Positions 1-55,890 of a stretch of DNA of 55,890 nt are shown in pieces; position 1 is the stretch's first letter; each line of letters opens with the position of its first letter. Source of the stretch: Hyphomicrobiales bacterium (lineage in GTDB: Bacteria; Pseudomonadota; Alphaproteobacteria; Rhizobiales; Xanthobacteraceae); the NCBI GenBank assembly GCA_017305715.1, contig JAFKKG010000043.1, forward strand, positions 1 through 55,890, read 5' to 3'. Under the pieces are notes generated by a model that was not told the origin of the DNA, did not search any database, and saw nothing but the letters and a program-made list of their open reading frames with translations. The translations under genes and the position numbers were made by a program.

Positions 1-501
1 AACACCGACAGCAATGGCAACTATGTGAGCAACGCCATCAGTGGCGTATCCGGAAAGAGCATCGCGCTGGAATCGTTTGAAACCAGCTTCCATCAGGACC
101 TGAATGGCGACGGTACGATAGGTGTGGTCGGTACCACAATCGAATCGTCTGGCTCGACGAGCCTCGTGCAGGTCGGAAATAGTTATGGTTTGTTCACGGG
201 CGGATCTGGCCCGTCGCTGAAGTATGGCGGCACCGAATTTACCGCGGGCCAGTTCGGCTGTGTAGTTGTTGGAGCAGAAGCGGTTGGATCAGGCTATCAG
301 GTTGTCCTGAAGGTCGCGGGTGCCGACACCTATGCGGTCTGGAACACCGACAGCAATGGCAACTATGTAAGCAACGCCATCAGTGGCGTATCCGGGAAGA
401 GCATCGCACTGGAATCGTTTGAAACCAGCTTCCATCAGGATCTGAATGGCGATGGTACGATAGGCGTAGTCGCACATCAGAACGATTTTCATCTCCTGTG
501 A
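1..501 (+). CDS. C-terminal end of a tandem-repeat, calcium-loop protein (5' end outside window)
   Basis: Frame 1 is open from the window edge to a TGA at 499-501, so only the C-terminus is visible. The protein consists of about 114-residue (342 bp) tandem repeats: the 43-codon block at 1-129 recurs at 343-471. Each copy carries the loop DLNGDGTIG, matching the D-x-N-x-D-G calcium-binding loop of EF-hand/dockerin type, and a WNTDSNGNYVSN strand. Similar repeats occur in large secreted RTX-like or adhesin-like proteins of Bradyrhizobium (family knowledge). The seven nucleotide differences between the copies are all synonymous. The repeat stops abruptly after GVV and the protein ends with nine unrelated residues (AHQNDFHLL), so the C-terminus may be truncated. 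Secretion and adhesion roles are inference. Confidence 0.7.
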   Translation, partial: NTDSNGNYVSNAISGVSGKSIALESFETSFHQDLNGDGTIGVVGTTIESSGSTSLVQVGNSYGLFTGGSGPSLKYGGTEFTAGQFGCVVVGAEAVGSGYQVVLKVAGADTYAVWNTDSNGNYVSNAISGVSGKSIALESFETSFHQDLNGDGTIGVVAHQNDFHLL

Positions 502-562
502 CATTGCATTTTTGAGAGCTTCGTGCTGACAAGCATTCCTCGTTCGATCCACGGATTTCAGA

Positions 563-1219
563 ATGACCTACGTGCAATATGGGTGCGGGCATAGTGCGCC
601 CGAAGGTTGGTTAAGCTACGACGCATCGTTCACGTTGCGTGTAGAACGCTTTTCGGTTATGGGCCAATTCGTCAAGAGGAACGCGCAGCGATTTCCGGAC
701 AATGTCATCTTCGGCGATATCGTCCGAGGCTTGCCGGTCCCCGACGGTTCGGCGGATGGGGTCTACGCCTCGCATGTTCTGGAGCATCTCTCTCGCGCGT
801 CGATGCTCGTCGCTTTGCAGAATACCTATCGAATACTTCGTCCAAACGGCATCTTTCGCTTGATCGTACCGGATCTCGAGGCGAGGGCACGCCGCTATAT
901 AGCCGAACTCGAAGCAGCGCTACCCGATGCCAACGATCGGCTCCTTCGGTCAAGCTACCTTGGCGTCGAAGCCGATCCAAAGGGCTTGCTTGGGGTTGCC
1001 TCCGAGATGCTCGGACGCAACAAGCATCTCTGGATGTGGGACTTTCCGGCCATCTCGGCGGTATTGGCGTCCACCGGGTTTACCGCGATCCGACGCTGCG
1101 AGATCGGGGATAGCGGTGACCCTGCATTTGCTGCTGTAGAGCAGCGTGACCGGTTTTTTGACGGGCCAACCGGCATTCGTGAACTGGCGGTCCACTGCCA
1201 GCGCCCAGCCAGCCGCTGA
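563..1219 (+). CDS. Class I SAM-dependent methyltransferase
   Basis: A 218-residue protein of the Methyltransf_11 type found in polysaccharide loci. The N-terminus begins directly at the SAM-binding region (YGCGHSAPEGW, residues 6-16), followed by the conserved ASHVLEHLSR (69-78) and ILRPNGIFRLIVPDL (91-105), which correspond to motifs II/III of this family. The acceptor is probably a sugar or glycolipid intermediate, inferred only from location. It points toward the nonulosonate operon and is separated from its last gene by 139 bp (convergent). The upstream ribosome-binding site is weak (ACGGA), but no better start keeps the glycine-rich motif intact. Confidence 0.75.
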   Translation: MTYVQYGCGHSAPEGWLSYDASFTLRVERFSVMGQFVKRNAQRFPDNVIFGDIVRGLPVPDGSADGVYASHVLEHLSRASMLVALQNTYRILRPNGIFRLIVPDLEARARRYIAELEAALPDANDRLLRSSYLGVEADPKGLLGVASEMLGRNKHLWMWDFPAISAVLASTGFTAIRRCEIGDSGDPAFAAVEQRDRFFDGPTGIRELAVHCQRPASR

Positions 1220-1358
1220 GTTGCGAGAAACCCTGAAGCAGGCGCTGGGCCGTGAGCAAGCCGATGGCATGAGAAGACCATCAAGCAAGCAATTCCACGG
1301 CATAATCTTGAAGGGATCGTATCGCTGGCTTCGGCTGTTCATGGCTGGTGACCTGCCG

Positions 1359-2288
1359 TCAATCACTTGAACCGGCAGTCGTTGAAGTTTGATCTCGAAA
1401 GAGAGATTCCAGGGTCACCCGGGGAAACTCATCCAGTTCCCCGCCCGCCGTGGCGTTGAATATGGCGATTTGGTTTGCAGCCGCTATCTGTCGCAAATTG
1501 CGATACTGACTCCACAATGCGGCCAGGCCCTGCAGTTCATCGTGCCAGCCGCCACGGAGCTTGCCGTGTTCGTCGGTCGATACATCTTTTCCGCGCAGGA
1601 CGGTGGGTTCATAGAAATACTTGTATTCGCCGGAACGAAAATGATCGTGGTCGGCGCCCAGGAGATAAATCCTGTCGTGCCCCATGTACATACTGATCAG
1701 TGCAGCCATGATAGGCACTGACTGTGCCCCGGGCATCTCTCCGGCAGCATCTGGCAACGCGTCGGGGGGATACATCGAAAATGGCCCGGCCAGGTCAACG
1801 TATCGGACATCGCGGCCAGGAAAGAGATTCTCTTCGCGGACCAGGGCTCTTTCGGTGTGGTTCAGAAACAAGGTGACGGCACCACCCAGGCGCTCGTGCA
1901 TCTCGCGGAACCATACGATGACGTCAGCGCGGGTCATCAGCGTATAAGTGATTTGCGGCACGCAATGATAGGCTGGCGCGATTTCAGCATAGTCCGGGTG
2001 AAGATAGCCGCTGGAGACCGAGAAGACTATTTCACCCTTGAGGGGTCGGATGTCCTGCCGCTTGACGCTCGGTCCGTTGCACAAAATGAAGCAACGCTTG
2101 CCCGCGTGAATGTTTTGCAGGTCCACGTTGCGCGCCGTGAGCGCGAGAATTCGGGCTCGCTCCTCGCGTGCCGGGCGCATGCGCTCTTCTTCCAGGCGCG
2201 CCCGTTCGCGCTGCTCCGGTATGATGTACATATGCTTGTAAAGGCCGTACGGCAGCAAGGCGCGAAACGTGCGGCCAAGGAGCGTCAT
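1359..2288 (-). CDS. DUF115/Maf-like or GT42-like protein, candidate nonulosonate transferase
   Basis: A 309-residue cytoplasmic protein. It has a charged N-terminal helix (residues 25-50), then FILCNGPSVKRQDI (67-80) and IYLLGADHDHF (207-217). The NGPS and LGADH/SGID-type signatures are shared by the DUF115 domain of flagellin-glycosylating Maf proteins and by GT42 sialyltransferases of the Cst-II type (family knowledge). It is much shorter than Maf (>600 residues) and close in size to GT42 enzymes (~290). It is the last gene of the operon that makes a NeuB-type sugar acid, 12 bp after the PIG-L gene, which fits transfer of the CMP-activated product to a glycan or protein. Acceptor unknown. 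Confidence 0.65.
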   Translation of the reverse strand: MTLLGRTFRALLPYGLYKHMYIIPEQRERARLEEERMRPAREERARILALTARNVDLQNIHAGKRCFILCNGPSVKRQDIRPLKGEIVFSVSSGYLHPDYAEIAPAYHCVPQITYTLMTRADVIVWFREMHERLGGAVTLFLNHTERALVREENLFPGRDVRYVDLAGPFSMYPPDALPDAAGEMPGAQSVPIMAALISMYMGHDRIYLLGADHDHFRSGEYKYFYEPTVLRGKDVSTDEHGKLRGGWHDELQGLAALWSQYRNLRQIAAANQIAIFNATAGGELDEFPRVTLESLFRDQTSTTAGSSD

Positions 2289-2300
2289 CTGCGGGATCTC

Positions 2301-2930
2301 TCACTCAATCCACTTCAGTACCTGAAAGACTTCGGCATAACGGCAACCGATGCGTTGGCCGGCGTTTTCAGCCTCGTTCTCGAAGAAGGAAAGCCATTTC
2401 TTGCCGGTACGATTGACCTCGGAAGCATGCGCCATGATCGCGTCGCGCTTCGTCGCCCAGGTGCTCGTTATGTCGACGTAGTAGTTGCCGTGAAACTCCA
2501 TCGGTGAATGATACCAGTTGCTGCGGTACATCAGGAGGCGCGGGACATGACGGCTGCTATGCAGCGAGGCGCGACCGACGGCCTGATGGTCATGATGAAC
2601 GTCGCCAATCCAGTGGGTGTAGACCAGATCGATCTTGTGATCCTCGATGATGCGTAGGATCTGGATATTGAGAGGATCCACGAACTCGACCTCAAGGGTC
2701 TTGAACTCGCCGCAGATCAGGTGTTCGACACCAAGCGTTCGCATGGCGGCTTCACCCTCGGCCTGGGCGATCTCGTTGGATCGGACCTCGCTGTTCCGGT
2801 GGTTGGAAAACCCGGAAACGGTGGCGACATAAACGACCACCTTGTCGCCCTTGGCGACGTGCCTGGCGAGGGCCCCACCGCAACCCAATTCCACGTCATC
2901 GAAATGTGCGCCGATGGCCAATACGTTCAT
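2301..2930 (-). CDS. PIG-L/LmbE family N-deacetylase
   Basis: A 209-residue member of the zinc-dependent PIG-L family, which removes N-acetyl groups from sugar conjugates. The metal-binding AHFDDVELGCGG (residues 8-19; family pattern HxDD/PDD) and the distal HHDHQAVGR (112-120; family HxxH) are both intact, so it is likely active. It overlaps the upstream WbqC gene by four bases (ATGA). Pairing with WbqC in a nonulosonate operon suggests removal or remodelling of an N-acyl group on the sugar or sugar acid. The substrate cannot be read from the sequence. Confidence 0.85.
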   Translation of the reverse strand: MNVLAIGAHFDDVELGCGGALARHVAKGDKVVVYVATVSGFSNHRNSEVRSNEIAQAEGEAAMRTLGVEHLICGEFKTLEVEFVDPLNIQILRIIEDHKIDLVYTHWIGDVHHDHQAVGRASLHSSRHVPRLLMYRSNWYHSPMEFHGNYYVDITSTWATKRDAIMAHASEVNRTGKKWLSFFENEAENAGQRIGCRYAEVFQVLKWIE

Positions 2931-3628
2931 TCAGATTTCCTCAGGATGTCGCGCGAGCGGACGATGCCGCAATTGAACAGCAGGTCGATGCTGCTCAGAT
3001 ATGGAATGAAATCGCCGTGCAGCTGGGGGTATACCGGATGAAGAAATTCCTGCCAAGTTACTTTGATTCCTGCCGTCTCGAAGGGCTCGGGACGGAAATA
3101 AGCACGCGCACCGGTGCCGGAGAGGTAGTGATTTGCATGAACGGTCCTGAGGATATCGACAAGCAGTTCGTTGCTCCGACCGGTCGCCATGAGGTCGCTG
3201 GCGCGGATGATCTCGATGCGGATATCGAAAAGCTCCAGCAGCAGTTCGATGGAGGCGCGATTGAAGTCAGCCAGCAAGCCGCAGGGGCGGGTGTATAGCG
3301 CCTGCACCCGCGGATAGATCTCGCCAAAGAATGGGGCTTGTCGGTAGTTTTCCTGAAGGATGTTGAGGTGATTGTTTCGCCAGTCCACGGTCTCGGAGAG
3401 CTCGATCTGGTTGATCGGCGTGTCTCGTGCGGCAGCTTTCACGCTGATGGTAATCCAGCGTTCGCCTTTCGGTGTCTTGATCTTGTCGCGGTTGGTCCAG
3501 CTGCGGCTTGTCGAATTGACGTATTGAGCGTTGTCCAGCAGCACGATCACATCGGCATTCAGGAGGCGATCGAAAAATCCCAGATAGGGCAGAAAATCGG
3601 GCTGATGAATGACGGCCGTGCGGTTCAT
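2927..3628 (-). CDS. WbqC-like family protein
   Basis: A 233-residue protein matching the WbqC family (PF08889) throughout: IHQPDFLPYLGFFDRLL near the N-terminus (residues 7-23), DNAQYVNSTSRSWTNRDKI (32-50) and a C-terminal FRPEPFE/YPQLHGDF pair. WbqC proteins recur in O-antigen and nonulosonate clusters. Their reaction is not firmly established, and a role in acylating or modifying the sugar is a common proposal. It overlaps the PseG-like gene upstream and the PIG-L gene downstream by four bases each, so the three are almost certainly translated together. Confidence 0.88.
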   Translation of the reverse strand: MNRTAVIHQPDFLPYLGFFDRLLNADVIVLLDNAQYVNSTSRSWTNRDKIKTPKGERWITISVKAAARDTPINQIELSETVDWRNNHLNILQENYRQAPFFGEIYPRVQALYTRPCGLLADFNRASIELLLELFDIRIEIIRASDLMATGRSNELLVDILRTVHANHYLSGTGARAYFRPEPFETAGIKVTWQEFLHPVYPQLHGDFIPYLSSIDLLFNCGIVRSRDILRKSE

Positions 3629-4572
3629 GCGAGCTCCAATAGCAGCTGACAGACCCGTTCTGCGCCATGTAGTGGTATTCGTGCCAACCCTGCTGAACTC
3701 ATTGCCGTGACGTCGCGCGGTATCGCAAGGGCGCTCTCATCCAGATTGGAGTGATGTCCCGCGTAGCGCGCGGCCCCCAGTTTGGCAAGGTGCCGTGCTG
3801 GCGGTACTTCAAACCATTCGTTGGCGATTGCAATGACCGGCAGCCCCGAAGCGGCGGCTTCGAAGGCGGTAATGCCGCCTCCAGTGATGGACAAATCGTG
3901 GCGGTTCATTTCCTCGATCAGGGATGGGACGCCGATCTTGAGGTCGAAATCCTCGGGGAGTTCGGCGTCGAGCGCCGTACGGTGCTGGAAGCCCGGGCCG
4001 ATGATGACGGTGGCGTTTCGGATTTGCTTTCGCAACAACGCTACGGCCCTGACCGTTACGCCGTAGGTATCGCTCCCACCCAGGGTTATCATGGCACTGC
4101 GAAGCTCCGTTCGCTGGCGGCGCCAACGGGCTATCTCGGGATTCAGGATCAGGTAGTCGAGGCCATGGAGGACGCGGTTTCCCTCCAGCCGTTCTCCGGG
4201 GTCCAGGGCGAGAGCCGCGATATGGAGATCAGCGAGCTGCGCACCCGTGCCTCTGTCATCAAACGTGACCAGCGGGATGCCGGCCTCGCTGATGGTGCGC
4301 GCTTGGGAGAGATCTGTATCGAGGCGGTCGTTGACCCATACTTGCACCCGGTGGCGGCGGATCGTGTCCGGCGCCCAATGCTCGATGCGCGTCAGGTCGA
4401 CCACTTCGAATGTCAATCCGTCCCGACGCAATAGTTCGAGCGCCGGCGGATGGTCGTTGATCAGAAGGACGAAGGGTACTTGGCGCGCCCGAAGCAGTAG
4501 CGCGAGATTGCGCATGCGGAACAAGTGACCCATCCCGCGCGCATGGGAGCTTTCTAGGCAAATTGCGAACAC
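3625..4572 (-). CDS. PseG/SpsG-type nucleotide-sugar hydrolase
   Basis: A 315-residue GT-B-fold protein. The N-terminal GMGHLFRMRNLA (residues 13-24) contains the GxGHxxR signature with the catalytic histidine of PseG. The C-terminal GGGITAFEAAASG (231-243) is the nucleotide-binding loop. PseG releases the nucleotide from an NDP-2,4-diacylamino-trideoxyhexose to give the free sugar that the NeuB-family synthase condenses with PEP. Here it follows the NeuB-type and SpsF-type genes, the SpsE-F-G order of Bacillus spore polysaccharide loci. The start at 4572 overlaps the upstream gene by 19 bases. The exact NDP-sugar is unknown. Confidence 0.82.
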   Translation of the reverse strand: MFAICLESSHARGMGHLFRMRNLALLLRARQVPFVLLINDHPPALELLRRDGLTFEVVDLTRIEHWAPDTIRRHRVQVWVNDRLDTDLSQARTISEAGIPLVTFDDRGTGAQLADLHIAALALDPGERLEGNRVLHGLDYLILNPEIARWRRQRTELRSAMITLGGSDTYGVTVRAVALLRKQIRNATVIIGPGFQHRTALDAELPEDFDLKIGVPSLIEEMNRHDLSITGGGITAFEAAASGLPVIAIANEWFEVPPARHLAKLGAARYAGHHSNLDESALAIPRDVTAMSSAGLARIPLHGAERVCQLLLELA

Positions 4573-5246
4573 AGCGCGACCGCCTGTTCAGTTGTTACAT
4601 GATCGCTGCCGGCACGTTCGGCGATGAAGCATGCCCGGCGGAAGTCGGTTTCATCGTCGACGGTAAGGCGCACCTGCGGATGGTTCTTTTCGGCCGCAAT
4701 CTCCAATTCCACAGTCTTGAATCGCTCGGGGTGCTCAAGCATGAATTCATCGACATGTTCGAAATGGTGCGGGGCGTGGGAGGCTTCAGCGCACTGGGCC
4801 AGCGCGCTGAACCGAAAGATTTCTGCGCCGACACCGACGGGCAATTGAGAGAAGGAGTGGCTGAAGTCGGCTTGCGTCGATAGATGCAAATCGATCAGGC
4901 GGTCCAGTTCTTCGACGTCGACAAACGGGTTGTCGGCAGTGAGACGAATTACCTGCTCAAACCCGTAGGTCATGGCGCATTGGTAGTACCGGTTCAGCAC
5001 GTTGTTCTCGCTGCCGCGAAATATCTTGACCTCGCGTTGCCCGCAGTAGCTAACGATTGCATCGTCGCGCGCCTCCCCCGTAGTCGCAACGACGACAGTG
5101 GCACGGTGTCGGAGGTGACCGAGCCGATCCAGAATTCGGCCGAGCAGAGGCGTGCCGTTGATCGGGCGCAGCACCTTTCCCGGCAGCCGTGAGGACCCCA
5201 TGCGGGCCTGGATGATGATGCCCAAGCTTATTGCAGCACCTCCCAC
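4554..5246 (-). CDS. SpsF/NeuA-type cytidylyltransferase
   Basis: A 230-residue nucleotidyltransferase. The N-terminal IIQARMGSSRLPGKVL (residues 11-26) is the nucleotide-binding loop of the CMP-NeuAc synthetase/SpsF family, and LTADNPFVD (102-110) is the metal-binding region. Expected reaction: CTP plus the nonulosonic acid gives the CMP-sugar used by the transferase. It overlaps the NeuB-type gene by 19 bases and the PseG-type gene by 19 bases. The ATG at 5246 adds a few residues before the conserved strand; a slightly later start cannot be excluded. Confidence 0.82.
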   Translation of the reverse strand: MGGAAISLGIIIQARMGSSRLPGKVLRPINGTPLLGRILDRLGHLRHRATVVVATTGEARDDAIVSYCGQREVKIFRGSENNVLNRYYQCAMTYGFEQVIRLTADNPFVDVEELDRLIDLHLSTQADFSHSFSQLPVGVGAEIFRFSALAQCAEASHAPHHFEHVDEFMLEHPERFKTVELEIAAEKNHPQVRLTVDDETDFRRACFIAERAGSDHVTTEQAVALCSQFA

Positions 5247-6244
5247 GTCAGCACGTCGTCGGCTTCGAGTACCTGACGGGGGCGTCGTCCGATCACGTCC
5301 TGCAAATGCTTGGGCGCGATGCCATAGCCCGGCCGCTTGACCGTCAGATGGTCAGCCGTCAGCGGCTCGCCGGCCGCTGCGGCGCGGGCCAGGACGATGC
5401 TCTTGCGGTTGTTGGTGCGCGTCTTGGCTTCGCTCGCCGCCGGATGCTTGCGGCCGTCACCGCGCATGACTTCGAAGCTGCGCACGGCTTCGACGATGGC
5501 CTTCATCTCGTCCGGATCGGCCGACAGCATGTGGTCGGGCCCTGGCGCTTGCTTGTCCCAGGTGAAGTGCTTTTCCAGAATCCGCGCGCCCATCGCCGCG
5601 GCGCAAATGCACGCGATCGGCCCGATCGTGTGGTCGGAGTAACCGACCGCCAGATCGGGAAACTCCCGCATCATCGCCTGCATCGCGCCCAAATTGACGT
5701 GTTCGGGGTGCGTCGGATAGCTGGTCACCGCGTGCAACAGCATAAGCTGCTTCACGCCTTCCGAGCGTATCGCTGCGACCGACTCCTGGACTTCCTCCAT
5801 CGTGCACATGCCGGTCGAGAGGATCATCGGTTTGCCGGTACGGGCCACAACACGCAGGAAGGGAAGGTTGACGGCATCATCCGAACCGATCTTGTGCGCC
5901 CCGACACCCAAATTCTCCAGCATATCGACATCGGATTCATGCGACGGGGTGGAGAACCAGTCCAATCCGTGTCGGGCAGCGTAATCGAACACGGCCTTAT
6001 GAAGGTCGAGATCGATTTCATATTGCCTGAACAGTTCATGCTGGGAGACCAGGCCGGTGTTTTCCATATCGAACACCGCCTTGCGGCTGGCAACCGTGTC
6101 AGCCCTGTACGTCTGCAGCTTGACTGCATCCGCGCCGGAAGCGGCGGCGGCGTCGATCAGGGTTCGGGCGTCTTCGAAGCGGGTAAAGTTACCACCGATC
6201 TCGGCGATGATGTAGCAGCGATCGGGTTTGAAATTGCGGAACAT
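5228..6244 (-). CDS. NeuB-family nonulosonate synthase (SpsE/PseI/LegI type)
   Basis: A 338-residue protein, the usual length for the family. The TIM-barrel part carries IIAEIGGNF (residues 12-20), DAVKLQTYRAD (40-50), WFSTPSHESDVD and KIGSDDAVNLPFL. The C-terminal SAF/antifreeze-like domain begins near residue 276 (KSIVLARAAAAGEPL, then RPGYGIAP). These enzymes condense PEP with a free amino-hexose to make a nine-carbon sugar acid in the cytoplasm. The gene is flanked by the radical SAM gene (12 bp upstream) and the cytidylyltransferase (19-base overlap). Whether the product is pseudaminic, legionaminic or another acid cannot be decided by eye. Confidence 0.88.
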   Translation of the reverse strand: MFRNFKPDRCYIIAEIGGNFTRFEDARTLIDAAAASGADAVKLQTYRADTVASRKAVFDMENTGLVSQHELFRQYEIDLDLHKAVFDYAARHGLDWFSTPSHESDVDMLENLGVGAHKIGSDDAVNLPFLRVVARTGKPMILSTGMCTMEEVQESVAAIRSEGVKQLMLLHAVTSYPTHPEHVNLGAMQAMMREFPDLAVGYSDHTIGPIACICAAAMGARILEKHFTWDKQAPGPDHMLSADPDEMKAIVEAVRSFEVMRGDGRKHPAASEAKTRTNNRKSIVLARAAAAGEPLTADHLTVKRPGYGIAPKHLQDVIGRRPRQVLEADDVLTWEVLQ

Positions 6245-6256
6245 TTTCGCGCAAGC

Positions 6257-7327
6257 CTATTTGCCAATCAGCTGAGTGCGGCGCGTATAGTTGCGCACGA
6301 TGAAGCTGCGCTCACCAACTTGGGCCACATCGTCCTGGGTTTTGCGCGGCAGGTAACACTTGCGGCAGACCGGGCTGTTCATGAAGCCGCGTGGTTGGAG
6401 GTGCATGTCGCGCACCGCCTGCATTTTGGGGCCGTGCCAGATCTCATGCACGGTTTGTGTCCTGGCGTCGCCGATGACTTCCCGATTTTCTTCGTCGTTT
6501 GAGCACTTCATCACCAGGCCGTCAGCGCCGATGACCAGGCGTTGATACTGCTGCGGGCAGGTGAATTCGTCGACGTATTCGATGTCTGTGTCGTTTCCCA
6601 GATAGTCGATCAGGGGATTGAAGGCGACAAGGTCGGCGAGGGGCGCGAAAGTGTCGTAATAGCCTTGCGGATCGTTTTCGATCGCTGGCCAGATGCCCTG
6701 CACCTTGATCACCGGTTTGACCAGTCCGTGCTCGGCTTTGTAATCCTTGATGGCCTTGAGCTTGCCCAGCAGATCGTCGAACTTCAACGGATGTCGGATG
6801 CGCTCGTAAGATTCCTTGAGGCCGTCGATGGAAATCGTGATCCAGTCGATGCCCGCCTCCTGAACCTTCTTGAAATAGTCCAGGCTCAGGCGCCCACCGT
6901 GAGTCAGCGTGGATATCTCCTTGATGCCACCCTTCTTGGCATAGCGCACGGCTTCGATAAATCCGGGATGCACGGTGGATTCGCCACGCAGCGACAGACG
7001 CAGGGCGGGCACCTTGCCGCCAATCTCGTCGATGATGCGCTTGAACATCTCGATATCCATGACTTTCGCATCGACGTGTTTGCGAAATTCCGCCGAGATC
7101 GTGTAACACATCGGGCAACGCAGGTTGCACACCGAGGAAAGCTCGAGATCGACCAGTAATGGATAGTCCGACACCGTCTGCGTCTTGGCGTTTTCCGCCC
7201 AGTCGTGACGATACCGGGCATAGCCTTCGGACCACCCTTGAGACAGGTTCTGATTGAACGACGCCTCTCGCTCGGGCGTGTCCATCGAATAGTTGCCCTT
7301 GTTGATCGGGACGTTGCGCTGTTTCAT
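6257..7327 (-). CDS. Radical SAM/SPASM-like protein in nonulosonate operon
   Basis: A 356-residue protein with the radical SAM cluster motif CNLRCPMC (C67, C71, C74) after the strand PLLVDLELSSV. The barrel continues with LRLSLRGESTVHPG and WITISIDGL. C-terminal cysteines at 257, 275, 321 and 324 suggest a SPASM-like auxiliary Fe-S site. Radical SAM enzymes of this shape carry out dehydrogenation, epimerisation or C-C chemistry. The start codon overlaps the stop of the SDR gene (ATGA), and the NeuB-family gene follows 12 bp later, so it is embedded in the pathway. The substrate is unknown; modification of the sugar before PEP condensation is an inference from position. Confidence 0.85.
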   Translation of the reverse strand: MKQRNVPINKGNYSMDTPEREASFNQNLSQGWSEGYARYRHDWAENAKTQTVSDYPLLVDLELSSVCNLRCPMCYTISAEFRKHVDAKVMDIEMFKRIIDEIGGKVPALRLSLRGESTVHPGFIEAVRYAKKGGIKEISTLTHGGRLSLDYFKKVQEAGIDWITISIDGLKESYERIRHPLKFDDLLGKLKAIKDYKAEHGLVKPVIKVQGIWPAIENDPQGYYDTFAPLADLVAFNPLIDYLGNDTDIEYVDEFTCPQQYQRLVIGADGLVMKCSNDEENREVIGDARTQTVHEIWHGPKMQAVRDMHLQPRGFMNSPVCRKCYLPRKTQDDVAQVGERSFIVRNYTRRTQLIGK

Positions 7328-8187
7328 GTAGCCTCTTGCATTGCCTTTATCGTCGCTCGGATTCCATCGCGGAAGCTATGCTTCGGGGACCACCCCAGTT
7401 CGCTCTGGGCCCGGGCGATATCGGCGCGTGTATCGTCGATTTCCTGCACGCGTGTCACCTGCAGGCTTCGCACCTGCTTGGATGTGGCTGCCTCAGCCTG
7501 CGCCGTGGCGATCGCCTCAGCGACGCTCAGGGAAACGCCCGTTCCCGCATTATAGACGTTATAGCCGGCGGGCGCGTGCATGGTGGCGAGGAACAGCTCA
7601 ACCAAGTCCGCTATATAGAGGAAGTCCCGCTTCGGGGCTAGGTCCCTGACCTCGATGTGGTCGGACTTCAGGACCTGGGTTAGAATGGATGGAATAAGAA
7701 AATCTCCACCCTGTCCGGGGCCGTAGACGTTGAACGGTCGGACCACCGTAACCGGCAGACCGTGGACCGCTGCGTAGAACTGGCAGGCCTGTTCGGCGAG
7801 CGCCTTGCTGAGTGCATAGGGATTGTTCGGAGCGAGCGGGTGGTCCTCCCGGATCGGCTGCGTTTTGGGCACGCCATAGAGATAGGCGCTGATATGCGTC
7901 AGCGGGATGTTCTGTGCCCGGCAGAACTCCAGCACATTGAGCGTGCCGCCGGTGTTGACCCGGTGGAACTCTGCCGGATGGTCCCAGCTTTGCGGCACGA
8001 AGGTAAGCGCCGCCAGGTGGAAAACGCGGTCGATCCTGGTTCCCTGGTGCGGGCGCAGAGTGGCAGGATCGGCGATGTCGCCATCGCTCCGGCCCAGTCG
8101 GATGATCGTGTCACCGCGCGTATGCAGGCGGGTGGTCAAGGCGCGACCCAGGAAACCTCCGGCACCGGTGATCAGGAAAGTGCTCAC
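7324..8187 (-). CDS. NAD-dependent epimerase/dehydratase (extended SDR)
   Basis: A 287-residue extended short-chain dehydrogenase. It has the Rossmann GAGGFLG (residues 8-14), the strand DRVFHLAAL (53-61) and the catalytic YALSK (Y124, K128). The usual TDE/TSE dehydratase triad is replaced by ISAYLYG (99-105), which argues for an epimerase or reductase acting on a nucleotide sugar rather than a 4,6-dehydratase. It overlaps the nucleotidyltransferase upstream and the radical SAM gene downstream by four bases each. Product not determinable. Confidence 0.82.
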   Translation of the reverse strand: MSTFLITGAGGFLGRALTTRLHTRGDTIIRLGRSDGDIADPATLRPHQGTRIDRVFHLAALTFVPQSWDHPAEFHRVNTGGTLNVLEFCRAQNIPLTHISAYLYGVPKTQPIREDHPLAPNNPYALSKALAEQACQFYAAVHGLPVTVVRPFNVYGPGQGGDFLIPSILTQVLKSDHIEVRDLAPKRDFLYIADLVELFLATMHAPAGYNVYNAGTGVSLSVAEAIATAQAEAATSKQVRSLQVTRVQEIDDTRADIARAQSELGWSPKHSFRDGIRATIKAMQEAT

Positions 8188-8921
8188 ATCCGGTCGGCCA
8201 TGAAACGGGCAGGGTCGCTCTCGTATTCCTCGATGGCTTTCGCGTAGTCATCGGGACGGCCGATGTCCAGCCAATACCCGTCGTGGCGGCGAACATCGGG
8301 CAGGGTGCCCGCTTTGATCAACCGATGCATCAGATGATCGAAGCCGAACGCCACATCCGGCGGGATCATGCCCAGGGCGCGCTGGCTGACCATATAGACG
8401 CCCATGCTCACCTCATATGCGTAACGCGGCTTTTCGCGGAAACCGGTCAGTTGGCCCTGCGTATCCGACTCCAGCACGCCGTAGTCGATCATCTCCTCGC
8501 GTGCGTGCGAGGAGATGGTGAAGATGCCGTCGCGCTGCACGTGCAGATCGTAAAATTCGCCAAAATCCAGATCCGTCAAGATGTCGCCATTCATCACCAG
8601 GAAATGGGCCGGAAGATCGCGCACCAGTTTCAATGGCGCCATCGTGCTCAAGGGCTTGTCCTCGAGCGAGTAGTCGATCCGGAGGCCCCAACGTTCGCCA
8701 TCGCGAAAAAAGGCCTTGATGATCTCTGCCTGGTGGTTCACCGCCATGGTGATGTGGTCAAAGCCGCTCCGCGCCAGTTGCCGGATGATGATCTCCAGGA
8801 TTGGGGTCTCGCCCAGCGGCACCAGGGGCTTGGGAAGCGCGATCGTATAGGGGCGCAGGCGTGTGCCCTTGCCGCCGGCGAGAATGACTGCGCGTTTGTT
8901 CGCCAATGGACGGACCTTCAA
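8184..8921 (-). CDS. Sugar-1-phosphate nucleotidyltransferase (LegE/PtmE- or ManC-like)
   Basis: A 245-residue nucleotidyltransferase. AVILAGGKGTRLRPYT and PKPLVPLG (residues 11-37) form the NTP-binding loop; VMNGDIL binds metal; GFREKP and WLDIGRPDDY are typical of the mannose-1-P guanylyltransferase subgroup. It lacks the CBS domains seen in Campylobacter PtmE and the C-terminal domain of bifunctional ManC. With the LegB-like dehydratase next to it, it probably makes the NDP-hexose that starts the nonulosonate pathway; GDP is the likely nucleotide by analogy with LegE. The start at 8921 is 51 bp after the dehydratase stop. Confidence 0.82.
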   Translation of the reverse strand: MKVRPLANKRAVILAGGKGTRLRPYTIALPKPLVPLGETPILEIIIRQLARSGFDHITMAVNHQAEIIKAFFRDGERWGLRIDYSLEDKPLSTMAPLKLVRDLPAHFLVMNGDILTDLDFGEFYDLHVQRDGIFTISSHAREEMIDYGVLESDTQGQLTGFREKPRYAYEVSMGVYMVSQRALGMIPPDVAFGFDHLMHRLIKAGTLPDVRRHDGYWLDIGRPDDYAKAIEEYESDPARFMADRM

Positions 8922-8972
8922 GACAGCGCGACCTCAGCCCGCGCGACCAAGGGAATACCATAAGGTATTGGG

Positions 8973-9965
8973 CTACACGTTGTAAATCTGGGCCTTGTAG
9001 CGCGCCAGGTTCTCAGGGCGGCCGAACCAGCTGATGGTACGTGTCAGCCCTTCGCGAATGTCGATTTGCGGCTCATACCCGGTCAAGCGGCGGACACGCG
9101 TATTATCGCACCACAGGCGTTCCACCTCGCTGTCCGCCGGGCGGATGCGGGTATCGTCGGACTCGACGGTGATTTGCGAACCCATCAGTTCCTTGATGAG
9201 GGCGACGGTGTCGGCGATCGATATCTCCGAATTGGTGCCCAAATTCACGGTATCGCCAACAGCGGCGTCGCATTCCGCCAGTTCGACGAAGCCGCGACAG
9301 GTATCCTCGACATAGCTGAAGTCACGGGTCGGATGCAGGCTGCCCAATTTGATCGTCGGCCTCCCAGCTGCGATTTGCGTGATCACGGTAGGTATCACCG
9401 CTCGCGCCGATTGGCGGGGTCCATAGGTATTGAAGGGGCGTACGATAGTGACGGGCAGGCCGAAAGCGCTAAAGAAACTGAAGGCGATCGCGTCGGCGCC
9501 GATTTTGGTCGCACTATACGGAGACTGAGCCTGTAGCGGATGTGACTCGTCGATCGGAACGCGCTGCGCCGTTCCATACACCTCGCTGGTAGACGTGTGA
9601 ATGACGCGCGCAACCCCCAGTTCGCGCGCAGCCTGCATCACGTTGAGCGTACCCGTGACGTTGGTCTGGACGTAGCTGTCCGGTGCGACGTAGGAGTAAG
9701 GAATGGCAATCAACGCTGCCAAGTGAAATACCACGTCGCAATCGCGGGCTGCACTCCTGACGAAATTCGGATCGCGTATGTCGCCGCTGACAATCTCGAT
9801 TTGATCGCGGCAGGGCAGGCCTTCCAGCCAACCCCACTGGTTGAACGAGTTGTAAAGGCAGAGCGCGCGGACCTTCGCCCCGCGAGCGACCAGCATTTCC
9901 GCCAAGTGCGATCCAATGAAGCCATCTGCGCCCGTGACCAGCACTTTTCTGCCCGTAATCTTCAT
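8973..9965 (-). CDS. legB: LegB-like NDP-sugar 4,6-dehydratase
   Basis: A 330-residue extended SDR. Motifs are TGADGFIGSH (residues 11-20), VVFHLAALIAIPYSYVAP (78-95), HTSTSEVYGTA (123-133) with a TSE-type catalytic region, and YSATK (Y150, K154). The IAIPYSYVAPDSYVQTN stretch is characteristic of the LegB branch, which removes water from GDP-GlcNAc at C4/C6 in legionaminate synthesis (family knowledge). It sits 13 bp after the acyltransferase gene. The nucleotide and hexose specificity are inferred from the family. The symbol reflects similarity, not a demonstrated role. Confidence 0.75.
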   Translation of the reverse strand: MKITGRKVLVTGADGFIGSHLAEMLVARGAKVRALCLYNSFNQWGWLEGLPCRDQIEIVSGDIRDPNFVRSAARDCDVVFHLAALIAIPYSYVAPDSYVQTNVTGTLNVMQAARELGVARVIHTSTSEVYGTAQRVPIDESHPLQAQSPYSATKIGADAIAFSFFSAFGLPVTIVRPFNTYGPRQSARAVIPTVITQIAAGRPTIKLGSLHPTRDFSYVEDTCRGFVELAECDAAVGDTVNLGTNSEISIADTVALIKELMGSQITVESDDTRIRPADSEVERLWCDNTRVRRLTGYEPQIDIREGLTRTISWFGRPENLARYKAQIYNV

Positions 9966-9978
9966 CGTCTCTTACTCA

Positions 9979-10623
9979 CTATTCGCGGATACGATGCACC
10001 TTTGCCGGCGTGCCGAAGCTGACTGAGCGCTCGGGAAGATCGCCGCGCACCAGCGATTGGGCGCCGACAACCGAGTCGTTGCCGATGCTCGATCCCATCA
10101 TCACCATGACCCCGCTGCCCAACCACACATTGTCGCCGATCCTGACCGGTGCCGCGGACGATTCGGAATGTCTGGTTGGAATCGAGGGATCGTCAGTGCC
10201 ATGGCTTGCGTCGGTGATCTGGACAAATGCCGCGAAAATGCAATTCTTTCCAACATCAAGAGCCGCCAGCGCACCAAGGATATTGTAACTGTTGATATAA
10301 CTTCCATCACCTATTCGGATAGCGCCGCCTTGGACGGTCGAAAGTATCGCGAAGGAACCAATCGCGCAGCGCGCGCCAAGGGAAATATTCCCGTATAAGT
10401 GAGCATACCGGTAGATGCAGCAACCCTCACCGATCAAGATGTTGCCTTCGAGAATGACATTGTCTTCAAGTTTTACCCCGGGGCCGACCTGGACGTCTCC
10501 AGTGATCACAACATTTCGACCGATCCGGCAATCCCTGGGCAGCCGTATTCCGAACAGCAAAAGCAGGCGAAGATGCCTGGCGGCTTGGGCCACAACATCA
10601 GCAATCTTCCCGAAGCTCGTCAT
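9979..10623 (-). CDS. Left-handed beta-helix (hexapeptide) acyltransferase
   Basis: A 214-residue protein made mostly of imperfect hexapeptide repeats ([LIV]-G-x4) from about residue 33 (CRIGRNVVITGDVQVG) to 200. It ends with NVWLGSGVMVMMGSSIG and the typical FGTPAKVHR tail, so it belongs to the WbbJ/LacA-like O- or N-acetyltransferases. Its start overlaps the wzt stop by four bases. It may acetylate the nonulosonate precursor (a LegH/SpsD-like step) or decorate the exported glycan. The sequence does not separate these options. Confidence 0.8.
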   Translation of the reverse strand: MTSFGKIADVVAQAARHLRLLLLFGIRLPRDCRIGRNVVITGDVQVGPGVKLEDNVILEGNILIGEGCCIYRYAHLYGNISLGARCAIGSFAILSTVQGGAIRIGDGSYINSYNILGALAALDVGKNCIFAAFVQITDASHGTDDPSIPTRHSESSAAPVRIGDNVWLGSGVMVMMGSSIGNDSVVGAQSLVRGDLPERSVSFGTPAKVHRIRE

Positions 10624-11921
10624 TTTCGGTCAGTATTGACAAGTTCAGGCTCGGCCTGAACAGTCCAGGGCAATTGCAGCGATAACAACGAACCTTTGCG
10701 TTCAAATCCGAGGAACATCACGATTCCAACGGAATCAACGACGCGGAAGGTAACTCCATCGACGACATCGTAGATGTCGTGTCGACCTCTTGAGATGCCG
10801 ACCCGCAACGCGTACAGGCCTGTGTTGAGTAATCGCGCAGGAATCCGAATGTCAGCTAGGTAAGTGCCGGCGGCGCGTTCTTCCAGGCGCGACATTTCCA
10901 GCTCCGTATCCGAAAGCGAAATGAACGTTTCGCCATTGTCCTCGGACAAAACTTGTAAGCCAACTGTCACGCCGCGCATCGGTTCACGCAAGCGGTATCT
11001 CACTCGCAAGATGATGTCTTGCGTCAGTTCATAGCCTTCGCGTGTTTCCAGATTCGGATCAAGAATGAATACATCTTTGATATAAGCCGGTTTGTCGGGC
11101 GTTGTCGAAGCATCCAGGTGCCAACTTGATCCTCCGTCCACCGAAGCGCTGCGAAGATAGACACGCGTAATGTCGGAACTCGGTCCGTCGGCTATGATTT
11201 TTCCCTTTTCCAGGAATATTGACCTCGCGCACAGATTGTTTACGGCGGTCATGTTGTGACTGACAAACAATACAGTGCGCCCCTCGGACCTCACATCGCG
11301 CATTTTTCCCAGGCATTTTTTTTGAAATGCGTGATCACCGACCGCCAGTACTTCATCGACGATCAGGATTTCCGGCTCCAGATGTGCGGCCACTGCAAAT
11401 GCAAGCCGAACGTACATACCTGAAGAGTATCGTTTCACCGGCGTATCGATGAAGTCATCGATTTCCGCAAAGTCGATAATTTCGTCAAACTTGCGATTTA
11501 TTTCCGCTTTTGTCATCCCGAGAATTGCGCCGTTCAGATAGACATTCTCACGACCGGTTAGCTCTGCATGAAATCCCGTGCCAACCTCAAGCAGACTCGA
11601 TACCCGCCCGCGGATACGAACACTGCCCGCGTTTGGCGCCGCTACCCGAGACAGGATCTTGAGGAGCGTAGATTTACCGGCACCATTCCGTCCGATAAAG
11701 CCGACGGTCTCGCCGGCCTGGACATCAAAGGTGACGTTCTCCAGCGCGTTGAACGTCGTTCCGGCTTTCACGCCGGCCTTGCCGATCTCAAGGTTGGGAT
11801 CTGGCAAGCCTCGTTTGCGCGCCCACCAGCTCTGCAGATCGCGCCTCAATGTGCCGTGATTGATAACGCCGAGTTGGTAGCGTTTGCTGACGGACTCGAC
11901 TGAAATGACAGTTTTGGTCAT
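10620..11921 (-). CDS. wzt: Wzt: ATPase of O-polysaccharide ABC exporter with C-terminal glycan-binding domain
   Basis: A 433-residue protein. The nucleotide-binding domain (residues 1-260) has Walker A FIGRNGAGKST (75-85), signature YSSGMYVRLAFA (165-176), Walker B ILIVDE (185-190) and the switch histidine in FVSHN. The C-terminal ~165 residues (from about 268) form a beta-rich domain like Wzt-C, which in O9a/O12 systems recognises the chemically capped end of the polymer (family knowledge). It pairs with the permease gene 64 bp upstream and exports undecaprenyl-PP-linked glycan across the inner membrane. The adjacent modification genes make a capped glycan plausible. Confidence 0.92.
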   Translation of the reverse strand: MTKTVISVESVSKRYQLGVINHGTLRRDLQSWWARKRGLPDPNLEIGKAGVKAGTTFNALENVTFDVQAGETVGFIGRNGAGKSTLLKILSRVAAPNAGSVRIRGRVSSLLEVGTGFHAELTGRENVYLNGAILGMTKAEINRKFDEIIDFAEIDDFIDTPVKRYSSGMYVRLAFAVAAHLEPEILIVDEVLAVGDHAFQKKCLGKMRDVRSEGRTVLFVSHNMTAVNNLCARSIFLEKGKIIADGPSSDITRVYLRSASVDGGSSWHLDASTTPDKPAYIKDVFILDPNLETREGYELTQDIILRVRYRLREPMRGVTVGLQVLSEDNGETFISLSDTELEMSRLEERAAGTYLADIRIPARLLNTGLYALRVGISRGRHDIYDVVDGVTFRVVDSVGIVMFLGFERKGSLLSLQLPWTVQAEPELVNTDRK

Positions 11922-11985
11922 GGCTTAAGGAGTTTGCGCGAGGGTGATGTCGAATATGTCGCGAACAACGAGGACACTGTCATCG

Positions 11986-12843
11986 TCAGATCGTGTCCAT
12001 GAAGCTGCGTTCGACGCGGGAAAACATTGCCAAGCCCAGGCTGAAGATTAAAGCGGTAGCGACAATGCTGTATATGGCAGGTTCCAAACGCAGGGTTCCG
12101 CTTCCCAAGAGGGCGTATCGAAAGCACTCCACGATTGGCGTCATTGGATTCAAATAGGCGAGCCACAGCCATTTTTCCGGGATTTGAGAAACCGGATATA
12201 CAACGGGGGTTGCATACATCCAGAGTTGCATTCCGTAACCCGTCAGGTAGGCCAAGTCGCGAAATCGAGTCGTCAGTGTCGAGATGATCAGCCCAGCTCC
12301 CAATCCTAATGCCGCGATCTGTATAAGTAGAAAGGGCAGCAGGAGTAGTGCGGCCCCAGGTTGAATGGGCGCTCCTCGAAGACGATAGACAACGACTACC
12401 ACAATGAAGACGACGAATTGTATGCCGAGAACGATGAGATTGCTGATGATCAGCGATACCGGCGTAACCAGACGGGGGAAGTAAACCTTGCTGTACATTC
12501 CGACGTTGGCGGCGAATGTGTCAGATGTCTTGTTCAAGTTGGCCGCAAAATATTGCCAGCACAAAACACCCCCGAAATAAAACAGGAAAGGCGGTATTCC
12601 GTCCGTGGGTATCGAGGCGATCCGCCCGAATACGATCGTGAAGACGATCGTTGTCATCAAGGGTTGAATGACAAACCAAAGCGGCCCTAGTAGTGATTGC
12701 TTGTAGGTGGCAACGGAGTCGCGCCTCACGAAAAGCATAACGAGGTCGCGATATTGCCACAACCCTCGCAGGTCGGGCATATACCAGCCCTGCACGGATT
12801 CAATAACCGTCGTCCATTCTTTCGAATCGTCTGCCTTCGTCAT
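11986..12843 (-). CDS. wzm: Wzm: ABC-2 permease of polysaccharide exporter
   Basis: A 285-residue membrane protein of the ABC-2 family. After an amphipathic N-terminal segment (LRGLWQYRDLVMLFVRRD) come about six hydrophobic stretches, including LLGPLWFVIQPLMTTIVFTI, a VLGIQFVVFIVVVVV helix and YLNPMTPIVECFRYALLG, the canonical Wzm/KpsM landmarks. It partners with Wzt. The base composition of wzm and wzt is visibly more AT-rich than the downstream operon genes, so this exporter pair may have a different history. Confidence 0.92.
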   Translation of the reverse strand: MTKADDSKEWTTVIESVQGWYMPDLRGLWQYRDLVMLFVRRDSVATYKQSLLGPLWFVIQPLMTTIVFTIVFGRIASIPTDGIPPFLFYFGGVLCWQYFAANLNKTSDTFAANVGMYSKVYFPRLVTPVSLIISNLIVLGIQFVVFIVVVVVYRLRGAPIQPGAALLLLPFLLIQIAALGLGAGLIISTLTTRFRDLAYLTGYGMQLWMYATPVVYPVSQIPEKWLWLAYLNPMTPIVECFRYALLGSGTLRLEPAIYSIVATALIFSLGLAMFSRVERSFMDTI

Positions 12844-13199
12844 TTTTCTTCGCCGTCGAGCGAGCGCGATATAGAGGTCGCAAGCTGTGTGTTGCGCAAG
12901 TGTACTTGAAGGGTCTGCAACGCCTCGAAAAGGCTATCGCGCGTTGGTTCAAGCAGGTTTCCTACAGGCGGCGTCCCTCCCGGCAAAGCCTTTATTTTGG
13001 CTTTCACCGGGCTAGATATCCGAAGTTCTTCAACCAAATCAATAGGAAAAGGTCCGTGCAGACTGTGTATGAGGCCGCATGCGGAGATAGTCAAGTTTGG
13101 CGCGCGAGAGAAACTCTCTGTGGCTTTTGCACGGTTCCGATTGAGTCGGGTGTCATCATAGCTGGATGCCAGCGCCCGCATTTTCGGAGCGAACACCAT
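12840..13199 (-). CDS. Hypothetical ORF overlapping the wzm start
   Basis: A possible 119-residue protein whose stop overlaps the wzm start by four bases (ATGA), the same coupling used elsewhere in this operon. I recognise no family. The sequence is rich in Ser, Leu and Arg, and has no signal peptide or membrane segment. It could be a small leader gene of the exporter operon, or a chance reading frame in the divergent promoter region between wzm and the methyltransferase at 13,382. The AT-rich composition and the lack of a clear ribosome-binding site favour caution. Confidence 0.25.
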   Translation of the reverse strand: MVFAPKMRALASSYDDTRLNRNRAKATESFSRAPNLTISACGLIHSLHGPFPIDLVEELRISSPVKAKIKALPGGTPPVGNLLEPTRDSLFEALQTLQVHLRNTQLATSISRSLDGEEK

Positions 13200-13381
13200 T
13201 CCGCAAGCAAAAGCCGATCCTCAGACGCTTGCGACTTCACACGGACGATCTTGACAGCCCGAGCGAGTATACTCTCCATGTCGACGTACTTGCGCGCGCA
13301 AAATGCGCCAGCAGCACTGAATGGGACGCTGTTCAAAAGAATGGATGAATGTTACCAAATTACTTCAGCAGGGGTACAAGT
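13200..13381. other. Divergent intergenic region upstream of wzm and the 13.4-kb methyltransferase
   Basis: If the hypothetical ORF at 12,840-13,199 is not real, the gap between wzm and the methyltransferase is about 540 bases. It must hold the promoter of the long minus-strand operon. No strong -35/-10 pair, palindrome or terminator is evident to me here; the sequence is mixed and locally AT-rich (13,330-13,381). Confidence 0.4.
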
Positions 13382-14263
13382 ATGAGCTTAGGTAGCGCGA
13401 TCAGGTCGCGTCTTTCTCCCGAGACAAAGCGTAGGCTTCGCTCGCTGATTGACGGTGCTCGTCGTGTGAAAATCATTCCACCGCTTCCGTCTTTGGCTGT
13501 CTTGAGCCGCTTCGATCCGCTGGCTAGCGATTTCGCGGAGCGCGTCATGACGCGCTTGCTTGAGCGGAGAATGACCAAGCGGGTGCAGCGTGAGTGGATC
13601 GATGCCACCGCGCCCCCACATCACTCCTTCAACAATTATGGAGCCTTCCGGCTTGCCATGCTTCCCCAAACTGTGGGTGCCTTTCCGTTCTTGCGAGGCT
13701 TTCTCTCAATGATGGCCGTCAGCGAAGGCGATAAGGTTCTGGACATTAGTTGTGGCGATGGGTTTTTTTCAAAGCGTTTTTTTTCAACCAGAGCATCTCA
13801 CGTTGACGCGTTTGATGTTGAGACATACGCCATCGAGATGGCAAATCGCTACAATGCGGACCCAAAAGTCTCCTACACGGTACGAGATGCCATCACGGAT
13901 CCGTTCCCTTCGGCTGATTACGATGTCATCATCTGGGATGGGGGCATTGCACATTTTCCGCCCGGCACGAATGATCTGATGATGGGTAAGGTCAAGGCGG
14001 CCCTGAAACCGGGGGGGCTGTTTGTCGGTTCGGAGAGCCTGGGCTTCGACGGCTCTGAGGATCATCTGCAAAGATGGATGGACGAAACCGAGGTGCGGGC
14101 TATGCTTTCGCCGTACTTCAGGTTTGTCGAGGTTTACAGCACGTCTTATTTTTACAACGTCGACCGTACGGGCAGCCGTGGTGAGTTTTATTGGCGTTGC
14201 TCGGACTCAGAGGCTTCGCTCGAAAAGTTCAACTGGACGCGCGGGGATAACAAACCGTCCTGA
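13382..14263 (+). CDS. SAM-dependent methyltransferase
   Basis: A 293-residue class I methyltransferase. The SAM-binding motif VLDISCGDGFFS lies at residues 119-130, an acidic strand DAFDVE follows, and YDVIIWDGGIAHFPPG plus LKPGGLFVGSESLG give motifs II and III. The N-terminal ~100 residues are a basic/amphipathic extension. I chose ATG 13,382 because an AGGGG lies 7-8 bases upstream; an in-frame ATG at 13,349 would add 11 residues without a ribosome-binding site. It stands alone, divergent from wzm and convergent with the glycosyltransferase at 14,335. The substrate is probably a glycan or sugar, by location only. Confidence 0.8.
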   Translation: MSLGSAIRSRLSPETKRRLRSLIDGARRVKIIPPLPSLAVLSRFDPLASDFAERVMTRLLERRMTKRVQREWIDATAPPHHSFNNYGAFRLAMLPQTVGAFPFLRGFLSMMAVSEGDKVLDISCGDGFFSKRFFSTRASHVDAFDVETYAIEMANRYNADPKVSYTVRDAITDPFPSADYDVIIWDGGIAHFPPGTNDLMMGKVKAALKPGGLFVGSESLGFDGSEDHLQRWMDETEVRAMLSPYFRFVEVYSTSYFYNVDRTGSRGEFYWRCSDSEASLEKFNWTRGDNKPS

Positions 14264-14334
14264 TCTTCGATGAGTGTACGCTTCCTGATTTGACTTGAGA
14301 TACTCTTGGTCCTAGCCGCCGCCGGAAAGGTGCT

Positions 14335-15762
14335 TCAGTCTCCATTCGGCAAAGAATGTTTATTCGCTGTCGCCTGATCTACAAGCCAGCGAGGGATCGC
14401 CTCCGCTAGCACCAATTTTAGCGATTCCAGTGAGTGGTCGTCCTTGTAACGTGCGAAACTAAAGCTCTCCAGGGGGCGGTCTGCGATCTGGTTGAGCGCA
14501 GCGAGAATTCCTGCTGCATCCCCCTCCTGCGCGACCGCCCCGATCCCGGACGCAAGCACACGCTCGCCCATCAGGGTGTTCGCCGCCACCAGAATCGGGC
14601 GGCCCAGGCCCGAGGCCTTGGTCAGCGAGTTTGAGGAACTGTTGAAGCTTTGATAGACGGCGTACACGACATCACATGTCTTTATCAAACTATTATATTC
14701 GCGTTCGCTTTGCGTATAGCCATTGTGCGCAAATACGTTTTCCGGCGTTCGTTCGAACGCAAGTCTCACTCGCGGTTCCTGCTCGGCGAAGGTTTCCCAG
14801 TACACTTCGCCAATAAGGGCAAAGAAGAACCGCTTCGGGTCGGCCGCATTGATGACGTCGAGCAGGGTCGGAATTCCCTTGTGGGCCATGATGGAGCCGA
14901 TCTGCAAAACGATCGTGCGGTCGCCTGCTCGCCGCCTAATTTCGTGCGCCATTTCGGTCGGCGCATCGGGGAGTTCAAGGTCGGCTACATCTGGCGCCAG
15001 CACGAAATGCTGTCGTGGAAGGGCCGCGGCATATCGATCGATGGCAGGTGGGACCAGAAAGATTGCCCCGCGGGCATTGCTGGAGTCGAAATATCCTTCA
15101 TGCGGAGCTTGCCGATCAGCGGCCTTTCGTGGATGAAAAAGTATTCCGGTCCAAGGCCAGGCGTCGCGATCGAGCGCTGCCGTGTTCTGGCTTCGCTCCG
15201 CCATGAGATCCAGATAGAGAAACAGCACGAGGGCGGGGGCCGGTCGTCCAGGCATCGTAACCACTTGGTGGACGTGTCTCAGCAAGGGCTGGAATAGTAT
15301 TCTGCCGGCATCGGGATCGATTGGAAAATTGAAGGCCCGCATGATGCGGCTGGACAACGCGCGACGAACGATTGCGCGCCGGATCCGCGCAATATTGTTC
15401 TGAATGCTGAGCGGAACGTATGACCGAAAGATTCGGCGTGGTATCCGCACGCAACGGGTTGCCAGGCCGCGCATCCCTTCATCTTGCCATACCAGGCGCG
15501 CGCGTTGCGCCGCGCTCTTGCCAGCGCGTTCGGAACGATTTGGAGCCGGGTTCCAGCGCTGTGCCTGCTCGAACGAGCTAAAACCGAACTTGTCCTGCGA
15601 CCCGGGGCAATTACGCTCGAGGTACGCCGAGGCGCCGCCGTCGGTTTCGGAAACCAGCACGACCTCATAGCCCAACTCGATCAGCGCCCGGGAATACAGC
15701 CTTACGTAGGCATCCAGATGTCCCCGTCCGGATATCGGGTTGACGAGATAAATGGATTTCAT
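14335..15762 (-). CDS. GT4-like glycosyltransferase
   Basis: A 475-residue protein with a GT-B outline. The N-terminal strand IYLVNPISGRGHLDAYVRLYSRAL resembles the acceptor domain of GT4 enzymes. The C-terminal half has VLQIGSIMAHKGIPTLLDVI, then CDVVYAVYQSFNSSSN and LTKASGLGRPIL, the donor-binding region of group 1 transferases. The first acidic residue of the usual E-x7-E pair is replaced (K in LTKASGLG). It lies 82 bp downstream of the CgeB-like transferase, same strand, so the two likely form one transcript. Donor and acceptor unknown. Confidence 0.75.
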   Translation of the reverse strand: MKSIYLVNPISGRGHLDAYVRLYSRALIELGYEVVLVSETDGGASAYLERNCPGSQDKFGFSSFEQAQRWNPAPNRSERAGKSAAQRARLVWQDEGMRGLATRCVRIPRRIFRSYVPLSIQNNIARIRRAIVRRALSSRIMRAFNFPIDPDAGRILFQPLLRHVHQVVTMPGRPAPALVLFLYLDLMAERSQNTAALDRDAWPWTGILFHPRKAADRQAPHEGYFDSSNARGAIFLVPPAIDRYAAALPRQHFVLAPDVADLELPDAPTEMAHEIRRRAGDRTIVLQIGSIMAHKGIPTLLDVINAADPKRFFFALIGEVYWETFAEQEPRVRLAFERTPENVFAHNGYTQSEREYNSLIKTCDVVYAVYQSFNSSSNSLTKASGLGRPILVAANTLMGERVLASGIGAVAQEGDAAGILAALNQIADRPLESFSFARYKDDHSLESLKLVLAEAIPRWLVDQATANKHSLPNGD

Positions 15763-15844
15763 CGACGTTGCATGGCGAAAAGGTATCGGGCTGTCCAGTG
15801 CGAATCCGGCCCGTCAGCTGCGATGGGGCGCAAACCGGACGAAT

Positions 15845-17041
15845 TCACGCAGCGTCTTTGGACGCGGCTTGCTTGGATAGGTGAAATTGGAAGAGGTCCA
15901 GCAGTTCTGCTGTCCGGCGGGTATAGCTGTGCTCCCTGAGAGTGCGTTGCTGTCCGGCCGCCGCGATGCGCGCCCGCTCCGTCTCGTTGTCGAGGTAGTA
16001 ACGTATCAGTTCGAGGCACTCTTCCGGACTGTCGTAGCATACGATTTCGCGGCCCGGCTCGAACATGTCGGTGATGTTCGATTTCCGGTCCGTCAGCATC
16101 AGGCAACCCATTCCCGTCGCTTCGTAGAGACGCATATTGTTCGCGTAATTTTCTGCGATGCCGATATGATTGTTGATGGTGATCTTCGAGCGGGCCAGGG
16201 CCGCGAACATGTCGATCCCCCACACTTCGCCGTGGTAGTGCCGATTGATCGGCGAATTTGTGGGGAACTGGTTGATGCCGTTTCCCCAGACATCCAGCCG
16301 TGTCTTTCCGGCGAGCCATTCGATCAGGCGAGCCCGCTTCGGGTGGGCCGGCGAGAGGCTGCCGACAAACGAAACGTCGACATCCCGCGTGCGGGTCCCG
16401 ACAGCCGCCAACACGCGCTGATCGAATCCAAGACGGCTCAGCTGTGCCGGAATTCCCAATTTTCGATAATATTCGACGAAGTTGGGTAGCGAAGAGATCA
16501 TCAGGTCGTACGCTTCATAGGTCTCGTTCTTCGGCCTCGGGGAGGCGATCTGTCCAACGATGAGCTTGGTATGCGGTTTCATTCGCAACAATAGCTTGGA
16601 GCCCACCTCGCTGACGGCATGATTTAGAATGACGTCCGGTCGATAATCCTCGACCTGCGACTGCAGCATGTCGGCTAGAACCCACGGCGAAATCTCGAAG
16701 GGGCTCCGCAACGGATCGAGCTTACGTATGAAAATTCGGCGTAACACCCGGCGTACACGCCACTCGATCGGACCCTGTCGCCTTTCCTTGGGGACCACGG
16801 GCGGATGTCGCCCTTGTTCGATCATGTACTGGCGTTGCAGAAGGCCGTTATTGGCATGAACCTCCCAGGCTTCATGTCCATTGTCTTCAAACCCTTTTGA
16901 GTAGGCATCGAAGACTCCGAAGAAGCTGGCGTTGCGCGCCGCCATCTGGCTGCTGAACGAACTCGTCTCAAGCGCCGGATTGGCCCCGTAGTGTTGCTTC
17001 AGGAACGCTGGATAGTCGGTGTTGATGACCAGGATGCGCAA
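15845..17041 (-). CDS. CgeB-like glycosyltransferase, paralogue 1 of 3
   Basis: A 398-residue GT-B protein. It opens with LRILVINTDYPAFLKQHY (read as M at the TTG start). It carries DVSFVGSL, then GEVWGIDMFAALARSKITIN, IGIAENYANNMRLYEATGMG and FEPGREIVCYDS, and ends LREHSYTRRTAEL, the layout of the CgeB/Glyco_trans_1_2 family. It shares this whole framework with the proteins at 23,126 and 27,816. The start appears to be TTG at 17,041, backed by a GAGGA seven bases upstream and the conserved N-terminal strand. The intergenic region to divergent rmlA probably contains its promoter. Confidence 0.82.
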   Translation of the reverse strand: MRILVINTDYPAFLKQHYGANPALETSSFSSQMAARNASFFGVFDAYSKGFEDNGHEAWEVHANNGLLQRQYMIEQGRHPPVVPKERRQGPIEWRVRRVLRRIFIRKLDPLRSPFEISPWVLADMLQSQVEDYRPDVILNHAVSEVGSKLLLRMKPHTKLIVGQIASPRPKNETYEAYDLMISSLPNFVEYYRKLGIPAQLSRLGFDQRVLAAVGTRTRDVDVSFVGSLSPAHPKRARLIEWLAGKTRLDVWGNGINQFPTNSPINRHYHGEVWGIDMFAALARSKITINNHIGIAENYANNMRLYEATGMGCLMLTDRKSNITDMFEPGREIVCYDSPEECLELIRYYLDNETERARIAAAGQQRTLREHSYTRRTAELLDLFQFHLSKQAASKDAA

Positions 17042-17586
17042 CTAGATTTCCTCGGCAAAAGTGGCACGACCTATATATCCCATCGTCATGATCGCAAACC
17101 CGCATTGGCGGTTTCGGCTTGGCGATCGCTTGACGCTGGAATGGCCGGAGCAAGTCTGACCAGTTGCGGCGTCATGTGTCCGCTCGGCCTGTGCCAGACG
17201 GAAGCCAGCCCTCCGCCGATTTCTGCGGGATCAATTCGGGTGTAACGGCAAGGATCGAAATTGCCTATTTTTTAGGCAGAATGATCGAGTGTCGACCTTA
17301 TTTGCACGGGCCGAGGGTAGGCTTGGTGGGACGGCCGTAGTATAGGGCCGCTGGACCTGCCTGGGTCAGGTTTGGTCGGTTCCGGTGCGTGGGACGTCTG
17401 GCTTAGGATGGCCATCTGCCATCGATTGCGAGACGGTGGGGCGTGGCAGGAAATTTCCGGGTGGATCTGTAGCCGGACTGATCGGACAGCGGCACCAGGG
17501 ACGGCGCTCCCGGTCTGCCAGAGCGAGGATTGGACTTCGCGCGCGCATTTTGAGGGTACGAAGGTAATGGCTGGAGAACGTAGCTG
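17042..17586. other. 545-bp divergent intergenic region (CgeB-like gene / rmlA)
   Basis: No convincing gene is present. It contains an AT patch at 17,071-17,080 (TATATA, possibly a -10 for the minus-strand gene), the perfect inverted repeat at 17,262-17,278, and the rmlA ribosome-binding site (GGAGA, nine bases before ATG 17,587). The rest shows nothing I can interpret. Confidence 0.5.
17262..17278. promoter_or_regulatory. Inverted repeat TGCCTA-TTTTT-TAGGCA
   Basis: A perfect 6-bp dyad around five T's, about 310 bp upstream of rmlA. The 12-mer ATTTTTTAGGCA within it recurs at 44,994-45,005 upstream of gmd. The symmetry suggests a dimeric regulator; the T-run also allows a short intrinsic-terminator-like reading. 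No regulator can be named from the sequence. Confidence 0.4.
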
Positions 17587-18462
17587 ATGTCCCGCCGGGG
17601 TTTGATTTTGGCAGGCGGTACCGGCTCGCGCCTGTTTCCGATGACCGCGGCAGTGAGCAAGCAGTTGCTGCCGATCTACGACAAGCCGATGATCTATTAC
17701 TCGCTTTCGTCTCTTCTGCTGAGCGATATCAGGGAAATACTCATCATATCCACGCCCCGCGACGTGCCGCTGTTTCGTGATCTGCTCGGCGATGGTTCGA
17801 ATTTCGGCATCCGCCTGGAATACGCCATCCAGGACCGTCCGAACGGATTGGCGGAAGCTTTTCTGATCGGCGAGCGCTTTCTCGACGGCGCGCCCAGCGC
17901 GCTGGTGCTGGGCGACAACGTATTTTACGGCGAGGGATTCTCCGACCATCTGCTCCAGGCCGCCGGCAGGAAAACCGGCGCTACGGTATTCAGCTATCCC
18001 GTCCAGAATCCGCGAGATTTTGGCGTGGTGACCTTCGACGAGAATGGCCGCGCCACCAATATCGAGGAAAAGCCCGACAAGCCAAAATCCAATTCGGCCG
18101 TTGTCGGGCTGTATTTCTACGACGAGCGCGTGGTGGAATTTGCCCGAAAACTGAAGCCCTCGGCGCGCGGCGAACTGGAGATTACGGATCTCAACCGGGT
18201 CTATCTCGATCTGGGCGAGCTGTATGTCGAGAAGTTGGGACGTGGTTTTGCGTGGCTCGACACCGGGACGTGCGCTTCGATGCTGGACGCGACGAATTTT
18301 GTCGCCACCTTGCAACGGCGGCAGGGACTTCGAATTGCCTGTCTTGAGGAAATTGCATTTCGAAAAGGCTGGATCACGAAAGCGCAACTCGTGGCCGGCG
18401 CTGCCCGGTTCAGCAACAGCGAGTACGGCGCTTACCTGCTCCAAGTCCCGCTCTTCGCCTGA
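17587..18462 (+). CDS. rmlA: Glucose-1-phosphate thymidylyltransferase
   Basis: A 291-residue protein of full RmlA length. [16 protein letters not shown] (residues 5-20) and [15 protein letters not shown] (24-38) form the dTTP- and Glc-1-P-binding loops; VLGDNVFYG and [14 protein letters not shown] are strongly conserved RmlA signatures; [13 protein letters not shown] closes the core. It makes dTDP-glucose, the entry to dTDP-6-deoxysugars. It is the first gene of a nine-gene plus-strand block running to 26,997, with GGAGA nine bases before the ATG. No rmlC or rmlD lies in the window, so it most likely feeds the FdtA/FdtB-type branch encoded in the same block. Confidence 0.93.
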
Positions 18463-18471
18463 GATTGCGCC

Positions 18472-19437
18472 ATGCCGGTCGTGACCCATTTCTGCACGTT
18501 GTTCGACTTGCGATACGCCTCGCGCGGCCTCGCGATGCTCGAGAGCCTCGAAGCCAGCTTTGCAGGCGAGAAGACCATCACCATCCTGGCGATGGACGAG
18601 ACGACGCCGGCGATGTTGCGCAAGATGGGAAAACCGCACTGGAAGGTCGTCACCGTGGAGAAACTCGGTGATGCCGAGCTTCTCGAAGTGAGGAGCAATC
18701 GGCCGCACCGCGAGTTCTGCTGGACCTGTGCGCCGGCGCTGGTGGCGCGGATGGTCGGAAGCCATGATGAGAAAGACATCGTGGTCTACGTCGATGCCGA
18801 TCTGTATTTTTTCGCATCACCCCAGCTGTTGCTCGATGAGTTGGGAGATAGCGGAAACATCCTGATCCACGAGCATCGCTATTCGCCGGATCGGCAGCAT
18901 TACGAAAGCAGCTCGGGGCGCTTCAACGTTGGGTTTGTCGCTTTCGTCGTCGGTGACGAGGCGAGGGCCTGCGTCAATCGATGGCGTAGCCAGGTGCTGG
19001 ACAAATGTGTCCTCGATCCGGACAACGGCTACTGCGGGGACCAGGGATACCTCAACGAGTGGCCGGAGCTCTATCCGGGATTGCGAATTCTGCGGAATAT
19101 CGGCGGCGGTGTCGCGCCCTGGAATTTGCTCAGCTACAAGGTGGCCGGAGACGTGAAACGTCCGGTGGTCGACGAAGTGCCGGTGGTGTTTTTTCACTAT
19201 CACGCGTTTCGCACGGTATCCGTTCGCTTCGCCGGGAATATTGCCGCCATTCCCGCCTGGGGCTACGAGTTTTCCAGAGACGCCCAACGTCTGCTGTTTT
19301 CCCGGTATTCACGGAAGCTGCGTCGGATTTCGAGCGAGGCTGTGCGATCCGGTTTCAAGGTAGAGAGCGACATGGAGCATCCCCTCAGGGATGCGGTCCG
19401 GGCACTGCTGCGAAGAAACCTGATTTTCTCGATTTGA
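18472..19437 (+). CDS. GT-A (GT8-like) glycosyltransferase, paralogue 1 of 2
   Basis: A 321-residue protein. It starts VTHFCTLFDLRYASRGLAM, a retaining GT-A N-terminal strand. It has the metal-binding DAD (D108/D110 in VVYVDADLYFF), FNVGFVAF, CGDQGYLNEWP and VVFFHYHAF, the positions where GT8-like enzymes bind donor and acceptor. A second, diverged copy lies at 25,966-26,997 with matching CFDRNYLSRGLAL, DGDLFFF, DQGYLQ and FFHFQG. It follows rmlA by nine bases. The donor is unknown. Confidence 0.75.
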   Translation: MPVVTHFCTLFDLRYASRGLAMLESLEASFAGEKTITILAMDETTPAMLRKMGKPHWKVVTVEKLGDAELLEVRSNRPHREFCWTCAPALVARMVGSHDEKDIVVYVDADLYFFASPQLLLDELGDSGNILIHEHRYSPDRQHYESSSGRFNVGFVAFVVGDEARACVNRWRSQVLDKCVLDPDNGYCGDQGYLNEWPELYPGLRILRNIGGGVAPWNLLSYKVAGDVKRPVVDEVPVVFFHYHAFRTVSVRFAGNIAAIPAWGYEFSRDAQRLLFSRYSRKLRRISSEAVRSGFKVESDMEHPLRDAVRALLRRNLIFSI

Positions 19438-19480
19438 CGGGCCGCATGCCGGGACCGGCGCCTCAGCGAAAGTGCCATGA

Positions 19481-20395
19481 ATGATCAGTGCCAAGCGGAT
19501 TGCCGTGCAGTTGCTGCCGCCGTTCCTGACCGACCTGCTACGCAGGATTCTTCGGCCTCAACCGGCAGGCCGGAGTGGCTCGATCGTGCAAGAGATCAGA
19601 AACGTGATGCAGCCGGCCGCTCCGGAATGGGAAGCTGTGCCGGAAACGGATTGGATTGCGACGGATGGCTGGCTGCATCCTTCGATCGTCGATACGCAGG
19701 TCGCCAAATGGCCGCAGTTTGCTGAATCGATAAAGCGCCCACACCCGCTCGGGGTCGCGCACGAGGCGTTGCCCGGAGCGCCAGTCAATGTCAGCTCGCA
19801 CAATATCATCATGACCTTTGGTTACGTGCTTGGACGGGCGATCGCGTCCCGTGCAGGTGGTCCTGTCAGCATTCTCGATTGGGGAGGCGGCATCGGGCAC
19901 TATGCCCTCATGGCGCGCGAGCTGTATCCTGAAGCTTCGATCCGTTACACCATTTGTGAACTGCAGCCTCTCGTCGAGGCTGGTCGAAAGCTCGTTGCCG
20001 ATGCCGGATTTACGGCTGACGGTGACGCCGCGTTGAGCGGGTCATATGATCTCCTTTACGCCAGCAGCTCGTTGCAATACGTCCGCGAGCTCTATCCCCT
20101 GCTGGCAAGGATGACGGAAAGCGGCAGCCGGTGGATCATGATCTGCCGCATGCCGTTCGTCGATGTCGCCGACGATTTCGTGGTCGTGCAGCGGCCACAG
20201 CGCTATGGTTACGACACGGAATACACCGGCTGGTTTCTCAATCGCGACAAGTTCGTCGGGTTCATGCGAAAGCACGGCTACCGGCTCGACCGCGAATTTC
20301 TCAACGACGAGCGTCCGGCGGTAGCCAAGGCACCGGAGCAGTGCTCCTATCGCGGATTCCTGTTCGAGCGCTCCGGAGCGCGGGTGGATGCCTGA
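19481..20395 (+). CDS. TIGR04325-type methyltransferase
   Basis: A 304-residue protein that resembles the TIGR04325 putative methyltransferase family of O-antigen clusters. The SAM-binding motif is SILDWGGGIGHYALMA, followed by YTICELQPLVEAG and a SYDLLYASSSLQYV motif II; the C-terminus has GYDTEYTGWFLNRDKFVGFM. The N-terminal 40 residues include a hydrophobic start (LLPPFLTDLLRRIL) that may contact the membrane. ATG 19,481 is used; an out-of-frame ATG lies four bases upstream. Its substrate is likely a lipid-linked glycan intermediate, by context only. Confidence 0.75.
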   Translation: MISAKRIAVQLLPPFLTDLLRRILRPQPAGRSGSIVQEIRNVMQPAAPEWEAVPETDWIATDGWLHPSIVDTQVAKWPQFAESIKRPHPLGVAHEALPGAPVNVSSHNIIMTFGYVLGRAIASRAGGPVSILDWGGGIGHYALMARELYPEASIRYTICELQPLVEAGRKLVADAGFTADGDAALSGSYDLLYASSSLQYVRELYPLLARMTESGSRWIMICRMPFVDVADDFVVVQRPQRYGYDTEYTGWFLNRDKFVGFMRKHGYRLDREFLNDERPAVAKAPEQCSYRGFLFERSGARVDA

Positions 20396-20452
20396 CCCGT
20401 CCGCCGCCAAATATCCGCTGGTAATTGATCAACAGGAAAACTAATAGAACCT

Positions 20453-21568
20453 ATGGAAAATCCGCAAACAGTACCGCTCGCCGACCCGCGCCGGGATCTG
20501 GCGAGATACGAAGCCGAGATGATCGATGTCACTCGGCGCGTCATCAATTCGGGCAGCTATATCGGCGGGCCGGAGGTCGACAAGTTCGAGAAGGCCATGG
20601 CCCGGGCGACGGGCGTCGATGCGGCTGCGGGGCTGGGCAGTGGAACCGACGCCCTGATCTTCGCGTTGCAGGCCGCGGGCGTTGGCCGTGGTGATGAGGT
20701 CATTGTGCCCTCACATACCGCCGGTCCCAGCGTCGCCGCGATCCACGCGCTGTTCGCGACGCCGGTTTTCGTCGACGTGGAATACGACACCGCTTGTATT
20801 GACGCCGAACTGGTTGCCGCTGCGATCGGTCCCAGGACAAAGGCGATCCTCGCCGTCCATCTGTACGGGCATCCGGCCCGGCTGGATCTGCTGGCTCGGC
20901 TCGCCGCCGACCGCGCTGTGGTGTTGATCGAGGACTGCGCGCAGGCACAGGGCGCCTTGTTTTCGGGCAAGTCGGTTGGCTCAACCGGAAAGTTCGGATG
21001 CTTCTCGTTCTATCCGACCAAGAATCTCGGAGCTCTCGGCGACGGCGGCGCGGTGACGGGTTCGCAAGCGGGCGTCGATCTCGTGCGCAAGCTGCGGGTC
21101 TATGGATGGAGCACACCGCAATTTGCCGAAATCCCCTATGGTCGTTGTTCGCGTCTTGACGAACTGCAGGCGGGTTATCTGAGTGTGCGGATGCAGGGAT
21201 TGGCCGAGGATGTCGAGGCCCGCCGGAAAGTGGCGCGGGCGTATCGGGAGTTGTTGGCGGGACTGCCGATCGATCTGCCGATAGAGCAGGCGGATTGTCG
21301 ACACGCCTATCATCTGTTCGTTATCAAGTCCGACGCCCGGGATGCGCTCAGGCGGCATCTCGGCGACGCTGGCGTGATGACCGGACTTCATTATCCGTTT
21401 CCCGCGCACGTGCAGCCGGGGCTTTCGACCAACACGCGCACCGCGGGTTCACTGGACGTGACGCTTCGGCTTCAGGAGAGAATATTGAGCCTGCCGATGT
21501 TCGCGACCATCACCGACAATGAGATCGGACGCGTTGCCGACGCCGTGCGCGGCTATTTCCGGAAATAG
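20453..21568 (+). CDS. DegT/DnrJ-family sugar aminotransferase, FdtB/QdtB-like
   Basis: A 371-residue PLP enzyme of usual length. GSGTDALIFAL (residues 62-72) binds phosphate, EDCAQAQGA (160-168) supplies the aspartate that contacts the pyridine nitrogen, and FSFYPTKNLGALGDGGA (184-200) contains the catalytic K190. Adjacent fdtA-type and rmlA genes, and the YGWSTPQFAEIPYGRCSRLDELQA region, indicate 3-amination of dTDP-3-keto-6-deoxyhexose (FdtB/QdtB role). It is the only aminotransferase in the window, so it could alternatively also serve the nonulosonate pathway. Its AGGA ribosome-binding site is rather far upstream (about 15 bases). Confidence 0.82.
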   Translation: MENPQTVPLADPRRDLARYEAEMIDVTRRVINSGSYIGGPEVDKFEKAMARATGVDAAAGLGSGTDALIFALQAAGVGRGDEVIVPSHTAGPSVAAIHALFATPVFVDVEYDTACIDAELVAAAIGPRTKAILAVHLYGHPARLDLLARLAADRAVVLIEDCAQAQGALFSGKSVGSTGKFGCFSFYPTKNLGALGDGGAVTGSQAGVDLVRKLRVYGWSTPQFAEIPYGRCSRLDELQAGYLSVRMQGLAEDVEARRKVARAYRELLAGLPIDLPIEQADCRHAYHLFVIKSDARDALRRHLGDAGVMTGLHYPFPAHVQPGLSTNTRTAGSLDVTLRLQERILSLPMFATITDNEIGRVADAVRGYFRK

Positions 21569-21571
21569 CCG

Positions 21572-21997
21572 ATGACCGACGGCAACTGTGCCAGTCCGTT
21601 GAGCCGAATTACGCAGGGCAAGTCGAAGTTTTTTGGGGATGATCGCGGTAGTCTCGATGTACTCGATATTGTCGAATGCGCGCCCTTCAGGCCGGTCCGC
21701 ATGTTCTGGATTTCCGGCGTGGCGCCGGGCACGGCCAGGGGCGGACACGCTCACAAGGCATGCAGCCAGTTCTTCGTTTGTATCAGTGGCAGGATTCAGG
21801 TCGATGCGTTTGACGGCACGGTGAGTCGGACTTTCCTGATGGAACACGGCGAGTTCCTCAACATTGTTCCCGGCATATTTGCTACCGAAACGTTCCTGGA
21901 GGAGGGGTCTATCCTGCTGGTGCTGTGCGACCGCCCCTACGAGCAGGACGACTACATCCATGATAGAGATTTGCTTGTCCCCAATGCCGATGATTGA
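21572..21997 (+). CDS. FdtA/QdtA-type dTDP-4-keto-6-deoxyhexose 3,4-ketoisomerase
   Basis: A 141-residue small cupin. Landmarks are FGDDRGSLDVLDI, then GGHAHKACSQFFVCISGRI with the histidines of the cupin site, and a C-terminal VLCDRPYEQDDYIHDRD, typical of FdtA/QdtA/WxcM-C proteins. It converts dTDP-6-deoxy-4-keto-glucose to the 3-keto isomer that the neighbouring aminotransferase uses. FdtA (galacto) and QdtA (gluco) cannot be told apart by eye, so Fuc3N and Qui3N are both possible. The gene follows the aminotransferase by three bases with GGAAA six bases before ATG. Confidence 0.85.
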   Translation: MTDGNCASPLSRITQGKSKFFGDDRGSLDVLDIVECAPFRPVRMFWISGVAPGTARGGHAHKACSQFFVCISGRIQVDAFDGTVSRTFLMEHGEFLNIVPGIFATETFLEEGSILLVLCDRPYEQDDYIHDRDLLVPNADD

Positions 21998-22045
21998 CCG
22001 AGGTTGCAGGCCGGCCTTCTCGGTGTTGCTTTAGGAATTGCACGT

Positions 22046-23044
22046 ATGACAGCTCAGACGCCACCGACTTGTATCGCCTGCGGCGGTCCGACCCGGCTTT
22101 ACATCGAGGAAATCTGGGATGACCGCTATGGTTCTCCCGGAAAGTTTTCGATCCGGAAGTGCGATCGTTGCAGCCAGATGGTGACGTCGCCGATGCTCGC
22201 GGAAACGGATCTTCCGGCACTGTACAGTCGCTATTATCCGAGGCGCGAAGTCGACCTAGACGCTATTCGCAAGGAGGCGGATGCTGTGCTGCTGGAAGGC
22301 GCGGCAGAAAAACGGCAGCGTGAGGGCACCGACAATCAGGGACATTATCTGGTCAAGCCCGGCCAAAGGGTTCTGGATATCGGGTGCGGTTCGTGCGTTT
22401 CCCTGCTCGAAGTCCGCAATCTCGGTGCCGAGTCCTGGGGTATCGAGACCGACCCCAACGTTCGTGCGATCGCGGATCACTTCGGCTTGACCGTGCATAT
22501 CGGCAGCATCCACGATAATCCGTTTCCCGGCGTGGATTTCGACCTAATCGTGCTCAACCAGGTCATCGAGCACGTCCCCGATCCCATTGCGCTCCTGAAA
22601 CTCGTCCGCGGCCGGCTTCGCCCGGGCGGAAAGGTCGTGCTGGCGTTTCCGAATGCCGGCTCGCTCAACAAGCGCGTTTCACGGCGGCAATGGATCAATT
22701 GGCATATCCCCTACCACCTGCATCACTACAACAAGCGATCCTTTGCCTTGATTGCCCGGCAGGCAGGTTACCGGGTCGCCAGTGCGCGGACGATCACCCC
22801 GAACGTATGGACCATGCTTCAACTGCGGGCTTTTGGCGACGTAACGGCCGAAGGGCAGGCTTCAACGGCCTGGACGGGTGCCGGGCCGTCGATCCCAAAA
22901 GATGCCTCATTTGCGATGCGCTGGAAAAACCGCTTTGCTACCCGGGCCACCGGCCTTGCCCACGGGCTGATCGGGCCGATCAACCGCGTGGCGGATCGGC
23001 TTGGCATGGGCGATAGTCTGCTGGTCGAACTGGTCAGGGAATAG
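22046..23044 (+). CDS. SAM methyltransferase with N-terminal zinc-ribbon-like motif
   Basis: A 332-residue protein. The N-terminus has two CxxC pairs (C9/C12 and C39/C42) and the spacing of the zinc-binding domain seen in sugar C-methyltransferase-like proteins. The SAM motif VLDIGCGSCVSL lies at 109-120, followed by LIVLNQVIEHVPDP and LRPGGKVVLAFPN (Methyltransf_23). The extension WHIPYHLHHYNKRSF is usual for this family. ATG 22,046 was chosen because AGGA lies nine bases upstream; an upstream start at 22,004 would place 14 unlike residues before the cysteine motif. Sugar or lipid-linked substrate, by context. Confidence 0.8.
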   Translation: MTAQTPPTCIACGGPTRLYIEEIWDDRYGSPGKFSIRKCDRCSQMVTSPMLAETDLPALYSRYYPRREVDLDAIRKEADAVLLEGAAEKRQREGTDNQGHYLVKPGQRVLDIGCGSCVSLLEVRNLGAESWGIETDPNVRAIADHFGLTVHIGSIHDNPFPGVDFDLIVLNQVIEHVPDPIALLKLVRGRLRPGGKVVLAFPNAGSLNKRVSRRQWINWHIPYHLHHYNKRSFALIARQAGYRVASARTITPNVWTMLQLRAFGDVTAEGQASTAWTGAGPSIPKDASFAMRWKNRFATRATGLAHGLIGPINRVADRLGMGDSLLVELVRE

Positions 23045-23125
23045 GTCACCGCCATGGCAGTTCCTGCGCCATGTTTTGCAGGATGGCGGCGTGGAAGCGT
23101 CGCAAGACTCCGCTGGATGTAAGTA

Positions 23126-24262
23126 ATGCGAATAGTATTCGTCGATACCTACTACAGACGGTTTCTCAAAAAGCATTACGCCGACCATCCGTCGCTGGAA
23201 TCGGAGAGCTATGAAAGCCAGCGACAGTCGCTGATCGACGCCCGTTTTGGCACCTCGGACTTCTATTCGAAATACCTCAACGAATTCGGCTGTGAGGCGA
23301 TCGATCTCATCGTCAACTGCCGGCCGCTGCAGTCGGCCTGGTTACACGAAAATGTCTCCGGATCGTCGGCCCTGGCGCTTCCAATACCTCACCGCTTCTA
23401 TCGCGTTCCGGTCATTGGAAGGACCCTGGCGGGATTGCCGGGCTTTATCGACGTGGTGCTGGCGCAGATCGAAGCGCTGAAGCCGGATATTCTTTATTGC
23501 CACGATCTGTCTTTCTTCCCGGGCGCCGTCCTGAAGCGAATAAAGTCGCATGTCAGGCTCGTGGTTGGCCAAATTGCTTCGCCCCTGCCGCCGAAGAGCT
23601 TTCTCGAAGACTACGACCTCATCCTCACGTCGCTGCCGCATTTCGTATCGCGGATCAGGGAGGCCGGCGTCAGGTCCGAGTATTTCCGGCTCGGTTTCGA
23701 TCCGCGCATGGCGAACATGTTCGAAGGCGTGCCGAGGGATCTCGACGTTTCATTCGTCGGAGGTATCGGACGTTCTCACAAGAATGCCATCTCCCTTCTG
23801 GAGCACCTGGCGCATCATACCCCGATCAGAATTTTTGGTTATGGAATCGAGGGGATTCCGGCCGACTCTCCGATCGTCGAAAGGCACGAAGGGGAGGTGT
23901 GGGGGCTTGAAATGTACCGGGTGCTTGCACGGAGCAGAATCACCATTAACCGGCATATCGGCATAGCGGAGAACTATGCCAACAACATGCGGCTTTACGA
24001 GGCGACGGGCATGGGAGCCTTGTTGCTGACGGAGGAAAAGGACAATCTTGGAGATATTTTCGAGCCCGGGCGAGAAGTCGAAACCTATTCCAACCGGGAC
24101 GAGATCGTCGAAAAGATAAATGCGCTGTTGCGCGGCAATCGGCTGGAAGAGGTCGCGGCCGCCGGCCAGGCGCGTACGCTTCGCGAACATTCTTATCAGG
24201 AGCGCATGAAGGAGCTGGTCGTTATTCTGACCAAATATCTGCGTGAGAGTCCGGGAAGGTAA
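23126..24262 (+). CDS. CgeB-like glycosyltransferase, paralogue 2 of 3
   Basis: A 378-residue protein starting MRIVFVDTYYRRFLKKHYA and sharing the framework of the copies at 15,845 and 27,816: LDVSFVGGIG, GEVWGLEMYRVLARSRITIN, IGIAENYANNMRLYEATGMG, FEPGREVETYSN and LREHSYQERMKEL. It is closer to paralogue 1, for instance in the IAENYANN stretch, than to paralogue 3. It belongs to the rmlA transcript, after the zinc-ribbon methyltransferase and before the flippase. Cytoplasmic glycan assembly is likely; the linkage made is unknown. Confidence 0.82.
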   Translation: MRIVFVDTYYRRFLKKHYADHPSLESESYESQRQSLIDARFGTSDFYSKYLNEFGCEAIDLIVNCRPLQSAWLHENVSGSSALALPIPHRFYRVPVIGRTLAGLPGFIDVVLAQIEALKPDILYCHDLSFFPGAVLKRIKSHVRLVVGQIASPLPPKSFLEDYDLILTSLPHFVSRIREAGVRSEYFRLGFDPRMANMFEGVPRDLDVSFVGGIGRSHKNAISLLEHLAHHTPIRIFGYGIEGIPADSPIVERHEGEVWGLEMYRVLARSRITINRHIGIAENYANNMRLYEATGMGALLLTEEKDNLGDIFEPGREVETYSNRDEIVEKINALLRGNRLEEVAAAGQARTLREHSYQERMKELVVILTKYLRESPGR

Positions 24263-24301
24263 AGATGCCGATCGAGTGGCGTGCCCGACGATGGGGTTGA
24301 C

Positions 24302-25825
24302 GTGAACAACTCCAGCCTCACGCGCGGGCGCAGACTGCTGCGGGGTTGGTCGGTAAATCTGTTGCAGATGCTGCTGGGAATCGTGCAGCAAGTCGCGCTG
24401 ATTCCGGTTTTTCTCCACTACTGGACCAACGATACGCTGGCCGGATGGCTTGCGATCTATGCGGCGGGAAACCTGTTCTTTATCGTCGACTGCGGTCTTC
24501 ATCTGCGGGCGATCAACCGGTTTTTCTCGCTTCGGGCCAGCGCCGTCGGCGACGCGCGAACGGCACATTTCTTTGCCGCGATGCTCCGCATCTACGCCAT
24601 GCTGGTCGGCCTGCTGATTGTTTTGCTGTTGTTCACGATGCTGGTTTTTCGTCCGTCGGCGAGTCTGGGATTCACCGCCGTCGCCGATTTCGACCTCTCG
24701 TTCGCGGTGATGATGCTCGGCACGCTGTTGACGGTGCCGTCCAACCTGGCGACGGCGCTGTACCGGGCGCGCGGCCATTACGAGCGCGCCGTGCGGTTTC
24801 AGGTCTGGACCATGGTGATCTCGCAACTCGGACAGTTGGCGGCGGTCACGCTGACGGGAAGCCTGCTCGTCGTTACGCTCGCTTACGCGATTTCGCTCGC
24901 CGCCATGTCGATATACCTCGTGAGCGTTGATGCCCCGAGACTGTTTCCCTTTCTGCGCGGAGCGGACGGCAGGCGCCCATGGTACTGGATCGCAGGTCAG
25001 TTCAGGCTGGCGCTGCCTTTCGGCATCGCATGGGCGACCGAGCTGGCTCTGACCAACGCCCCGGTCCTTCTGGTCAGCGCATTTGTCTCAGACCGTGTCG
25101 CGGTCGTGCAATGGGGCCTTACCCGCGTCGTCGCGGGGTTGATACGGGCCCTGTGCACCCAGATCACGCTCCCGTTGGCGGCGGAACTCGGGCACGATCA
25201 TGCGATGGGGCTTACGGACCAGCTCCGCAGTCTCTACGCGCGGGGATCGGTGTTGGTCTCGTTGCTTGCCTGCGTTGCCGTCTCGGGGCTGCTGGCGTTT
25301 TGGCCGGACTTCTTTTCGATCTGGACCCATGGCGCGGTCCCCGACGATCCGTCGCTGACGGCGTCTTTGCTGATCGGCACGGCCTTGGCTGCCCCTTCGA
25401 TCCTGGCGCTGAGTTATGCCAATTACAGCAACCGTGGCATTCTGCTGGCGTGGGCCAAAAGCCTTCAATTCGTGGTGTTTCTTGGTCTTTCGCTCGCGCT
25501 GATCCCGGCGCTCGGTCCATTGGGTGCCGCACTTGCGATCGTCTTGTCCGAGCTGACGGTTCAGTTCGGATTCATCACGATCCGCATCCTGCGGCAGACG
25601 CTCGATCGGCCGTTTCATCATTTGGCCTTTCTCATCACCATGATTGTCGCCGTAACGCTGAGCGGGTGGAGTTTGGGAGTTGGAATTCGTACGGCGATGC
25701 CAGGGGGGGCTCTTTTGCATCTGGCTTTCGAAACGGCGTTATGGGCTGTCATCGTGATGCTTGTCGCCAGCCCGTTGTCGAAAGCCGCCGTCCGGAACCG
25801 GTTGATCGCGGCAATTCCGCAATAG
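24302..25825 (+). CDS. wzx: Wzx-type oligosaccharide flippase
   Basis: About 507 residues with some 12 hydrophobic segments, an N-terminal amphipathic stretch (RRLLRGWSVNLLQMLLG) and the Wzx/RfbX-like order of helices (for example YAMLVGLLIVLLLFTMLVF and RGSVLVSLLACVAVSGLL). It would flip undecaprenyl-linked units to the periplasm. GTG 24,302 is favoured by GGGG eight bases upstream; GTG 24,281 would add seven residues. No Wzy polymerase-like protein was seen in the window. The flippase lies in the same locus as the Wzm/Wzt exporter, so two glycans, or lipid-linked sugar donors for periplasmic decoration, are possible. Confidence 0.8.
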   Translation: MNNSSLTRGRRLLRGWSVNLLQMLLGIVQQVALIPVFLHYWTNDTLAGWLAIYAAGNLFFIVDCGLHLRAINRFFSLRASAVGDARTAHFFAAMLRIYAMLVGLLIVLLLFTMLVFRPSASLGFTAVADFDLSFAVMMLGTLLTVPSNLATALYRARGHYERAVRFQVWTMVISQLGQLAAVTLTGSLLVVTLAYAISLAAMSIYLVSVDAPRLFPFLRGADGRRPWYWIAGQFRLALPFGIAWATELALTNAPVLLVSAFVSDRVAVVQWGLTRVVAGLIRALCTQITLPLAAELGHDHAMGLTDQLRSLYARGSVLVSLLACVAVSGLLAFWPDFFSIWTHGAVPDDPSLTASLLIGTALAAPSILALSYANYSNRGILLAWAKSLQFVVFLGLSLALIPALGPLGAALAIVLSELTVQFGFITIRILRQTLDRPFHHLAFLITMIVAVTLSGWSLGVGIRTAMPGGALLHLAFETALWAVIVMLVASPLSKAAVRNRLIAAIPQ

Positions 25826-25965
25826 CCGCGATGGGATCGCTCGCGGGGGCGTCGCAGGGCTCGCATTGCGACGGGTCGGCCGATGCTGTAGGAAACGGTC
25901 GTTCGTGATCATCGTCCGGCAGAATGGGTTTGGCGCCGGCCCGCTCCTGGCCGCTTGAAGATAGT

Positions 25966-26997
25966 ATGATGAAGAACCGCGTCTACTGTACCTGCTTCGA
26001 TCGCAACTACCTGTCCCGGGGGCTTGCCCTCTATCACTCGCTCCAGCGGCATTCCAGGGGAGCGCGTCTTTGGGTGCTTTGCCTGGATCCGGCCAGCTAT
26101 CAGGTCCTCGTTGCACTGGCGCTTCCGGACCTCGTGCCGGTCCGCTTGAGCGATTTTGAACTCGCGGATACTGAAGTAGCTGCGACGCGGCCGACGCGCA
26201 GTTTGATCGAATACTATTTCACGTGCTCTCCCGCGTGGCTGCTCTATGTCATGGAGCGCGAGGGCGGCTGCGAATGGGCAACGTATCTCGACGGCGACTT
26301 GTTTTTCTTCGACTCGCCGGACGTGATTTTCAGCGAATTACAGGATGCTGCATTTGCCATCGTGCCGCATCGTTATCCCGTGAAATTGGAAAGATTGCGC
26401 AGGTTCGGCATATATAACGTCGGATGGGTCGGCGCCCGGAATGATCCCGACGGCCTGGCGCCGCTCAGATGGTGGCGCAAGCAATGCATCGAATGGTGCT
26501 ACGACTATGTCGATGGCGAGCGTTTTGCCGACCAGGGATACCTGCAGAAAATCCCGGCGCAGTTCTCGCGCGTCAAATCGATCGAAAATGTCGGCGCAAA
26601 TCTGGCGCCGTGGAATATCGAAAACTACCGGATTGAGTTTCGTGACTCTGCGGTTTTGATCGATGCGGCTTGTCCGCTCATCTTCTTTCATTTCCAGGGT
26701 TTGAAGAAGAGGATGGGCTTCTTCATTTTCAACAGCCACCGTCAATATAGCGCGCCGTTTTCCAAGGTCGTGCGCGAGCATATCTATAAACCCTACGTCG
26801 ATGAATTACTCGCGATTGAAGTAACGGTCGGTCGAATTGTCGACGTGACGGAAACCAAATCGCTGCAGCGGTCAAAGGTCGTCAACGTGCGGCATTATAT
26901 CGAGGGGCTCGCGAGAAATTCGCGCGACTGGCTGTTCCGGATACTCGACGTTGCGGCGGGGCGTGCCTTCCTCGTGTTTCGCGGCAGAGCCTACTAG
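25966..26997 (+). CDS. GT-A (GT8-like) glycosyltransferase, paralogue 2 of 2
   Basis: A 343-residue paralogue of the protein at 18,472. It contains YCTCFDRNYLSRGLALYHSL, the metal-binding DGD (D109/D111 in WATYLDGDLFFF), IYNVGWVGA, FADQGYLQKIP, NVGANLAPWNIENY and PLIFFHFQG. The C-terminal 70 residues differ from paralogue 1. The double ATG at 25,966/25,969 matches the conserved N-terminus; an ATG at 25,924 adds 14 unlike residues. Its stop lies one base from the stop of the convergent methyltransferase gene. Confidence 0.75.
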   Translation: MMKNRVYCTCFDRNYLSRGLALYHSLQRHSRGARLWVLCLDPASYQVLVALALPDLVPVRLSDFELADTEVAATRPTRSLIEYYFTCSPAWLLYVMEREGGCEWATYLDGDLFFFDSPDVIFSELQDAAFAIVPHRYPVKLERLRRFGIYNVGWVGARNDPDGLAPLRWWRKQCIEWCYDYVDGERFADQGYLQKIPAQFSRVKSIENVGANLAPWNIENYRIEFRDSAVLIDAACPLIFFHFQGLKKRMGFFIFNSHRQYSAPFSKVVREHIYKPYVDELLAIEVTVGRIVDVTETKSLQRSKVVNVRHYIEGLARNSRDWLFRILDVAAGRAFLVFRGRAY

Positions 26998-26998
26998 G

Positions 26999-27808
26999 TC
27001 AGGCCAGGAGCGCCGCCGTCTTGCGGACCGAGAACAGATACGTTTCCGCCGTCGAGTGATGGCCCGTGGCATCGTACACGTCGTAGGGAATGCTGGGCCA
27101 TTGCTGTTCGAGGTGCAGTCCCGCATCGGCGCACAATGACATCAACTCCTGTTTGTCATAGACGATCTCGATCACCGGTGCGCCGTAGGCGTACTTCGTC
27201 AGAAACAGCGTTGCATGGCCATGGAAGACCGGAACGCTGTGGAATATGCAAAAGTCAGTGGCCACGCGCGCGGCTTCGCGGATCGCCGCCTCATATTCGA
27301 GGATGTGCATCAGGGAGACGCCGTTGAATACGATATCGAACGCGCCTGCGGCGTAAGGCAGGCGGGTCGCGTCGGCGACCTCGAAGCTGGCTTTCGGGAA
27401 AGCTGCGCGCGCGCGTGCGATCATGGCCTCCGAATAGTCGGCGCCCGAGTAGCGAACCGCGCCGTGCAGCATGGTGTCGAACACCGCGGAATAGTAGCCG
27501 CTGCCGCAGCCGACCTCGAGCAGGCTCGGATTTGAAAGCCCGGTTGCCGTGACGGCCTGCGCGGCGATCTTCAGGTCGATCCGCGGCTCGCCACGTTTCA
27601 TCGCCGCAATCAGATTCTGATAGGCGCGATCCTGCCGCTTTGCCGTGCGCGCAGAGAGCCACCCGCTGGACGAGGAGAGCAGGTGGCGCGCCTCCACGAT
27701 ACCGTCAAGCACGCGGTAGTCGGTCGATGGCAGCATGGCGCGACGCAGCAGCGGCGTTGCGCCTACCACGCGTTTTCCGACTTTCCTGATGACCGTGGGA
27801 AGCTTCAT
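26999..27808 (-). CDS. SAM-dependent methyltransferase (Methyltransf_11/25)
   Basis: A 269-residue class I methyltransferase: SLLEVGCGSGYYSAVF (residues 95-110), the acidic GADYSEAMIARARAAFP, FEVADATRLPY and FDIVFNGVSLMHILEY are SAM motifs I-III; the C-terminal FLTKYAYGAPVIEIVYD is usual for glycan-locus members. ATG 27,808 is preferred because it starts seven bases after the upstream glycosyltransferase stop. A longer reading frame would run back into that gene with low-complexity residues. Last gene of the rmlB transcript. Confidence 0.8.
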   Translation of the reverse strand: MKLPTVIRKVGKRVVGATPLLRRAMLPSTDYRVLDGIVEARHLLSSSSGWLSARTAKRQDRAYQNLIAAMKRGEPRIDLKIAAQAVTATGLSNPSLLEVGCGSGYYSAVFDTMLHGAVRYSGADYSEAMIARARAAFPKASFEVADATRLPYAAGAFDIVFNGVSLMHILEYEAAIREAARVATDFCIFHSVPVFHGHATLFLTKYAYGAPVIEIVYDKQELMSLCADAGLHLEQQWPSIPYDVYDATGHHSTAETYLFSVRKTAALLA

Positions 27809-27815
27809 GCTGCGC

Positions 27816-28997
27816 TCAAAGTTTCGCAGCAAGTCCGAGGATCTCGCTCGTCCGTTGCCGATAGGTGTGCTGCGACAAGGTCCGGGCCTGGCCGGCACGG
27901 GCAATTGTATCGCGGGCATTCTCATCGGCGAGATACTGCTCGACGAGACTGAGGCAGTCGCCGATGGACCGCCAGGCGGCAACTTCGGCGCCTGGAGCAA
28001 ACAATGTATCCAGATTGTCCTTGAAATCGGTCAGCAGAAAGCAGCCAACGCCGGTCGCTTCGAACAGGCGCATATTGCCGGCTTCCCCGCCGGCCAGATC
28101 GATATGCGAGTTGAGGGTAATCCTGGAGCGGCGCAGGACCTGGTACATGTCCAAACCCCAGACCTCACCCTGGAAGCAGCGATGAAGCGGCGAGTTGGCG
28201 CGCAGCGCCTGTGGCGGGTTGCCCCAGAGTTTGAGATCGTAGCGTTCGGCGACGGCTTCCAGCAGCGAGATGCGCTGCTGGTGGTCGACCGATACCGTGC
28301 CGACGAACGAAATATCGGTGTCCACGGGCGGTGCCTCGGGCAAGGCGTCCAGGATGGCCGGCTCGAATGCGAGATGATTGACCTCCGCCCTTACCCCGAA
28401 CGCACGAAGCGAGCGCACCACCGCCGGAAGCTGGGAAATCATGAGATCGTAGACGTTCCAGTCCGCGCTCGGCGACGGCAGCATCCCGGTTTGTCCGACG
28501 ACGATCGGCCGTCCGATTTGCTTGATCCGCTGTATGAGCTGAGGGTCGACGTAGAAGACGTCCTGATTGAGGACCAGATCGGGTTTGAAGTCTTCGATTT
28601 GAGCCAACAGGATGGTCTGGGCTTGCGCGCTGAGCCGGGGGCTCAGGCCCATTCGGCGCGCCAGCGGTCTCAGCTGCGGCTTCAGAGGCTTGACGACGCG
28701 CTGCAGCCAGGCCGGAACCGGTCTTTGCTCGGGCGTCACGCCGAGTTCGAGCGTGTCGACCGCCATTCCGTGTTCCCGTCCCCAGGCAGCTTGCAGCCAC
28801 GGATTGTTGACGTGAATTTCGGCCGCCGAATGACCCAATGCGCCGAAATTTTTCGAATAGAAGTCAGCGACGCCAAAGAGGCTGGCGTCACGCCGTGCCA
28901 TCTGCGTCTGGTACGGAGCGTTTTCTAGTCCGGGCTGACGGCTGTAGAACCAGCTTAGAAAGCGGGGATAGTCCGCGTTAAGCACCAAGATTCGCAT
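27816..28997 (-). CDS. CgeB-like glycosyltransferase, paralogue 3 of 3
   Basis: A 393-residue protein beginning MRILVLNADYPRFLSWFY, the same N-terminus as paralogue 1. Shared blocks are DISFVGTVS, GEVWGLDMYQVLRRSRITLN, HIDLAGGEAGNMRLFEATGVG, FAPGAEVAAWRS and LSQHTYRQRTSEI. The IAENYANN stretch of the other two is replaced by LAGGEAGN, so this copy is the most divergent and may use another donor. ATG 28,997 was chosen over 29,078 because it matches the paralogues and leaves an eight-base gap after rmlB. Confidence 0.82.
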   Translation of the reverse strand: MRILVLNADYPRFLSWFYSRQPGLENAPYQTQMARRDASLFGVADFYSKNFGALGHSAAEIHVNNPWLQAAWGREHGMAVDTLELGVTPEQRPVPAWLQRVVKPLKPQLRPLARRMGLSPRLSAQAQTILLAQIEDFKPDLVLNQDVFYVDPQLIQRIKQIGRPIVVGQTGMLPSPSADWNVYDLMISQLPAVVRSLRAFGVRAEVNHLAFEPAILDALPEAPPVDTDISFVGTVSVDHQQRISLLEAVAERYDLKLWGNPPQALRANSPLHRCFQGEVWGLDMYQVLRRSRITLNSHIDLAGGEAGNMRLFEATGVGCFLLTDFKDNLDTLFAPGAEVAAWRSIGDCLSLVEQYLADENARDTIARAGQARTLSQHTYRQRTSEILGLAAKL

Positions 28998-29005
28998 GAT
29001 CGGCT

Positions 29006-30118
29006 TTATACCGCGATTCGAAAGCTGTAATTCTTGTCGATCCAATCCCGATAGGCGCCGCTCGTCACATCGCGCCACCAGGTTTCCTGATCGAGATACC
29101 AGCGAATCGTTTGACGCAGCCCGTCCTCGAAACGGACGCTGCTCCGATTGCCGAGCTCATCGGCGAGCTTGCGTGCATCGATCGCGTATCGGTGGTCGTG
29201 GCCCGCCCGATCGGTCACGAACGTCATCAGCGAGCGGCAGGAGAGGTTTGCGGCGGCGGGGCACGACCTAAAACGTGATGCCAGTCCCGGCTCGGCCGAA
29301 AAGGCTCCGTCGATCGCATCACAGATCTGTCCGACGACTTCCCGGTTATTTCTCTCATTGCCGCCGCCGATATTATAGGTCTCACCGATCCGGCCTCGAT
29401 CGATGACAGCCATCAGCGCTTCGCAATGATCGGAAACATGCAGCCAGTCGCGAACGTTGGTGCCGTCGCCATAAATGGGCAGTGGCTTTCCCTCCAGCGC
29501 GTGAATGATCATCAGCGGAATCAATTTCTCCGGATGCTGATAGGGGCCATAATTGTTCGAGCAATTGGTGATCAGCGCCGGCATGCCGTACGTCGTGACA
29601 AACGCCCGAACCATGTGATCGCTCGCCGCCTTGCTTGCCGCATAGGGCGAGTTCGGCCGGTAGGGCGTCGTTTCCGTAAAGGCGGGATCGGCAGGCAGCA
29701 ATGATCCATAGACCTCGTCGGTCGAGACGTGGAGGAATCGTGCCAGCTCGAGCGTTCCCGATGCGCGCCAGCAATCCAGCGCTGCTTTGAGCAATGTGAA
29801 AGTCCCGAGCACATTGGTCTGGAGGAACGCTTCGGGATCGACGATCGAGCGGTCGACATGCGACTCGGCGGCGAGGTGCGCAACACGGGTGAACCGATGT
29901 TCTTCGAACAATCGCAACACCAGATCTGCATCGTTGATACTGCCGGTGACGAACTTGATCTGGCCACCCGCGATCAGGGGCTCGAGGCTCCGCAGATTGG
30001 CGGCATAGGTCAACGCATCCAGTACGACCAGCTGGTCGCCGGGCCGCGCCGCCCGCCAGGCATGCACCAGATTTTGGCCGATGAAGCCGGCGCCTCCGGT
30101 GATCAATACGCTGTGCAT
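29006..30118 (-). CDS. rmlB: dTDP-glucose 4,6-dehydratase
   Basis: A 370-residue extended SDR. It has the Rossmann ITGGAGFIGQN (residues 6-16), HLAAESHVDRSI (81-92), the catalytic STDEVYGSL (T133, D134, E135) and YAASKAASDH (Y159, K163), and the C-terminal GHDHRYAIDARKLADELG, all diagnostic of RmlB. It forms dTDP-4-keto-6-deoxyglucose from the RmlA product. ATG 30,118 has a strong GGAGG seven bases upstream, so the 24-base-longer frame is unlikely. It heads a transcript with a glycosyltransferase and a methyltransferase, and is divergent from the N-acetyltransferase gene. Confidence 0.93.
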   Translation of the reverse strand: MHSVLITGGAGFIGQNLVHAWRAARPGDQLVVLDALTYAANLRSLEPLIAGGQIKFVTGSINDADLVLRLFEEHRFTRVAHLAAESHVDRSIVDPEAFLQTNVLGTFTLLKAALDCWRASGTLELARFLHVSTDEVYGSLLPADPAFTETTPYRPNSPYAASKAASDHMVRAFVTTYGMPALITNCSNNYGPYQHPEKLIPLMIIHALEGKPLPIYGDGTNVRDWLHVSDHCEALMAVIDRGRIGETYNIGGGNERNNREVVGQICDAIDGAFSAEPGLASRFRSCPAAANLSCRSLMTFVTDRAGHDHRYAIDARKLADELGNRSSVRFEDGLRQTIRWYLDQETWWRDVTSGAYRDWIDKNYSFRIAV

Positions 30119-30513
30119 TGGAACCTCCCAGTCGCCTGCCACCCGAAGGGTGCTCCTTGGAAAACATCAGGCTTTTGTCTTCGGGAGGAATCCGGCCATC
30201 TACAGTTGCGTCGTCGACAAAAATCGTTTTGCTTCAATGACATATATCATTTATCAGCGTCTCTTTTTGTCCGAAAACACTGATAGTTGGTCGCATTTGG
30301 GTCGTCAATAGCGCTGCGGCAGCCGCTTCTTGGCAGCGTTTGCTGCGTCCTCGGACTCGCGAGGCGCAATGCAATTCGATATCACTACCAGACGAGGGGC
30401 TGACCGGCGGAGACACGGTTTCCAAAGCCGATCACGTGCCCCGCAACATCGGCAGAAGCGATCGTGCAGCGTGGGGCGGTGCATTGGCTTGTGCAGAAGA
30501 GGATGCTTTCTTT
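30119..30513. other. Divergent intergenic region rmlB / N-acetyltransferase
   Basis: 395 bases without a convincing gene. A marked AT-rich patch at 30,230-30,300 holds an imperfect inverted repeat (TATCAGCG at 30,252-30,259 and CACTGATA at 30,278-30,285), a plausible shared promoter/operator zone. An AGAGGA precedes ATG 30,514 by about ten bases. Nothing else is interpretable. Confidence 0.4.
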
Positions 30514-31176
30514 ATGAAAAAATCGCAGGAAAGCGATTCGGCAGCTTTCATTCATCCGACGGCTGTCGTGGAGGATGGGGCGAAGGTCGGGAAATTCACC
30601 AAGGTCTGGTATTTTTCGCACATCGCGCCGGGGGCTGTGATCGGCGAAAATTGTAGTCTGGGCCAGAATACATATGTCGAACGCAATGCCATTGTGGGCA
30701 ACGCGTGCCGGCTGGGAAACTCGGTATCCATCTTCTCCCACGTGGAACTCGAAGACTTCGTTTTCTGCGCGCCCTACATGGTGTTTACCCACATCGCGTT
30801 TCCGCGCGCCGCCATCAACCGACATGCCGTCTTCAAGAAGACGCTCATCAAGACGGGAACGACACTTGGTGCGAACTCGACCGTTGTGCCCGACGTCGTT
30901 TGTGGCGTCGGTACATTTCTTGCCGCGGGTGCGACGCTCACGAAAAACTCCAGGGACTGGTCGATGATGGTGGGAACGCCGGCTCGGCAGGTTGGCTGGG
31001 TGAGCGCGTTCGGCGAGAAGATCGATCTGCCGATGTCCGGGCGGGGTGAGTGGCGCTGCAAGCACACCGACGACGTTTACGTACTGAATGGCGACGAGCT
31101 CACGCGGCATCCGGGGCCGAAAGACATTCTCAGATATGTCGAGGGTGAGCGACTGGAAAGAATGGAAGTTCGTTGA
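30514..31176 (+). CDS. WbpD/FdtC/QdtC-type sugar N-acetyltransferase
   Basis: A 220-residue left-handed beta-helix enzyme. IHPTAVVEDGAKVGKFTKVW opens the hexapeptide helix; the conserved TLIKTGTTLGANSTVVPDV and FLAAGATLTK segments and the tail MVGTPARQVGWVSAFG are typical of WlbB/WbpD and FdtC/QdtC, which acetylate the 3-amino group of nucleotide-linked 3-amino sugars. Together with the RmlA, RmlB, FdtA- and FdtB-type genes it completes a dTDP-Fuc3NAc or dTDP-Qui3NAc pathway. I chose ATG 30,514 (AGAGGA upstream); the frame is open to 30,340 but that extension is not family-like. Confidence 0.85.
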   Translation: MKKSQESDSAAFIHPTAVVEDGAKVGKFTKVWYFSHIAPGAVIGENCSLGQNTYVERNAIVGNACRLGNSVSIFSHVELEDFVFCAPYMVFTHIAFPRAAINRHAVFKKTLIKTGTTLGANSTVVPDVVCGVGTFLAAGATLTKNSRDWSMMVGTPARQVGWVSAFGEKIDLPMSGRGEWRCKHTDDVYVLNGDELTRHPGPKDILRYVEGERLERMEVR

Positions 31177-31451
31177 CCGGTCGGCCAACTGGTCGTGACT
31201 ATTCCGTCTCGCATGCCGGATGAATGAAAGCGGCAACCGCTCAGCTAGCCGGATAGCGCCGAGTTCGCTCGGACCCGTTCCGTGATCGTTCGGCGAGGCG
31301 GCCGCGTGGCAGGCCCCGATATGATCTTGCCGTCTTTCGGCGGCGTGCGGTACCATCCCGCCGCCCAGCCGACACGCGCTCGCCGGAATGTGAGATAGGT
31401 CACGTTAGAATTTTTGTATATACAACTCGGTCCTTCTCGGGAGCTACCGCA

Positions 31452-32675
31452 ATGAAAATTGCTCGATTTTTTCTCGGTGCTTCGCTTTGTTTGTCCTGTT
31501 TCGGCACGCTCGGCATATCGGCTCATGCGCAGACCGGAATCGCGGCGCCTCCGCCGCCTGCCGCGGCCCCGCCGCCTCCGCCAACGCCGGTTGCCTTTGA
31601 CGCCGCGCTTTTGAAAGCGGCGAACGACCTTTTTTCAAAAGCTAATTTGAAAGATGAGAGAGTGACCCTGGTCATCGATCCCCTGATCGATGGCGTGACC
31701 GGCGCGCAATCCAATGCCACGCGTTATGAGGAGAAGCGGATCGTCGAACTGATCAGGAACACCTATCCACGCTTCCAGGTCGCGCCTTTCTCGTCCACAG
31801 CGGTTGCGCGTTCGCCGGTGGTGCTGATCGGCACCTTTACCGCGGTCAACAATGCGGGCGTCGCCGGGGGAGAGCGTGACGCTTACCGCATCTGCCTCGC
31901 GCTGGCCGATCTCAAGACCAAGACGATTGTCTCGAAGGGCGTGGCGCGCGCGCTGCCGGAAGGTATCGATCCGACGCCGGTCGCGTTTTATGCCGATAGT
32001 CCGGTCTTCACGAAGGATGCTTCCACCGACGCCTATATCAAGAGCTGCCAGGGCACCAAGGTCGGCGACGCCGTCGATCAGACCTATGCCGACCGCATCT
32101 TGGCGGCTTCGCTGATCAACGATGGAATCGAAGCCTACAATGACGGCCGATACCGCGATGCGCTCGATGTCTATCAAAGTGCGCTGAAGACGCCGGGTGG
32201 TGATCAGCTGCGCGTCCACAACGGCATGTATCTCGCCAATCAGAAACTCGGGCGCACCCGCAGTGCGATGCAATCGTTTGGAAAAGTCATCGATTATGGA
32301 CTGAAGAGCGAAAAGATCGCCGTGAAATTCTTGTTCAAGCCTGGATCGACCCAGTTTTATATCGATCCAAAAGCGAAGTCTCCCTATAACGGCTGGATCC
32401 AAAAGATCGCCGAGCGCACGGGCGCAGGGCACGGATGCCTGGAGATCATCGGCCATACCAGCGCCACCGGCCTTGCCGCGCTGAACGACCGGCTCTCCGG
32501 CCTGCGTGCCGACTATATCAAGGACAGGCTCGAGGCCGAGAATCGTTCCTTGCGCGGCAGGTTGGTCGCGACCGGCAAGGGATCCCGCGAGATGATGGTC
32601 GGAACGGGCAGGGACGACGCCAGCGATGCGCTCGACCGCCGGGTGGAGTTCAAGGTCGCCAAGTGCTCGGTTTAG
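31452..32675 (+). CDS. Secreted OmpA-family protein with FlgO/LpoB-like and TPR-like parts
   Basis: A 407-residue protein. A signal peptide (residues 1-26, cleavage after SAHA) is followed by a proline-rich linker (about 31-46) and an alpha/beta domain of about 180 residues with VTLVIDPLIDG and VVLIGTFTAVN, reminiscent of FlgO/LpoB/CsgG-type periplasmic domains. A short TPR-like helix pair follows (INDGIEAYNDGRYRDALDVY). The C-terminal OmpA-like domain has LEIIGHTSATGLAALNDRLS and RAD-YIK-type helices and DRRVEFKV. It probably binds peptidoglycan in the periplasm or outer membrane. GGGAG precedes ATG by nine bases. It converges on the caspase-like gene. Confidence 0.75.
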   Translation: MKIARFFLGASLCLSCFGTLGISAHAQTGIAAPPPPAAAPPPPPTPVAFDAALLKAANDLFSKANLKDERVTLVIDPLIDGVTGAQSNATRYEEKRIVELIRNTYPRFQVAPFSSTAVARSPVVLIGTFTAVNNAGVAGGERDAYRICLALADLKTKTIVSKGVARALPEGIDPTPVAFYADSPVFTKDASTDAYIKSCQGTKVGDAVDQTYADRILAASLINDGIEAYNDGRYRDALDVYQSALKTPGGDQLRVHNGMYLANQKLGRTRSAMQSFGKVIDYGLKSEKIAVKFLFKPGSTQFYIDPKAKSPYNGWIQKIAERTGAGHGCLEIIGHTSATGLAALNDRLSGLRADYIKDRLEAENRSLRGRLVATGKGSREMMVGTGRDDASDALDRRVEFKVAKCSV

Positions 32676-32693
32676 GGCTGCGCTAATACAAGA

Positions 32694-32716
32694 ATGGGCG
32701 CGCTTTCGCGCGGCCG
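32694..32716. terminator. GC hairpin between convergent genes
   Basis: The sequence GGCGCGCTTTCGCGCGGCC around 32,697-32,715 can form a short GC stem with a TTTC loop between the OmpA-family and caspase-like genes. There is no downstream T-run on either strand, so termination is uncertain. Confidence 0.25.
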
Positions 32717-32759
32717 TTACTCGCGATTTCGAGTCTGCGTCCTGCGGTGGTCGTCAAGG

Positions 32760-35339
32760 TCAGGGAAGCGAGCGTGCCACCCGGAACCCGATATCGTCGT
32801 GGCGCGCATCGGGGCTGACCTTGGCCCGCGCGGCCGGACGTAGCGCCGCTTCACCGCCGAACCAGTCCCCGCCACGGACGGTCCGCGTCTGGCAGGCCGG
32901 CTCGGTGCGGGCCGCGCTATCCGGCTTCGCCGACGCGTAATCGGCGTAGAAGCAATCCTCGGTCCATTCCCAGACATTGCCGATCAGGTCGTAGAGGCCG
33001 AACGCGTTGGGCGGGAAAGACCCGACAGGAGCGGTGAACGGATAGTTGTCCTTGCAATTCATGTACGGCGAATCAGCCGGCAGGCCGGCCTCCTTCGCCG
33101 ACTGATCGGCGCCATTGACGAACTTGCAGAGTTCGCCGGCATCGTTGGTCACGCCGAACCGGGAGGTGCCTCCGGCGCGGGCGGCATATTCGAATTCGGC
33201 CTCGGAGAGCAGGCGGTAGGATTTGCCCGTCACCTGCGAAAGCCATTCGACATAGGCTTTCGCGTCCTTCCAGCTCACGCAGACCGCCGGATGAGAGCCG
33301 TCCTGCTGGAAGCCGGGATTGAGGTAGGAGCGGTTGGCGCGCTCCTGCGGGATGTTGTTTTCGAAGGTGAAGCAGCGGTCGGCATCCTTGTACCCCGAGC
33401 GCTTCACGAAGGTCGCGAACTCCTCGCGCGTGACTTCGAACCGGCCGACGGCAAAGGCCTGCCGGACGATCGAGCGGTGCTGCGGCGCTTCATTGGCCGC
33501 CGCGATGCCGGCTTCGATATCATTCCTGTTCGAACCCATCAGCACTTCGCCCGGGGCCACCGTCACCATCTCCGGACAGTCCGGGCAATCCCGGAACGGA
33601 TCGGCGATCTTGAAGCGCGGCTCCTCGGTCTTCGCCGGTCCGCCGACTCGCGGATCCGGGATCACCAGCGCCGCCAGCTTCATGGTCTCGGCGGCCTTGG
33701 CCTGTTCGGCGGCCCGGGCTTGCTCTGCCGCCTTTGCGCGTGCGGCGTCGGCGGCCCTGGCTTCTTCCTGTGCTTTCTGCTTCAGGAACGCTTCGCGCTC
33801 CCGCGCCGCTCTCGCCGCTTCCTCGGCCTTGGTTTTTTCGGCGGCAATCCGGGCGTCCTGGGCGATCCTGGCCTGCTCCGCAGCCTTGGCTTGTTCGGCG
33901 GCTCTGGCTTGCTCGGCGATTCTGGCTTGCTCTGCCGCTTTGGCTTGCTCCACCGCCTTGATGCGGGCGGCCTCGGCGGCCCTGGCGTCTTCCAGCGCTT
34001 TCTGCCTCAGGACGGCCTCGCGTTCCCGGACCGCTTTCGCGGCTTCGTCGGCCTTGGCCTTTTCTGCGGCGGCAATTCTGGCGTCCTGTGCGGCCTTGGC
34101 CAGTTCCGCAGCCTTGGCTTGTTCCGCAGCCTTTGTGCGCGCGGCTTCGGCTAGTCTGGCTTGCTCCTGCGCTCTGGCCAGTTCCTGCGCCTTCTGCCTT
34201 TCCAGCGCGTCACGCTCGCGGGCCGCTTTCGCGGCCGCTTCCTCGGCCCGGGCCTTTTCGGCCGCGGCAATCCTCGCGTCTGGCGAGGTCTTGGCCCGCG
34301 CAGCGGCCTTGGAGCGCTCGAACTCGGCGTTCCTGGCATCCACCTGGGCCTGTCTGGCGGCCTCTTCGCTGGCGCTGGCTTGCGCCGCCAGGGCCTTGTC
34401 GCGTTGCGCCCTGGCCAGATCGGTATAGAAGCCGTTCGGATAGCGCGCGATGAAGGAGTCCCACGCCGACGGCACGTTGATTTGCAGGGCGAGCTGGTAA
34501 TCGTTTCGGGCCGCCATGTAGGGATCGGGGGCCGGTGCGGCGGGCGGAGGCGTCGGCGCCGCCGGCGTCCCAGGGACCAGGGCGACGTCCTCGCCACCAA
34601 GCGAGCCGTACACGAAGGGTTCCTGCTTGTTGTTGGTGGCCTTGAGCACATCGTCGCGGACAAAGCCGAACGCCTTGCGCAGATCGAGGCCCGGTCGCGG
34701 CAGATGCTTTACCAGCGCGGCGGTGAACGGGCTGTTCTTTTCGTCGCCATCGATCGCGGTGTAGCCGGCCTTCGCGGCATAGGCGATCATGGTGTTCGGA
34801 CTGGCCGGTTCGACCATGATCAGCCCGCGCGAGGCCGAACGTGTGGCGACGGCGGACTTCATCCGCTTCTTGAAGGGATTGTCGCGGCACGCATCGAGAA
34901 TGATGAGCCGAAGCTGCTTGGCCGGATCGATCACCGTCAGGATGCGATCGAGCGGTACGGCTTCATCGAAAGCATCGATATCGCGTTCAAGCACGGCATC
35001 AACCGGGATCAGGTAATTGGTGCCGTCGATCTCGACGCCGTGCCCGGCAAAATAGATGATGGCGACGTCGGCGCCGCGCGCATTCTCGGAGAAGTCGCGC
35101 AAGGCGCGGCGCATGTCGGTCGCCCGCAGATCGAGTTTGAGATCGACGACATCGAAGCCCGCGGTCTTGAGCATCGCCGCCATGGCCTTGGCGTCGTTCG
35201 TCGGGTTGACCAGCGCCGGCACCCGTTCATAGGCACCACTACCCATCACCAGCGCGATCCGCCTTGCGGCAAAGGCGGGCTGGCTGCAGAGCCACATCGT
35301 CAGGATGGCCAGGGCAGTGGCGAAAACGGCGCGCATCAT
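32760..35339 (-). CDS. Secreted caspase-like (peptidase C14) / coiled-coil / SUMF1 fusion protein
   Basis: An 859-residue exported protein. Signal peptide 1-24 (cleavage after AFA). Residues 26-250 form a caspase-like p20 domain with both catalytic residues present: H100 in IIYFAGHGVEIDG and C151 in LIILDACRDNPF. A Pro-rich linker (about 258-275) leads to a 270-residue Ala/Glu/Lys/Arg helix of TolA-like character (about 310-580), encoded by internally repetitive DNA. The C-terminal SUMF1/FGE-like domain (600-859) has GEVLMGSNRND, FEVTREEFATFV, GNVWEWTEDC and TVRGGDWFGG. The cysteine expected after RGGS in true formylglycine-generating enzymes is missing, so sulfatase activation is unlikely. 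Role unknown; envelope sensing or proteolysis is inference. Confidence 0.85.
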   Translation of the reverse strand: MMRAVFATALAILTMWLCSQPAFAARRIALVMGSGAYERVPALVNPTNDAKAMAAMLKTAGFDVVDLKLDLRATDMRRALRDFSENARGADVAIIYFAGHGVEIDGTNYLIPVDAVLERDIDAFDEAVPLDRILTVIDPAKQLRLIILDACRDNPFKKRMKSAVATRSASRGLIMVEPASPNTMIAYAAKAGYTAIDGDEKNSPFTAALVKHLPRPGLDLRKAFGFVRDDVLKATNNKQEPFVYGSLGGEDVALVPGTPAAPTPPPAAPAPDPYMAARNDYQLALQINVPSAWDSFIARYPNGFYTDLARAQRDKALAAQASASEEAARQAQVDARNAEFERSKAAARAKTSPDARIAAAEKARAEEAAAKAARERDALERQKAQELARAQEQARLAEAARTKAAEQAKAAELAKAAQDARIAAAEKAKADEAAKAVREREAVLRQKALEDARAAEAARIKAVEQAKAAEQARIAEQARAAEQAKAAEQARIAQDARIAAEKTKAEEAARAAREREAFLKQKAQEEARAADAARAKAAEQARAAEQAKAAETMKLAALVIPDPRVGGPAKTEEPRFKIADPFRDCPDCPEMVTVAPGEVLMGSNRNDIEAGIAAANEAPQHRSIVRQAFAVGRFEVTREEFATFVKRSGYKDADRCFTFENNIPQERANRSYLNPGFQQDGSHPAVCVSWKDAKAYVEWLSQVTGKSYRLLSEAEFEYAARAGGTSRFGVTNDAGELCKFVNGADQSAKEAGLPADSPYMNCKDNYPFTAPVGSFPPNAFGLYDLIGNVWEWTEDCFYADYASAKPDSAARTEPACQTRTVRGGDWFGGEAALRPAARAKVSPDARHDDIGFRVARSLP

Positions 35340-35359
35340 TCCTCAACCTACACGGCGCA

Positions 35360-35368
35360 ACTATAGCA
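35360..35368 (-). promoter_or_regulatory. Possible extended -10 of the caspase-like gene
   Basis: On the minus strand the sequence reads TGCTATAGT, an extended -10 pattern, about 20 bases before the start codon. No clear -35 lies 16-18 bases upstream. It implies a very short leader. Confidence 0.3.
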
Positions 35369-35390
35369 TAAGTAGGCCGCGATCGATACC

Positions 35391-35405
35391 CGTCCGTGAC
35401 GGACG
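35391..35405. repeat. Short perfect hairpin CGTCCG-TGA-CGGACG
   Basis: A 6-bp stem with a three-base loop in the 107-bp gap between the caspase-like gene start and the end of the CoA-ligase gene. It may be part of a terminator for the transport operon, but no T-run follows on the minus strand. Confidence 0.3.
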
Positions 35406-35446
35406 TCACAGTTCGCGGCACTGCCAGCAACAGCCGTCAGGCAAAT

Positions 35447-36679
35447 TCAGCGCTCGTCGGATATCACCTTCCCGTCGTTCGGCAGCGAACCTGCGCCGAC
35501 CAGTTCAACATTTCCGCCGAGCTTTGTCACCGCGCGCAATGTCGCCGACAACTCGCCCTGAACGCTATCGCTTGGTGACGTGCTCTCCGCCTTCAAGGTC
35601 ATCAGGTCGCTTTCGCCCGATCGCGTCACGACGAGGCGCAGCCGTCCGAGTTCGGGGTGTCGCTTGCCGATCTCGGCGATCTGCTCCGGCCGCACGAACA
35701 TGCCCTTGACCTTGGTGGTCTGGTCGGCGCGGCCCATCCATCCCTTGATGCGCATATTGGTGCGGCCGCATGAACTGGCGCCCGGCAGCGCCGCGGTGAG
35801 GTCGCCCAGCGCGAGCCGGATCCAGGGGTGGTGCGGATCGAGCGAGGTGACGACGATCTCGCCGACATCGCCGGGAGCCACGGGATCGCCGGTGCCCGGC
35901 CGCACGATTTCGAAGATCAGGTCCTCGTTAACGACCATGCCGTCATGGGCGGCCGTCTCGAAGGCGATCAGGCCGAGGTCGGCGGTGCCGAACGCCTGGT
36001 AGGCGTCGATGCCGCGCGCCTTGATTTCATCCTGCAGCGATTTCGGAAAGGCCGCGCCGGACACCAGCGCGCGCCTGATCGAGGAGACATCACGCCCGCT
36101 GCTCGTGGCGGCATCCAGCAGGATCTTGAGGAAATCCGGCGTGCCGCTGTAGCCGACAGGCCGATAGGCCTCGATCAGTTCGAACTGCGCGTCGGTGTTG
36201 CCGGGCCCGGCGGGGATCACGGCACAGCCGAGCGCCCGTGCCGAGGCGTCGAAAATGAAGCCGCCGGGCGTCAGGTGATAGCTGAAGGTGTTGAGCACGA
36301 CGTCGCCGGGGCGGAACCCGGCTGCGAATAGCGCGCGTGCGCCGCGCCAGGGGTCGGCATGAACGGCTTCAGGTTCGAAGATCGGTCCCGGCGAGGTGAA
36401 CAGCCGCCCGAATGATCCCAGAGGCCCCGCCACCAGCCCGCCGAACGGCGGTGACGCCTTGTGCAGGGCAGGGAGTTCTGACTTGCGCAGCACCGGCAGG
36501 CGCGCCAGCGCGGCGCGGTCGGTCACCGAAGCCGGATCGGTGCCCTTCAGGCGCTCGGCATAGGCAGGGGCCGCCATCGCCCGGCGCAGCACGTCCGGCA
36601 ATCGGGAGAACAATTCGGTCTCGCGCTGGATAGGCTCGCGCGTTTCGAGGGCATCGTACTGCTCGGTCATGGCGGTCAC
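35447..36679 (-). CDS. PaaK-like (phenylacetate-CoA ligase family) protein with degenerate P-loop
   Basis: A 410-residue protein of the PaaK/AMP-binding superfamily: YSGTPDFLKILL, FGTADLGLIAFE, GEIVVTSLDPHHPWIRLALGDL and a C-terminal TTKVKGMFVRPEQIAEI follow PaaK order. At the position of the ATP-binding SSGTTGKPT loop it reads FTSPGPIFEPE (about 94-104), so adenylation by the standard loop is doubtful, although such SPGPI-type proteins may be a distinct active subgroup. It is the last gene of the Liv-type operon and overlaps the LivF-type stop as GTGA; GTG 36,679 has GGAAG eight bases upstream, with ATG 36,670 as alternative. Confidence 0.75.
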   Translation of the reverse strand: MTAMTEQYDALETREPIQRETELFSRLPDVLRRAMAAPAYAERLKGTDPASVTDRAALARLPVLRKSELPALHKASPPFGGLVAGPLGSFGRLFTSPGPIFEPEAVHADPWRGARALFAAGFRPGDVVLNTFSYHLTPGGFIFDASARALGCAVIPAGPGNTDAQFELIEAYRPVGYSGTPDFLKILLDAATSSGRDVSSIRRALVSGAAFPKSLQDEIKARGIDAYQAFGTADLGLIAFETAAHDGMVVNEDLIFEIVRPGTGDPVAPGDVGEIVVTSLDPHHPWIRLALGDLTAALPGASSCGRTNMRIKGWMGRADQTTKVKGMFVRPEQIAEIGKRHPELGRLRLVVTRSGESDLMTLKAESTSPSDSVQGELSATLRAVTKLGGNVELVGAGSLPNDGKVISDER

Positions 36680-37515
36680 AGCCAGCGCTTCCGGCGCTTG
36701 AAGCTCTTCAGGTTTTTAAAACTCTTGCGCTGGTCGCCGGCGCCGCCGAGGTAGAATTCCTTCACGTCCTCATTGTCGCGCAATTCGTCGGCCGAGCCGT
36801 CGAGCACCACCTTGCCCTGTTCCATGATGTAGCCATGGCTTGCGACCGAGAGCGCCGCGCGCGCGTTCTGTTCGACCAGCAGGATGGTGACGCCGAGATC
36901 GCGGTTGATCTCCTTGATGATGGCGAACACCTCCTTGACCAGCAGCGGCGACAGTCCCATCGACGGCTCGTCCATCAGGATCATCTTCGGCCGCGCCATC
37001 AGCGCACGTCCGATCGCCAGCATCTGCTGCTCGCCGCCGGAGAGGTAGCCGGCGAGCCCGGTGCGCTCCTTGAGGCGCGGGAAATAGTTGAAGACCATGT
37101 CGATGTCGGCGCCGACCTCGTTGTCGCCGCGGGTGAAGGCGCCGAGCTTGAGGTTTTCGATTGACGTCATGTCGGCGATGATGCGGCGGCCTTCCATCAC
37201 CTGGAAGATGCCGCGGCGCACGATCTTGTCGGGATCGATGCCGTTGATCCGCTCACCATTGAACACGATCTCGCCGCGGGTGACTTCGCCGTCTTCGGTC
37301 TTGAGCAGCCCGGAGATCGCCTTCAGTGTGGTCGACTTGCCGGCGCCGTTGGCGCCGAGCAACGCCACGATCGCACCATTCGGCACCTCGAGGCTCAATC
37401 CGCGCAGTACCAGGATGACGTTGTCGTACACCACCTCGATGTTGCGCACGTCGAGCAGCGGCGCGGTGGCGGTGACGGCGCTTGGAGCGCGAGCAGCTTC
37501 GGCAGCTTGGGTCAT
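36676..37515 (-). CDS. livF: LivF-type ABC ATPase (branched-chain-amino-acid-type importer)
   Basis: About 279 residues. LLGANGAGKSTTLKAISG is Walker A; LSGGEQQMLAIGRALMARP the signature; MILMDEPSMGLSPLL Walker B; the downstream LLVEQNARAAL is a LivF-specific run. The protein has an unusual ~25-residue basic tail (KSFKNLKSFKRRKRW) absent from ordinary LivF. ATG 37,515 is preferred, because the ATG at 37,545 lies inside a palindromic repeat. The cargo is set by the binding protein, not by this subunit. Confidence 0.88.
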   Translation of the reverse strand: MTQAAEAARAPSAVTATAPLLDVRNIEVVYDNVILVLRGLSLEVPNGAIVALLGANGAGKSTTLKAISGLLKTEDGEVTRGEIVFNGERINGIDPDKIVRRGIFQVMEGRRIIADMTSIENLKLGAFTRGDNEVGADIDMVFNYFPRLKERTGLAGYLSGGEQQMLAIGRALMARPKMILMDEPSMGLSPLLVKEVFAIIKEINRDLGVTILLVEQNARAALSVASHGYIMEQGKVVLDGSADELRDNEDVKEFYLGGAGDQRKSFKNLKSFKRRKRWL

Positions 37516-37540
37516 GTCAGCTTTGTCATTTGAGAGGTTC

Positions 37541-37586
37541 GTCATGCCGGGCGAAAGCGCGAAGCGCGTCTTCGCCCGGCCATGAC
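37541..37586. repeat. REP-like palindromic element
   Basis: Imperfect inverted repeat: GTCATGCCGGGCGAA at 37,541 and TTCGCCCGGCCATGAC ending at 37,586 enclose a GCGCGAAGCGCG core. It occupies the gap between the LivF-type and binding-protein genes and resembles the palindromes common between Bradyrhizobium genes. Confidence 0.6.
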
Positions 37587-37602
37587 GTCTGCGATGGTTA
37601 CT

Positions 37603-38883
37603 CTACCAGCCGAGCCATTCCGCCTTGCGCGGCAGATCGATGACCTTGACCTTCTCGAGCTTGATCGCGCCGTTCTTGACGAGATCGTTGAGCGGCGCAT
37701 CGGTCCCACCGGTGACCTTCATCCGATAAAGATCGACCTTGAGCGTGCCGCGGTGATCCTTGTCGGTCCAGGTCGACGGATTGCAGACGCCGTCCATGCC
37801 TGCCGGCACCCAGTTGGCCTTCTGATAGAAGCCCTTCTTGACGTTCTCGCCGGTGGCGCCGCCGTTCTTGGCGGCCCATTCGACGGCTTCCTTCATGTAG
37901 AGCGCGGTGCAGACGCCGGCGATATAGTGGACCGGACGATAGGCCGTGCCGGCCGCATCCGACATCTTGGAGATTTCCATCACGGTCTTCATGCCGGGTG
38001 CGTCGCCGCCCCAGGCCACGGCCGTGCGCAGCGGAAACACCACGCCATCGGCGGCGGCACCGGCGGCCTTGGCGGCGTTCTCGTCCATGCCCCAGACGTT
38101 GCCGAGGAACTGGACGTCGACACCGGCGGCCTTGCAGGCGTTCAGCACCGAGATGTTGGAGCCTGCGGTATTGCCGAGATAGGCGTAGTTGGCGCCGGAG
38201 CTCTTCAAGGTCAGGCACTGCGCGCTGTAGTCGCCGGGCGTCAACGCGAACACGATCGGCGGCAACAGGTCGAAGCCGAGTTCAGCCGCGATGGCTTCGC
38301 CGGCCGCCTTCGGAGCGTTCGGATATGGATGGTTGGCGCCCATATGGACGAATTTCGGCTTGCCGGGCTTGCCCTTGGCCTTCCAGTCGTCGGCAGCCCA
38401 GGTCAGCATGCCCCGCACGGCGTCCGAATAGCTCGGGCCGTAGAAGAAATTATAGGGCGCAGGCTTGGCCTTGCCGCCGGCGCCGGTCGGGTCCGAAAGC
38501 GCGGCCGCGTAGGAACCCGAGATATCGGGGATCTTGTCTTCGGCGAGGAAGCCGGTCAGGGCTTCGGTGTCGGCGGTGCCCCATCCGAGAATGGCCGAAA
38601 CCTTGTCGGCGCCCGACCATTTCTTGTACTGGGCGATCGCGCGCGGCACCTGATAGCCGTAGTCGACGGTATCGACATTGACCTTGGCGCCGTTGATGCC
38701 GCCGTTCTTGTTGATCCAGGCATAGGCGTCCGCGACGCCCTGTCCGAACGGTGTTCCGACGTCGGACGTCGCGCCCGAATAATCAGCCAGATGGCCGAGC
38801 GAAATGGGGGCCTGCGCGCTCGCTGAAGTGGCGCCCAGCAGGAGCGCGAGCGAGGCCGTGCTCAGTAAGGTCTTCATCGTCAT
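37603..38883 (-). CDS. Liv-type periplasmic substrate-binding protein
   Basis: About 426 residues. Signal peptide (LLSTASLALLLGATSASAQ, cleavage near the AQ) is followed by a type 1 periplasmic-binding fold (Peripla_BP_6): ISLGHLADYSGATSDVGTP, KVSAILGWGTADTEAL, CLTLKSSGANYAYLGN and WAAKNGGATGENVKKG. It belongs to the longer class that includes binding proteins for aromatic and aliphatic acids as well as amino acids. ATG 38,883 has GGAGGA seven to eight bases upstream; the frame is open to 38,904. Flanked by the LivM-type permease and the LivF-type ATPase. Confidence 0.85.
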   Translation of the reverse strand: MTMKTLLSTASLALLLGATSASAQAPISLGHLADYSGATSDVGTPFGQGVADAYAWINKNGGINGAKVNVDTVDYGYQVPRAIAQYKKWSGADKVSAILGWGTADTEALTGFLAEDKIPDISGSYAAALSDPTGAGGKAKPAPYNFFYGPSYSDAVRGMLTWAADDWKAKGKPGKPKFVHMGANHPYPNAPKAAGEAIAAELGFDLLPPIVFALTPGDYSAQCLTLKSSGANYAYLGNTAGSNISVLNACKAAGVDVQFLGNVWGMDENAAKAAGAAADGVVFPLRTAVAWGGDAPGMKTVMEISKMSDAAGTAYRPVHYIAGVCTALYMKEAVEWAAKNGGATGENVKKGFYQKANWVPAGMDGVCNPSTWTDKDHRGTLKVDLYRMKVTGGTDAPLNDLVKNGAIKLEKVKVIDLPRKAEWLGW

Positions 38884-38939
38884 CAACTGTTCCTCCGGTT
38901 TCATCTCGAGGTCTTCTTATTGTCTGTCCCGTTCCGACC

Positions 38940-40013
38940 TCAATGCGAGAACGGGTAGAGTTTCCAGTACGCCTTGATGCGCCGCCATCGGTGCGCGAGT
39001 CCGTCCGGTTCGAACACCAGGAAGACGATGATGATGAGCCCGATTGCCATCTCGCGCAGGAAGGCGATGTTGTTCTTCAATCCGAGAACGGTGTCGATCG
39101 GGCTGCCGCGCAGCGCGACGCTGAGCCATTCCATCGATTCCGGCAGCAGCACCATGAAGGCGGTGCCCATCAGGGTGCCCGCCACCGAGCCGATGCCGCC
39201 GATGATGATCATCGCCAGGAAGATGATCGAGCGGTCGATGCCAAAACCTTCGTTGGAGACGACCTGGTTGTAATGCGCATAGAGCGCGCCGCCGACGCCG
39301 GCAAAGAAGGCGGCCAGCCCGAACGACAGCGTGCGGTACTTCGTCAGATTGATGCCCATGATCTCGGCGGACAGATAGTGATCGCGCACGGCAACCAGCG
39401 CACGGCCGTCGCGCGAGCGGATCAGATTGGTCACCAGCAGATAACAGATGATCACATAGGCCAGCACGACGTAGAAATATTTCTTATCGCCGCGCAGCGA
39501 ATAGCCGAAGATCGAGAACGCCTCGGCGCTCGCCGGCACGCTGCCGCCGGTGAACCATTCGGCGCGTGCGAAGAAATCCAGCAGGATGTATTGCGCGGCC
39601 AGCGTCGCGATCGCGAGATAAAGCCCTTTCAGGCGCGCGGCAGGAAGGCCGAAAATCAGGCCGACCCCGGCCGTGACGATGCCTGCGAGCGGAATGCAGA
39701 AGAATACCGGGATGCCGAACCGGTTCGAAAGATAGGCTGACGTGAAAGCCCCGAACCCGAAGAACGCCGCATGGCCGATCGAGATCTGGCCGGTGAAGCC
39801 GACGACGATGTTGAGGCCGAGGGCGGCGATGCCGAAGATGCCGATCTGGATCAGCAGGCTGAGGGTATATTCATTGAGGACCTGCGGCGCAAAGCAGATC
39901 AGGATGATACCAACGATCATCGCGTTGCGGCTCGTCCGGGTCGGAAACACGGTGGTGTCCGCCGCATAGGTGGTGCGGAAATCTCCGGCGGGGATCAGGG
40001 TCTGGGTTGCCAT
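38940..40013 (-). CDS. livM: LivM-type ABC permease
   Basis: A 357-residue inner-membrane protein of the LivM family. It has GLNIVVGFTGQISIGHAAFFG near the first helices, LIFGLPAARLKGLYLAIATLA, the coupling-helix motif RALVAVRDHYLSAEIMGINLTKYR and FGLAAFFAGVGGALYAHYNQ, about nine hydrophobic segments in all. It forms the channel with the LivH-type permease encoded six bases upstream. Confidence 0.9.
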   Translation of the reverse strand: MATQTLIPAGDFRTTYAADTTVFPTRTSRNAMIVGIILICFAPQVLNEYTLSLLIQIGIFGIAALGLNIVVGFTGQISIGHAAFFGFGAFTSAYLSNRFGIPVFFCIPLAGIVTAGVGLIFGLPAARLKGLYLAIATLAAQYILLDFFARAEWFTGGSVPASAEAFSIFGYSLRGDKKYFYVVLAYVIICYLLVTNLIRSRDGRALVAVRDHYLSAEIMGINLTKYRTLSFGLAAFFAGVGGALYAHYNQVVSNEGFGIDRSIIFLAMIIIGGIGSVAGTLMGTAFMVLLPESMEWLSVALRGSPIDTVLGLKNNIAFLREMAIGLIIIVFLVFEPDGLAHRWRRIKAYWKLYPFSH

Positions 40014-40019
40014 GATGGG

Positions 40020-40913
40020 TTACACCCGCTCGATATCTTTGGTGCCGAACAGGCCATAGGGCTTGATCATCAGGATGATGATCAGCGCATAGAACGGCGC
40101 GATTTCGTAGAGATTGCCCCAGTGCAGATATTCGCTGTCGAGGAAATGCGCGAAGTTCTCCAACAGGCCGATGATGATGCCGCCGAGCACGGCGCCGCCG
40201 ACGCTGTCGAGGCCGCCGAGGATCGCGGCCGGAAACACCTTGACGCCATAGGCCGAGAGTCCGGCCGAGACGCCGTTGACGACCGCCACCACGACGCCGG
40301 CCACCGCCGAAACCGTCGCCGAGATCGCCCAGGCCATCGCGAACACGCTCTTCACCGAGATGCCGAGTGACTGCGCCACCTGCTGGTTGAACGCGGTGGC
40401 GCGCATCGCGAGGCCGTATTTGGACAGGCGGAAGAACCATGCCATGCCCACCATCATCGCCAGCGAGACCGCCAGACTCATCAAATACACGGTCTGCACC
40501 TGCAGCCCGAGGATGTTGACGTTCTGGGTGGTGAAGATGCGCGGAAACGGCTGCAAATTGACGCCGAAGATCCATTTCATCAGCGCCGAGAACACGGTGG
40601 ACAGCGCGATCGTCACCATGATCACCGAGATGATCGGCTCGCCGATCATCGGGCGCAGGATCACCACCTGGATGGCGATGCCGAACACGAACATGAAGAC
40701 CAGCGTGATCGGCATGCCGAGGTAGAACGGCACCTGGTATTTCGTGAGCAACCACCAGCACACCCAGGCGCCGATCAGCAGCAACTCGCCCTGCGCGAAA
40801 TTCACTACCTGGGTGGCCTTGTAGATCAGCACAAACGACATCGCGACCACGCCATAGAGCGTGCCGACCACGAGGCCGTTGACCAGAAGCTGGATCAGGA
40901 GCTGGGTGTTCAT
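40020..40913 (-). CDS. livH: LivH-type ABC permease
   Basis: A 297-residue membrane protein: QLLVNGLVVGTLYGVVAMSF, FAQGELLLIGAWVCW, LAMRATAFNQQVAQSLGISV (coupling loop), AWAISATVSAVAGVVVA and AILGGLDSVGGAVLGGIIIG identify LivH. ATG 40,913 gives the normal N-terminus; the frame continues upstream only through the intergenic palindromic repeat. The acyl-CoA synthetase gene lies upstream across that repeat. Confidence 0.9.
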   Translation of the reverse strand: MNTQLLIQLLVNGLVVGTLYGVVAMSFVLIYKATQVVNFAQGELLLIGAWVCWWLLTKYQVPFYLGMPITLVFMFVFGIAIQVVILRPMIGEPIISVIMVTIALSTVFSALMKWIFGVNLQPFPRIFTTQNVNILGLQVQTVYLMSLAVSLAMMVGMAWFFRLSKYGLAMRATAFNQQVAQSLGISVKSVFAMAWAISATVSAVAGVVVAVVNGVSAGLSAYGVKVFPAAILGGLDSVGGAVLGGIIIGLLENFAHFLDSEYLHWGNLYEIAPFYALIIILMIKPYGLFGTKDIERV

Positions 40914-40945
40914 GCGAATTGACTCGTGAGGGACATGCGCTTCTT

Positions 40946-41092
40946 CCCCTCTCCCCTTGTGGGAGAGGGTGGCTTCGCGAAGCGAAGACGGGTGAGGGGT
41001 TGTCTCCGCATCGGAACTGCTCCGAGAGAACCCCTCACCCAACCGAGTTCGGATCGACTAGCAGTGATGCCCTCTCCCACAAGGGGAGAGGG
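40946..41092. repeat. Nested palindromic intergenic element (147 bp)
   Basis: Outer arms of 23 bases (40,947-40,969 and 41,070-41,092) are perfect inverse complements, and each arm is itself palindromic (CCCTCTCCC/GGGAGAGGG). Inner arms CGGGTGAGGGGTT (40,989) and AACCCCTCACCC (41,029) continue the dyad. It sits inside the operon between the FadD-like and LivH-type genes. This is a common type of non-coding repeat in Bradyrhizobium and relatives. Confidence 0.75.
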
Positions 41093-41130
41093 CGCATCAA
41101 TTGGCACCGCGATGTGGGTTGTCCGCATCT

Positions 41131-43062
41131 TCATTCCGCGGCCTCCGCGAGCGGGGCGGGGTTGCCGAGATCGATCACCCGCAGCGTGGTGCGGATGCGC
41201 TGGGTGGTGCCGTCCTGGAAGCGGATCACGGTGTCGACCGGAATGTCGCGCTTGCCGCCATAGATCGCGTCGATGATCCCGGCATATTTCTCGTTGATGA
41301 CGCTGCGGCGGACCTTTCGGGTGCGCGTGAGTTCGCCGTCGTCGGCATCGAGCTCCTTGTAGAGCAGCAGGAAGCGCGAGATGCGCTGCGCCGGCGGCAA
41401 CGAGGCGTTGACGGTCTCGACCTCCTTGCGCACCAGCTCATACACCTCGGGACGCGAGGAGAGATCGGTGTAGGTCGTGAACGAGAGGCGGTTCTTCTCC
41501 GCCCATTTCGAGATGATCGAGTAGCGGATGCAGATCATCGCCGCCAGCGCGTCACGGCCGGCGCCGAGCACCACCGTCTCGGCGATGTAGGGCGAGAACT
41601 TCAGCTTGTTTTCCAGATATTGCGGCGAGAAGCGTTCGCCGCGCGAGGTCTCGGCGAGATCCTTGATGCGGTCGATCACGACAAGCTGCTGGTCGCCGTT
41701 GAAATAGCCGGCATCGCCGGAATGCATCCAGCCGTCCTTCATGTCGGCGGCGGAGGCTTCCGGATTCTTGTAATAGCCAAGATACATGTTGGGATGGCGC
41801 ACCACGATTTCGCCGACGCCGTTGATATCAGGATTGTCGACGCGGATCTCGATGTCCGATGCCATCGGCACGCCGGTCGTATCCGGATCGACCTTGCCGG
41901 GCGGGTGCAGCGTATAGGCGCCGAGCAGTTCGGTCTGGCCATACAGCGTGCGCAGCGGCACGCCCATCGCCTGGAAGAATTTGAACGTGTCCGGACCGAG
42001 CGCCGCGCCGCCCGTGGCCGCCGAGCGCAGCCGCGTGAAGCCGAGGCGGTCGCGCAGGGCGCGGAACAGCAACTGATCGGCGAGCAGGGACTGCTTGCCC
42101 TCGGCCAGCGCCGCAAGGCCCGCCTTCATGCCGAGGTCATACAGTTTTTGTTTGAGCGGCGAAGAGTCCATCACGCCGGCGCGGACGTCGGCGGCGATCG
42201 ATTCCCAGACTCGCGGCGCGAACAGCACGAAGGTCGGCGCGATCTCGCGGAAATCGTGCATCATCGTATCGGGCTCTTCAACGAAGTTGACCTTCATCCG
42301 GCACAGCAGCCCTTTGCCGAGCGCGTAGACCTGTTCCATGATCCAGGGCAGCGGCAGCACCGAGACGTATTCGTCATCCGGGCCCTTCGGATCGAACGCC
42401 AGATAGGTCGCGCAATGCCGCAGCACCCGTCCGGCCGCGAGCATCGCGAGCTTGGGATTGGCCGTGGTGCCTGACGTGGTGCAGAGGATGGCGACGTCCT
42501 CGCCCTTTGTGGCGTCCACCAGACGGTCGTAGAGGCCGCTTTCACGCGCGGCGCGGTCGCGCCCCATCGCGACGAGCTTGTCGGCTTCCATCAGGCGCGG
42601 ATCGTCGTATTTCCGCATGCCGCGCGGATCGGAATAGACGATGTGCTTGAGATTCGGCACCCGATCGGCGAGCGCCAAGAGCTTGTCGACCTGCTCCTCG
42701 TCCTCGGCGAACACCAGTTTGGCTTCGCCATAGCTCAGGAGATAGGCCGCTTCCTCATCCAGCACATCGCGATAAAGGCCAAGGCTCATGCCGCCGATGG
42801 CGTGCGTGGCGATCTCGGCCGCCATCCAGTCCGGCCGGTTGTCGCCGATGATGCCGATGACATCGCCGCGCCCCAAACCCAATTCGACCATGCCGAGCGC
42901 GAAATCATGCACGCGGGTCTGGTAGTCGCTCCATGTAAAGACGCGCCACAGCCCGAAATCCTTTTCGCGCAGGGCGATCTCGCCTCCGTGCTGCTTTGCA
43001 TTGAGGCGCAGCAGCTTTGGATAGGTGTCGGCTTCGGCGACGCGTCCGGCGTAATCCATCAT
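41131..43062 (-). CDS. Long-chain-type acyl-CoA synthetase (FadD/AMP-binding)
   Basis: A 643-residue AMP-forming synthetase of full length. The ATP-binding motif is VAILCTTSGTTANPKLAML (a variant with A for G in the loop). Core motifs include YVSVLPLPWIMEQ, LYGQTELLGAY, GWMHSGDAGYFNGDQQLVVIDRIKDL and LENKLKFSPYIAETVVLGAG. It would activate a carboxylic acid to its CoA thioester, trapping an imported substrate. Its start overlaps the LivG-type stop by four bases, which embeds it in the transport operon. Chain length or aromatic preference cannot be read. Confidence 0.85.
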   Translation of the reverse strand: MMDYAGRVAEADTYPKLLRLNAKQHGGEIALREKDFGLWRVFTWSDYQTRVHDFALGMVELGLGRGDVIGIIGDNRPDWMAAEIATHAIGGMSLGLYRDVLDEEAAYLLSYGEAKLVFAEDEEQVDKLLALADRVPNLKHIVYSDPRGMRKYDDPRLMEADKLVAMGRDRAARESGLYDRLVDATKGEDVAILCTTSGTTANPKLAMLAAGRVLRHCATYLAFDPKGPDDEYVSVLPLPWIMEQVYALGKGLLCRMKVNFVEEPDTMMHDFREIAPTFVLFAPRVWESIAADVRAGVMDSSPLKQKLYDLGMKAGLAALAEGKQSLLADQLLFRALRDRLGFTRLRSAATGGAALGPDTFKFFQAMGVPLRTLYGQTELLGAYTLHPPGKVDPDTTGVPMASDIEIRVDNPDINGVGEIVVRHPNMYLGYYKNPEASAADMKDGWMHSGDAGYFNGDQQLVVIDRIKDLAETSRGERFSPQYLENKLKFSPYIAETVVLGAGRDALAAMICIRYSIISKWAEKNRLSFTTYTDLSSRPEVYELVRKEVETVNASLPPAQRISRFLLLYKELDADDGELTRTRKVRRSVINEKYAGIIDAIYGGKRDIPVDTVIRFQDGTTQRIRTTLRVIDLGNPAPLAEAAE

Positions 43063-43880
43063 GCCGCGCTCTCCGTGCGCGCCGGCGCATCGTCGGGATC
43101 GACCAGGGTTTCGTCCTCTTCACCGAGATAGGCGCGTTTGACGTGGGGATCGGCGAGCACGGCGGCCGGATCGCCCTCGGCGATCTTGCGGCCGAAATCC
43201 AGCACCATGACGCGATGGGAGATATCCATCACCACGCCCATGTCGTGCTCGATCATCATGACGGTCATGCCGAACTCTTCGTTGAGATCGACGATGTAGC
43301 GCGCCATGTCCTCCTTCTCTTCGAAGTTCATCCCGGCCATGGGCTCATCGAGCAGGATCAGCTTCGGCTCCATCGCCATCGCGCGCGCCAGTTCGACGCG
43401 CTTGCGCAGACCGTAGGGAAGGGTGCCGGCGGTCGCCTTGCGCACCGACTGCAGGTCGAGGAAGTCGATGATCTCCTCGACCTTGCGGCGGTGCTCGAGT
43501 TCCTCGCGCCGCGCGCCGGTCAGCCAGTACAGTGATCCCGTGATGAAATTGTTCTTCAGGAGGTGGTGCCGCCCGACCATGATGTTGTCGAGCACGCTCA
43601 TATGGTGAAACAGCGCCAGATTCTGGAAGGTGCGGCCGATGCCGAGCCGGGGCCGCGCGTTGGTGTTCAGGGTGGTGATATCCTGGCCACCATAGAACAA
43701 CTGGCCTTCGGTCGGCTTGTAACGGCCGGAGATGCAATTGACGATCGAGGTCTTGCCGGCGCCGTTCGGGCCGATGATCGAAAACAGTTCGCCATCGTTC
43801 ACGCCGAATGAGACTTCGGTCAGCGCGCGGACGCCACCAAAGCGCAACGAAACCCCGCGCACTTCCAACGAGTAAGCCAC
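43059..43880 (-). CDS. livG: LivG-type ABC ATPase
   Basis: A 273-residue ATPase. SIIGPNGAGKTSIVNCISG is Walker A; the insert ARPRLGIGRTFQNLALFHHMSV is LivG-specific; LPYGLRKRVELARAMAMEP the signature; LILLDEPMAGMN Walker B; MIEHDMGVVMDISHRV the LivG C-motif. It is the first gene of the operon LivG, FadD-like, LivH, LivM, binding protein, LivF, PaaK-like. Confidence 0.9.
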   Translation of the reverse strand: MAYSLEVRGVSLRFGGVRALTEVSFGVNDGELFSIIGPNGAGKTSIVNCISGRYKPTEGQLFYGGQDITTLNTNARPRLGIGRTFQNLALFHHMSVLDNIMVGRHHLLKNNFITGSLYWLTGARREELEHRRKVEEIIDFLDLQSVRKATAGTLPYGLRKRVELARAMAMEPKLILLDEPMAGMNFEEKEDMARYIVDLNEEFGMTVMMIEHDMGVVMDISHRVMVLDFGRKIAEGDPAAVLADPHVKRAYLGEEDETLVDPDDAPARTESAA

Positions 43881-44290
43881 TCATCTCCTCCAGATACGGC
43901 GCTTAGGCAGCGCTCTTTATCTCTTCGTTGCAATCGCTCTTGCGATCCTACATCGGCCGAAAACACGAGGCCATCCGACTTATTATTTGTGCCGTGCGCC
44001 GCGAGGCGTTCGACTGGCCGGTTGGCGTGAATGCATGTGCGGTAACGCCGCACCCGCAATTCCCGGCCACTTCGCGTGTCATCCGATCGTCCGGCTGGCA
44101 CGCGAGGTGGCTCTCCATAATGGAAAGCGTTACGTTGAAATGTCTTGTGCCTGACAATTGGTCAGCAAATTTCGAGGGGCGTGCCGTGCCTGGGGTTGCG
44201 CCTTGGTTTGCGGGCGGATGCGTGGCGAGGGGGACGTTTGTTGCGGTGCAATATGAAGGTTGAGGTCACAGGCGATAAGTCGATGAGATC
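43881..44290. other. Divergent intergenic region livG / Crp-type regulator
   Basis: 410 bases with no credible gene. It should contain promoters for the transport operon and for the regulator. The only clear symmetry is CTGAC-AATTG-GTCAG at 44,151-44,165, a possible GntR- or FadR-like operator, 126 bp before the regulator ATG. Confidence 0.45.
44151..44165. promoter_or_regulatory. Small inverted repeat CTGAC-N5-GTCAG
   Basis: Perfect 5-bp arms around AATTG in the divergent region between the acyl-CoA/Liv operon and the Crp-type gene. Such sites suit a GntR-family dimer, but no such regulator is encoded nearby. Confidence 0.3.
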
Positions 44291-44965
44291 ATGATTGCTC
44301 CGGATTCCCTGAAACGCATCGCGGCCTGGTCGCGCGAACTGAACGAGCGCGAGAGCGAGATCGCGCGCGCGGGTATCGTCGAGAAGTCCTACCGCGCCAA
44401 TGAATTCATCTTCATGCGCGGCGACCCCTTCGAATACTGGACCGGTGTGGTCACGGGCCTCGCCCGAATGGGCATCGTGTCCCGCGGCGGCAAGGCCGCC
44501 AGCTTTGCCGGCCTGACCGCAGGCGCCTGGTTCGGCGAGGGCTCGGTGCTCAAGAACGAGCCGCGGCGCTACGACGTGGTGGCGTTGCGCGATACGCGCC
44601 TGGCGATGATGAACCGCACCACGTTCGTCTGGCTGTTCGAGAACAGCGTCGGATTCAACCGCTTTTTGGTCCGGCAACTCAACGAGCGCCTCGGCCAGTT
44701 CATCGGGCTGCTCGAATACGGCCGCACGCTGGATGCGACCGCGCGCCTGGCGCGCTCGATCGCCTCCCTGTTCAACCCCATTCTCTATCCCGACCTCACG
44801 CCGCACCTGGAGATCACGCAGGAGGAAATCGGGGCGCTCTCGGGCATCTCCCGGCAGAATGCCAACCAGTGCCTGAAGCGGCTGGAGAAGGAGGGTCTGC
44901 TCCGGCTCGAATATGGCGGGGTGACCATCATCGATCTCGACCGGCTGCGCCGCTATGGCGAGTAA
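44291..44965 (+). CDS. Crp/Fnr-family transcriptional regulator
   Basis: A 224-residue protein. An N-terminal cyclic-nucleotide-binding-like beta-barrel (residues 30-115; ANEFIFMRGDPFEYWTGVV, GAWFGEGSVLKNEPRRYDVVAL) is followed by a long dimerisation helix. The C-terminal winged helix has ITQEEIGALSGISRQNANQCLKRL as the recognition region, with SRQNAN in place of the usual SRETVS. No N-terminal cysteines are present, so it is not an Fnr-type iron-sulfur sensor. It lies 298 bp upstream of gmd, same strand, and could control the adjacent sugar or transport genes. Confidence 0.88.
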   Translation: MIAPDSLKRIAAWSRELNERESEIARAGIVEKSYRANEFIFMRGDPFEYWTGVVTGLARMGIVSRGGKAASFAGLTAGAWFGEGSVLKNEPRRYDVVALRDTRLAMMNRTTFVWLFENSVGFNRFLVRQLNERLGQFIGLLEYGRTLDATARLARSIASLFNPILYPDLTPHLEITQEEIGALSGISRQNANQCLKRLEKEGLLRLEYGGVTIIDLDRLRRYGE

Positions 44966-45263
44966 CGCCTGAAGCGGCCGAACCACACACTGCATTTTTT
45001 AGGCAATCAGTTCGCCGAAATCCGGCGCTTAAAGGCCTGATTCCAAACGGCTTTGGGATTAGACTTCGCGGGGGCCGGATGCTATGGCCTGCGCCGCGCC
45101 GACGCGGGCCCTTGCGCGACCGGTTCGGCTGAGCGAATGGGGGCATGACAGGGCTTTTGCCGGCCCCGCGGGCCTCCCGGAGGCTGTTTTTGGGTCGCCG
45201 GCGGCCGAACTTAACCGGCGTCGTCGCAGCCTCGGGCTGGGCGGGCAGGGTGTTGGAGAGAAT
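44966..45263. other. Intergenic region between the Crp-type gene and gmd
   Basis: 298 bases; it contains the ATTTTTTAGGCA motif shared with the rmlA upstream region (44,994-45,005) and a GGAGAG ribosome-binding site before ATG 45,264. The rest looks like ordinary GC-rich spacer; an open frame reaching back to 45,084 lacks any Gmd-like residues. Confidence 0.5.
44991..45005. promoter_or_regulatory. TGC-ATTTTTT-AGGCA motif
   Basis: Shares the exact 12-mer ATTTTTTAGGCA with the perfect palindrome at 17,262-17,278; here the left arm is reduced to TGC. It lies 26 bp after the Crp-type gene and 259 bp before gmd. A common regulator is an inference. Confidence 0.35.
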
Positions 45264-46349
45264 ATGGCGGCTCAAGATTCGAAGCAGCGTGTCGCGCTGA
45301 TTACCGGCGTCACTGGCCAGGACGGCGCCTATCTCGCCGAATACCTGATCGGCCTCGGTTACACCGTGCACGGCATCAAGCGCCGTTCGTCCTCGTTCAA
45401 CACGTCGCGGGTCGACCATCTCTACGAGGATCCGCATACCGGGAACGTGCCGTTCCTGATGCATTACGGCGACATGACCGATTCGACCAATTTGATCCGG
45501 CTGGTGCAGCAGATCAGGCCGACCGAGATCTACAATCTCGCCGCCCAGAGCCATGTCGGTGTCAGTTTTGAAAGCCCGGAATATACCGCCAACGCCGACG
45601 CCATCGGCGTGCTGCGCCTGCTGGAGGCGATCCGGATCCTCGGCATGGAGAAGGAGACGAGGTTCTACCAGGCCTCGACCTCGGAACTCTACGGCCTGGT
45701 CCAGGAAGTGCCGCAGAAGGAAACCACGCCGTTCTATCCGCGCTCGCCCTATGGTGTGGCGAAGCTCTATGGCTACTGGATCACGGTGAATTACCGCGAG
45801 GCGTACGGCATGTTCGCCTCCAACGGCATCCTGTTCAACCATGAAAGCCCGATCCGCGGCGAAACCTTCGTGACGCGCAAGATCACGCGCGGCGTGGCCC
45901 GGATCGAGACCGGCCTTGAGAACATGCTCTATCTCGGCAACCTCGAGGCCAAGCGCGACTGGGGCCATGCGCGCGATTACGTCGAGGGCATGCACCGGAT
46001 ATTGCAGGTCGACGAGCCCGACGATTTCGTGCTGGCGACCGGCGAGACCCGCTCGGTGCGCGAATTCGTCGAGCTGGCGTTTGCCGAAGTCGGCCGCACC
46101 ATCGAATGGCGCGGTGCGGGCGTCGATGAGACCGGCATCGACAAAAAATCCGGCAACGTCATCGTGCGCATCGATCCGCAGTATTTCCGGCCGACCGAAG
46201 TCGACCTTCTGATCGGCGACGCCAGCAAGGCGCGGGAAAAACTCGGCTGGACGCCGAAGACGCCGTTCGCCCAGCTCGTCAAGGAGATGGTCGCAGGCGA
46301 TCTGGCCATCGCAAGGCAGGAGGCTGCCAATGGCAAGCATCCCGTTTGA
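45264..46349 (+). CDS. gmd: GDP-mannose 4,6-dehydratase
   Basis: A 361-residue enzyme at typical Gmd length. [18 protein letters not shown] (residues 11-28), [54 protein letters not shown] and [17 protein letters not shown] are all Gmd signatures. It converts GDP-mannose to GDP-4-keto-6-deoxymannose, the substrate of the next enzyme. GGAGAG precedes ATG 45,264. NoeL of nodulation loci is a homologue, but no nod genes are seen here. Confidence 0.95.
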
Positions 46350-47286
46350 TCTGAAGGGCAAGACGGTCTTCGTCGCGGGGCATCGCGGCATGGTCGGGGC
46401 GGCGCTGGTGCGCCGGCTCGCGCAGGAGGATGTCGAATTGCTGACGATCCGGCGCGCCGAGGTCGATCTGCGCGACCAGGCCGCGGTCAACCAATGGTTC
46501 GCCGACAAGCGCCCGCAGGCGGTATTTCTGGCGGCGGCCAAGGTCGGCGGCATTGTCGCCAACAACACGCTGCGCGCCGAATTCCTCTACGACAATCTGG
46601 CGATCGCGACCAACGTGATCCACGCCGCCCACGTCAATGCGACCGAGAAGCTGATGTTCCTCGGCTCCTCCTGCATCTATCCCAAGCTGGCGCCGCAGCC
46701 GCTGCGCGAGGATTCGATGCTGACGGGGCCGCTGGAGATCACCAACGAGCCCTATGCGATCGCGAAGATCGCGGGCATCAAGATGGTCGAGGCCTATCGC
46801 AGCCAGTACGGCAGCGACTTCATCAGCGTGATGCCGACCAATCTGTACGGCCGCGGCGACAATTATCATCCCGAATACAGCCACGTCGTGGCCGCGCTGA
46901 TCCGCCGCTTTCACGAAGCCAAGGTTTCGGGGGCGCGCAACATCGTGGTCTGGGGCACCGGCACGCCGCGGCGGGAATTCCTCTATGTCGACGATCTCGC
47001 GGATGCCTGCGTGTATCTGATGAAGACCTATTCGAGCGAGGAACTGGTCAATATCGGCACCGGCGAGGACATCACCATCGCCGAATTCGCCCGCGTGGTG
47101 GCGGCCACCGTCGGCTATGGCGGCGAGATCAGCTATGACACATCGCGGCCGGACGGCACACCGCGCAAATTGCTCGACGTCTCCAGGCTCGCCAAACTCG
47201 GCTGGCGCGCCTCGACCTCGCTCGAGGACGGCCTCAAGCTCGCCTATCAGGCCTATCTGAACGAATCCAAGCAAGCGGCAGAGTGA
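46330..47286 (+). CDS. fcl: GDP-L-fucose synthase
   Basis: A 318-residue [51 protein letters not shown], the catalytic [10 protein letters not shown] and [14 protein letters not shown] are diagnostic of WcaG/Fcl. It epimerises and reduces the Gmd product to GDP-L-fucose. It overlaps gmd by 20 bases, and its stop lies four bases from the stop of the convergent HemD-like gene, so there is no room for an ordinary terminator. Confidence 0.94.
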
Positions 47287-47290
47287 CGTC

Positions 47291-48136
47291 TTACTGGCTC
47301 GCACTGGCGCGCGGCGGATTTTTCGCCAGCGCCGTCGCCATCGCCGAGATTAACGGCCGCATGAAGAAGGCGTCGTCGGCCGGGTAGATGTCGGTGCGCA
47401 AGCCGTGGGACGTGAGTTCGTTCGATACCGCAGGTCCTACCGAGGCGATCGGCGTTCGTTCAAGCCCGTCGCGCAACCGATCCTCGCAGCCACGCGCGCG
47501 CGCGACTTCGACGAGGCGGCGAATCTGCCCCAGATTGGTCAGCGCAATTGCGTCAACGCGGCCGGCCGCCATTTCGTCGATGGCGGTGACGATGTTGGTG
47601 TCAGCAGCCTGCGCGTCATACACGTAGGGCAGCACCGTATCGACCGCGGCGCCCTGCGCCTGGATCGCGCCGATCAGGACGCTGTGATCCTTGTCGGGAT
47701 AGAGCTGCAGCCCGAGCCGGTGGCCGCGCAGGTCGATGCGCGACAGCATCTCGGCGATGCCTTCGGAGGTCGGCTTCTCGGTCGTCACCTGCGGCTCCAG
47801 CCCGATTTCGCGCAGCGCCCGTCCGGGCTTGGGACCGCGCGCGAATTTGCGGGCCTTGCCGATCGCCGCGACGAATTCCGCCTCGAGGCCGATGCGGCGC
47901 ACCACCTTCATCAGCCGGCGCAGGCCTTCGCCGGTCATCAGCACCAGATCGTCGAGCGGCGTGTCGACGCAGCGCTTGATCCAGGCCTCGATCGGCGCCG
48001 GATCAGGCGCGTCGTGGATGGTGAACATCGGGCATTGCAGCACGTTCGCGCCCTGCTCGGTGAGCAGGCGGGAAAACTGCGCCTCCTCGCGCGTTTCCAG
48101 GATCAGGATGCGGTAGCCGTTCAGTCTGTCAGCCAT
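47291..48136 (-). CDS. Uroporphyrinogen-III synthase-like (HemD family) protein
   Basis: A 281-residue protein with the two-lobed HemD layout: ILILETREEAQFSRLLTEQGA at the N-terminus, LVLMTGEGLRRLM, FVAAIGKARKFARG, AIALTNLGQIRRLVEVA and IASVGPAVSNELTSHGL. HemD cyclises hydroxymethylbilane. No other heme-biosynthetic gene is adjacent, so it may be a second, specialised or regulatory HemD-domain protein rather than the housekeeping enzyme. Confidence 0.75.
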   Translation of the reverse strand: MADRLNGYRILILETREEAQFSRLLTEQGANVLQCPMFTIHDAPDPAPIEAWIKRCVDTPLDDLVLMTGEGLRRLMKVVRRIGLEAEFVAAIGKARKFARGPKPGRALREIGLEPQVTTEKPTSEGIAEMLSRIDLRGHRLGLQLYPDKDHSVLIGAIQAQGAAVDTVLPYVYDAQAADTNIVTAIDEMAAGRVDAIALTNLGQIRRLVEVARARGCEDRLRDGLERTPIASVGPAVSNELTSHGLRTDIYPADDAFFMRPLISAMATALAKNPPRASASQ

Positions 48137-48272
48137 GGCCTCGTTCCAACTGAGATCGTCGCAGTTTGTTCATCCTGACTCTGGTTTCCGGATTGGCGCA
48201 AGCGCCTTGGCGGTGATAGAGCAGGGCCGCAAACAAGCCTGTCACCCTCCTGCCTGAATTGTCATCAAGTCC

Positions 48273-49136
48273 ATGCCCGATCATCAATTCGTCCTCACAT
48301 TGTCCTGCCCGGATCGCCCCGGAATCGTTTCCGCGGTGTCGACCTTTCTCGCCCATAACGGGCAGAACATTCTGGACGCCCAGCAGTTCGATGACGTCGA
48401 GACCAGCAAATTCTTCATGCGGGTGGTGTTCACCGCCGCCGACCTCGCGGTTGAGCTCTCGGCATTGCAGACCGGCTTTACCGCGATCGCCGACCGTTTC
48501 GGCATGGACTGGCAGATGCGCGACCGCGCCAGCCATCGCCGGGTGATGCTGCTGGTCTCCAAGTCCGACCATTGCCTGGTCGATATCCTCTACCGCTGGC
48601 GTACCGGCGAACTCCAGATGATCCCGACCGCTGTCGTCTCCAACCATCCGCGCGAGGCCTTCGGCAATCTCGATTTTGGTGCGATCCCGTTTCACTATCT
48701 GCCGGTCACCAAGGAGACCAAGCGCGAGCAGGAGCAGGCGGTGCTGAAGCTGGTGCAGGACACCGATACCGACCTCGTGGTGCTGGCGCGCTACATGCAG
48801 ATCCTGTCCGACGAGATGTCGGCGCAACTGTCCGGGCGCTGCATCAACATCCATCATTCCTTCCTGCCGGGCTTCAAGGGCGCGCGCCCCTACCATCAGG
48901 CGCATGAGCGCGGCGTCAAACTGATCGGCGCCACCGCGCATTACGTGACGCGCGACCTCGACGAGGGCCCGATCATCGACCAGGACGTCGAGCGCATCAG
49001 CCACCGCGATACGCCCGAGGACCTCTCGCGCAAGGGCCGCGATATCGAGCGCCGGGTGCTGGCCCGCGCCATGCGCCATCATCTGGAAGACCGCGTGATC
49101 CTCAACGGGCGCAAGACCGTCGTGTTCATGGATTGA
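48273..49136 (+). CDS. purU: Formyltetrahydrofolate deformylase
   Basis: A 287-residue enzyme of the usual length. An N-terminal ACT-like regulatory domain ([20 protein letters not shown]) precedes the formyltransferase-fold catalytic domain with [69 protein letters not shown] and VFMD at the end. It releases formate from 10-formyl-THF, balancing one-carbon pools for purine synthesis. Convergent with the small lipoprotein gene. Confidence 0.95.
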
Positions 49137-49150
49137 TCGGGACGACACGT

Positions 49151-49444
49151 CTATTGGATGACCGCCTGCGATGGCGAGGCGGGCTTGGCTTCCTCGCCCC
49201 GTTCCGCGGCAGGCAGCAGGCGCTTCCGCTCGCGCTCCTTCATGTACTCGTCGTACTTTGCGGTGCCGGGCCGCGGCGGCGCATCGGCCGAAAGGCCACC
49301 GGCCCAGACCGGAATGGCGTCGCTGACGGTGCCTGAGAGTTTTTCATTGATGGTACCGCATCCGCACAGGGCGCCGCCCGCGAGCGAGAGCGCGACCAGT
49401 GTTGCGATATGGCGGGTACGCATCGACATCAGGACAGGTTGCAA
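49151..49444 (-). CDS. Small lipoprotein, function unknown
   Basis: A 97-residue protein with a hydrophobic signal (IATLVALSLAGGAL) and an L-C-G-C lipobox, lipidation predicted at C29. The rest is polar and ends with a Lys/Arg/Glu-rich stretch (DEYMKERERKRLLP). The TTG at 49,444 has AAGGG six bases upstream; ATG 49,429 and 49,423 are alternatives that shorten the signal peptide. I recognise no family. Such short lipoproteins are frequent in Bradyrhizobium. Confidence 0.6.
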   Translation of the reverse strand: MQPVLMSMRTRHIATLVALSLAGGALCGCGTINEKLSGTVSDAIPVWAGGLSADAPPRPGTAKYDEYMKERERKRLLPAAERGEEAKPASPSQAVIQ

Positions 49445-49812
49445 TTCAGACCCTTAAGGATGATGGATTTGGGGCGGTCTTGCGGCGGCCCCGAGCGGCG
49501 GGCGGTCGTTGACAGCAATAGTTTATTTGTACAAACGTACAAATGGGCAGGGGCTGGAACGGTTGGGCCGGCAGGTAATCCGGCAGCGGGGGGTGGTGTC
49601 ATAATACAGTCTGCGACGGATGCGCGAACGCCCCGCGAGACGTGTCCGTCCAAGGAAACGCGCCCTTCGTCCGATTGACAATGAGCGGTCGGAAGACGCC
49701 TTTTGGCCGCGCTACACGGCAGAAAAATTCGGGCTATGGTGAGGCAAGGGCCGGGGACTCGGTTCGAGCCGACACCGATCCGGACAAGACCGATCAGGGG
49801 GAGAGAAATTTG
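49445..49812. other. Intergenic region upstream of the second Liv operon
   Basis: 368 bases between divergent genes. It holds the palindrome at 49,525-49,544 next to a TTGACA (49,509-49,514), which looks like a -35 element overlapped by an operator. The open frame that extends the binding-protein gene back to 49,642 has no signal-peptide character and is not used. No other gene is seen. Confidence 0.5.
49525..49544. promoter_or_regulatory. 20-bp palindrome ATTTGTAC-AAAC-GTACAAAT (TetR-type operator)
   Basis: Perfect 8-bp arms with a four-base spacer, 11 bases after TTGACA at 49,509-49,514, so binding would block a promoter reading toward the Liv operon at 49,813. The length and form fit a TetR-family dimer. 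No TetR gene is present in the window. Confidence 0.55.
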
Positions 49813-50985
49813 ATGTCCATTCGCAGTCACATGTTGCTGGTCGCAGGCGCCGTCGCCGGTGTGCTGGCGCTTGCTCCGGCAAGTGCGCAGGACGCGGTCA
49901 AGATCGGCCTGATCCTGCCGATGACCGGCGGCCAGGCATCGACCGGCAAGCAGATCGATAACGCGGTGAAGCTCTACATGCAGCAAAACGGCGATACCGT
50001 CGCCGGCCGCAAGATCGAAATCATCCTCAAGGACGACGCCGCGGTTCCCGACAACACCAAGCGGCTGGCGCAGGAACTGATCGTCAACGACAAGGTCAGT
50101 TTCATCGCCGGCTTCGGCGTGACGCCGGCAGCCCTCGCCGCAGCCCCCTTGGCGACGCAGGCCAAGATTCCCGAAATCGTGATGGCCGCGGGCACCTCGA
50201 TCATCACCGAGCGCTCGCCCTATATCGTGCGCACCAGTTTTACGCTGGCGCAGTCGTCGACGATCATCGGTGACTGGGCCGCCAAGAACGGCATCAAGAA
50301 GGTTGCGACCCTGACGTCGGATTTCGCCCCCGGCAACGACGCGCTGACCTTCTTCAAGCAGCACTTCACGGCCGGTGGCGGCGAGATCGTCGAAGAGGTC
50401 AAGGTGCCGCTGCAAAATCCGGATTTTGCGCCATTCCTCCAGCGCATGAAGGATTCCAAGCCCGATGCCGTGTTCGTGTTCGTGCCGGCCGGCCAGGGCG
50501 GCAACTTCATGAAGCAGTATTCCGAACGGGGGCTCGACAAGGCGGGCATCAAGGTGATCGGCCCCGGCGACGTCATGGACGACGATCTGCTTGCCGGCAT
50601 GGGCGATGCGGCGCTCGGCACCGTCACGGCGCATCTCTATTCGGCCGCCCATCCCTCGGCCGCCAACAAGGAGTTCGTCGCCGCCTACAAGAAGGCGTTC
50701 AATTCGCGTCCGGGCTTCATGGCGGTCGGCGGCTATGACGGCATCCGGCTGATCTATGAAGCGCTGAAGAAGACCGGCGGCAAGACCGACGGCGATGCGC
50801 TGATCGAGGCGATGAAGGGCATGAAGTGGGAAAGCCCGCGCGGCCCGATCTCGATCGATCCGGAAACCCGCGACATCGTGCAGAACATCTACATCCGCAA
50901 GGTCGAGAAGGTCGACGGCGAACTCTACAACGTCGAATTCGCGACCTTCGAGGCGGTCAAGGATTCCGGCAAGACGAAGAAGTGA
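49813..50985 (+). CDS. Liv-type periplasmic substrate-binding protein (operon 2)
   Basis: A 390-residue protein with signal peptide MLLVAGAVAGVLALAPASAQ and a Peripla_BP_6 fold: IGLILPMTGGQASTGKQID, KVSFIAGFGVTPAALAAAP, VFVFVPAGQGGNFMKQYSE and MAVGGYDGIRLIYEAL. It delivers substrate to the LivH/M channel encoded after it. ATG 49,813 is favoured by GGGGAGAG upstream and by the signal peptide. Specificity cannot be assigned; the family covers amino acids, amides and small acids. Confidence 0.9.
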   Translation: MSIRSHMLLVAGAVAGVLALAPASAQDAVKIGLILPMTGGQASTGKQIDNAVKLYMQQNGDTVAGRKIEIILKDDAAVPDNTKRLAQELIVNDKVSFIAGFGVTPAALAAAPLATQAKIPEIVMAAGTSIITERSPYIVRTSFTLAQSSTIIGDWAAKNGIKKVATLTSDFAPGNDALTFFKQHFTAGGGEIVEEVKVPLQNPDFAPFLQRMKDSKPDAVFVFVPAGQGGNFMKQYSERGLDKAGIKVIGPGDVMDDDLLAGMGDAALGTVTAHLYSAAHPSAANKEFVAAYKKAFNSRPGFMAVGGYDGIRLIYEALKKTGGKTDGDALIEAMKGMKWESPRGPISIDPETRDIVQNIYIRKVEKVDGELYNVEFATFEAVKDSGKTKK

Positions 50986-50996
50986 CGCGCGAAAGC

Positions 50997-51094
50997 GCGT
51001 CATCCCGGGGCGCGCTTTAGCGCGAACCCGGGATCTCGAAATTGTTGCGCGAGATTCCGGGTTCAGCGCTGCGCGCTGCCCCGGAATGACGGCC
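50997..51094. repeat. REP-like palindromic element
   Basis: Nested inverted repeat: CGTCATCCCGGGGCGCGC near 50,999-51,016 pairs with GCGCGCTGCCCCGGAATGACG near 51,071-51,092, and AACCCGGGATCTCG with CGAGATTCCGGGTT inside. It separates the binding-protein gene from the livH-type gene in the same operon and could attenuate or stabilise the transcript. Confidence 0.7.
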
Positions 51095-51120
51095 TCTTGA
51101 GATTCGCGAGCTTTGCCTGA

Positions 51121-51990
51121 ATGACCACCCTCTTCACCATCCTGTTCGACGGGGTCGCCTACGGCATGCTGCTGTTCGTGCTGGCCTGTGGCCTTGCCGT
51201 GACGCTCGGGCTGATGAACTTCGTCAATCTTGCGCACGGCGCGTTCGCGATGGCCGGAGGTTATGTCTGCGCCGTGCTGGTCAACCAGTCCGGCTGGCCG
51301 TTCTTCGCGGCGCTGCCGCTCGCCTTTATGGTCAGCGCCCTGATCGGCGTGGCGCTCGAACGCGCGCTGTATCGTCACCTCTATGCGCGAAGCCATCTCG
51401 ACCAGGTGCTGTTCTCGGTCGGCCTCGTGTTCATGTCGGTGGCGGCGGTCGACTACATCATGGGATCGTCGCGGATATTCATCAAGCTGCCGGCCGCGCT
51501 CGAAGGCCAGTTCGATTTTTTCGGCGTCGGCATCGGCCGCTACCGGCTGATGATCATCGTGATCTGCGGCCTGCTTACCGTGGCGCTGCAACTGATCCTG
51601 GCGAAGACCCGGTTCGGCAGCCGCCTGCGCGCCGCCGTCGACGATCCACGCGCGGCGATCGGTCTCGGCATCAACGTGCCGCAGGTCTTTGCCTTCACCT
51701 TTGCCTTTGGTTGCGGGCTTGCAGGTCTTGGCGGCGCGCTGAGCGCCGAAATCCTCGGCCTCGATCCGTATTTTCCGCTCAAGTTCATGATCTACTTCCT
51801 CATCGTGGTCACCGTCGGCGGCTCCTCCAGCATCACCGGGCCGTTTCTCGCCTCGCTGCTGCTCGGCATCGGCGACGTCGCCGGCAAGTATTACGTGCCG
51901 AAGCTCGGCCCCTTCGTGATCTACACCATCATGATCGTGATCCTGATCTGGCGCCCGAACGGCCTGTTCGGCCGCACCGCGGCAAGGTAG
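51121..51990 (+). CDS. livH: LivH-type ABC permease (operon 2)
   Basis: A 289-residue membrane protein: FDGVAYGMLLFVLACGLAVT, LMNFVNLAHGAFAMAGGYVC, SRLRAAVDDPRAAIGLGINV (coupling loop) and AFGCGLAGLGGALSAEILGL mark LivH. Translation continues six bases later into the LivM-type gene. Confidence 0.92.
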   Translation: MTTLFTILFDGVAYGMLLFVLACGLAVTLGLMNFVNLAHGAFAMAGGYVCAVLVNQSGWPFFAALPLAFMVSALIGVALERALYRHLYARSHLDQVLFSVGLVFMSVAAVDYIMGSSRIFIKLPAALEGQFDFFGVGIGRYRLMIIVICGLLTVALQLILAKTRFGSRLRAAVDDPRAAIGLGINVPQVFAFTFAFGCGLAGLGGALSAEILGLDPYFPLKFMIYFLIVVTVGGSSSITGPFLASLLLGIGDVAGKYYVPKLGPFVIYTIMIVILIWRPNGLFGRTAAR

Positions 51991-51996
51991 CCCGGC

Positions 51997-53028
51997 ATGA
52001 GCGCGCTGCCCGATATCTCCTCCCATGCGATTGCCCGCGCCCGCTGGCGCAAAAGCGAGTTCGTATTCTGGATTCTGGTGCTGGCCTGCGCCTTCCTGTT
52101 TCCCTCGCGCTATCTGATCATGACCGATATCCTGCGGCTGGCGTTGTTCGCCCTCTCGCTCGATCTGATCCTCGGTTATGCCGGCATCGTGTCACTCGGC
52201 CATGCCGCCTTCTTCGGCGTCGGCGCCTATAGTGCCGGGCTGCTGGCGCTGCACGGCATCATCACCGAACCGGTGCTTGCCTTGGTCGCGTCGGGCCTCG
52301 TCGCCATGGTGCTCGGCTTCCTCACCAGTTTCCTGGTGATCCGCGGCGTCGACCTGACCCGGCTGATGGTCACTTTGGGGATCGCCCTGTTGCTGGAGGC
52401 GCTCGGCGAGCGCTTCTCCAACATCACCGGCGGCACCGACGGGTTGCAGGGCATCGAGATGGCGCCGATCCTCGGCCTGTTCCCCTTCGACATGTTCGGC
52501 AAGACCGGCTTCTTCTACTCGCTGATCGTGCTGTTCCTGATGTTCCTGCTCGCCCGCCGGGTGGTGAACTCGCCCTTCGGGCTGTCGCTGCGCGCGATCA
52601 AGAACAACCCGCTGCGGGCCTCCGCGATCGGCGTGCCGGTCAACCGGCGCTTGATCGCGATCTATACGCTGGCGGCCTTCTACGCCGGCATTGCCGGCGC
52701 ATTGTTCACCCAGACGACCGCGCTCGCCTCGCTCGACGTGTTCGCGTTCGAAAAATCGGCCGATCTGATGCTGGTGCTCGTGCTCGGCGGCACCGGCTAT
52801 CTCTATGGCGGCCTGATCGGCGCTGTCGTCTTCAAGATGCTGCAGGAATTCTTCTCCACCATCACGCCGCAATACTGGCTGTTCTGGATCGGTCTCGTGC
52901 TGGTGGTGATCGTGCTGGTCGGCCGCGAGCGCCTGCATCGCTGGGCGTTGTGGCTGCCCAATCTGGTGATCCGGCAATTGGCCGGTCGCAAGGCCGTTGT
53001 CACCGTTCCCGAGAGTGAGGCGCCATGA
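51997..53028 (+). CDS. livM: LivM-type ABC permease (operon 2)
   Basis: A 343-residue permease with LDLILGYAGIVSLGHAAFFG, TRLMVTLGIALLLEALGERF, GLSLRAIKNNPLRASAIGVP and AFYAGIAGALFTQTTALASL in LivM order, and about nine membrane segments. Its stop overlaps the LivG-type start (ATGA). Confidence 0.92.
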   Translation: MSALPDISSHAIARARWRKSEFVFWILVLACAFLFPSRYLIMTDILRLALFALSLDLILGYAGIVSLGHAAFFGVGAYSAGLLALHGIITEPVLALVASGLVAMVLGFLTSFLVIRGVDLTRLMVTLGIALLLEALGERFSNITGGTDGLQGIEMAPILGLFPFDMFGKTGFFYSLIVLFLMFLLARRVVNSPFGLSLRAIKNNPLRASAIGVPVNRRLIAIYTLAAFYAGIAGALFTQTTALASLDVFAFEKSADLMLVLVLGGTGYLYGGLIGAVVFKMLQEFFSTITPQYWLFWIGLVLVVIVLVGRERLHRWALWLPNLVIRQLAGRKAVVTVPESEAP

Positions 53029-53777
53029 CGATCGCGCTGGAGACGAAGGGACTGGAAAAATCATTCGGCGGGCTTCGCGTCACGCGCGACCTGTCGCTGC
53101 GGGTGGAGCAGGGCGCCCGCCATGCCCTGATCGGGCCGAACGGCGCCGGCAAGACCACCGTGATCAATCTGCTTACCGGCGTGCTCGCCCCCAATGCCGG
53201 GCGTATCCTGCTCGAAGGCAGCGACATCACCGACCTGCCGGTTCATAAGCGGGTGCTGCGCGGGCTGTCGCGTACGTTCCAGATCAACCAGCTCTATGCC
53301 GATCTGACGCCGCTGGAGACCGTGGGCCTTGCGGTTTCCGAACGGCTCGGCCGCGGGGCTGACTGGTGGCGGCGGATGGGCACGCGAAGCGACGTCAACC
53401 AGGAGATCGCGGAGACGCTGTCGCGCTTCCATCTGCTCGACGTCATGAACGAGCTCACCGCGACGCTTCCGTACGGCAAGCAGCGCCTGCTCGAGATCGC
53501 GGTCGCGATCGCGACCAGGCCGCGCGTGCTGCTGCTGGACGAGCCCGCCGCCGGCGTTCCGGAGAGCGAGCGCCACGATATTCTGGCGGCGGTCGCCGCG
53601 CTGCCGCGCGACGTCACGGTGCTGCTGATCGAGCACGATATGGATCTGGTGTTCTCCTTTGCCGACCGGATTTCGGTGCTGGTCAACGGCGCGATGCTGG
53701 TCGAGGGCCCGCCGGACGAGGTGGCGCGCGACCCCCAGGTGAAGGCGGTCTATCTCGGCGAGGCCGCCGATGCCTGA
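53025..53777 (+). CDS. livG: LivG-type ABC ATPase (operon 2)
   Basis: A 250-residue ATPase with ALIGPNGAGKTTVINLLTG (Walker A), VLRGLSRTFQINQLYADLTP, LPYGKQRLLEIAVAIATRP, VLLLDEPAAGVPESE and LLIEHDMDLVFSFADRI. It overlaps livM by four and the LivF-type gene by eight bases. It powers uptake with its LivF partner. Confidence 0.92.
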   Translation: MTIALETKGLEKSFGGLRVTRDLSLRVEQGARHALIGPNGAGKTTVINLLTGVLAPNAGRILLEGSDITDLPVHKRVLRGLSRTFQINQLYADLTPLETVGLAVSERLGRGADWWRRMGTRSDVNQEIAETLSRFHLLDVMNELTATLPYGKQRLLEIAVAIATRPRVLLLDEPAAGVPESERHDILAAVAALPRDVTVLLIEHDMDLVFSFADRISVLVNGAMLVEGPPDEVARDPQVKAVYLGEAADA

Positions 53778-54483
53778 TCTGCTCGCCATCGACAGCCTTC
53801 GCGCCGGTTACGGGCAGGCGGTGGTGCTCCCCGGCATGTCGCTGACATTGGGCGAGGGGCAGGTGCTGGCGCTGCTGGGGCGCAACGGCACCGGCAAGAC
53901 CACGCTGATCAATTCCATCGTCGGCATCACAAGACGATTTGGCGGCACTGTCGTGCTTGATGGCCAGGACATTACGCCGATGCGGCCGGACCAGCGGGCG
54001 CGCGCCGGGATCGGCTGGGTGCCGCAGGAACGCAACATTTTCCGCTCGCTGACGGTGGAGGAGAACATGACGGCGGTGGCCCAGCCCGGCCCCTGGACCG
54101 TCGACAGGGTTTACGAAATGTTTCCGCGCCTGAAGGAACGACGCAGCAATTTCGGCAACCAGCTCTCCGGCGGCGAGCAGCAGATGCTGGCGATCGGCCG
54201 GGCGCTGACGCTTAATCCGAAAGTATTGCTGCTGGACGAGCCGACCGAGGGGCTGGCGCCGATCATCGTCGAGGAACTGCTGCGGGCGCTCGGCAGCATT
54301 ACCCGCGCCGGTGGTATCTGCTCGATCATCGTCGAGCAGAATGCCCAAAAGATTCTGGGGCTGGCCGATCGGGTTGTGATATTGGAGCGCGGTGCGATCG
54401 TGCATGATGCGGCATCGAGCGTATTGAAGGCCGATCCCGCGGTGCTCGAACGCTATCTCGGCGTCTCCGGCGCGGCACATTAA
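53770..54483 (+). CDS. livF: LivF-type ABC ATPase (operon 2)
   Basis: A 237-residue ATPase: LLGRNGTGKTTLINSIVG (Walker A), GIGWVPQERNIFRSLTVEEN, LSGGEQQMLAIGRALTLNP and LLLDEPTEGLAPIIVEEL, then IIVEQNAQKILGLADRV. Normal LivF length, without the basic tail seen in the operon 1 copy. Confidence 0.92.
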   Translation: MPDLLAIDSLRAGYGQAVVLPGMSLTLGEGQVLALLGRNGTGKTTLINSIVGITRRFGGTVVLDGQDITPMRPDQRARAGIGWVPQERNIFRSLTVEENMTAVAQPGPWTVDRVYEMFPRLKERRSNFGNQLSGGEQQMLAIGRALTLNPKVLLLDEPTEGLAPIIVEELLRALGSITRAGGICSIIVEQNAQKILGLADRVVILERGAIVHDAASSVLKADPAVLERYLGVSGAAH

Positions 54484-54501
54484 ACTTCTGGGAGTAAGAC
54501 C

Positions 54502-55620
54502 ATGCAGCGAACCAAAGCCCCGTTCCGCGCCGACGAGGTCGGCAGCCTGTTGCGGCCGCCGCGCATCAAGGAGGCGCGCGCCAAACTGGAGAAGGGCGAG
54601 ATCACGGCGGAGGATTTGCGCAAGGCCGAAGACATGGAAATCGAGAAGGTCGTGCACAAGCAGGCCTCGCTCGGGCTGAAGCTCGCGACCGATGGTGAAT
54701 TCCGCCGCTCCTGGTGGCATTTCGATTTTCTCAGCCACTTGACCGGGTGCGAACTCTTTCATCCCGATCAGGGCATCCAGTTCGCCGGCGTCCAGACCCG
54801 GCATGACGCTATCCGCGTCATCGGCAAGCTCGACTTCCCCGACGATCATCCGATGCTCGATCATTTCCGCTTCCTGAAGAAGCATTGCGACACCGCCCAT
54901 GTCACCGCGAAGATGACGATCCCGTCGCCCGCCGTGCTGCACTTCCGGGGCGGCCGCAAGGCGATCTCGAAGGAGGTCTATCCCGATCTCGAGCCGTTCT
55001 TCGAAGACCTCGGCAAGACCTATCGCAAGGCGGTGAAGGCGTTCTACGACGCCGGCTGCCGCTATCTGCAATTCGACGACACCGTGTGGGCCTATCTGTG
55101 CTCGCAGGACGAGTTGCAGAAGGCGCGCGAGCGCGGCGACAATCCGGACGGCCTGCAGCAGATCTATGCCCGCGTCATCAATTATGCGCTGGCCGAACGG
55201 CCGGCCGACATGGTGGTGACCACGCATGTCTGCCGCGGCAATTTCCGCTCCACCTGGATTTCGTCCGGCGGTTACGAGCCGGTGGCCGAGACCATGCTGG
55301 CCGGCACCAATTACGACGGCTATTTCCTGGAATATGATTCCGACCGCGCCGGCGGCTTCGAGCCGCTGCGTTACCTGCCCAAGGGCAACAAGGTGGTGGT
55401 GGTCGGCGTCATCACCTCGAAGTTCGGCGAGCTCGAGAACAAGGAAGACATCAAGCGCCGGCTGATGGAGGCCGCAAAATTCGCGCCGCTCGACCAGCTC
55501 GCGGTGTCGCCGCAATGCGGCTTTGCCTCGACCGAGGAGGGCAACATCCTGTCCGAGGAGGAGCAGTGGGCCAAGCTGAAGCTCGCAGTGGATGTGGCGA
55601 ACGAGGTGTGGGGGAAGTAG
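54502..55620 (+). CDS. Short MetE-like cobalamin-independent methyltransferase (YxjG/YxjH type)
   Basis: A 372-residue protein corresponding to the C-terminal catalytic half of MetE. It has ADEVGSLLRPPRIKEAR, LATDGEFRRSWWHFDF, YLQFDDTVWAYLCSQ, VVTTHVCRGNF (zinc ligands His and Cys), FLEYDSDRAGGFEPLRYLP and AVSPQCGFAST (third-ligand Cys). Stand-alone proteins of this kind transfer methyl groups to homocysteine or related thiols from small donors rather than from polyglutamyl folate (family knowledge, partly inferred). GGGAG lies eight bases before the ATG and 18 bp separate it from livF, so it may be co-transcribed and act on the imported substrate. Confidence 0.82.
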   Translation: MQRTKAPFRADEVGSLLRPPRIKEARAKLEKGEITAEDLRKAEDMEIEKVVHKQASLGLKLATDGEFRRSWWHFDFLSHLTGCELFHPDQGIQFAGVQTRHDAIRVIGKLDFPDDHPMLDHFRFLKKHCDTAHVTAKMTIPSPAVLHFRGGRKAISKEVYPDLEPFFEDLGKTYRKAVKAFYDAGCRYLQFDDTVWAYLCSQDELQKARERGDNPDGLQQIYARVINYALAERPADMVVTTHVCRGNFRSTWISSGGYEPVAETMLAGTNYDGYFLEYDSDRAGGFEPLRYLPKGNKVVVVGVITSKFGELENKEDIKRRLMEAAKFAPLDQLAVSPQCGFASTEEGNILSEEEQWAKLKLAVDVANEVWGK

Positions 55621-55665
55621 GTTTCCATCCGCTTTCATCATTGCATTTGCGGCCCTCTCGACTCC

Positions 55666-55690
55666 TCGTCCCGGGTCAAGCCCGGGACGA
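55666..55690. repeat. Perfect palindrome TCGTCCCGGG-TCAAG-CCCGGGACGA
   Basis: A 10-bp stem with a five-base loop, 46 bp after the MetE-like stop. It is a REP-like sequence and no T-run follows, although it may still act as a transcript-end stabiliser. The remaining 200 bases to the window edge contain only repeat-like sequence and no gene I can support. Confidence 0.65.
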
Positions 55691-55890
55691 CGAAAAATAC
55701 AGTTTCGCCTTCTCGCGACGCATTGCGCCCGAGGTTTGCCAAGAAACTTCCCGCCCTCTTCAAATGGAGGGCGCAGGGAATGCCGGATGCGCGCTGCACC
55801 CGCGGTCCCGTGTGCGAACAGTGCAAAGAAAGCTGCACACGAGCATACAGGGCAGCGGAGAACATCCGACATTCCCTGCGCGATGGCTTT

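Follow-up and report, generated by a model that had tools for sequence, protein, structure and literature searches.

A conserved nonulosonate gene module without a LegC aminotransferase may specify a sugar acid with a single nitrogen

A run of nonulosonate genes that contains no aminotransferase lies on the minus strand at positions 1359-10623 of the window, the whole stretch of 55,890 nucleotides from a Hyphomicrobiales bacterium that was analyzed here. Its nine-gene module is proposed to encode a route that shares the first step of legionaminate synthesis and then departs from it, the C4 ketone being reduced and not aminated, a reading to which we assign a probability of about one half. A little short of even odds is the fuller proposal that the C4 aminotransferase and the N-acetyltransferase give way to a ketoreductase and a radical enzyme, and that this yields a structurally new acid with one nitrogen, at C5, which PIG-L would unmask and WbqC re-substitute, in surface polysaccharides of rhizobia and four other phyla. 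With a reductase and a radical enzyme in the aminotransferase's place, the product would probably be an undescribed sugar acid. The first-pass annotation of this DNA had already seen that the gene train lacks an aminotransferase, which is borne out, and had suggested, as one of two options, that the acid lacks the corresponding amino group; as a predicted product, such an acid is favored because LegC lies inside no copy of the module, the second SDR is reductase-like and the NeuB proteins form a separate clade.

In conserved order, and all on the minus strand, the nine genes are LegB, the NDP-GlcNAc 4,6-dehydratase of the first step (8973-9965), which had been called LegB-like and passes the full LegB model (TIGR04180, 513.2 bits against a cut-off of 475), a sugar-1-phosphate nucleotidyltransferase (8184-8921; NTP_transferase, 128 bits, over the Pfam cut-off), a second SDR (SDR2, 7324-8187; SDR families, over the Pfam cut-off), a radical SAM enzyme with a SPASM/twitch-type C-terminus (6257-7327; Radical_SAM 63 and SPASM 43 bits), a NeuB-family synthase for condensation with PEP (5228-6244; PF03102, 273.5 bits), an SpsF/KdsB-type cytidylyltransferase (4554-5246; CTP_transf_3, 101 bits), a PseG/SpsG-like NDP-sugar hydrolase (3625-4572), a WbqC family protein (2927-3628; PF08889, 237.4 bits) and a PIG-L family N-deacetylase (2301-2930; PF02585, 70 bits). 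The Pfam matches given for these genes all exceed their cut-offs. All the genes listed by the annotation were found as open frames over this span. The hydrolase had been called PseG-type but is only PseG-like, staying under the cut-off of the PseG model (TIGR03590, 74.1 of 153.55 bits). The DUF115/GT42-like label given to the accessory gene at 1359-2288 (minus strand) is a weak one: the window protein has no Pfam or NCBIfam match and no convincing match among PDB sequences, and two relatives match an MptE-like model under cut-off (25.7 and 26.2 of 34.6). This gene, which has a relative in 23 of 30 loci, is possibly a glycosyltransferase for the acid.

One gene within the span had been missed, a hexapeptide acyltransferase at 9979-10623 (minus strand). 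It was considered as a LegH N-acetyltransferase; its best model (WbbJ) is that of an O-acetyltransferase, and the match is under cut-off. A gene of this kind occurs in the window and in 13 of 30 loci. In the window, as in L045 and L046, whose modules are the closest relatives of the window's module, it lies immediately upstream of LegB, and elsewhere it stands between the radical SAM gene and NeuB or is missing; it probably decorates the product rather than belonging to the core. The next genes upstream of the run encode an ABC exporter, consisting of a Wzt-like ATPase with a Wzt C-terminal domain (10620-11921, minus strand; ABC_tran 80.2, Wzt_C 37.6 bits) and a Wzm-like permease (11986-12843, minus strand; ABC2_membrane 77.2 bits). 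The train was described as overlapping, which applies to seven of the twelve junctions between 1359 and 12843 (overlaps of 4 or 19 bases), while at the other five 12 to 64 bases separate the genes.

Of the 30 loci examined, 27 carry the same nine genes in this order, which indicates that the gene run is more than chance. SDR2 and the radical SAM gene are neighboring core genes in all 30; the nucleotidyltransferase and WbqC are in place in 29 each and PIG-L in 28, one locus lacking the nucleotidyltransferase, one lacking PIG-L and one contig (L050) stopping inside the module. No DegT-, LegC-, NeuC-, PtmE- or LegF-like non-core gene was found within the module at any of the 30 loci. Since 27 loci and two plasmid records were retrieved with the radical SAM protein as the query, its presence in these is by construction; when NeuB and PIG-L served as queries against plasmids, no record beyond these two came up above 60% identity. 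The window's genome was the only one with a radical SAM match both among 296 genomes of the same family (E <= 1e-60) and among 385 sampled genomes of the class (E <= 1e-45), and relatives were looked for in other collections because of the latter result. No radical SAM match was found in the 21 comparator loci, which were taken from 26 LegB-positive relatives after leaving out five of the same genus (G086, G153, G242, G265 and G277). The module seems to be a horizontally spread, conserved unit that occurs in rhizobia and four other phyla.

The legionaminate pathway known from Campylobacter jejuni, Legionella and Halorubrum (LegB, LegC, LegH, LegG, LegI, LegF) has in common with the module the LegB step, a NeuB-family synthase and a cytidylyltransferase, whereas the module has no internal LegC, NeuC-type LegG, LegF or constant acetyltransferase and adds SDR2, the radical SAM enzyme, the PseG-like hydrolase, SpsF, WbqC and PIG-L. 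The most serious rival, which is nevertheless unlikely, holds that the product is ordinary legionaminate or an isomer, that C4 is aminated by an aminotransferase encoded elsewhere and that the acid is then further modified by SDR2 and the radical SAM enzyme. The module's LegB is of the ordinary kind not only by model but by identity, which averages 61.3% between the module and the 21 comparators and 71.5% within the module; T126-S127-E128, Y150 and K154 are invariant in 30 module copies. In trees that left out eight Rhizobium rows, ordinary LegBs are placed among those of the modules (5-6 changes), and a single module clade was not rejected by the AU test (p 0.213). The second half of the module, moreover, is of the same kinds as that of the Bacillus subtilis sps pathway (SpsM, C, D, G, E, F), in which PseG-like, NeuB-family and SpsF-type enzymes yield legionaminate, according to excerpts of the published account (PMC7439481). 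In the same excerpts both spsC and spsD are required for this product (PMC7439481), and the module has no constant counterpart of either, with no DegT gene inside 30 modules and an acyltransferase at 13 of 30 loci; its dehydratase is LegB instead of SpsM, and the radical SAM enzyme, SDR2, WbqC and PIG-L are extra.

The whole-genome search for LegC and PseC that had been proposed was run, aminotransferases being sought as members of the DegT family. In the window's genome (51 contigs, 100% complete) neither reaches its cut-off, although 25 of the 27 same-family genomes with LegB over cut-off also have LegC over cut-off; the window's genome is one of the two without. Over cut-off, LegC is likewise absent from all 29 other module-bearing genomes or records, many of them MAGs and two of them single plasmid records, and PseC is found in one of 30. 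LegC-like genes do exist, however: matches under cut-off with E <= 1e-60 occur in 20 of the 29 genomes (up to 335 of 420 bits), a DegT gene with LegC as its best model (304-337 of 420) flanks the module at three loci (L045, L046 and L061), and a true PseC (570.6 bits against 423.5) flanks it at a fourth (L054). Some DegT match lies in the examined stretch, outside the module, at 21 of 30 loci; the other nine have none.

Eight DegT matches are present in the window's genome, two of them full length, and both of these are far under the LegC and PseC cut-offs. The first, at 20453-21568 on the plus strand (LegC 145.7 of 420, PseC 181.7 of 423.5; best PDB matches 7b0d and 2oga, with QdtB, 3frk, also among the nearest solved relatives), is grouped with RmlA of a separate dTDP-sugar route (17587-18462, plus strand; TIGR01207, 455 bits, cut-off 360.65) and an FdtA-like ketoisomerase (21572-21997, plus strand; PF05523, 97.9 bits, cut-off 23), and is probably of the C3, QdtB-like type. 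Next to the second lies an oxidoreductase of the Gfo/Idh family that scores best with the UDP-GlcNAc 3-dehydrogenase model. On these resemblances, the two enzymes are best read as C3 enzymes of other sugars. The annotation's alternative of an aminotransferase acting in trans is accordingly disfavored for this genome; a LegC or PseC over cut-off in trans was rejected here and, less firmly, in the other genomes.

In the preferred reading, reduction in place of amination, LegC's place is taken by SDR2, which is proposed, from distant resemblance, to be a C4-ketoreductase. Its nearest solved structure is GDP-6-deoxy-D-mannose reductase (6x3b, 109 bits), S100-A101-Y102 stands at the position of T126-S127-E128 of LegB, so that the dehydratase glutamate is missing, and Y124 and K128 are invariant in 19 aligned copies (of 30). 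The radical SAM enzyme has the features of the Twitch/SPASM group, namely a CxxxCxxC motif, C-terminal auxiliary-cluster cysteines and a BtrN/DesII-like fold. Seven cysteines (C67, C71, C74, C257, C275, C321 and C324) are invariant in 23 aligned copies (of 30), a further alignment having taken in 22 of 29, and by analogy with BtrN and DesII they are presumed to bind the clusters; these 23 copies have no other conserved cysteine. A predicted model, poor at the cluster loop (residues 68-76), gave BtrN (E 2.3e-10) and DesII (4.7e-9) as the best folds in Foldseek. CxxxCxxC plus four C-terminal cysteines are common to all three proteins, whereas identity is about 15% and the module enzyme sits in a surface-sugar operon. 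The suggestion that it shapes the acid is in keeping with this fold, which is the extent of its support.

BtrN, a dehydrogenase, and DesII, an eliminating enzyme, belong to aminocyclitol and NDP-sugar metabolism. To our knowledge, no radical SAM enzyme is known in a nonulosonate route; in the literature collection searched, nonulosonic acid and radical SAM were paired in no paper, and among the matches listed for NeuB with radical SAM no title reported such an operon. Radical diol dehydratases with a partner reductase exist, as in AprD4/AprD3, and it is conceivable, if still less likely than amination in trans, that the radical SAM enzyme and SDR2 form such a pair and that the acid lacks a hydroxyl at C7 or elsewhere. 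Their consecutive genes at 30 of 30 loci and the presence of DesII among the best folds are consistent with this; yet the top fold is BtrN, and the closest relative of SDR2 with a solved structure is a 4-ketoreductase, an activity that would be enough for a 7-hydroxy acid.

The reduction route is also in line with NeuB itself. The module protein is under the cut-offs for both neuraminate (337.3 of 399.65) and pseudaminate synthase (281.2 of 340.25), compared with 451-472 for three LegC-linked synthases on the neuraminate-type model and 488.7 for a positive PseI example on the pseudaminate model. Against this, an equally low score (331.8) belongs to a NeuB from another genome that has no module next to it. 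Mean identity is 39.1% between module and comparator NeuBs and 74.8% within the module, whose NeuBs form one separate clade (SH-aLRT 100; the tree left out eight Rhizobium rows). The pseudaminate pathway (PseB, C, H, G, I, F) shares the PseG-like hydrolase, and one annotated cluster (Mariluticola) also has PIG-L and WbqC, but no operon gene is over the PseB, PseC or PseH cut-off. G13, G15 and H16 of the PseG-like protein are invariant in 29 copies, and its matches among PDB sequences are weak and glycosyltransferase-like.

No match to LegG, the NeuC-type hydrolysing 2-epimerase, was found in the 30 module stretches, which have the PseG-like hydrolase, while NeuC-like genes occur at 19 of 21 comparator loci (one being the query's own locus). 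The radical SAM enzyme might then be the C2 epimerase that gives the manno configuration otherwise supplied by NeuC/LegG, with SDR2 as 4-reductase. This is improbable, more so than deoxygenation: there is no extra conserved cysteine to return the hydrogen, and the PseG-like SpsG serves B. subtilis legionaminate with no radical SAM enzyme among the genes named in the excerpted account (PMC7439481).

The nucleotidyltransferase is distantly related to the corresponding domain of PtmE of the legionaminate pathway (35% identity over 220 residues of a PtmE-like protein), and its best NCBIfam match, far under cut-off, is mannose-1-phosphate guanylyltransferase (133.4 of 440). The least probable rival, a start from GDP-mannose leading to a nitrogen-free 9-deoxy-Kdn-like acid with PIG-L and WbqC serving another sugar of the same polymer, draws on this match and on the reductase nearest to SDR2, but the PtmE-like protein has the same best match (137.9 bits), LegB resembles the LegBs of LegC-bearing clusters, whose substrate is NDP-GlcNAc in excerpts of PMC6137143, and PIG-L and WbqC keep their positions at nearly all loci.

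In PIG-L, H9, D11, D12, H112, H113 and H115 are invariant in 28 copies and form what we take to be the metal site. Two pseudaminate clusters contain PIG-L together with a formyltransferase-like gene, a pairing that fits de-N-acetylation of a nonulosonate followed by re-acylation. The annotation had it shape, with the radical SAM enzyme, an acid without the amino group; the N5 amide is a more probable target than the position that lacks this group. The WbqC model (AlphaFold2) is predicted with a mean pLDDT of 91.6 and has no match among PDB folds at E <= 0.001 (best 0.007); weak fold matches to tyrosyl-tRNA synthetases and a cytidylyltransferase were set aside as too weak, and its sequence matches nothing in the PDB at E <= 1. 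The Pfam title gives no function for this family, titles and abstract openings of the papers listed yielded no description of one, and no publication pairing WbqC with PIG-L was found in the literature collection searched.

Under the reduction reading, the nucleotidyltransferase would make NDP-GlcNAc, probably GDP-GlcNAc, and LegB would turn it into the 4-keto-6-deoxy sugar, as their families suggest. SDR2 would reduce the C4 ketone to a hydroxyl, replacing amination by LegC and acetylation by LegH, and before or after this step the radical SAM enzyme, judging by its fold, may take a hydrogen from the NDP-6-deoxyhexosamine and alter either the oxidation state of an unactivated carbon or its stereochemistry. 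As expected of their families, the PseG/SpsG-like enzyme would hydrolyse off the nucleotide, NeuB would join the sugar to PEP and SpsF would add CMP. PIG-L is predicted to strip the N-acetyl group carried over from GlcNAc and WbqC to place another group on the freed amine. The product would be a 5-amino-3,5,9-trideoxy-nonulosonate with oxygen instead of nitrogen at C7, formally of the 9-deoxyneuraminic-acid type, and the adjacent ABC transporter would export it within a surface polysaccharide.

Bacteria carry nonulosonates on their surfaces, and gene content is the usual basis for predicting whether these are neuraminate, legionaminate or pseudaminate. Such predictions would be misled by a module that is entered through LegB and has no LegC. 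The module also offers WbqC a testable position in a pathway and, if the proposed route is true, the acid would in rhizobia be a new candidate component of the surface that faces legume hosts.

A single gene train occupies the minus strand of the window from 12843 to 1359. It encodes, in order, Wzm and Wzt (an ABC exporter), a hexapeptide acyltransferase, the dehydratase LegB, a nucleotidyltransferase, a second SDR (SDR2, 7324-8187), a radical SAM protein with a C-terminus of the SPASM type, NeuB, a cytidylyltransferase of the SpsF type, a protein resembling PseG, WbqC, PIG-L and, at the end, a gene with a poor family assignment. At 7 of the 12 junctions, neighbouring genes share 4 or 19 bases. 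With 513.2 bits against a curated cut-off of 475, the dehydratase qualifies as LegB; in the profile search, no specific pathway model was passed by the PseG-like protein or NeuB. The two exporter genes (10620-12843) have a G+C content of 52-53%, compared to 59.4% at 1359-9965 and 62.7% at 24001-55890, which suggests a patchwork origin of the locus. An open frame at 25-501 encodes a protein that repeats a 35-residue segment; a tandem-repeat scan reported no array over positions 1-1300.

The first-pass annotation had described a nonulosonate operon devoid of an aminotransferase, and this description was borne out by a comparison of 30 module loci, window included. The order LegB, nucleotidyltransferase, SDR2, radical SAM, NeuB, SpsF, PseG-like, WbqC and PIG-L is conserved in 27 of them, with additional genes or gaps separating core genes at some loci. 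Exceptions are L050, where the sequence stops after SpsF, L054 from a Chlorobiaceae genome, which is without the nucleotidyltransferase, and L069 from a Bacteroidetes MAG, which is without PIG-L; counted this way, the complete order spans four named phyla, the module itself five. Beyond the core genes, no DegT, LegC, NeuC, PtmE or LegF match lies inside any of the 30 modules. The slot between radical SAM and NeuB varies: it may be empty, it may hold a gene that Pfam assigns to the hexapeptide acyltransferases or the methyltransferases, and at one locus it holds a gene resembling, by eye, a membrane acyltransferase. Within the family of the window (296 genomes, E <= 1e-60) and its class (385 genomes, E <= 1e-45), the radical SAM protein was detected in the own genome only. 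Its relatives reside on two rhizobial plasmids (68-69% identity) and on 27 contigs of a genome collection (59-83% identity), labelled Pseudomonadota, Nitrospirota, Chlorobiota, Nitrospinota and Bacteroidota and in many cases MAGs. Diverged extra NeuB- and SpsF-like genes near the module in L049 (14455-16053), and SpsF-like ones in L054 (19416-19988) and L069 (14902-15684), probably represent second clusters, since the extra gene in L054 is accompanied by PseC.

Module LegBs share a mean identity of 61.3% with those of the comparator loci and 71.5% among themselves; the corresponding values for NeuB are 39.1% and 74.8%. Module NeuBs form one clade (SH-aLRT 100) that adjoins long branches in a quick tree. 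In the best LegB trees the module label changes 6 times (quick tree) or 5 times (careful tree), and in none of 200 bootstrap trees do module LegBs form a single group; the starred branches force only 2 changes, and such a group is not rejected by the AU test (p 0.213). Mainly on the basis of the identities and the LegB model, LegB would carry out its ordinary reaction and the synthase would be committed to a different sugar.

An aminotransferase acting in trans is disfavoured for the own genome (7.45 Mb, 51 contigs, completeness 100). The gene in the window (20453-21568), noted at first pass as the only one there, runs with RmlA and an adjoining FdtA, both over cut-off, and scores far below the LegC and PseC cut-offs. 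Among solved structures it is closest to 7b0d, which carries the name glutamine-scyllo-inositol transaminase, and to 2oga and QdtB (3frk), both C3 transaminases. Only one other of the 8 DegT matches is full length; it adjoins a Gfo/Idh oxidoreductase whose best model is UDP-GlcNAc 3-dehydrogenase (271 of 450 bits), an arrangement that supplies 2,3-diaminoglucose for lipid A. Neither full-length DegT comes near the LegC cut-off (142 and 185 of 420) or the PseC cut-off (182 and 233 of 423.5). The genome contains a single NeuB match.

LegC over cut-off occurs in 0 of 29 module-bearing genomes and records, and PseC in 1 of 30, but sub-cut-off LegC matches (E <= 1e-60) are present in 20 of the 29. 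As a control, LegB over cut-off was found in 27 of 292 genomes of the family, 25 of which also carry LegC over cut-off, in 23 cases within 250 bases of LegB; the two remaining are the genome of the window and G228, of the same genus. Radical SAM matches are found in 0 of the 21 comparator loci, and NeuC-like and PtmE-like genes in 19 each, one of the 21 being the source of both queries. The LegB cluster of G228 (L075, G228:C1:3938000-3957500, ~6700-12600) comprises LegF-, LegB-, NeuB-, SDR-, NeuC- and PtmE-like genes, the SDR gene lying between NeuB and the NeuC-like gene. This SDR may replace LegC there too, without a radical SAM gene, which would perhaps make the cluster a simpler way to an acid of this type.

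A DegT match was seen in the stretch examined at 21 of the 30 loci, every time outside the module, and at 9 there was none. In many rhizobia the upstream DegT lies beside genes that are RmlA-like and FdtA-like by size (clusters c17 and c16), and two such DegTs (L051, L068) reach 167-168 of 420 for LegC. Against a route without an aminotransferase count L045 and L046, the nearest relatives of the window's module, and L061, where LegC is the best model of the flanking DegT (sub-cut-off, 304-337 of 420), as well as the PseC over cut-off downstream of the module in L054. The window holds no counterpart to these genes.

The candidate for the step in place of LegC is SDR2. It keeps the nucleotide-binding and YxxxK motifs, and Ser-Ala-Tyr at the position of LegB's Thr-Ser-Glu, together with GDP-6-deoxy-D-mannose reductase as nearest solved relative, fits a ketoreductase without proving it. 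Among three families aligned from partly different sets, the radical SAM protein is best conserved (mean column identity 79%, compared to 69 for WbqC and 60 for SDR2), with seven invariant cysteines. Its predicted structure, with a pLDDT of 82.7 on average but poor over residues 68-76, best matches BtrN, which oxidises an alcohol of an aminocyclitol, and DesII, whose substrate is a TDP-4-amino-6-deoxy sugar; given this resemblance, an NDP-6-deoxyhexosamine is the favoured guess for its substrate. No paper in the literature collection searched pairs nonulosonic acid with radical SAM.

The module ends with PIG-L and WbqC. In L073, whose NeuB is over the pseudaminate cut-off, PIG-L is next to a formyltransferase-like gene, and an annotated pseudaminate cluster on a Mariluticola halotolerans plasmid (L095, 517-7669; pseB, pseC, pseF and pseG) combines PIG-L and WbqC with a gene that weakly matches a formyltransferase (24.8 of 26.1 bits), while pseH is not among the annotated genes of the part viewed. 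An annotated sugar aminotransferase appears in the stretch shown of all 6 WbqC records viewed, drawn from 14 non-module ones, so WbqC tends to accompany amino sugars. On two plasmids, one from Solidesulfovibrio (L098, 3857-7696) and one from Streptomyces (L100, 3459-8841), WbqC has DegT aminotransferases and different annotated radical SAM genes in its vicinity; these loci are perhaps further radical-SAM sugar routes. The sole nitrogen of the module's acid would derive from GlcNAc, and PIG-L may therefore unmask it and WbqC re-substitute it.

The legionaminate route, as outlined in PMC6137143, proceeds from LegB through LegC, LegH, LegG, LegI and LegF. The module differs from it at LegC and at the synthase and can thus not be counted as a member, whereas the likeness up to the 4-keto sugar stands. 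The suggestion that the acid lacks the corresponding amino group agrees with the absence of an aminotransferase inside every copy seen, and the product predicted for the module is, most probably, a nonulosonate that carries oxygen at C7.
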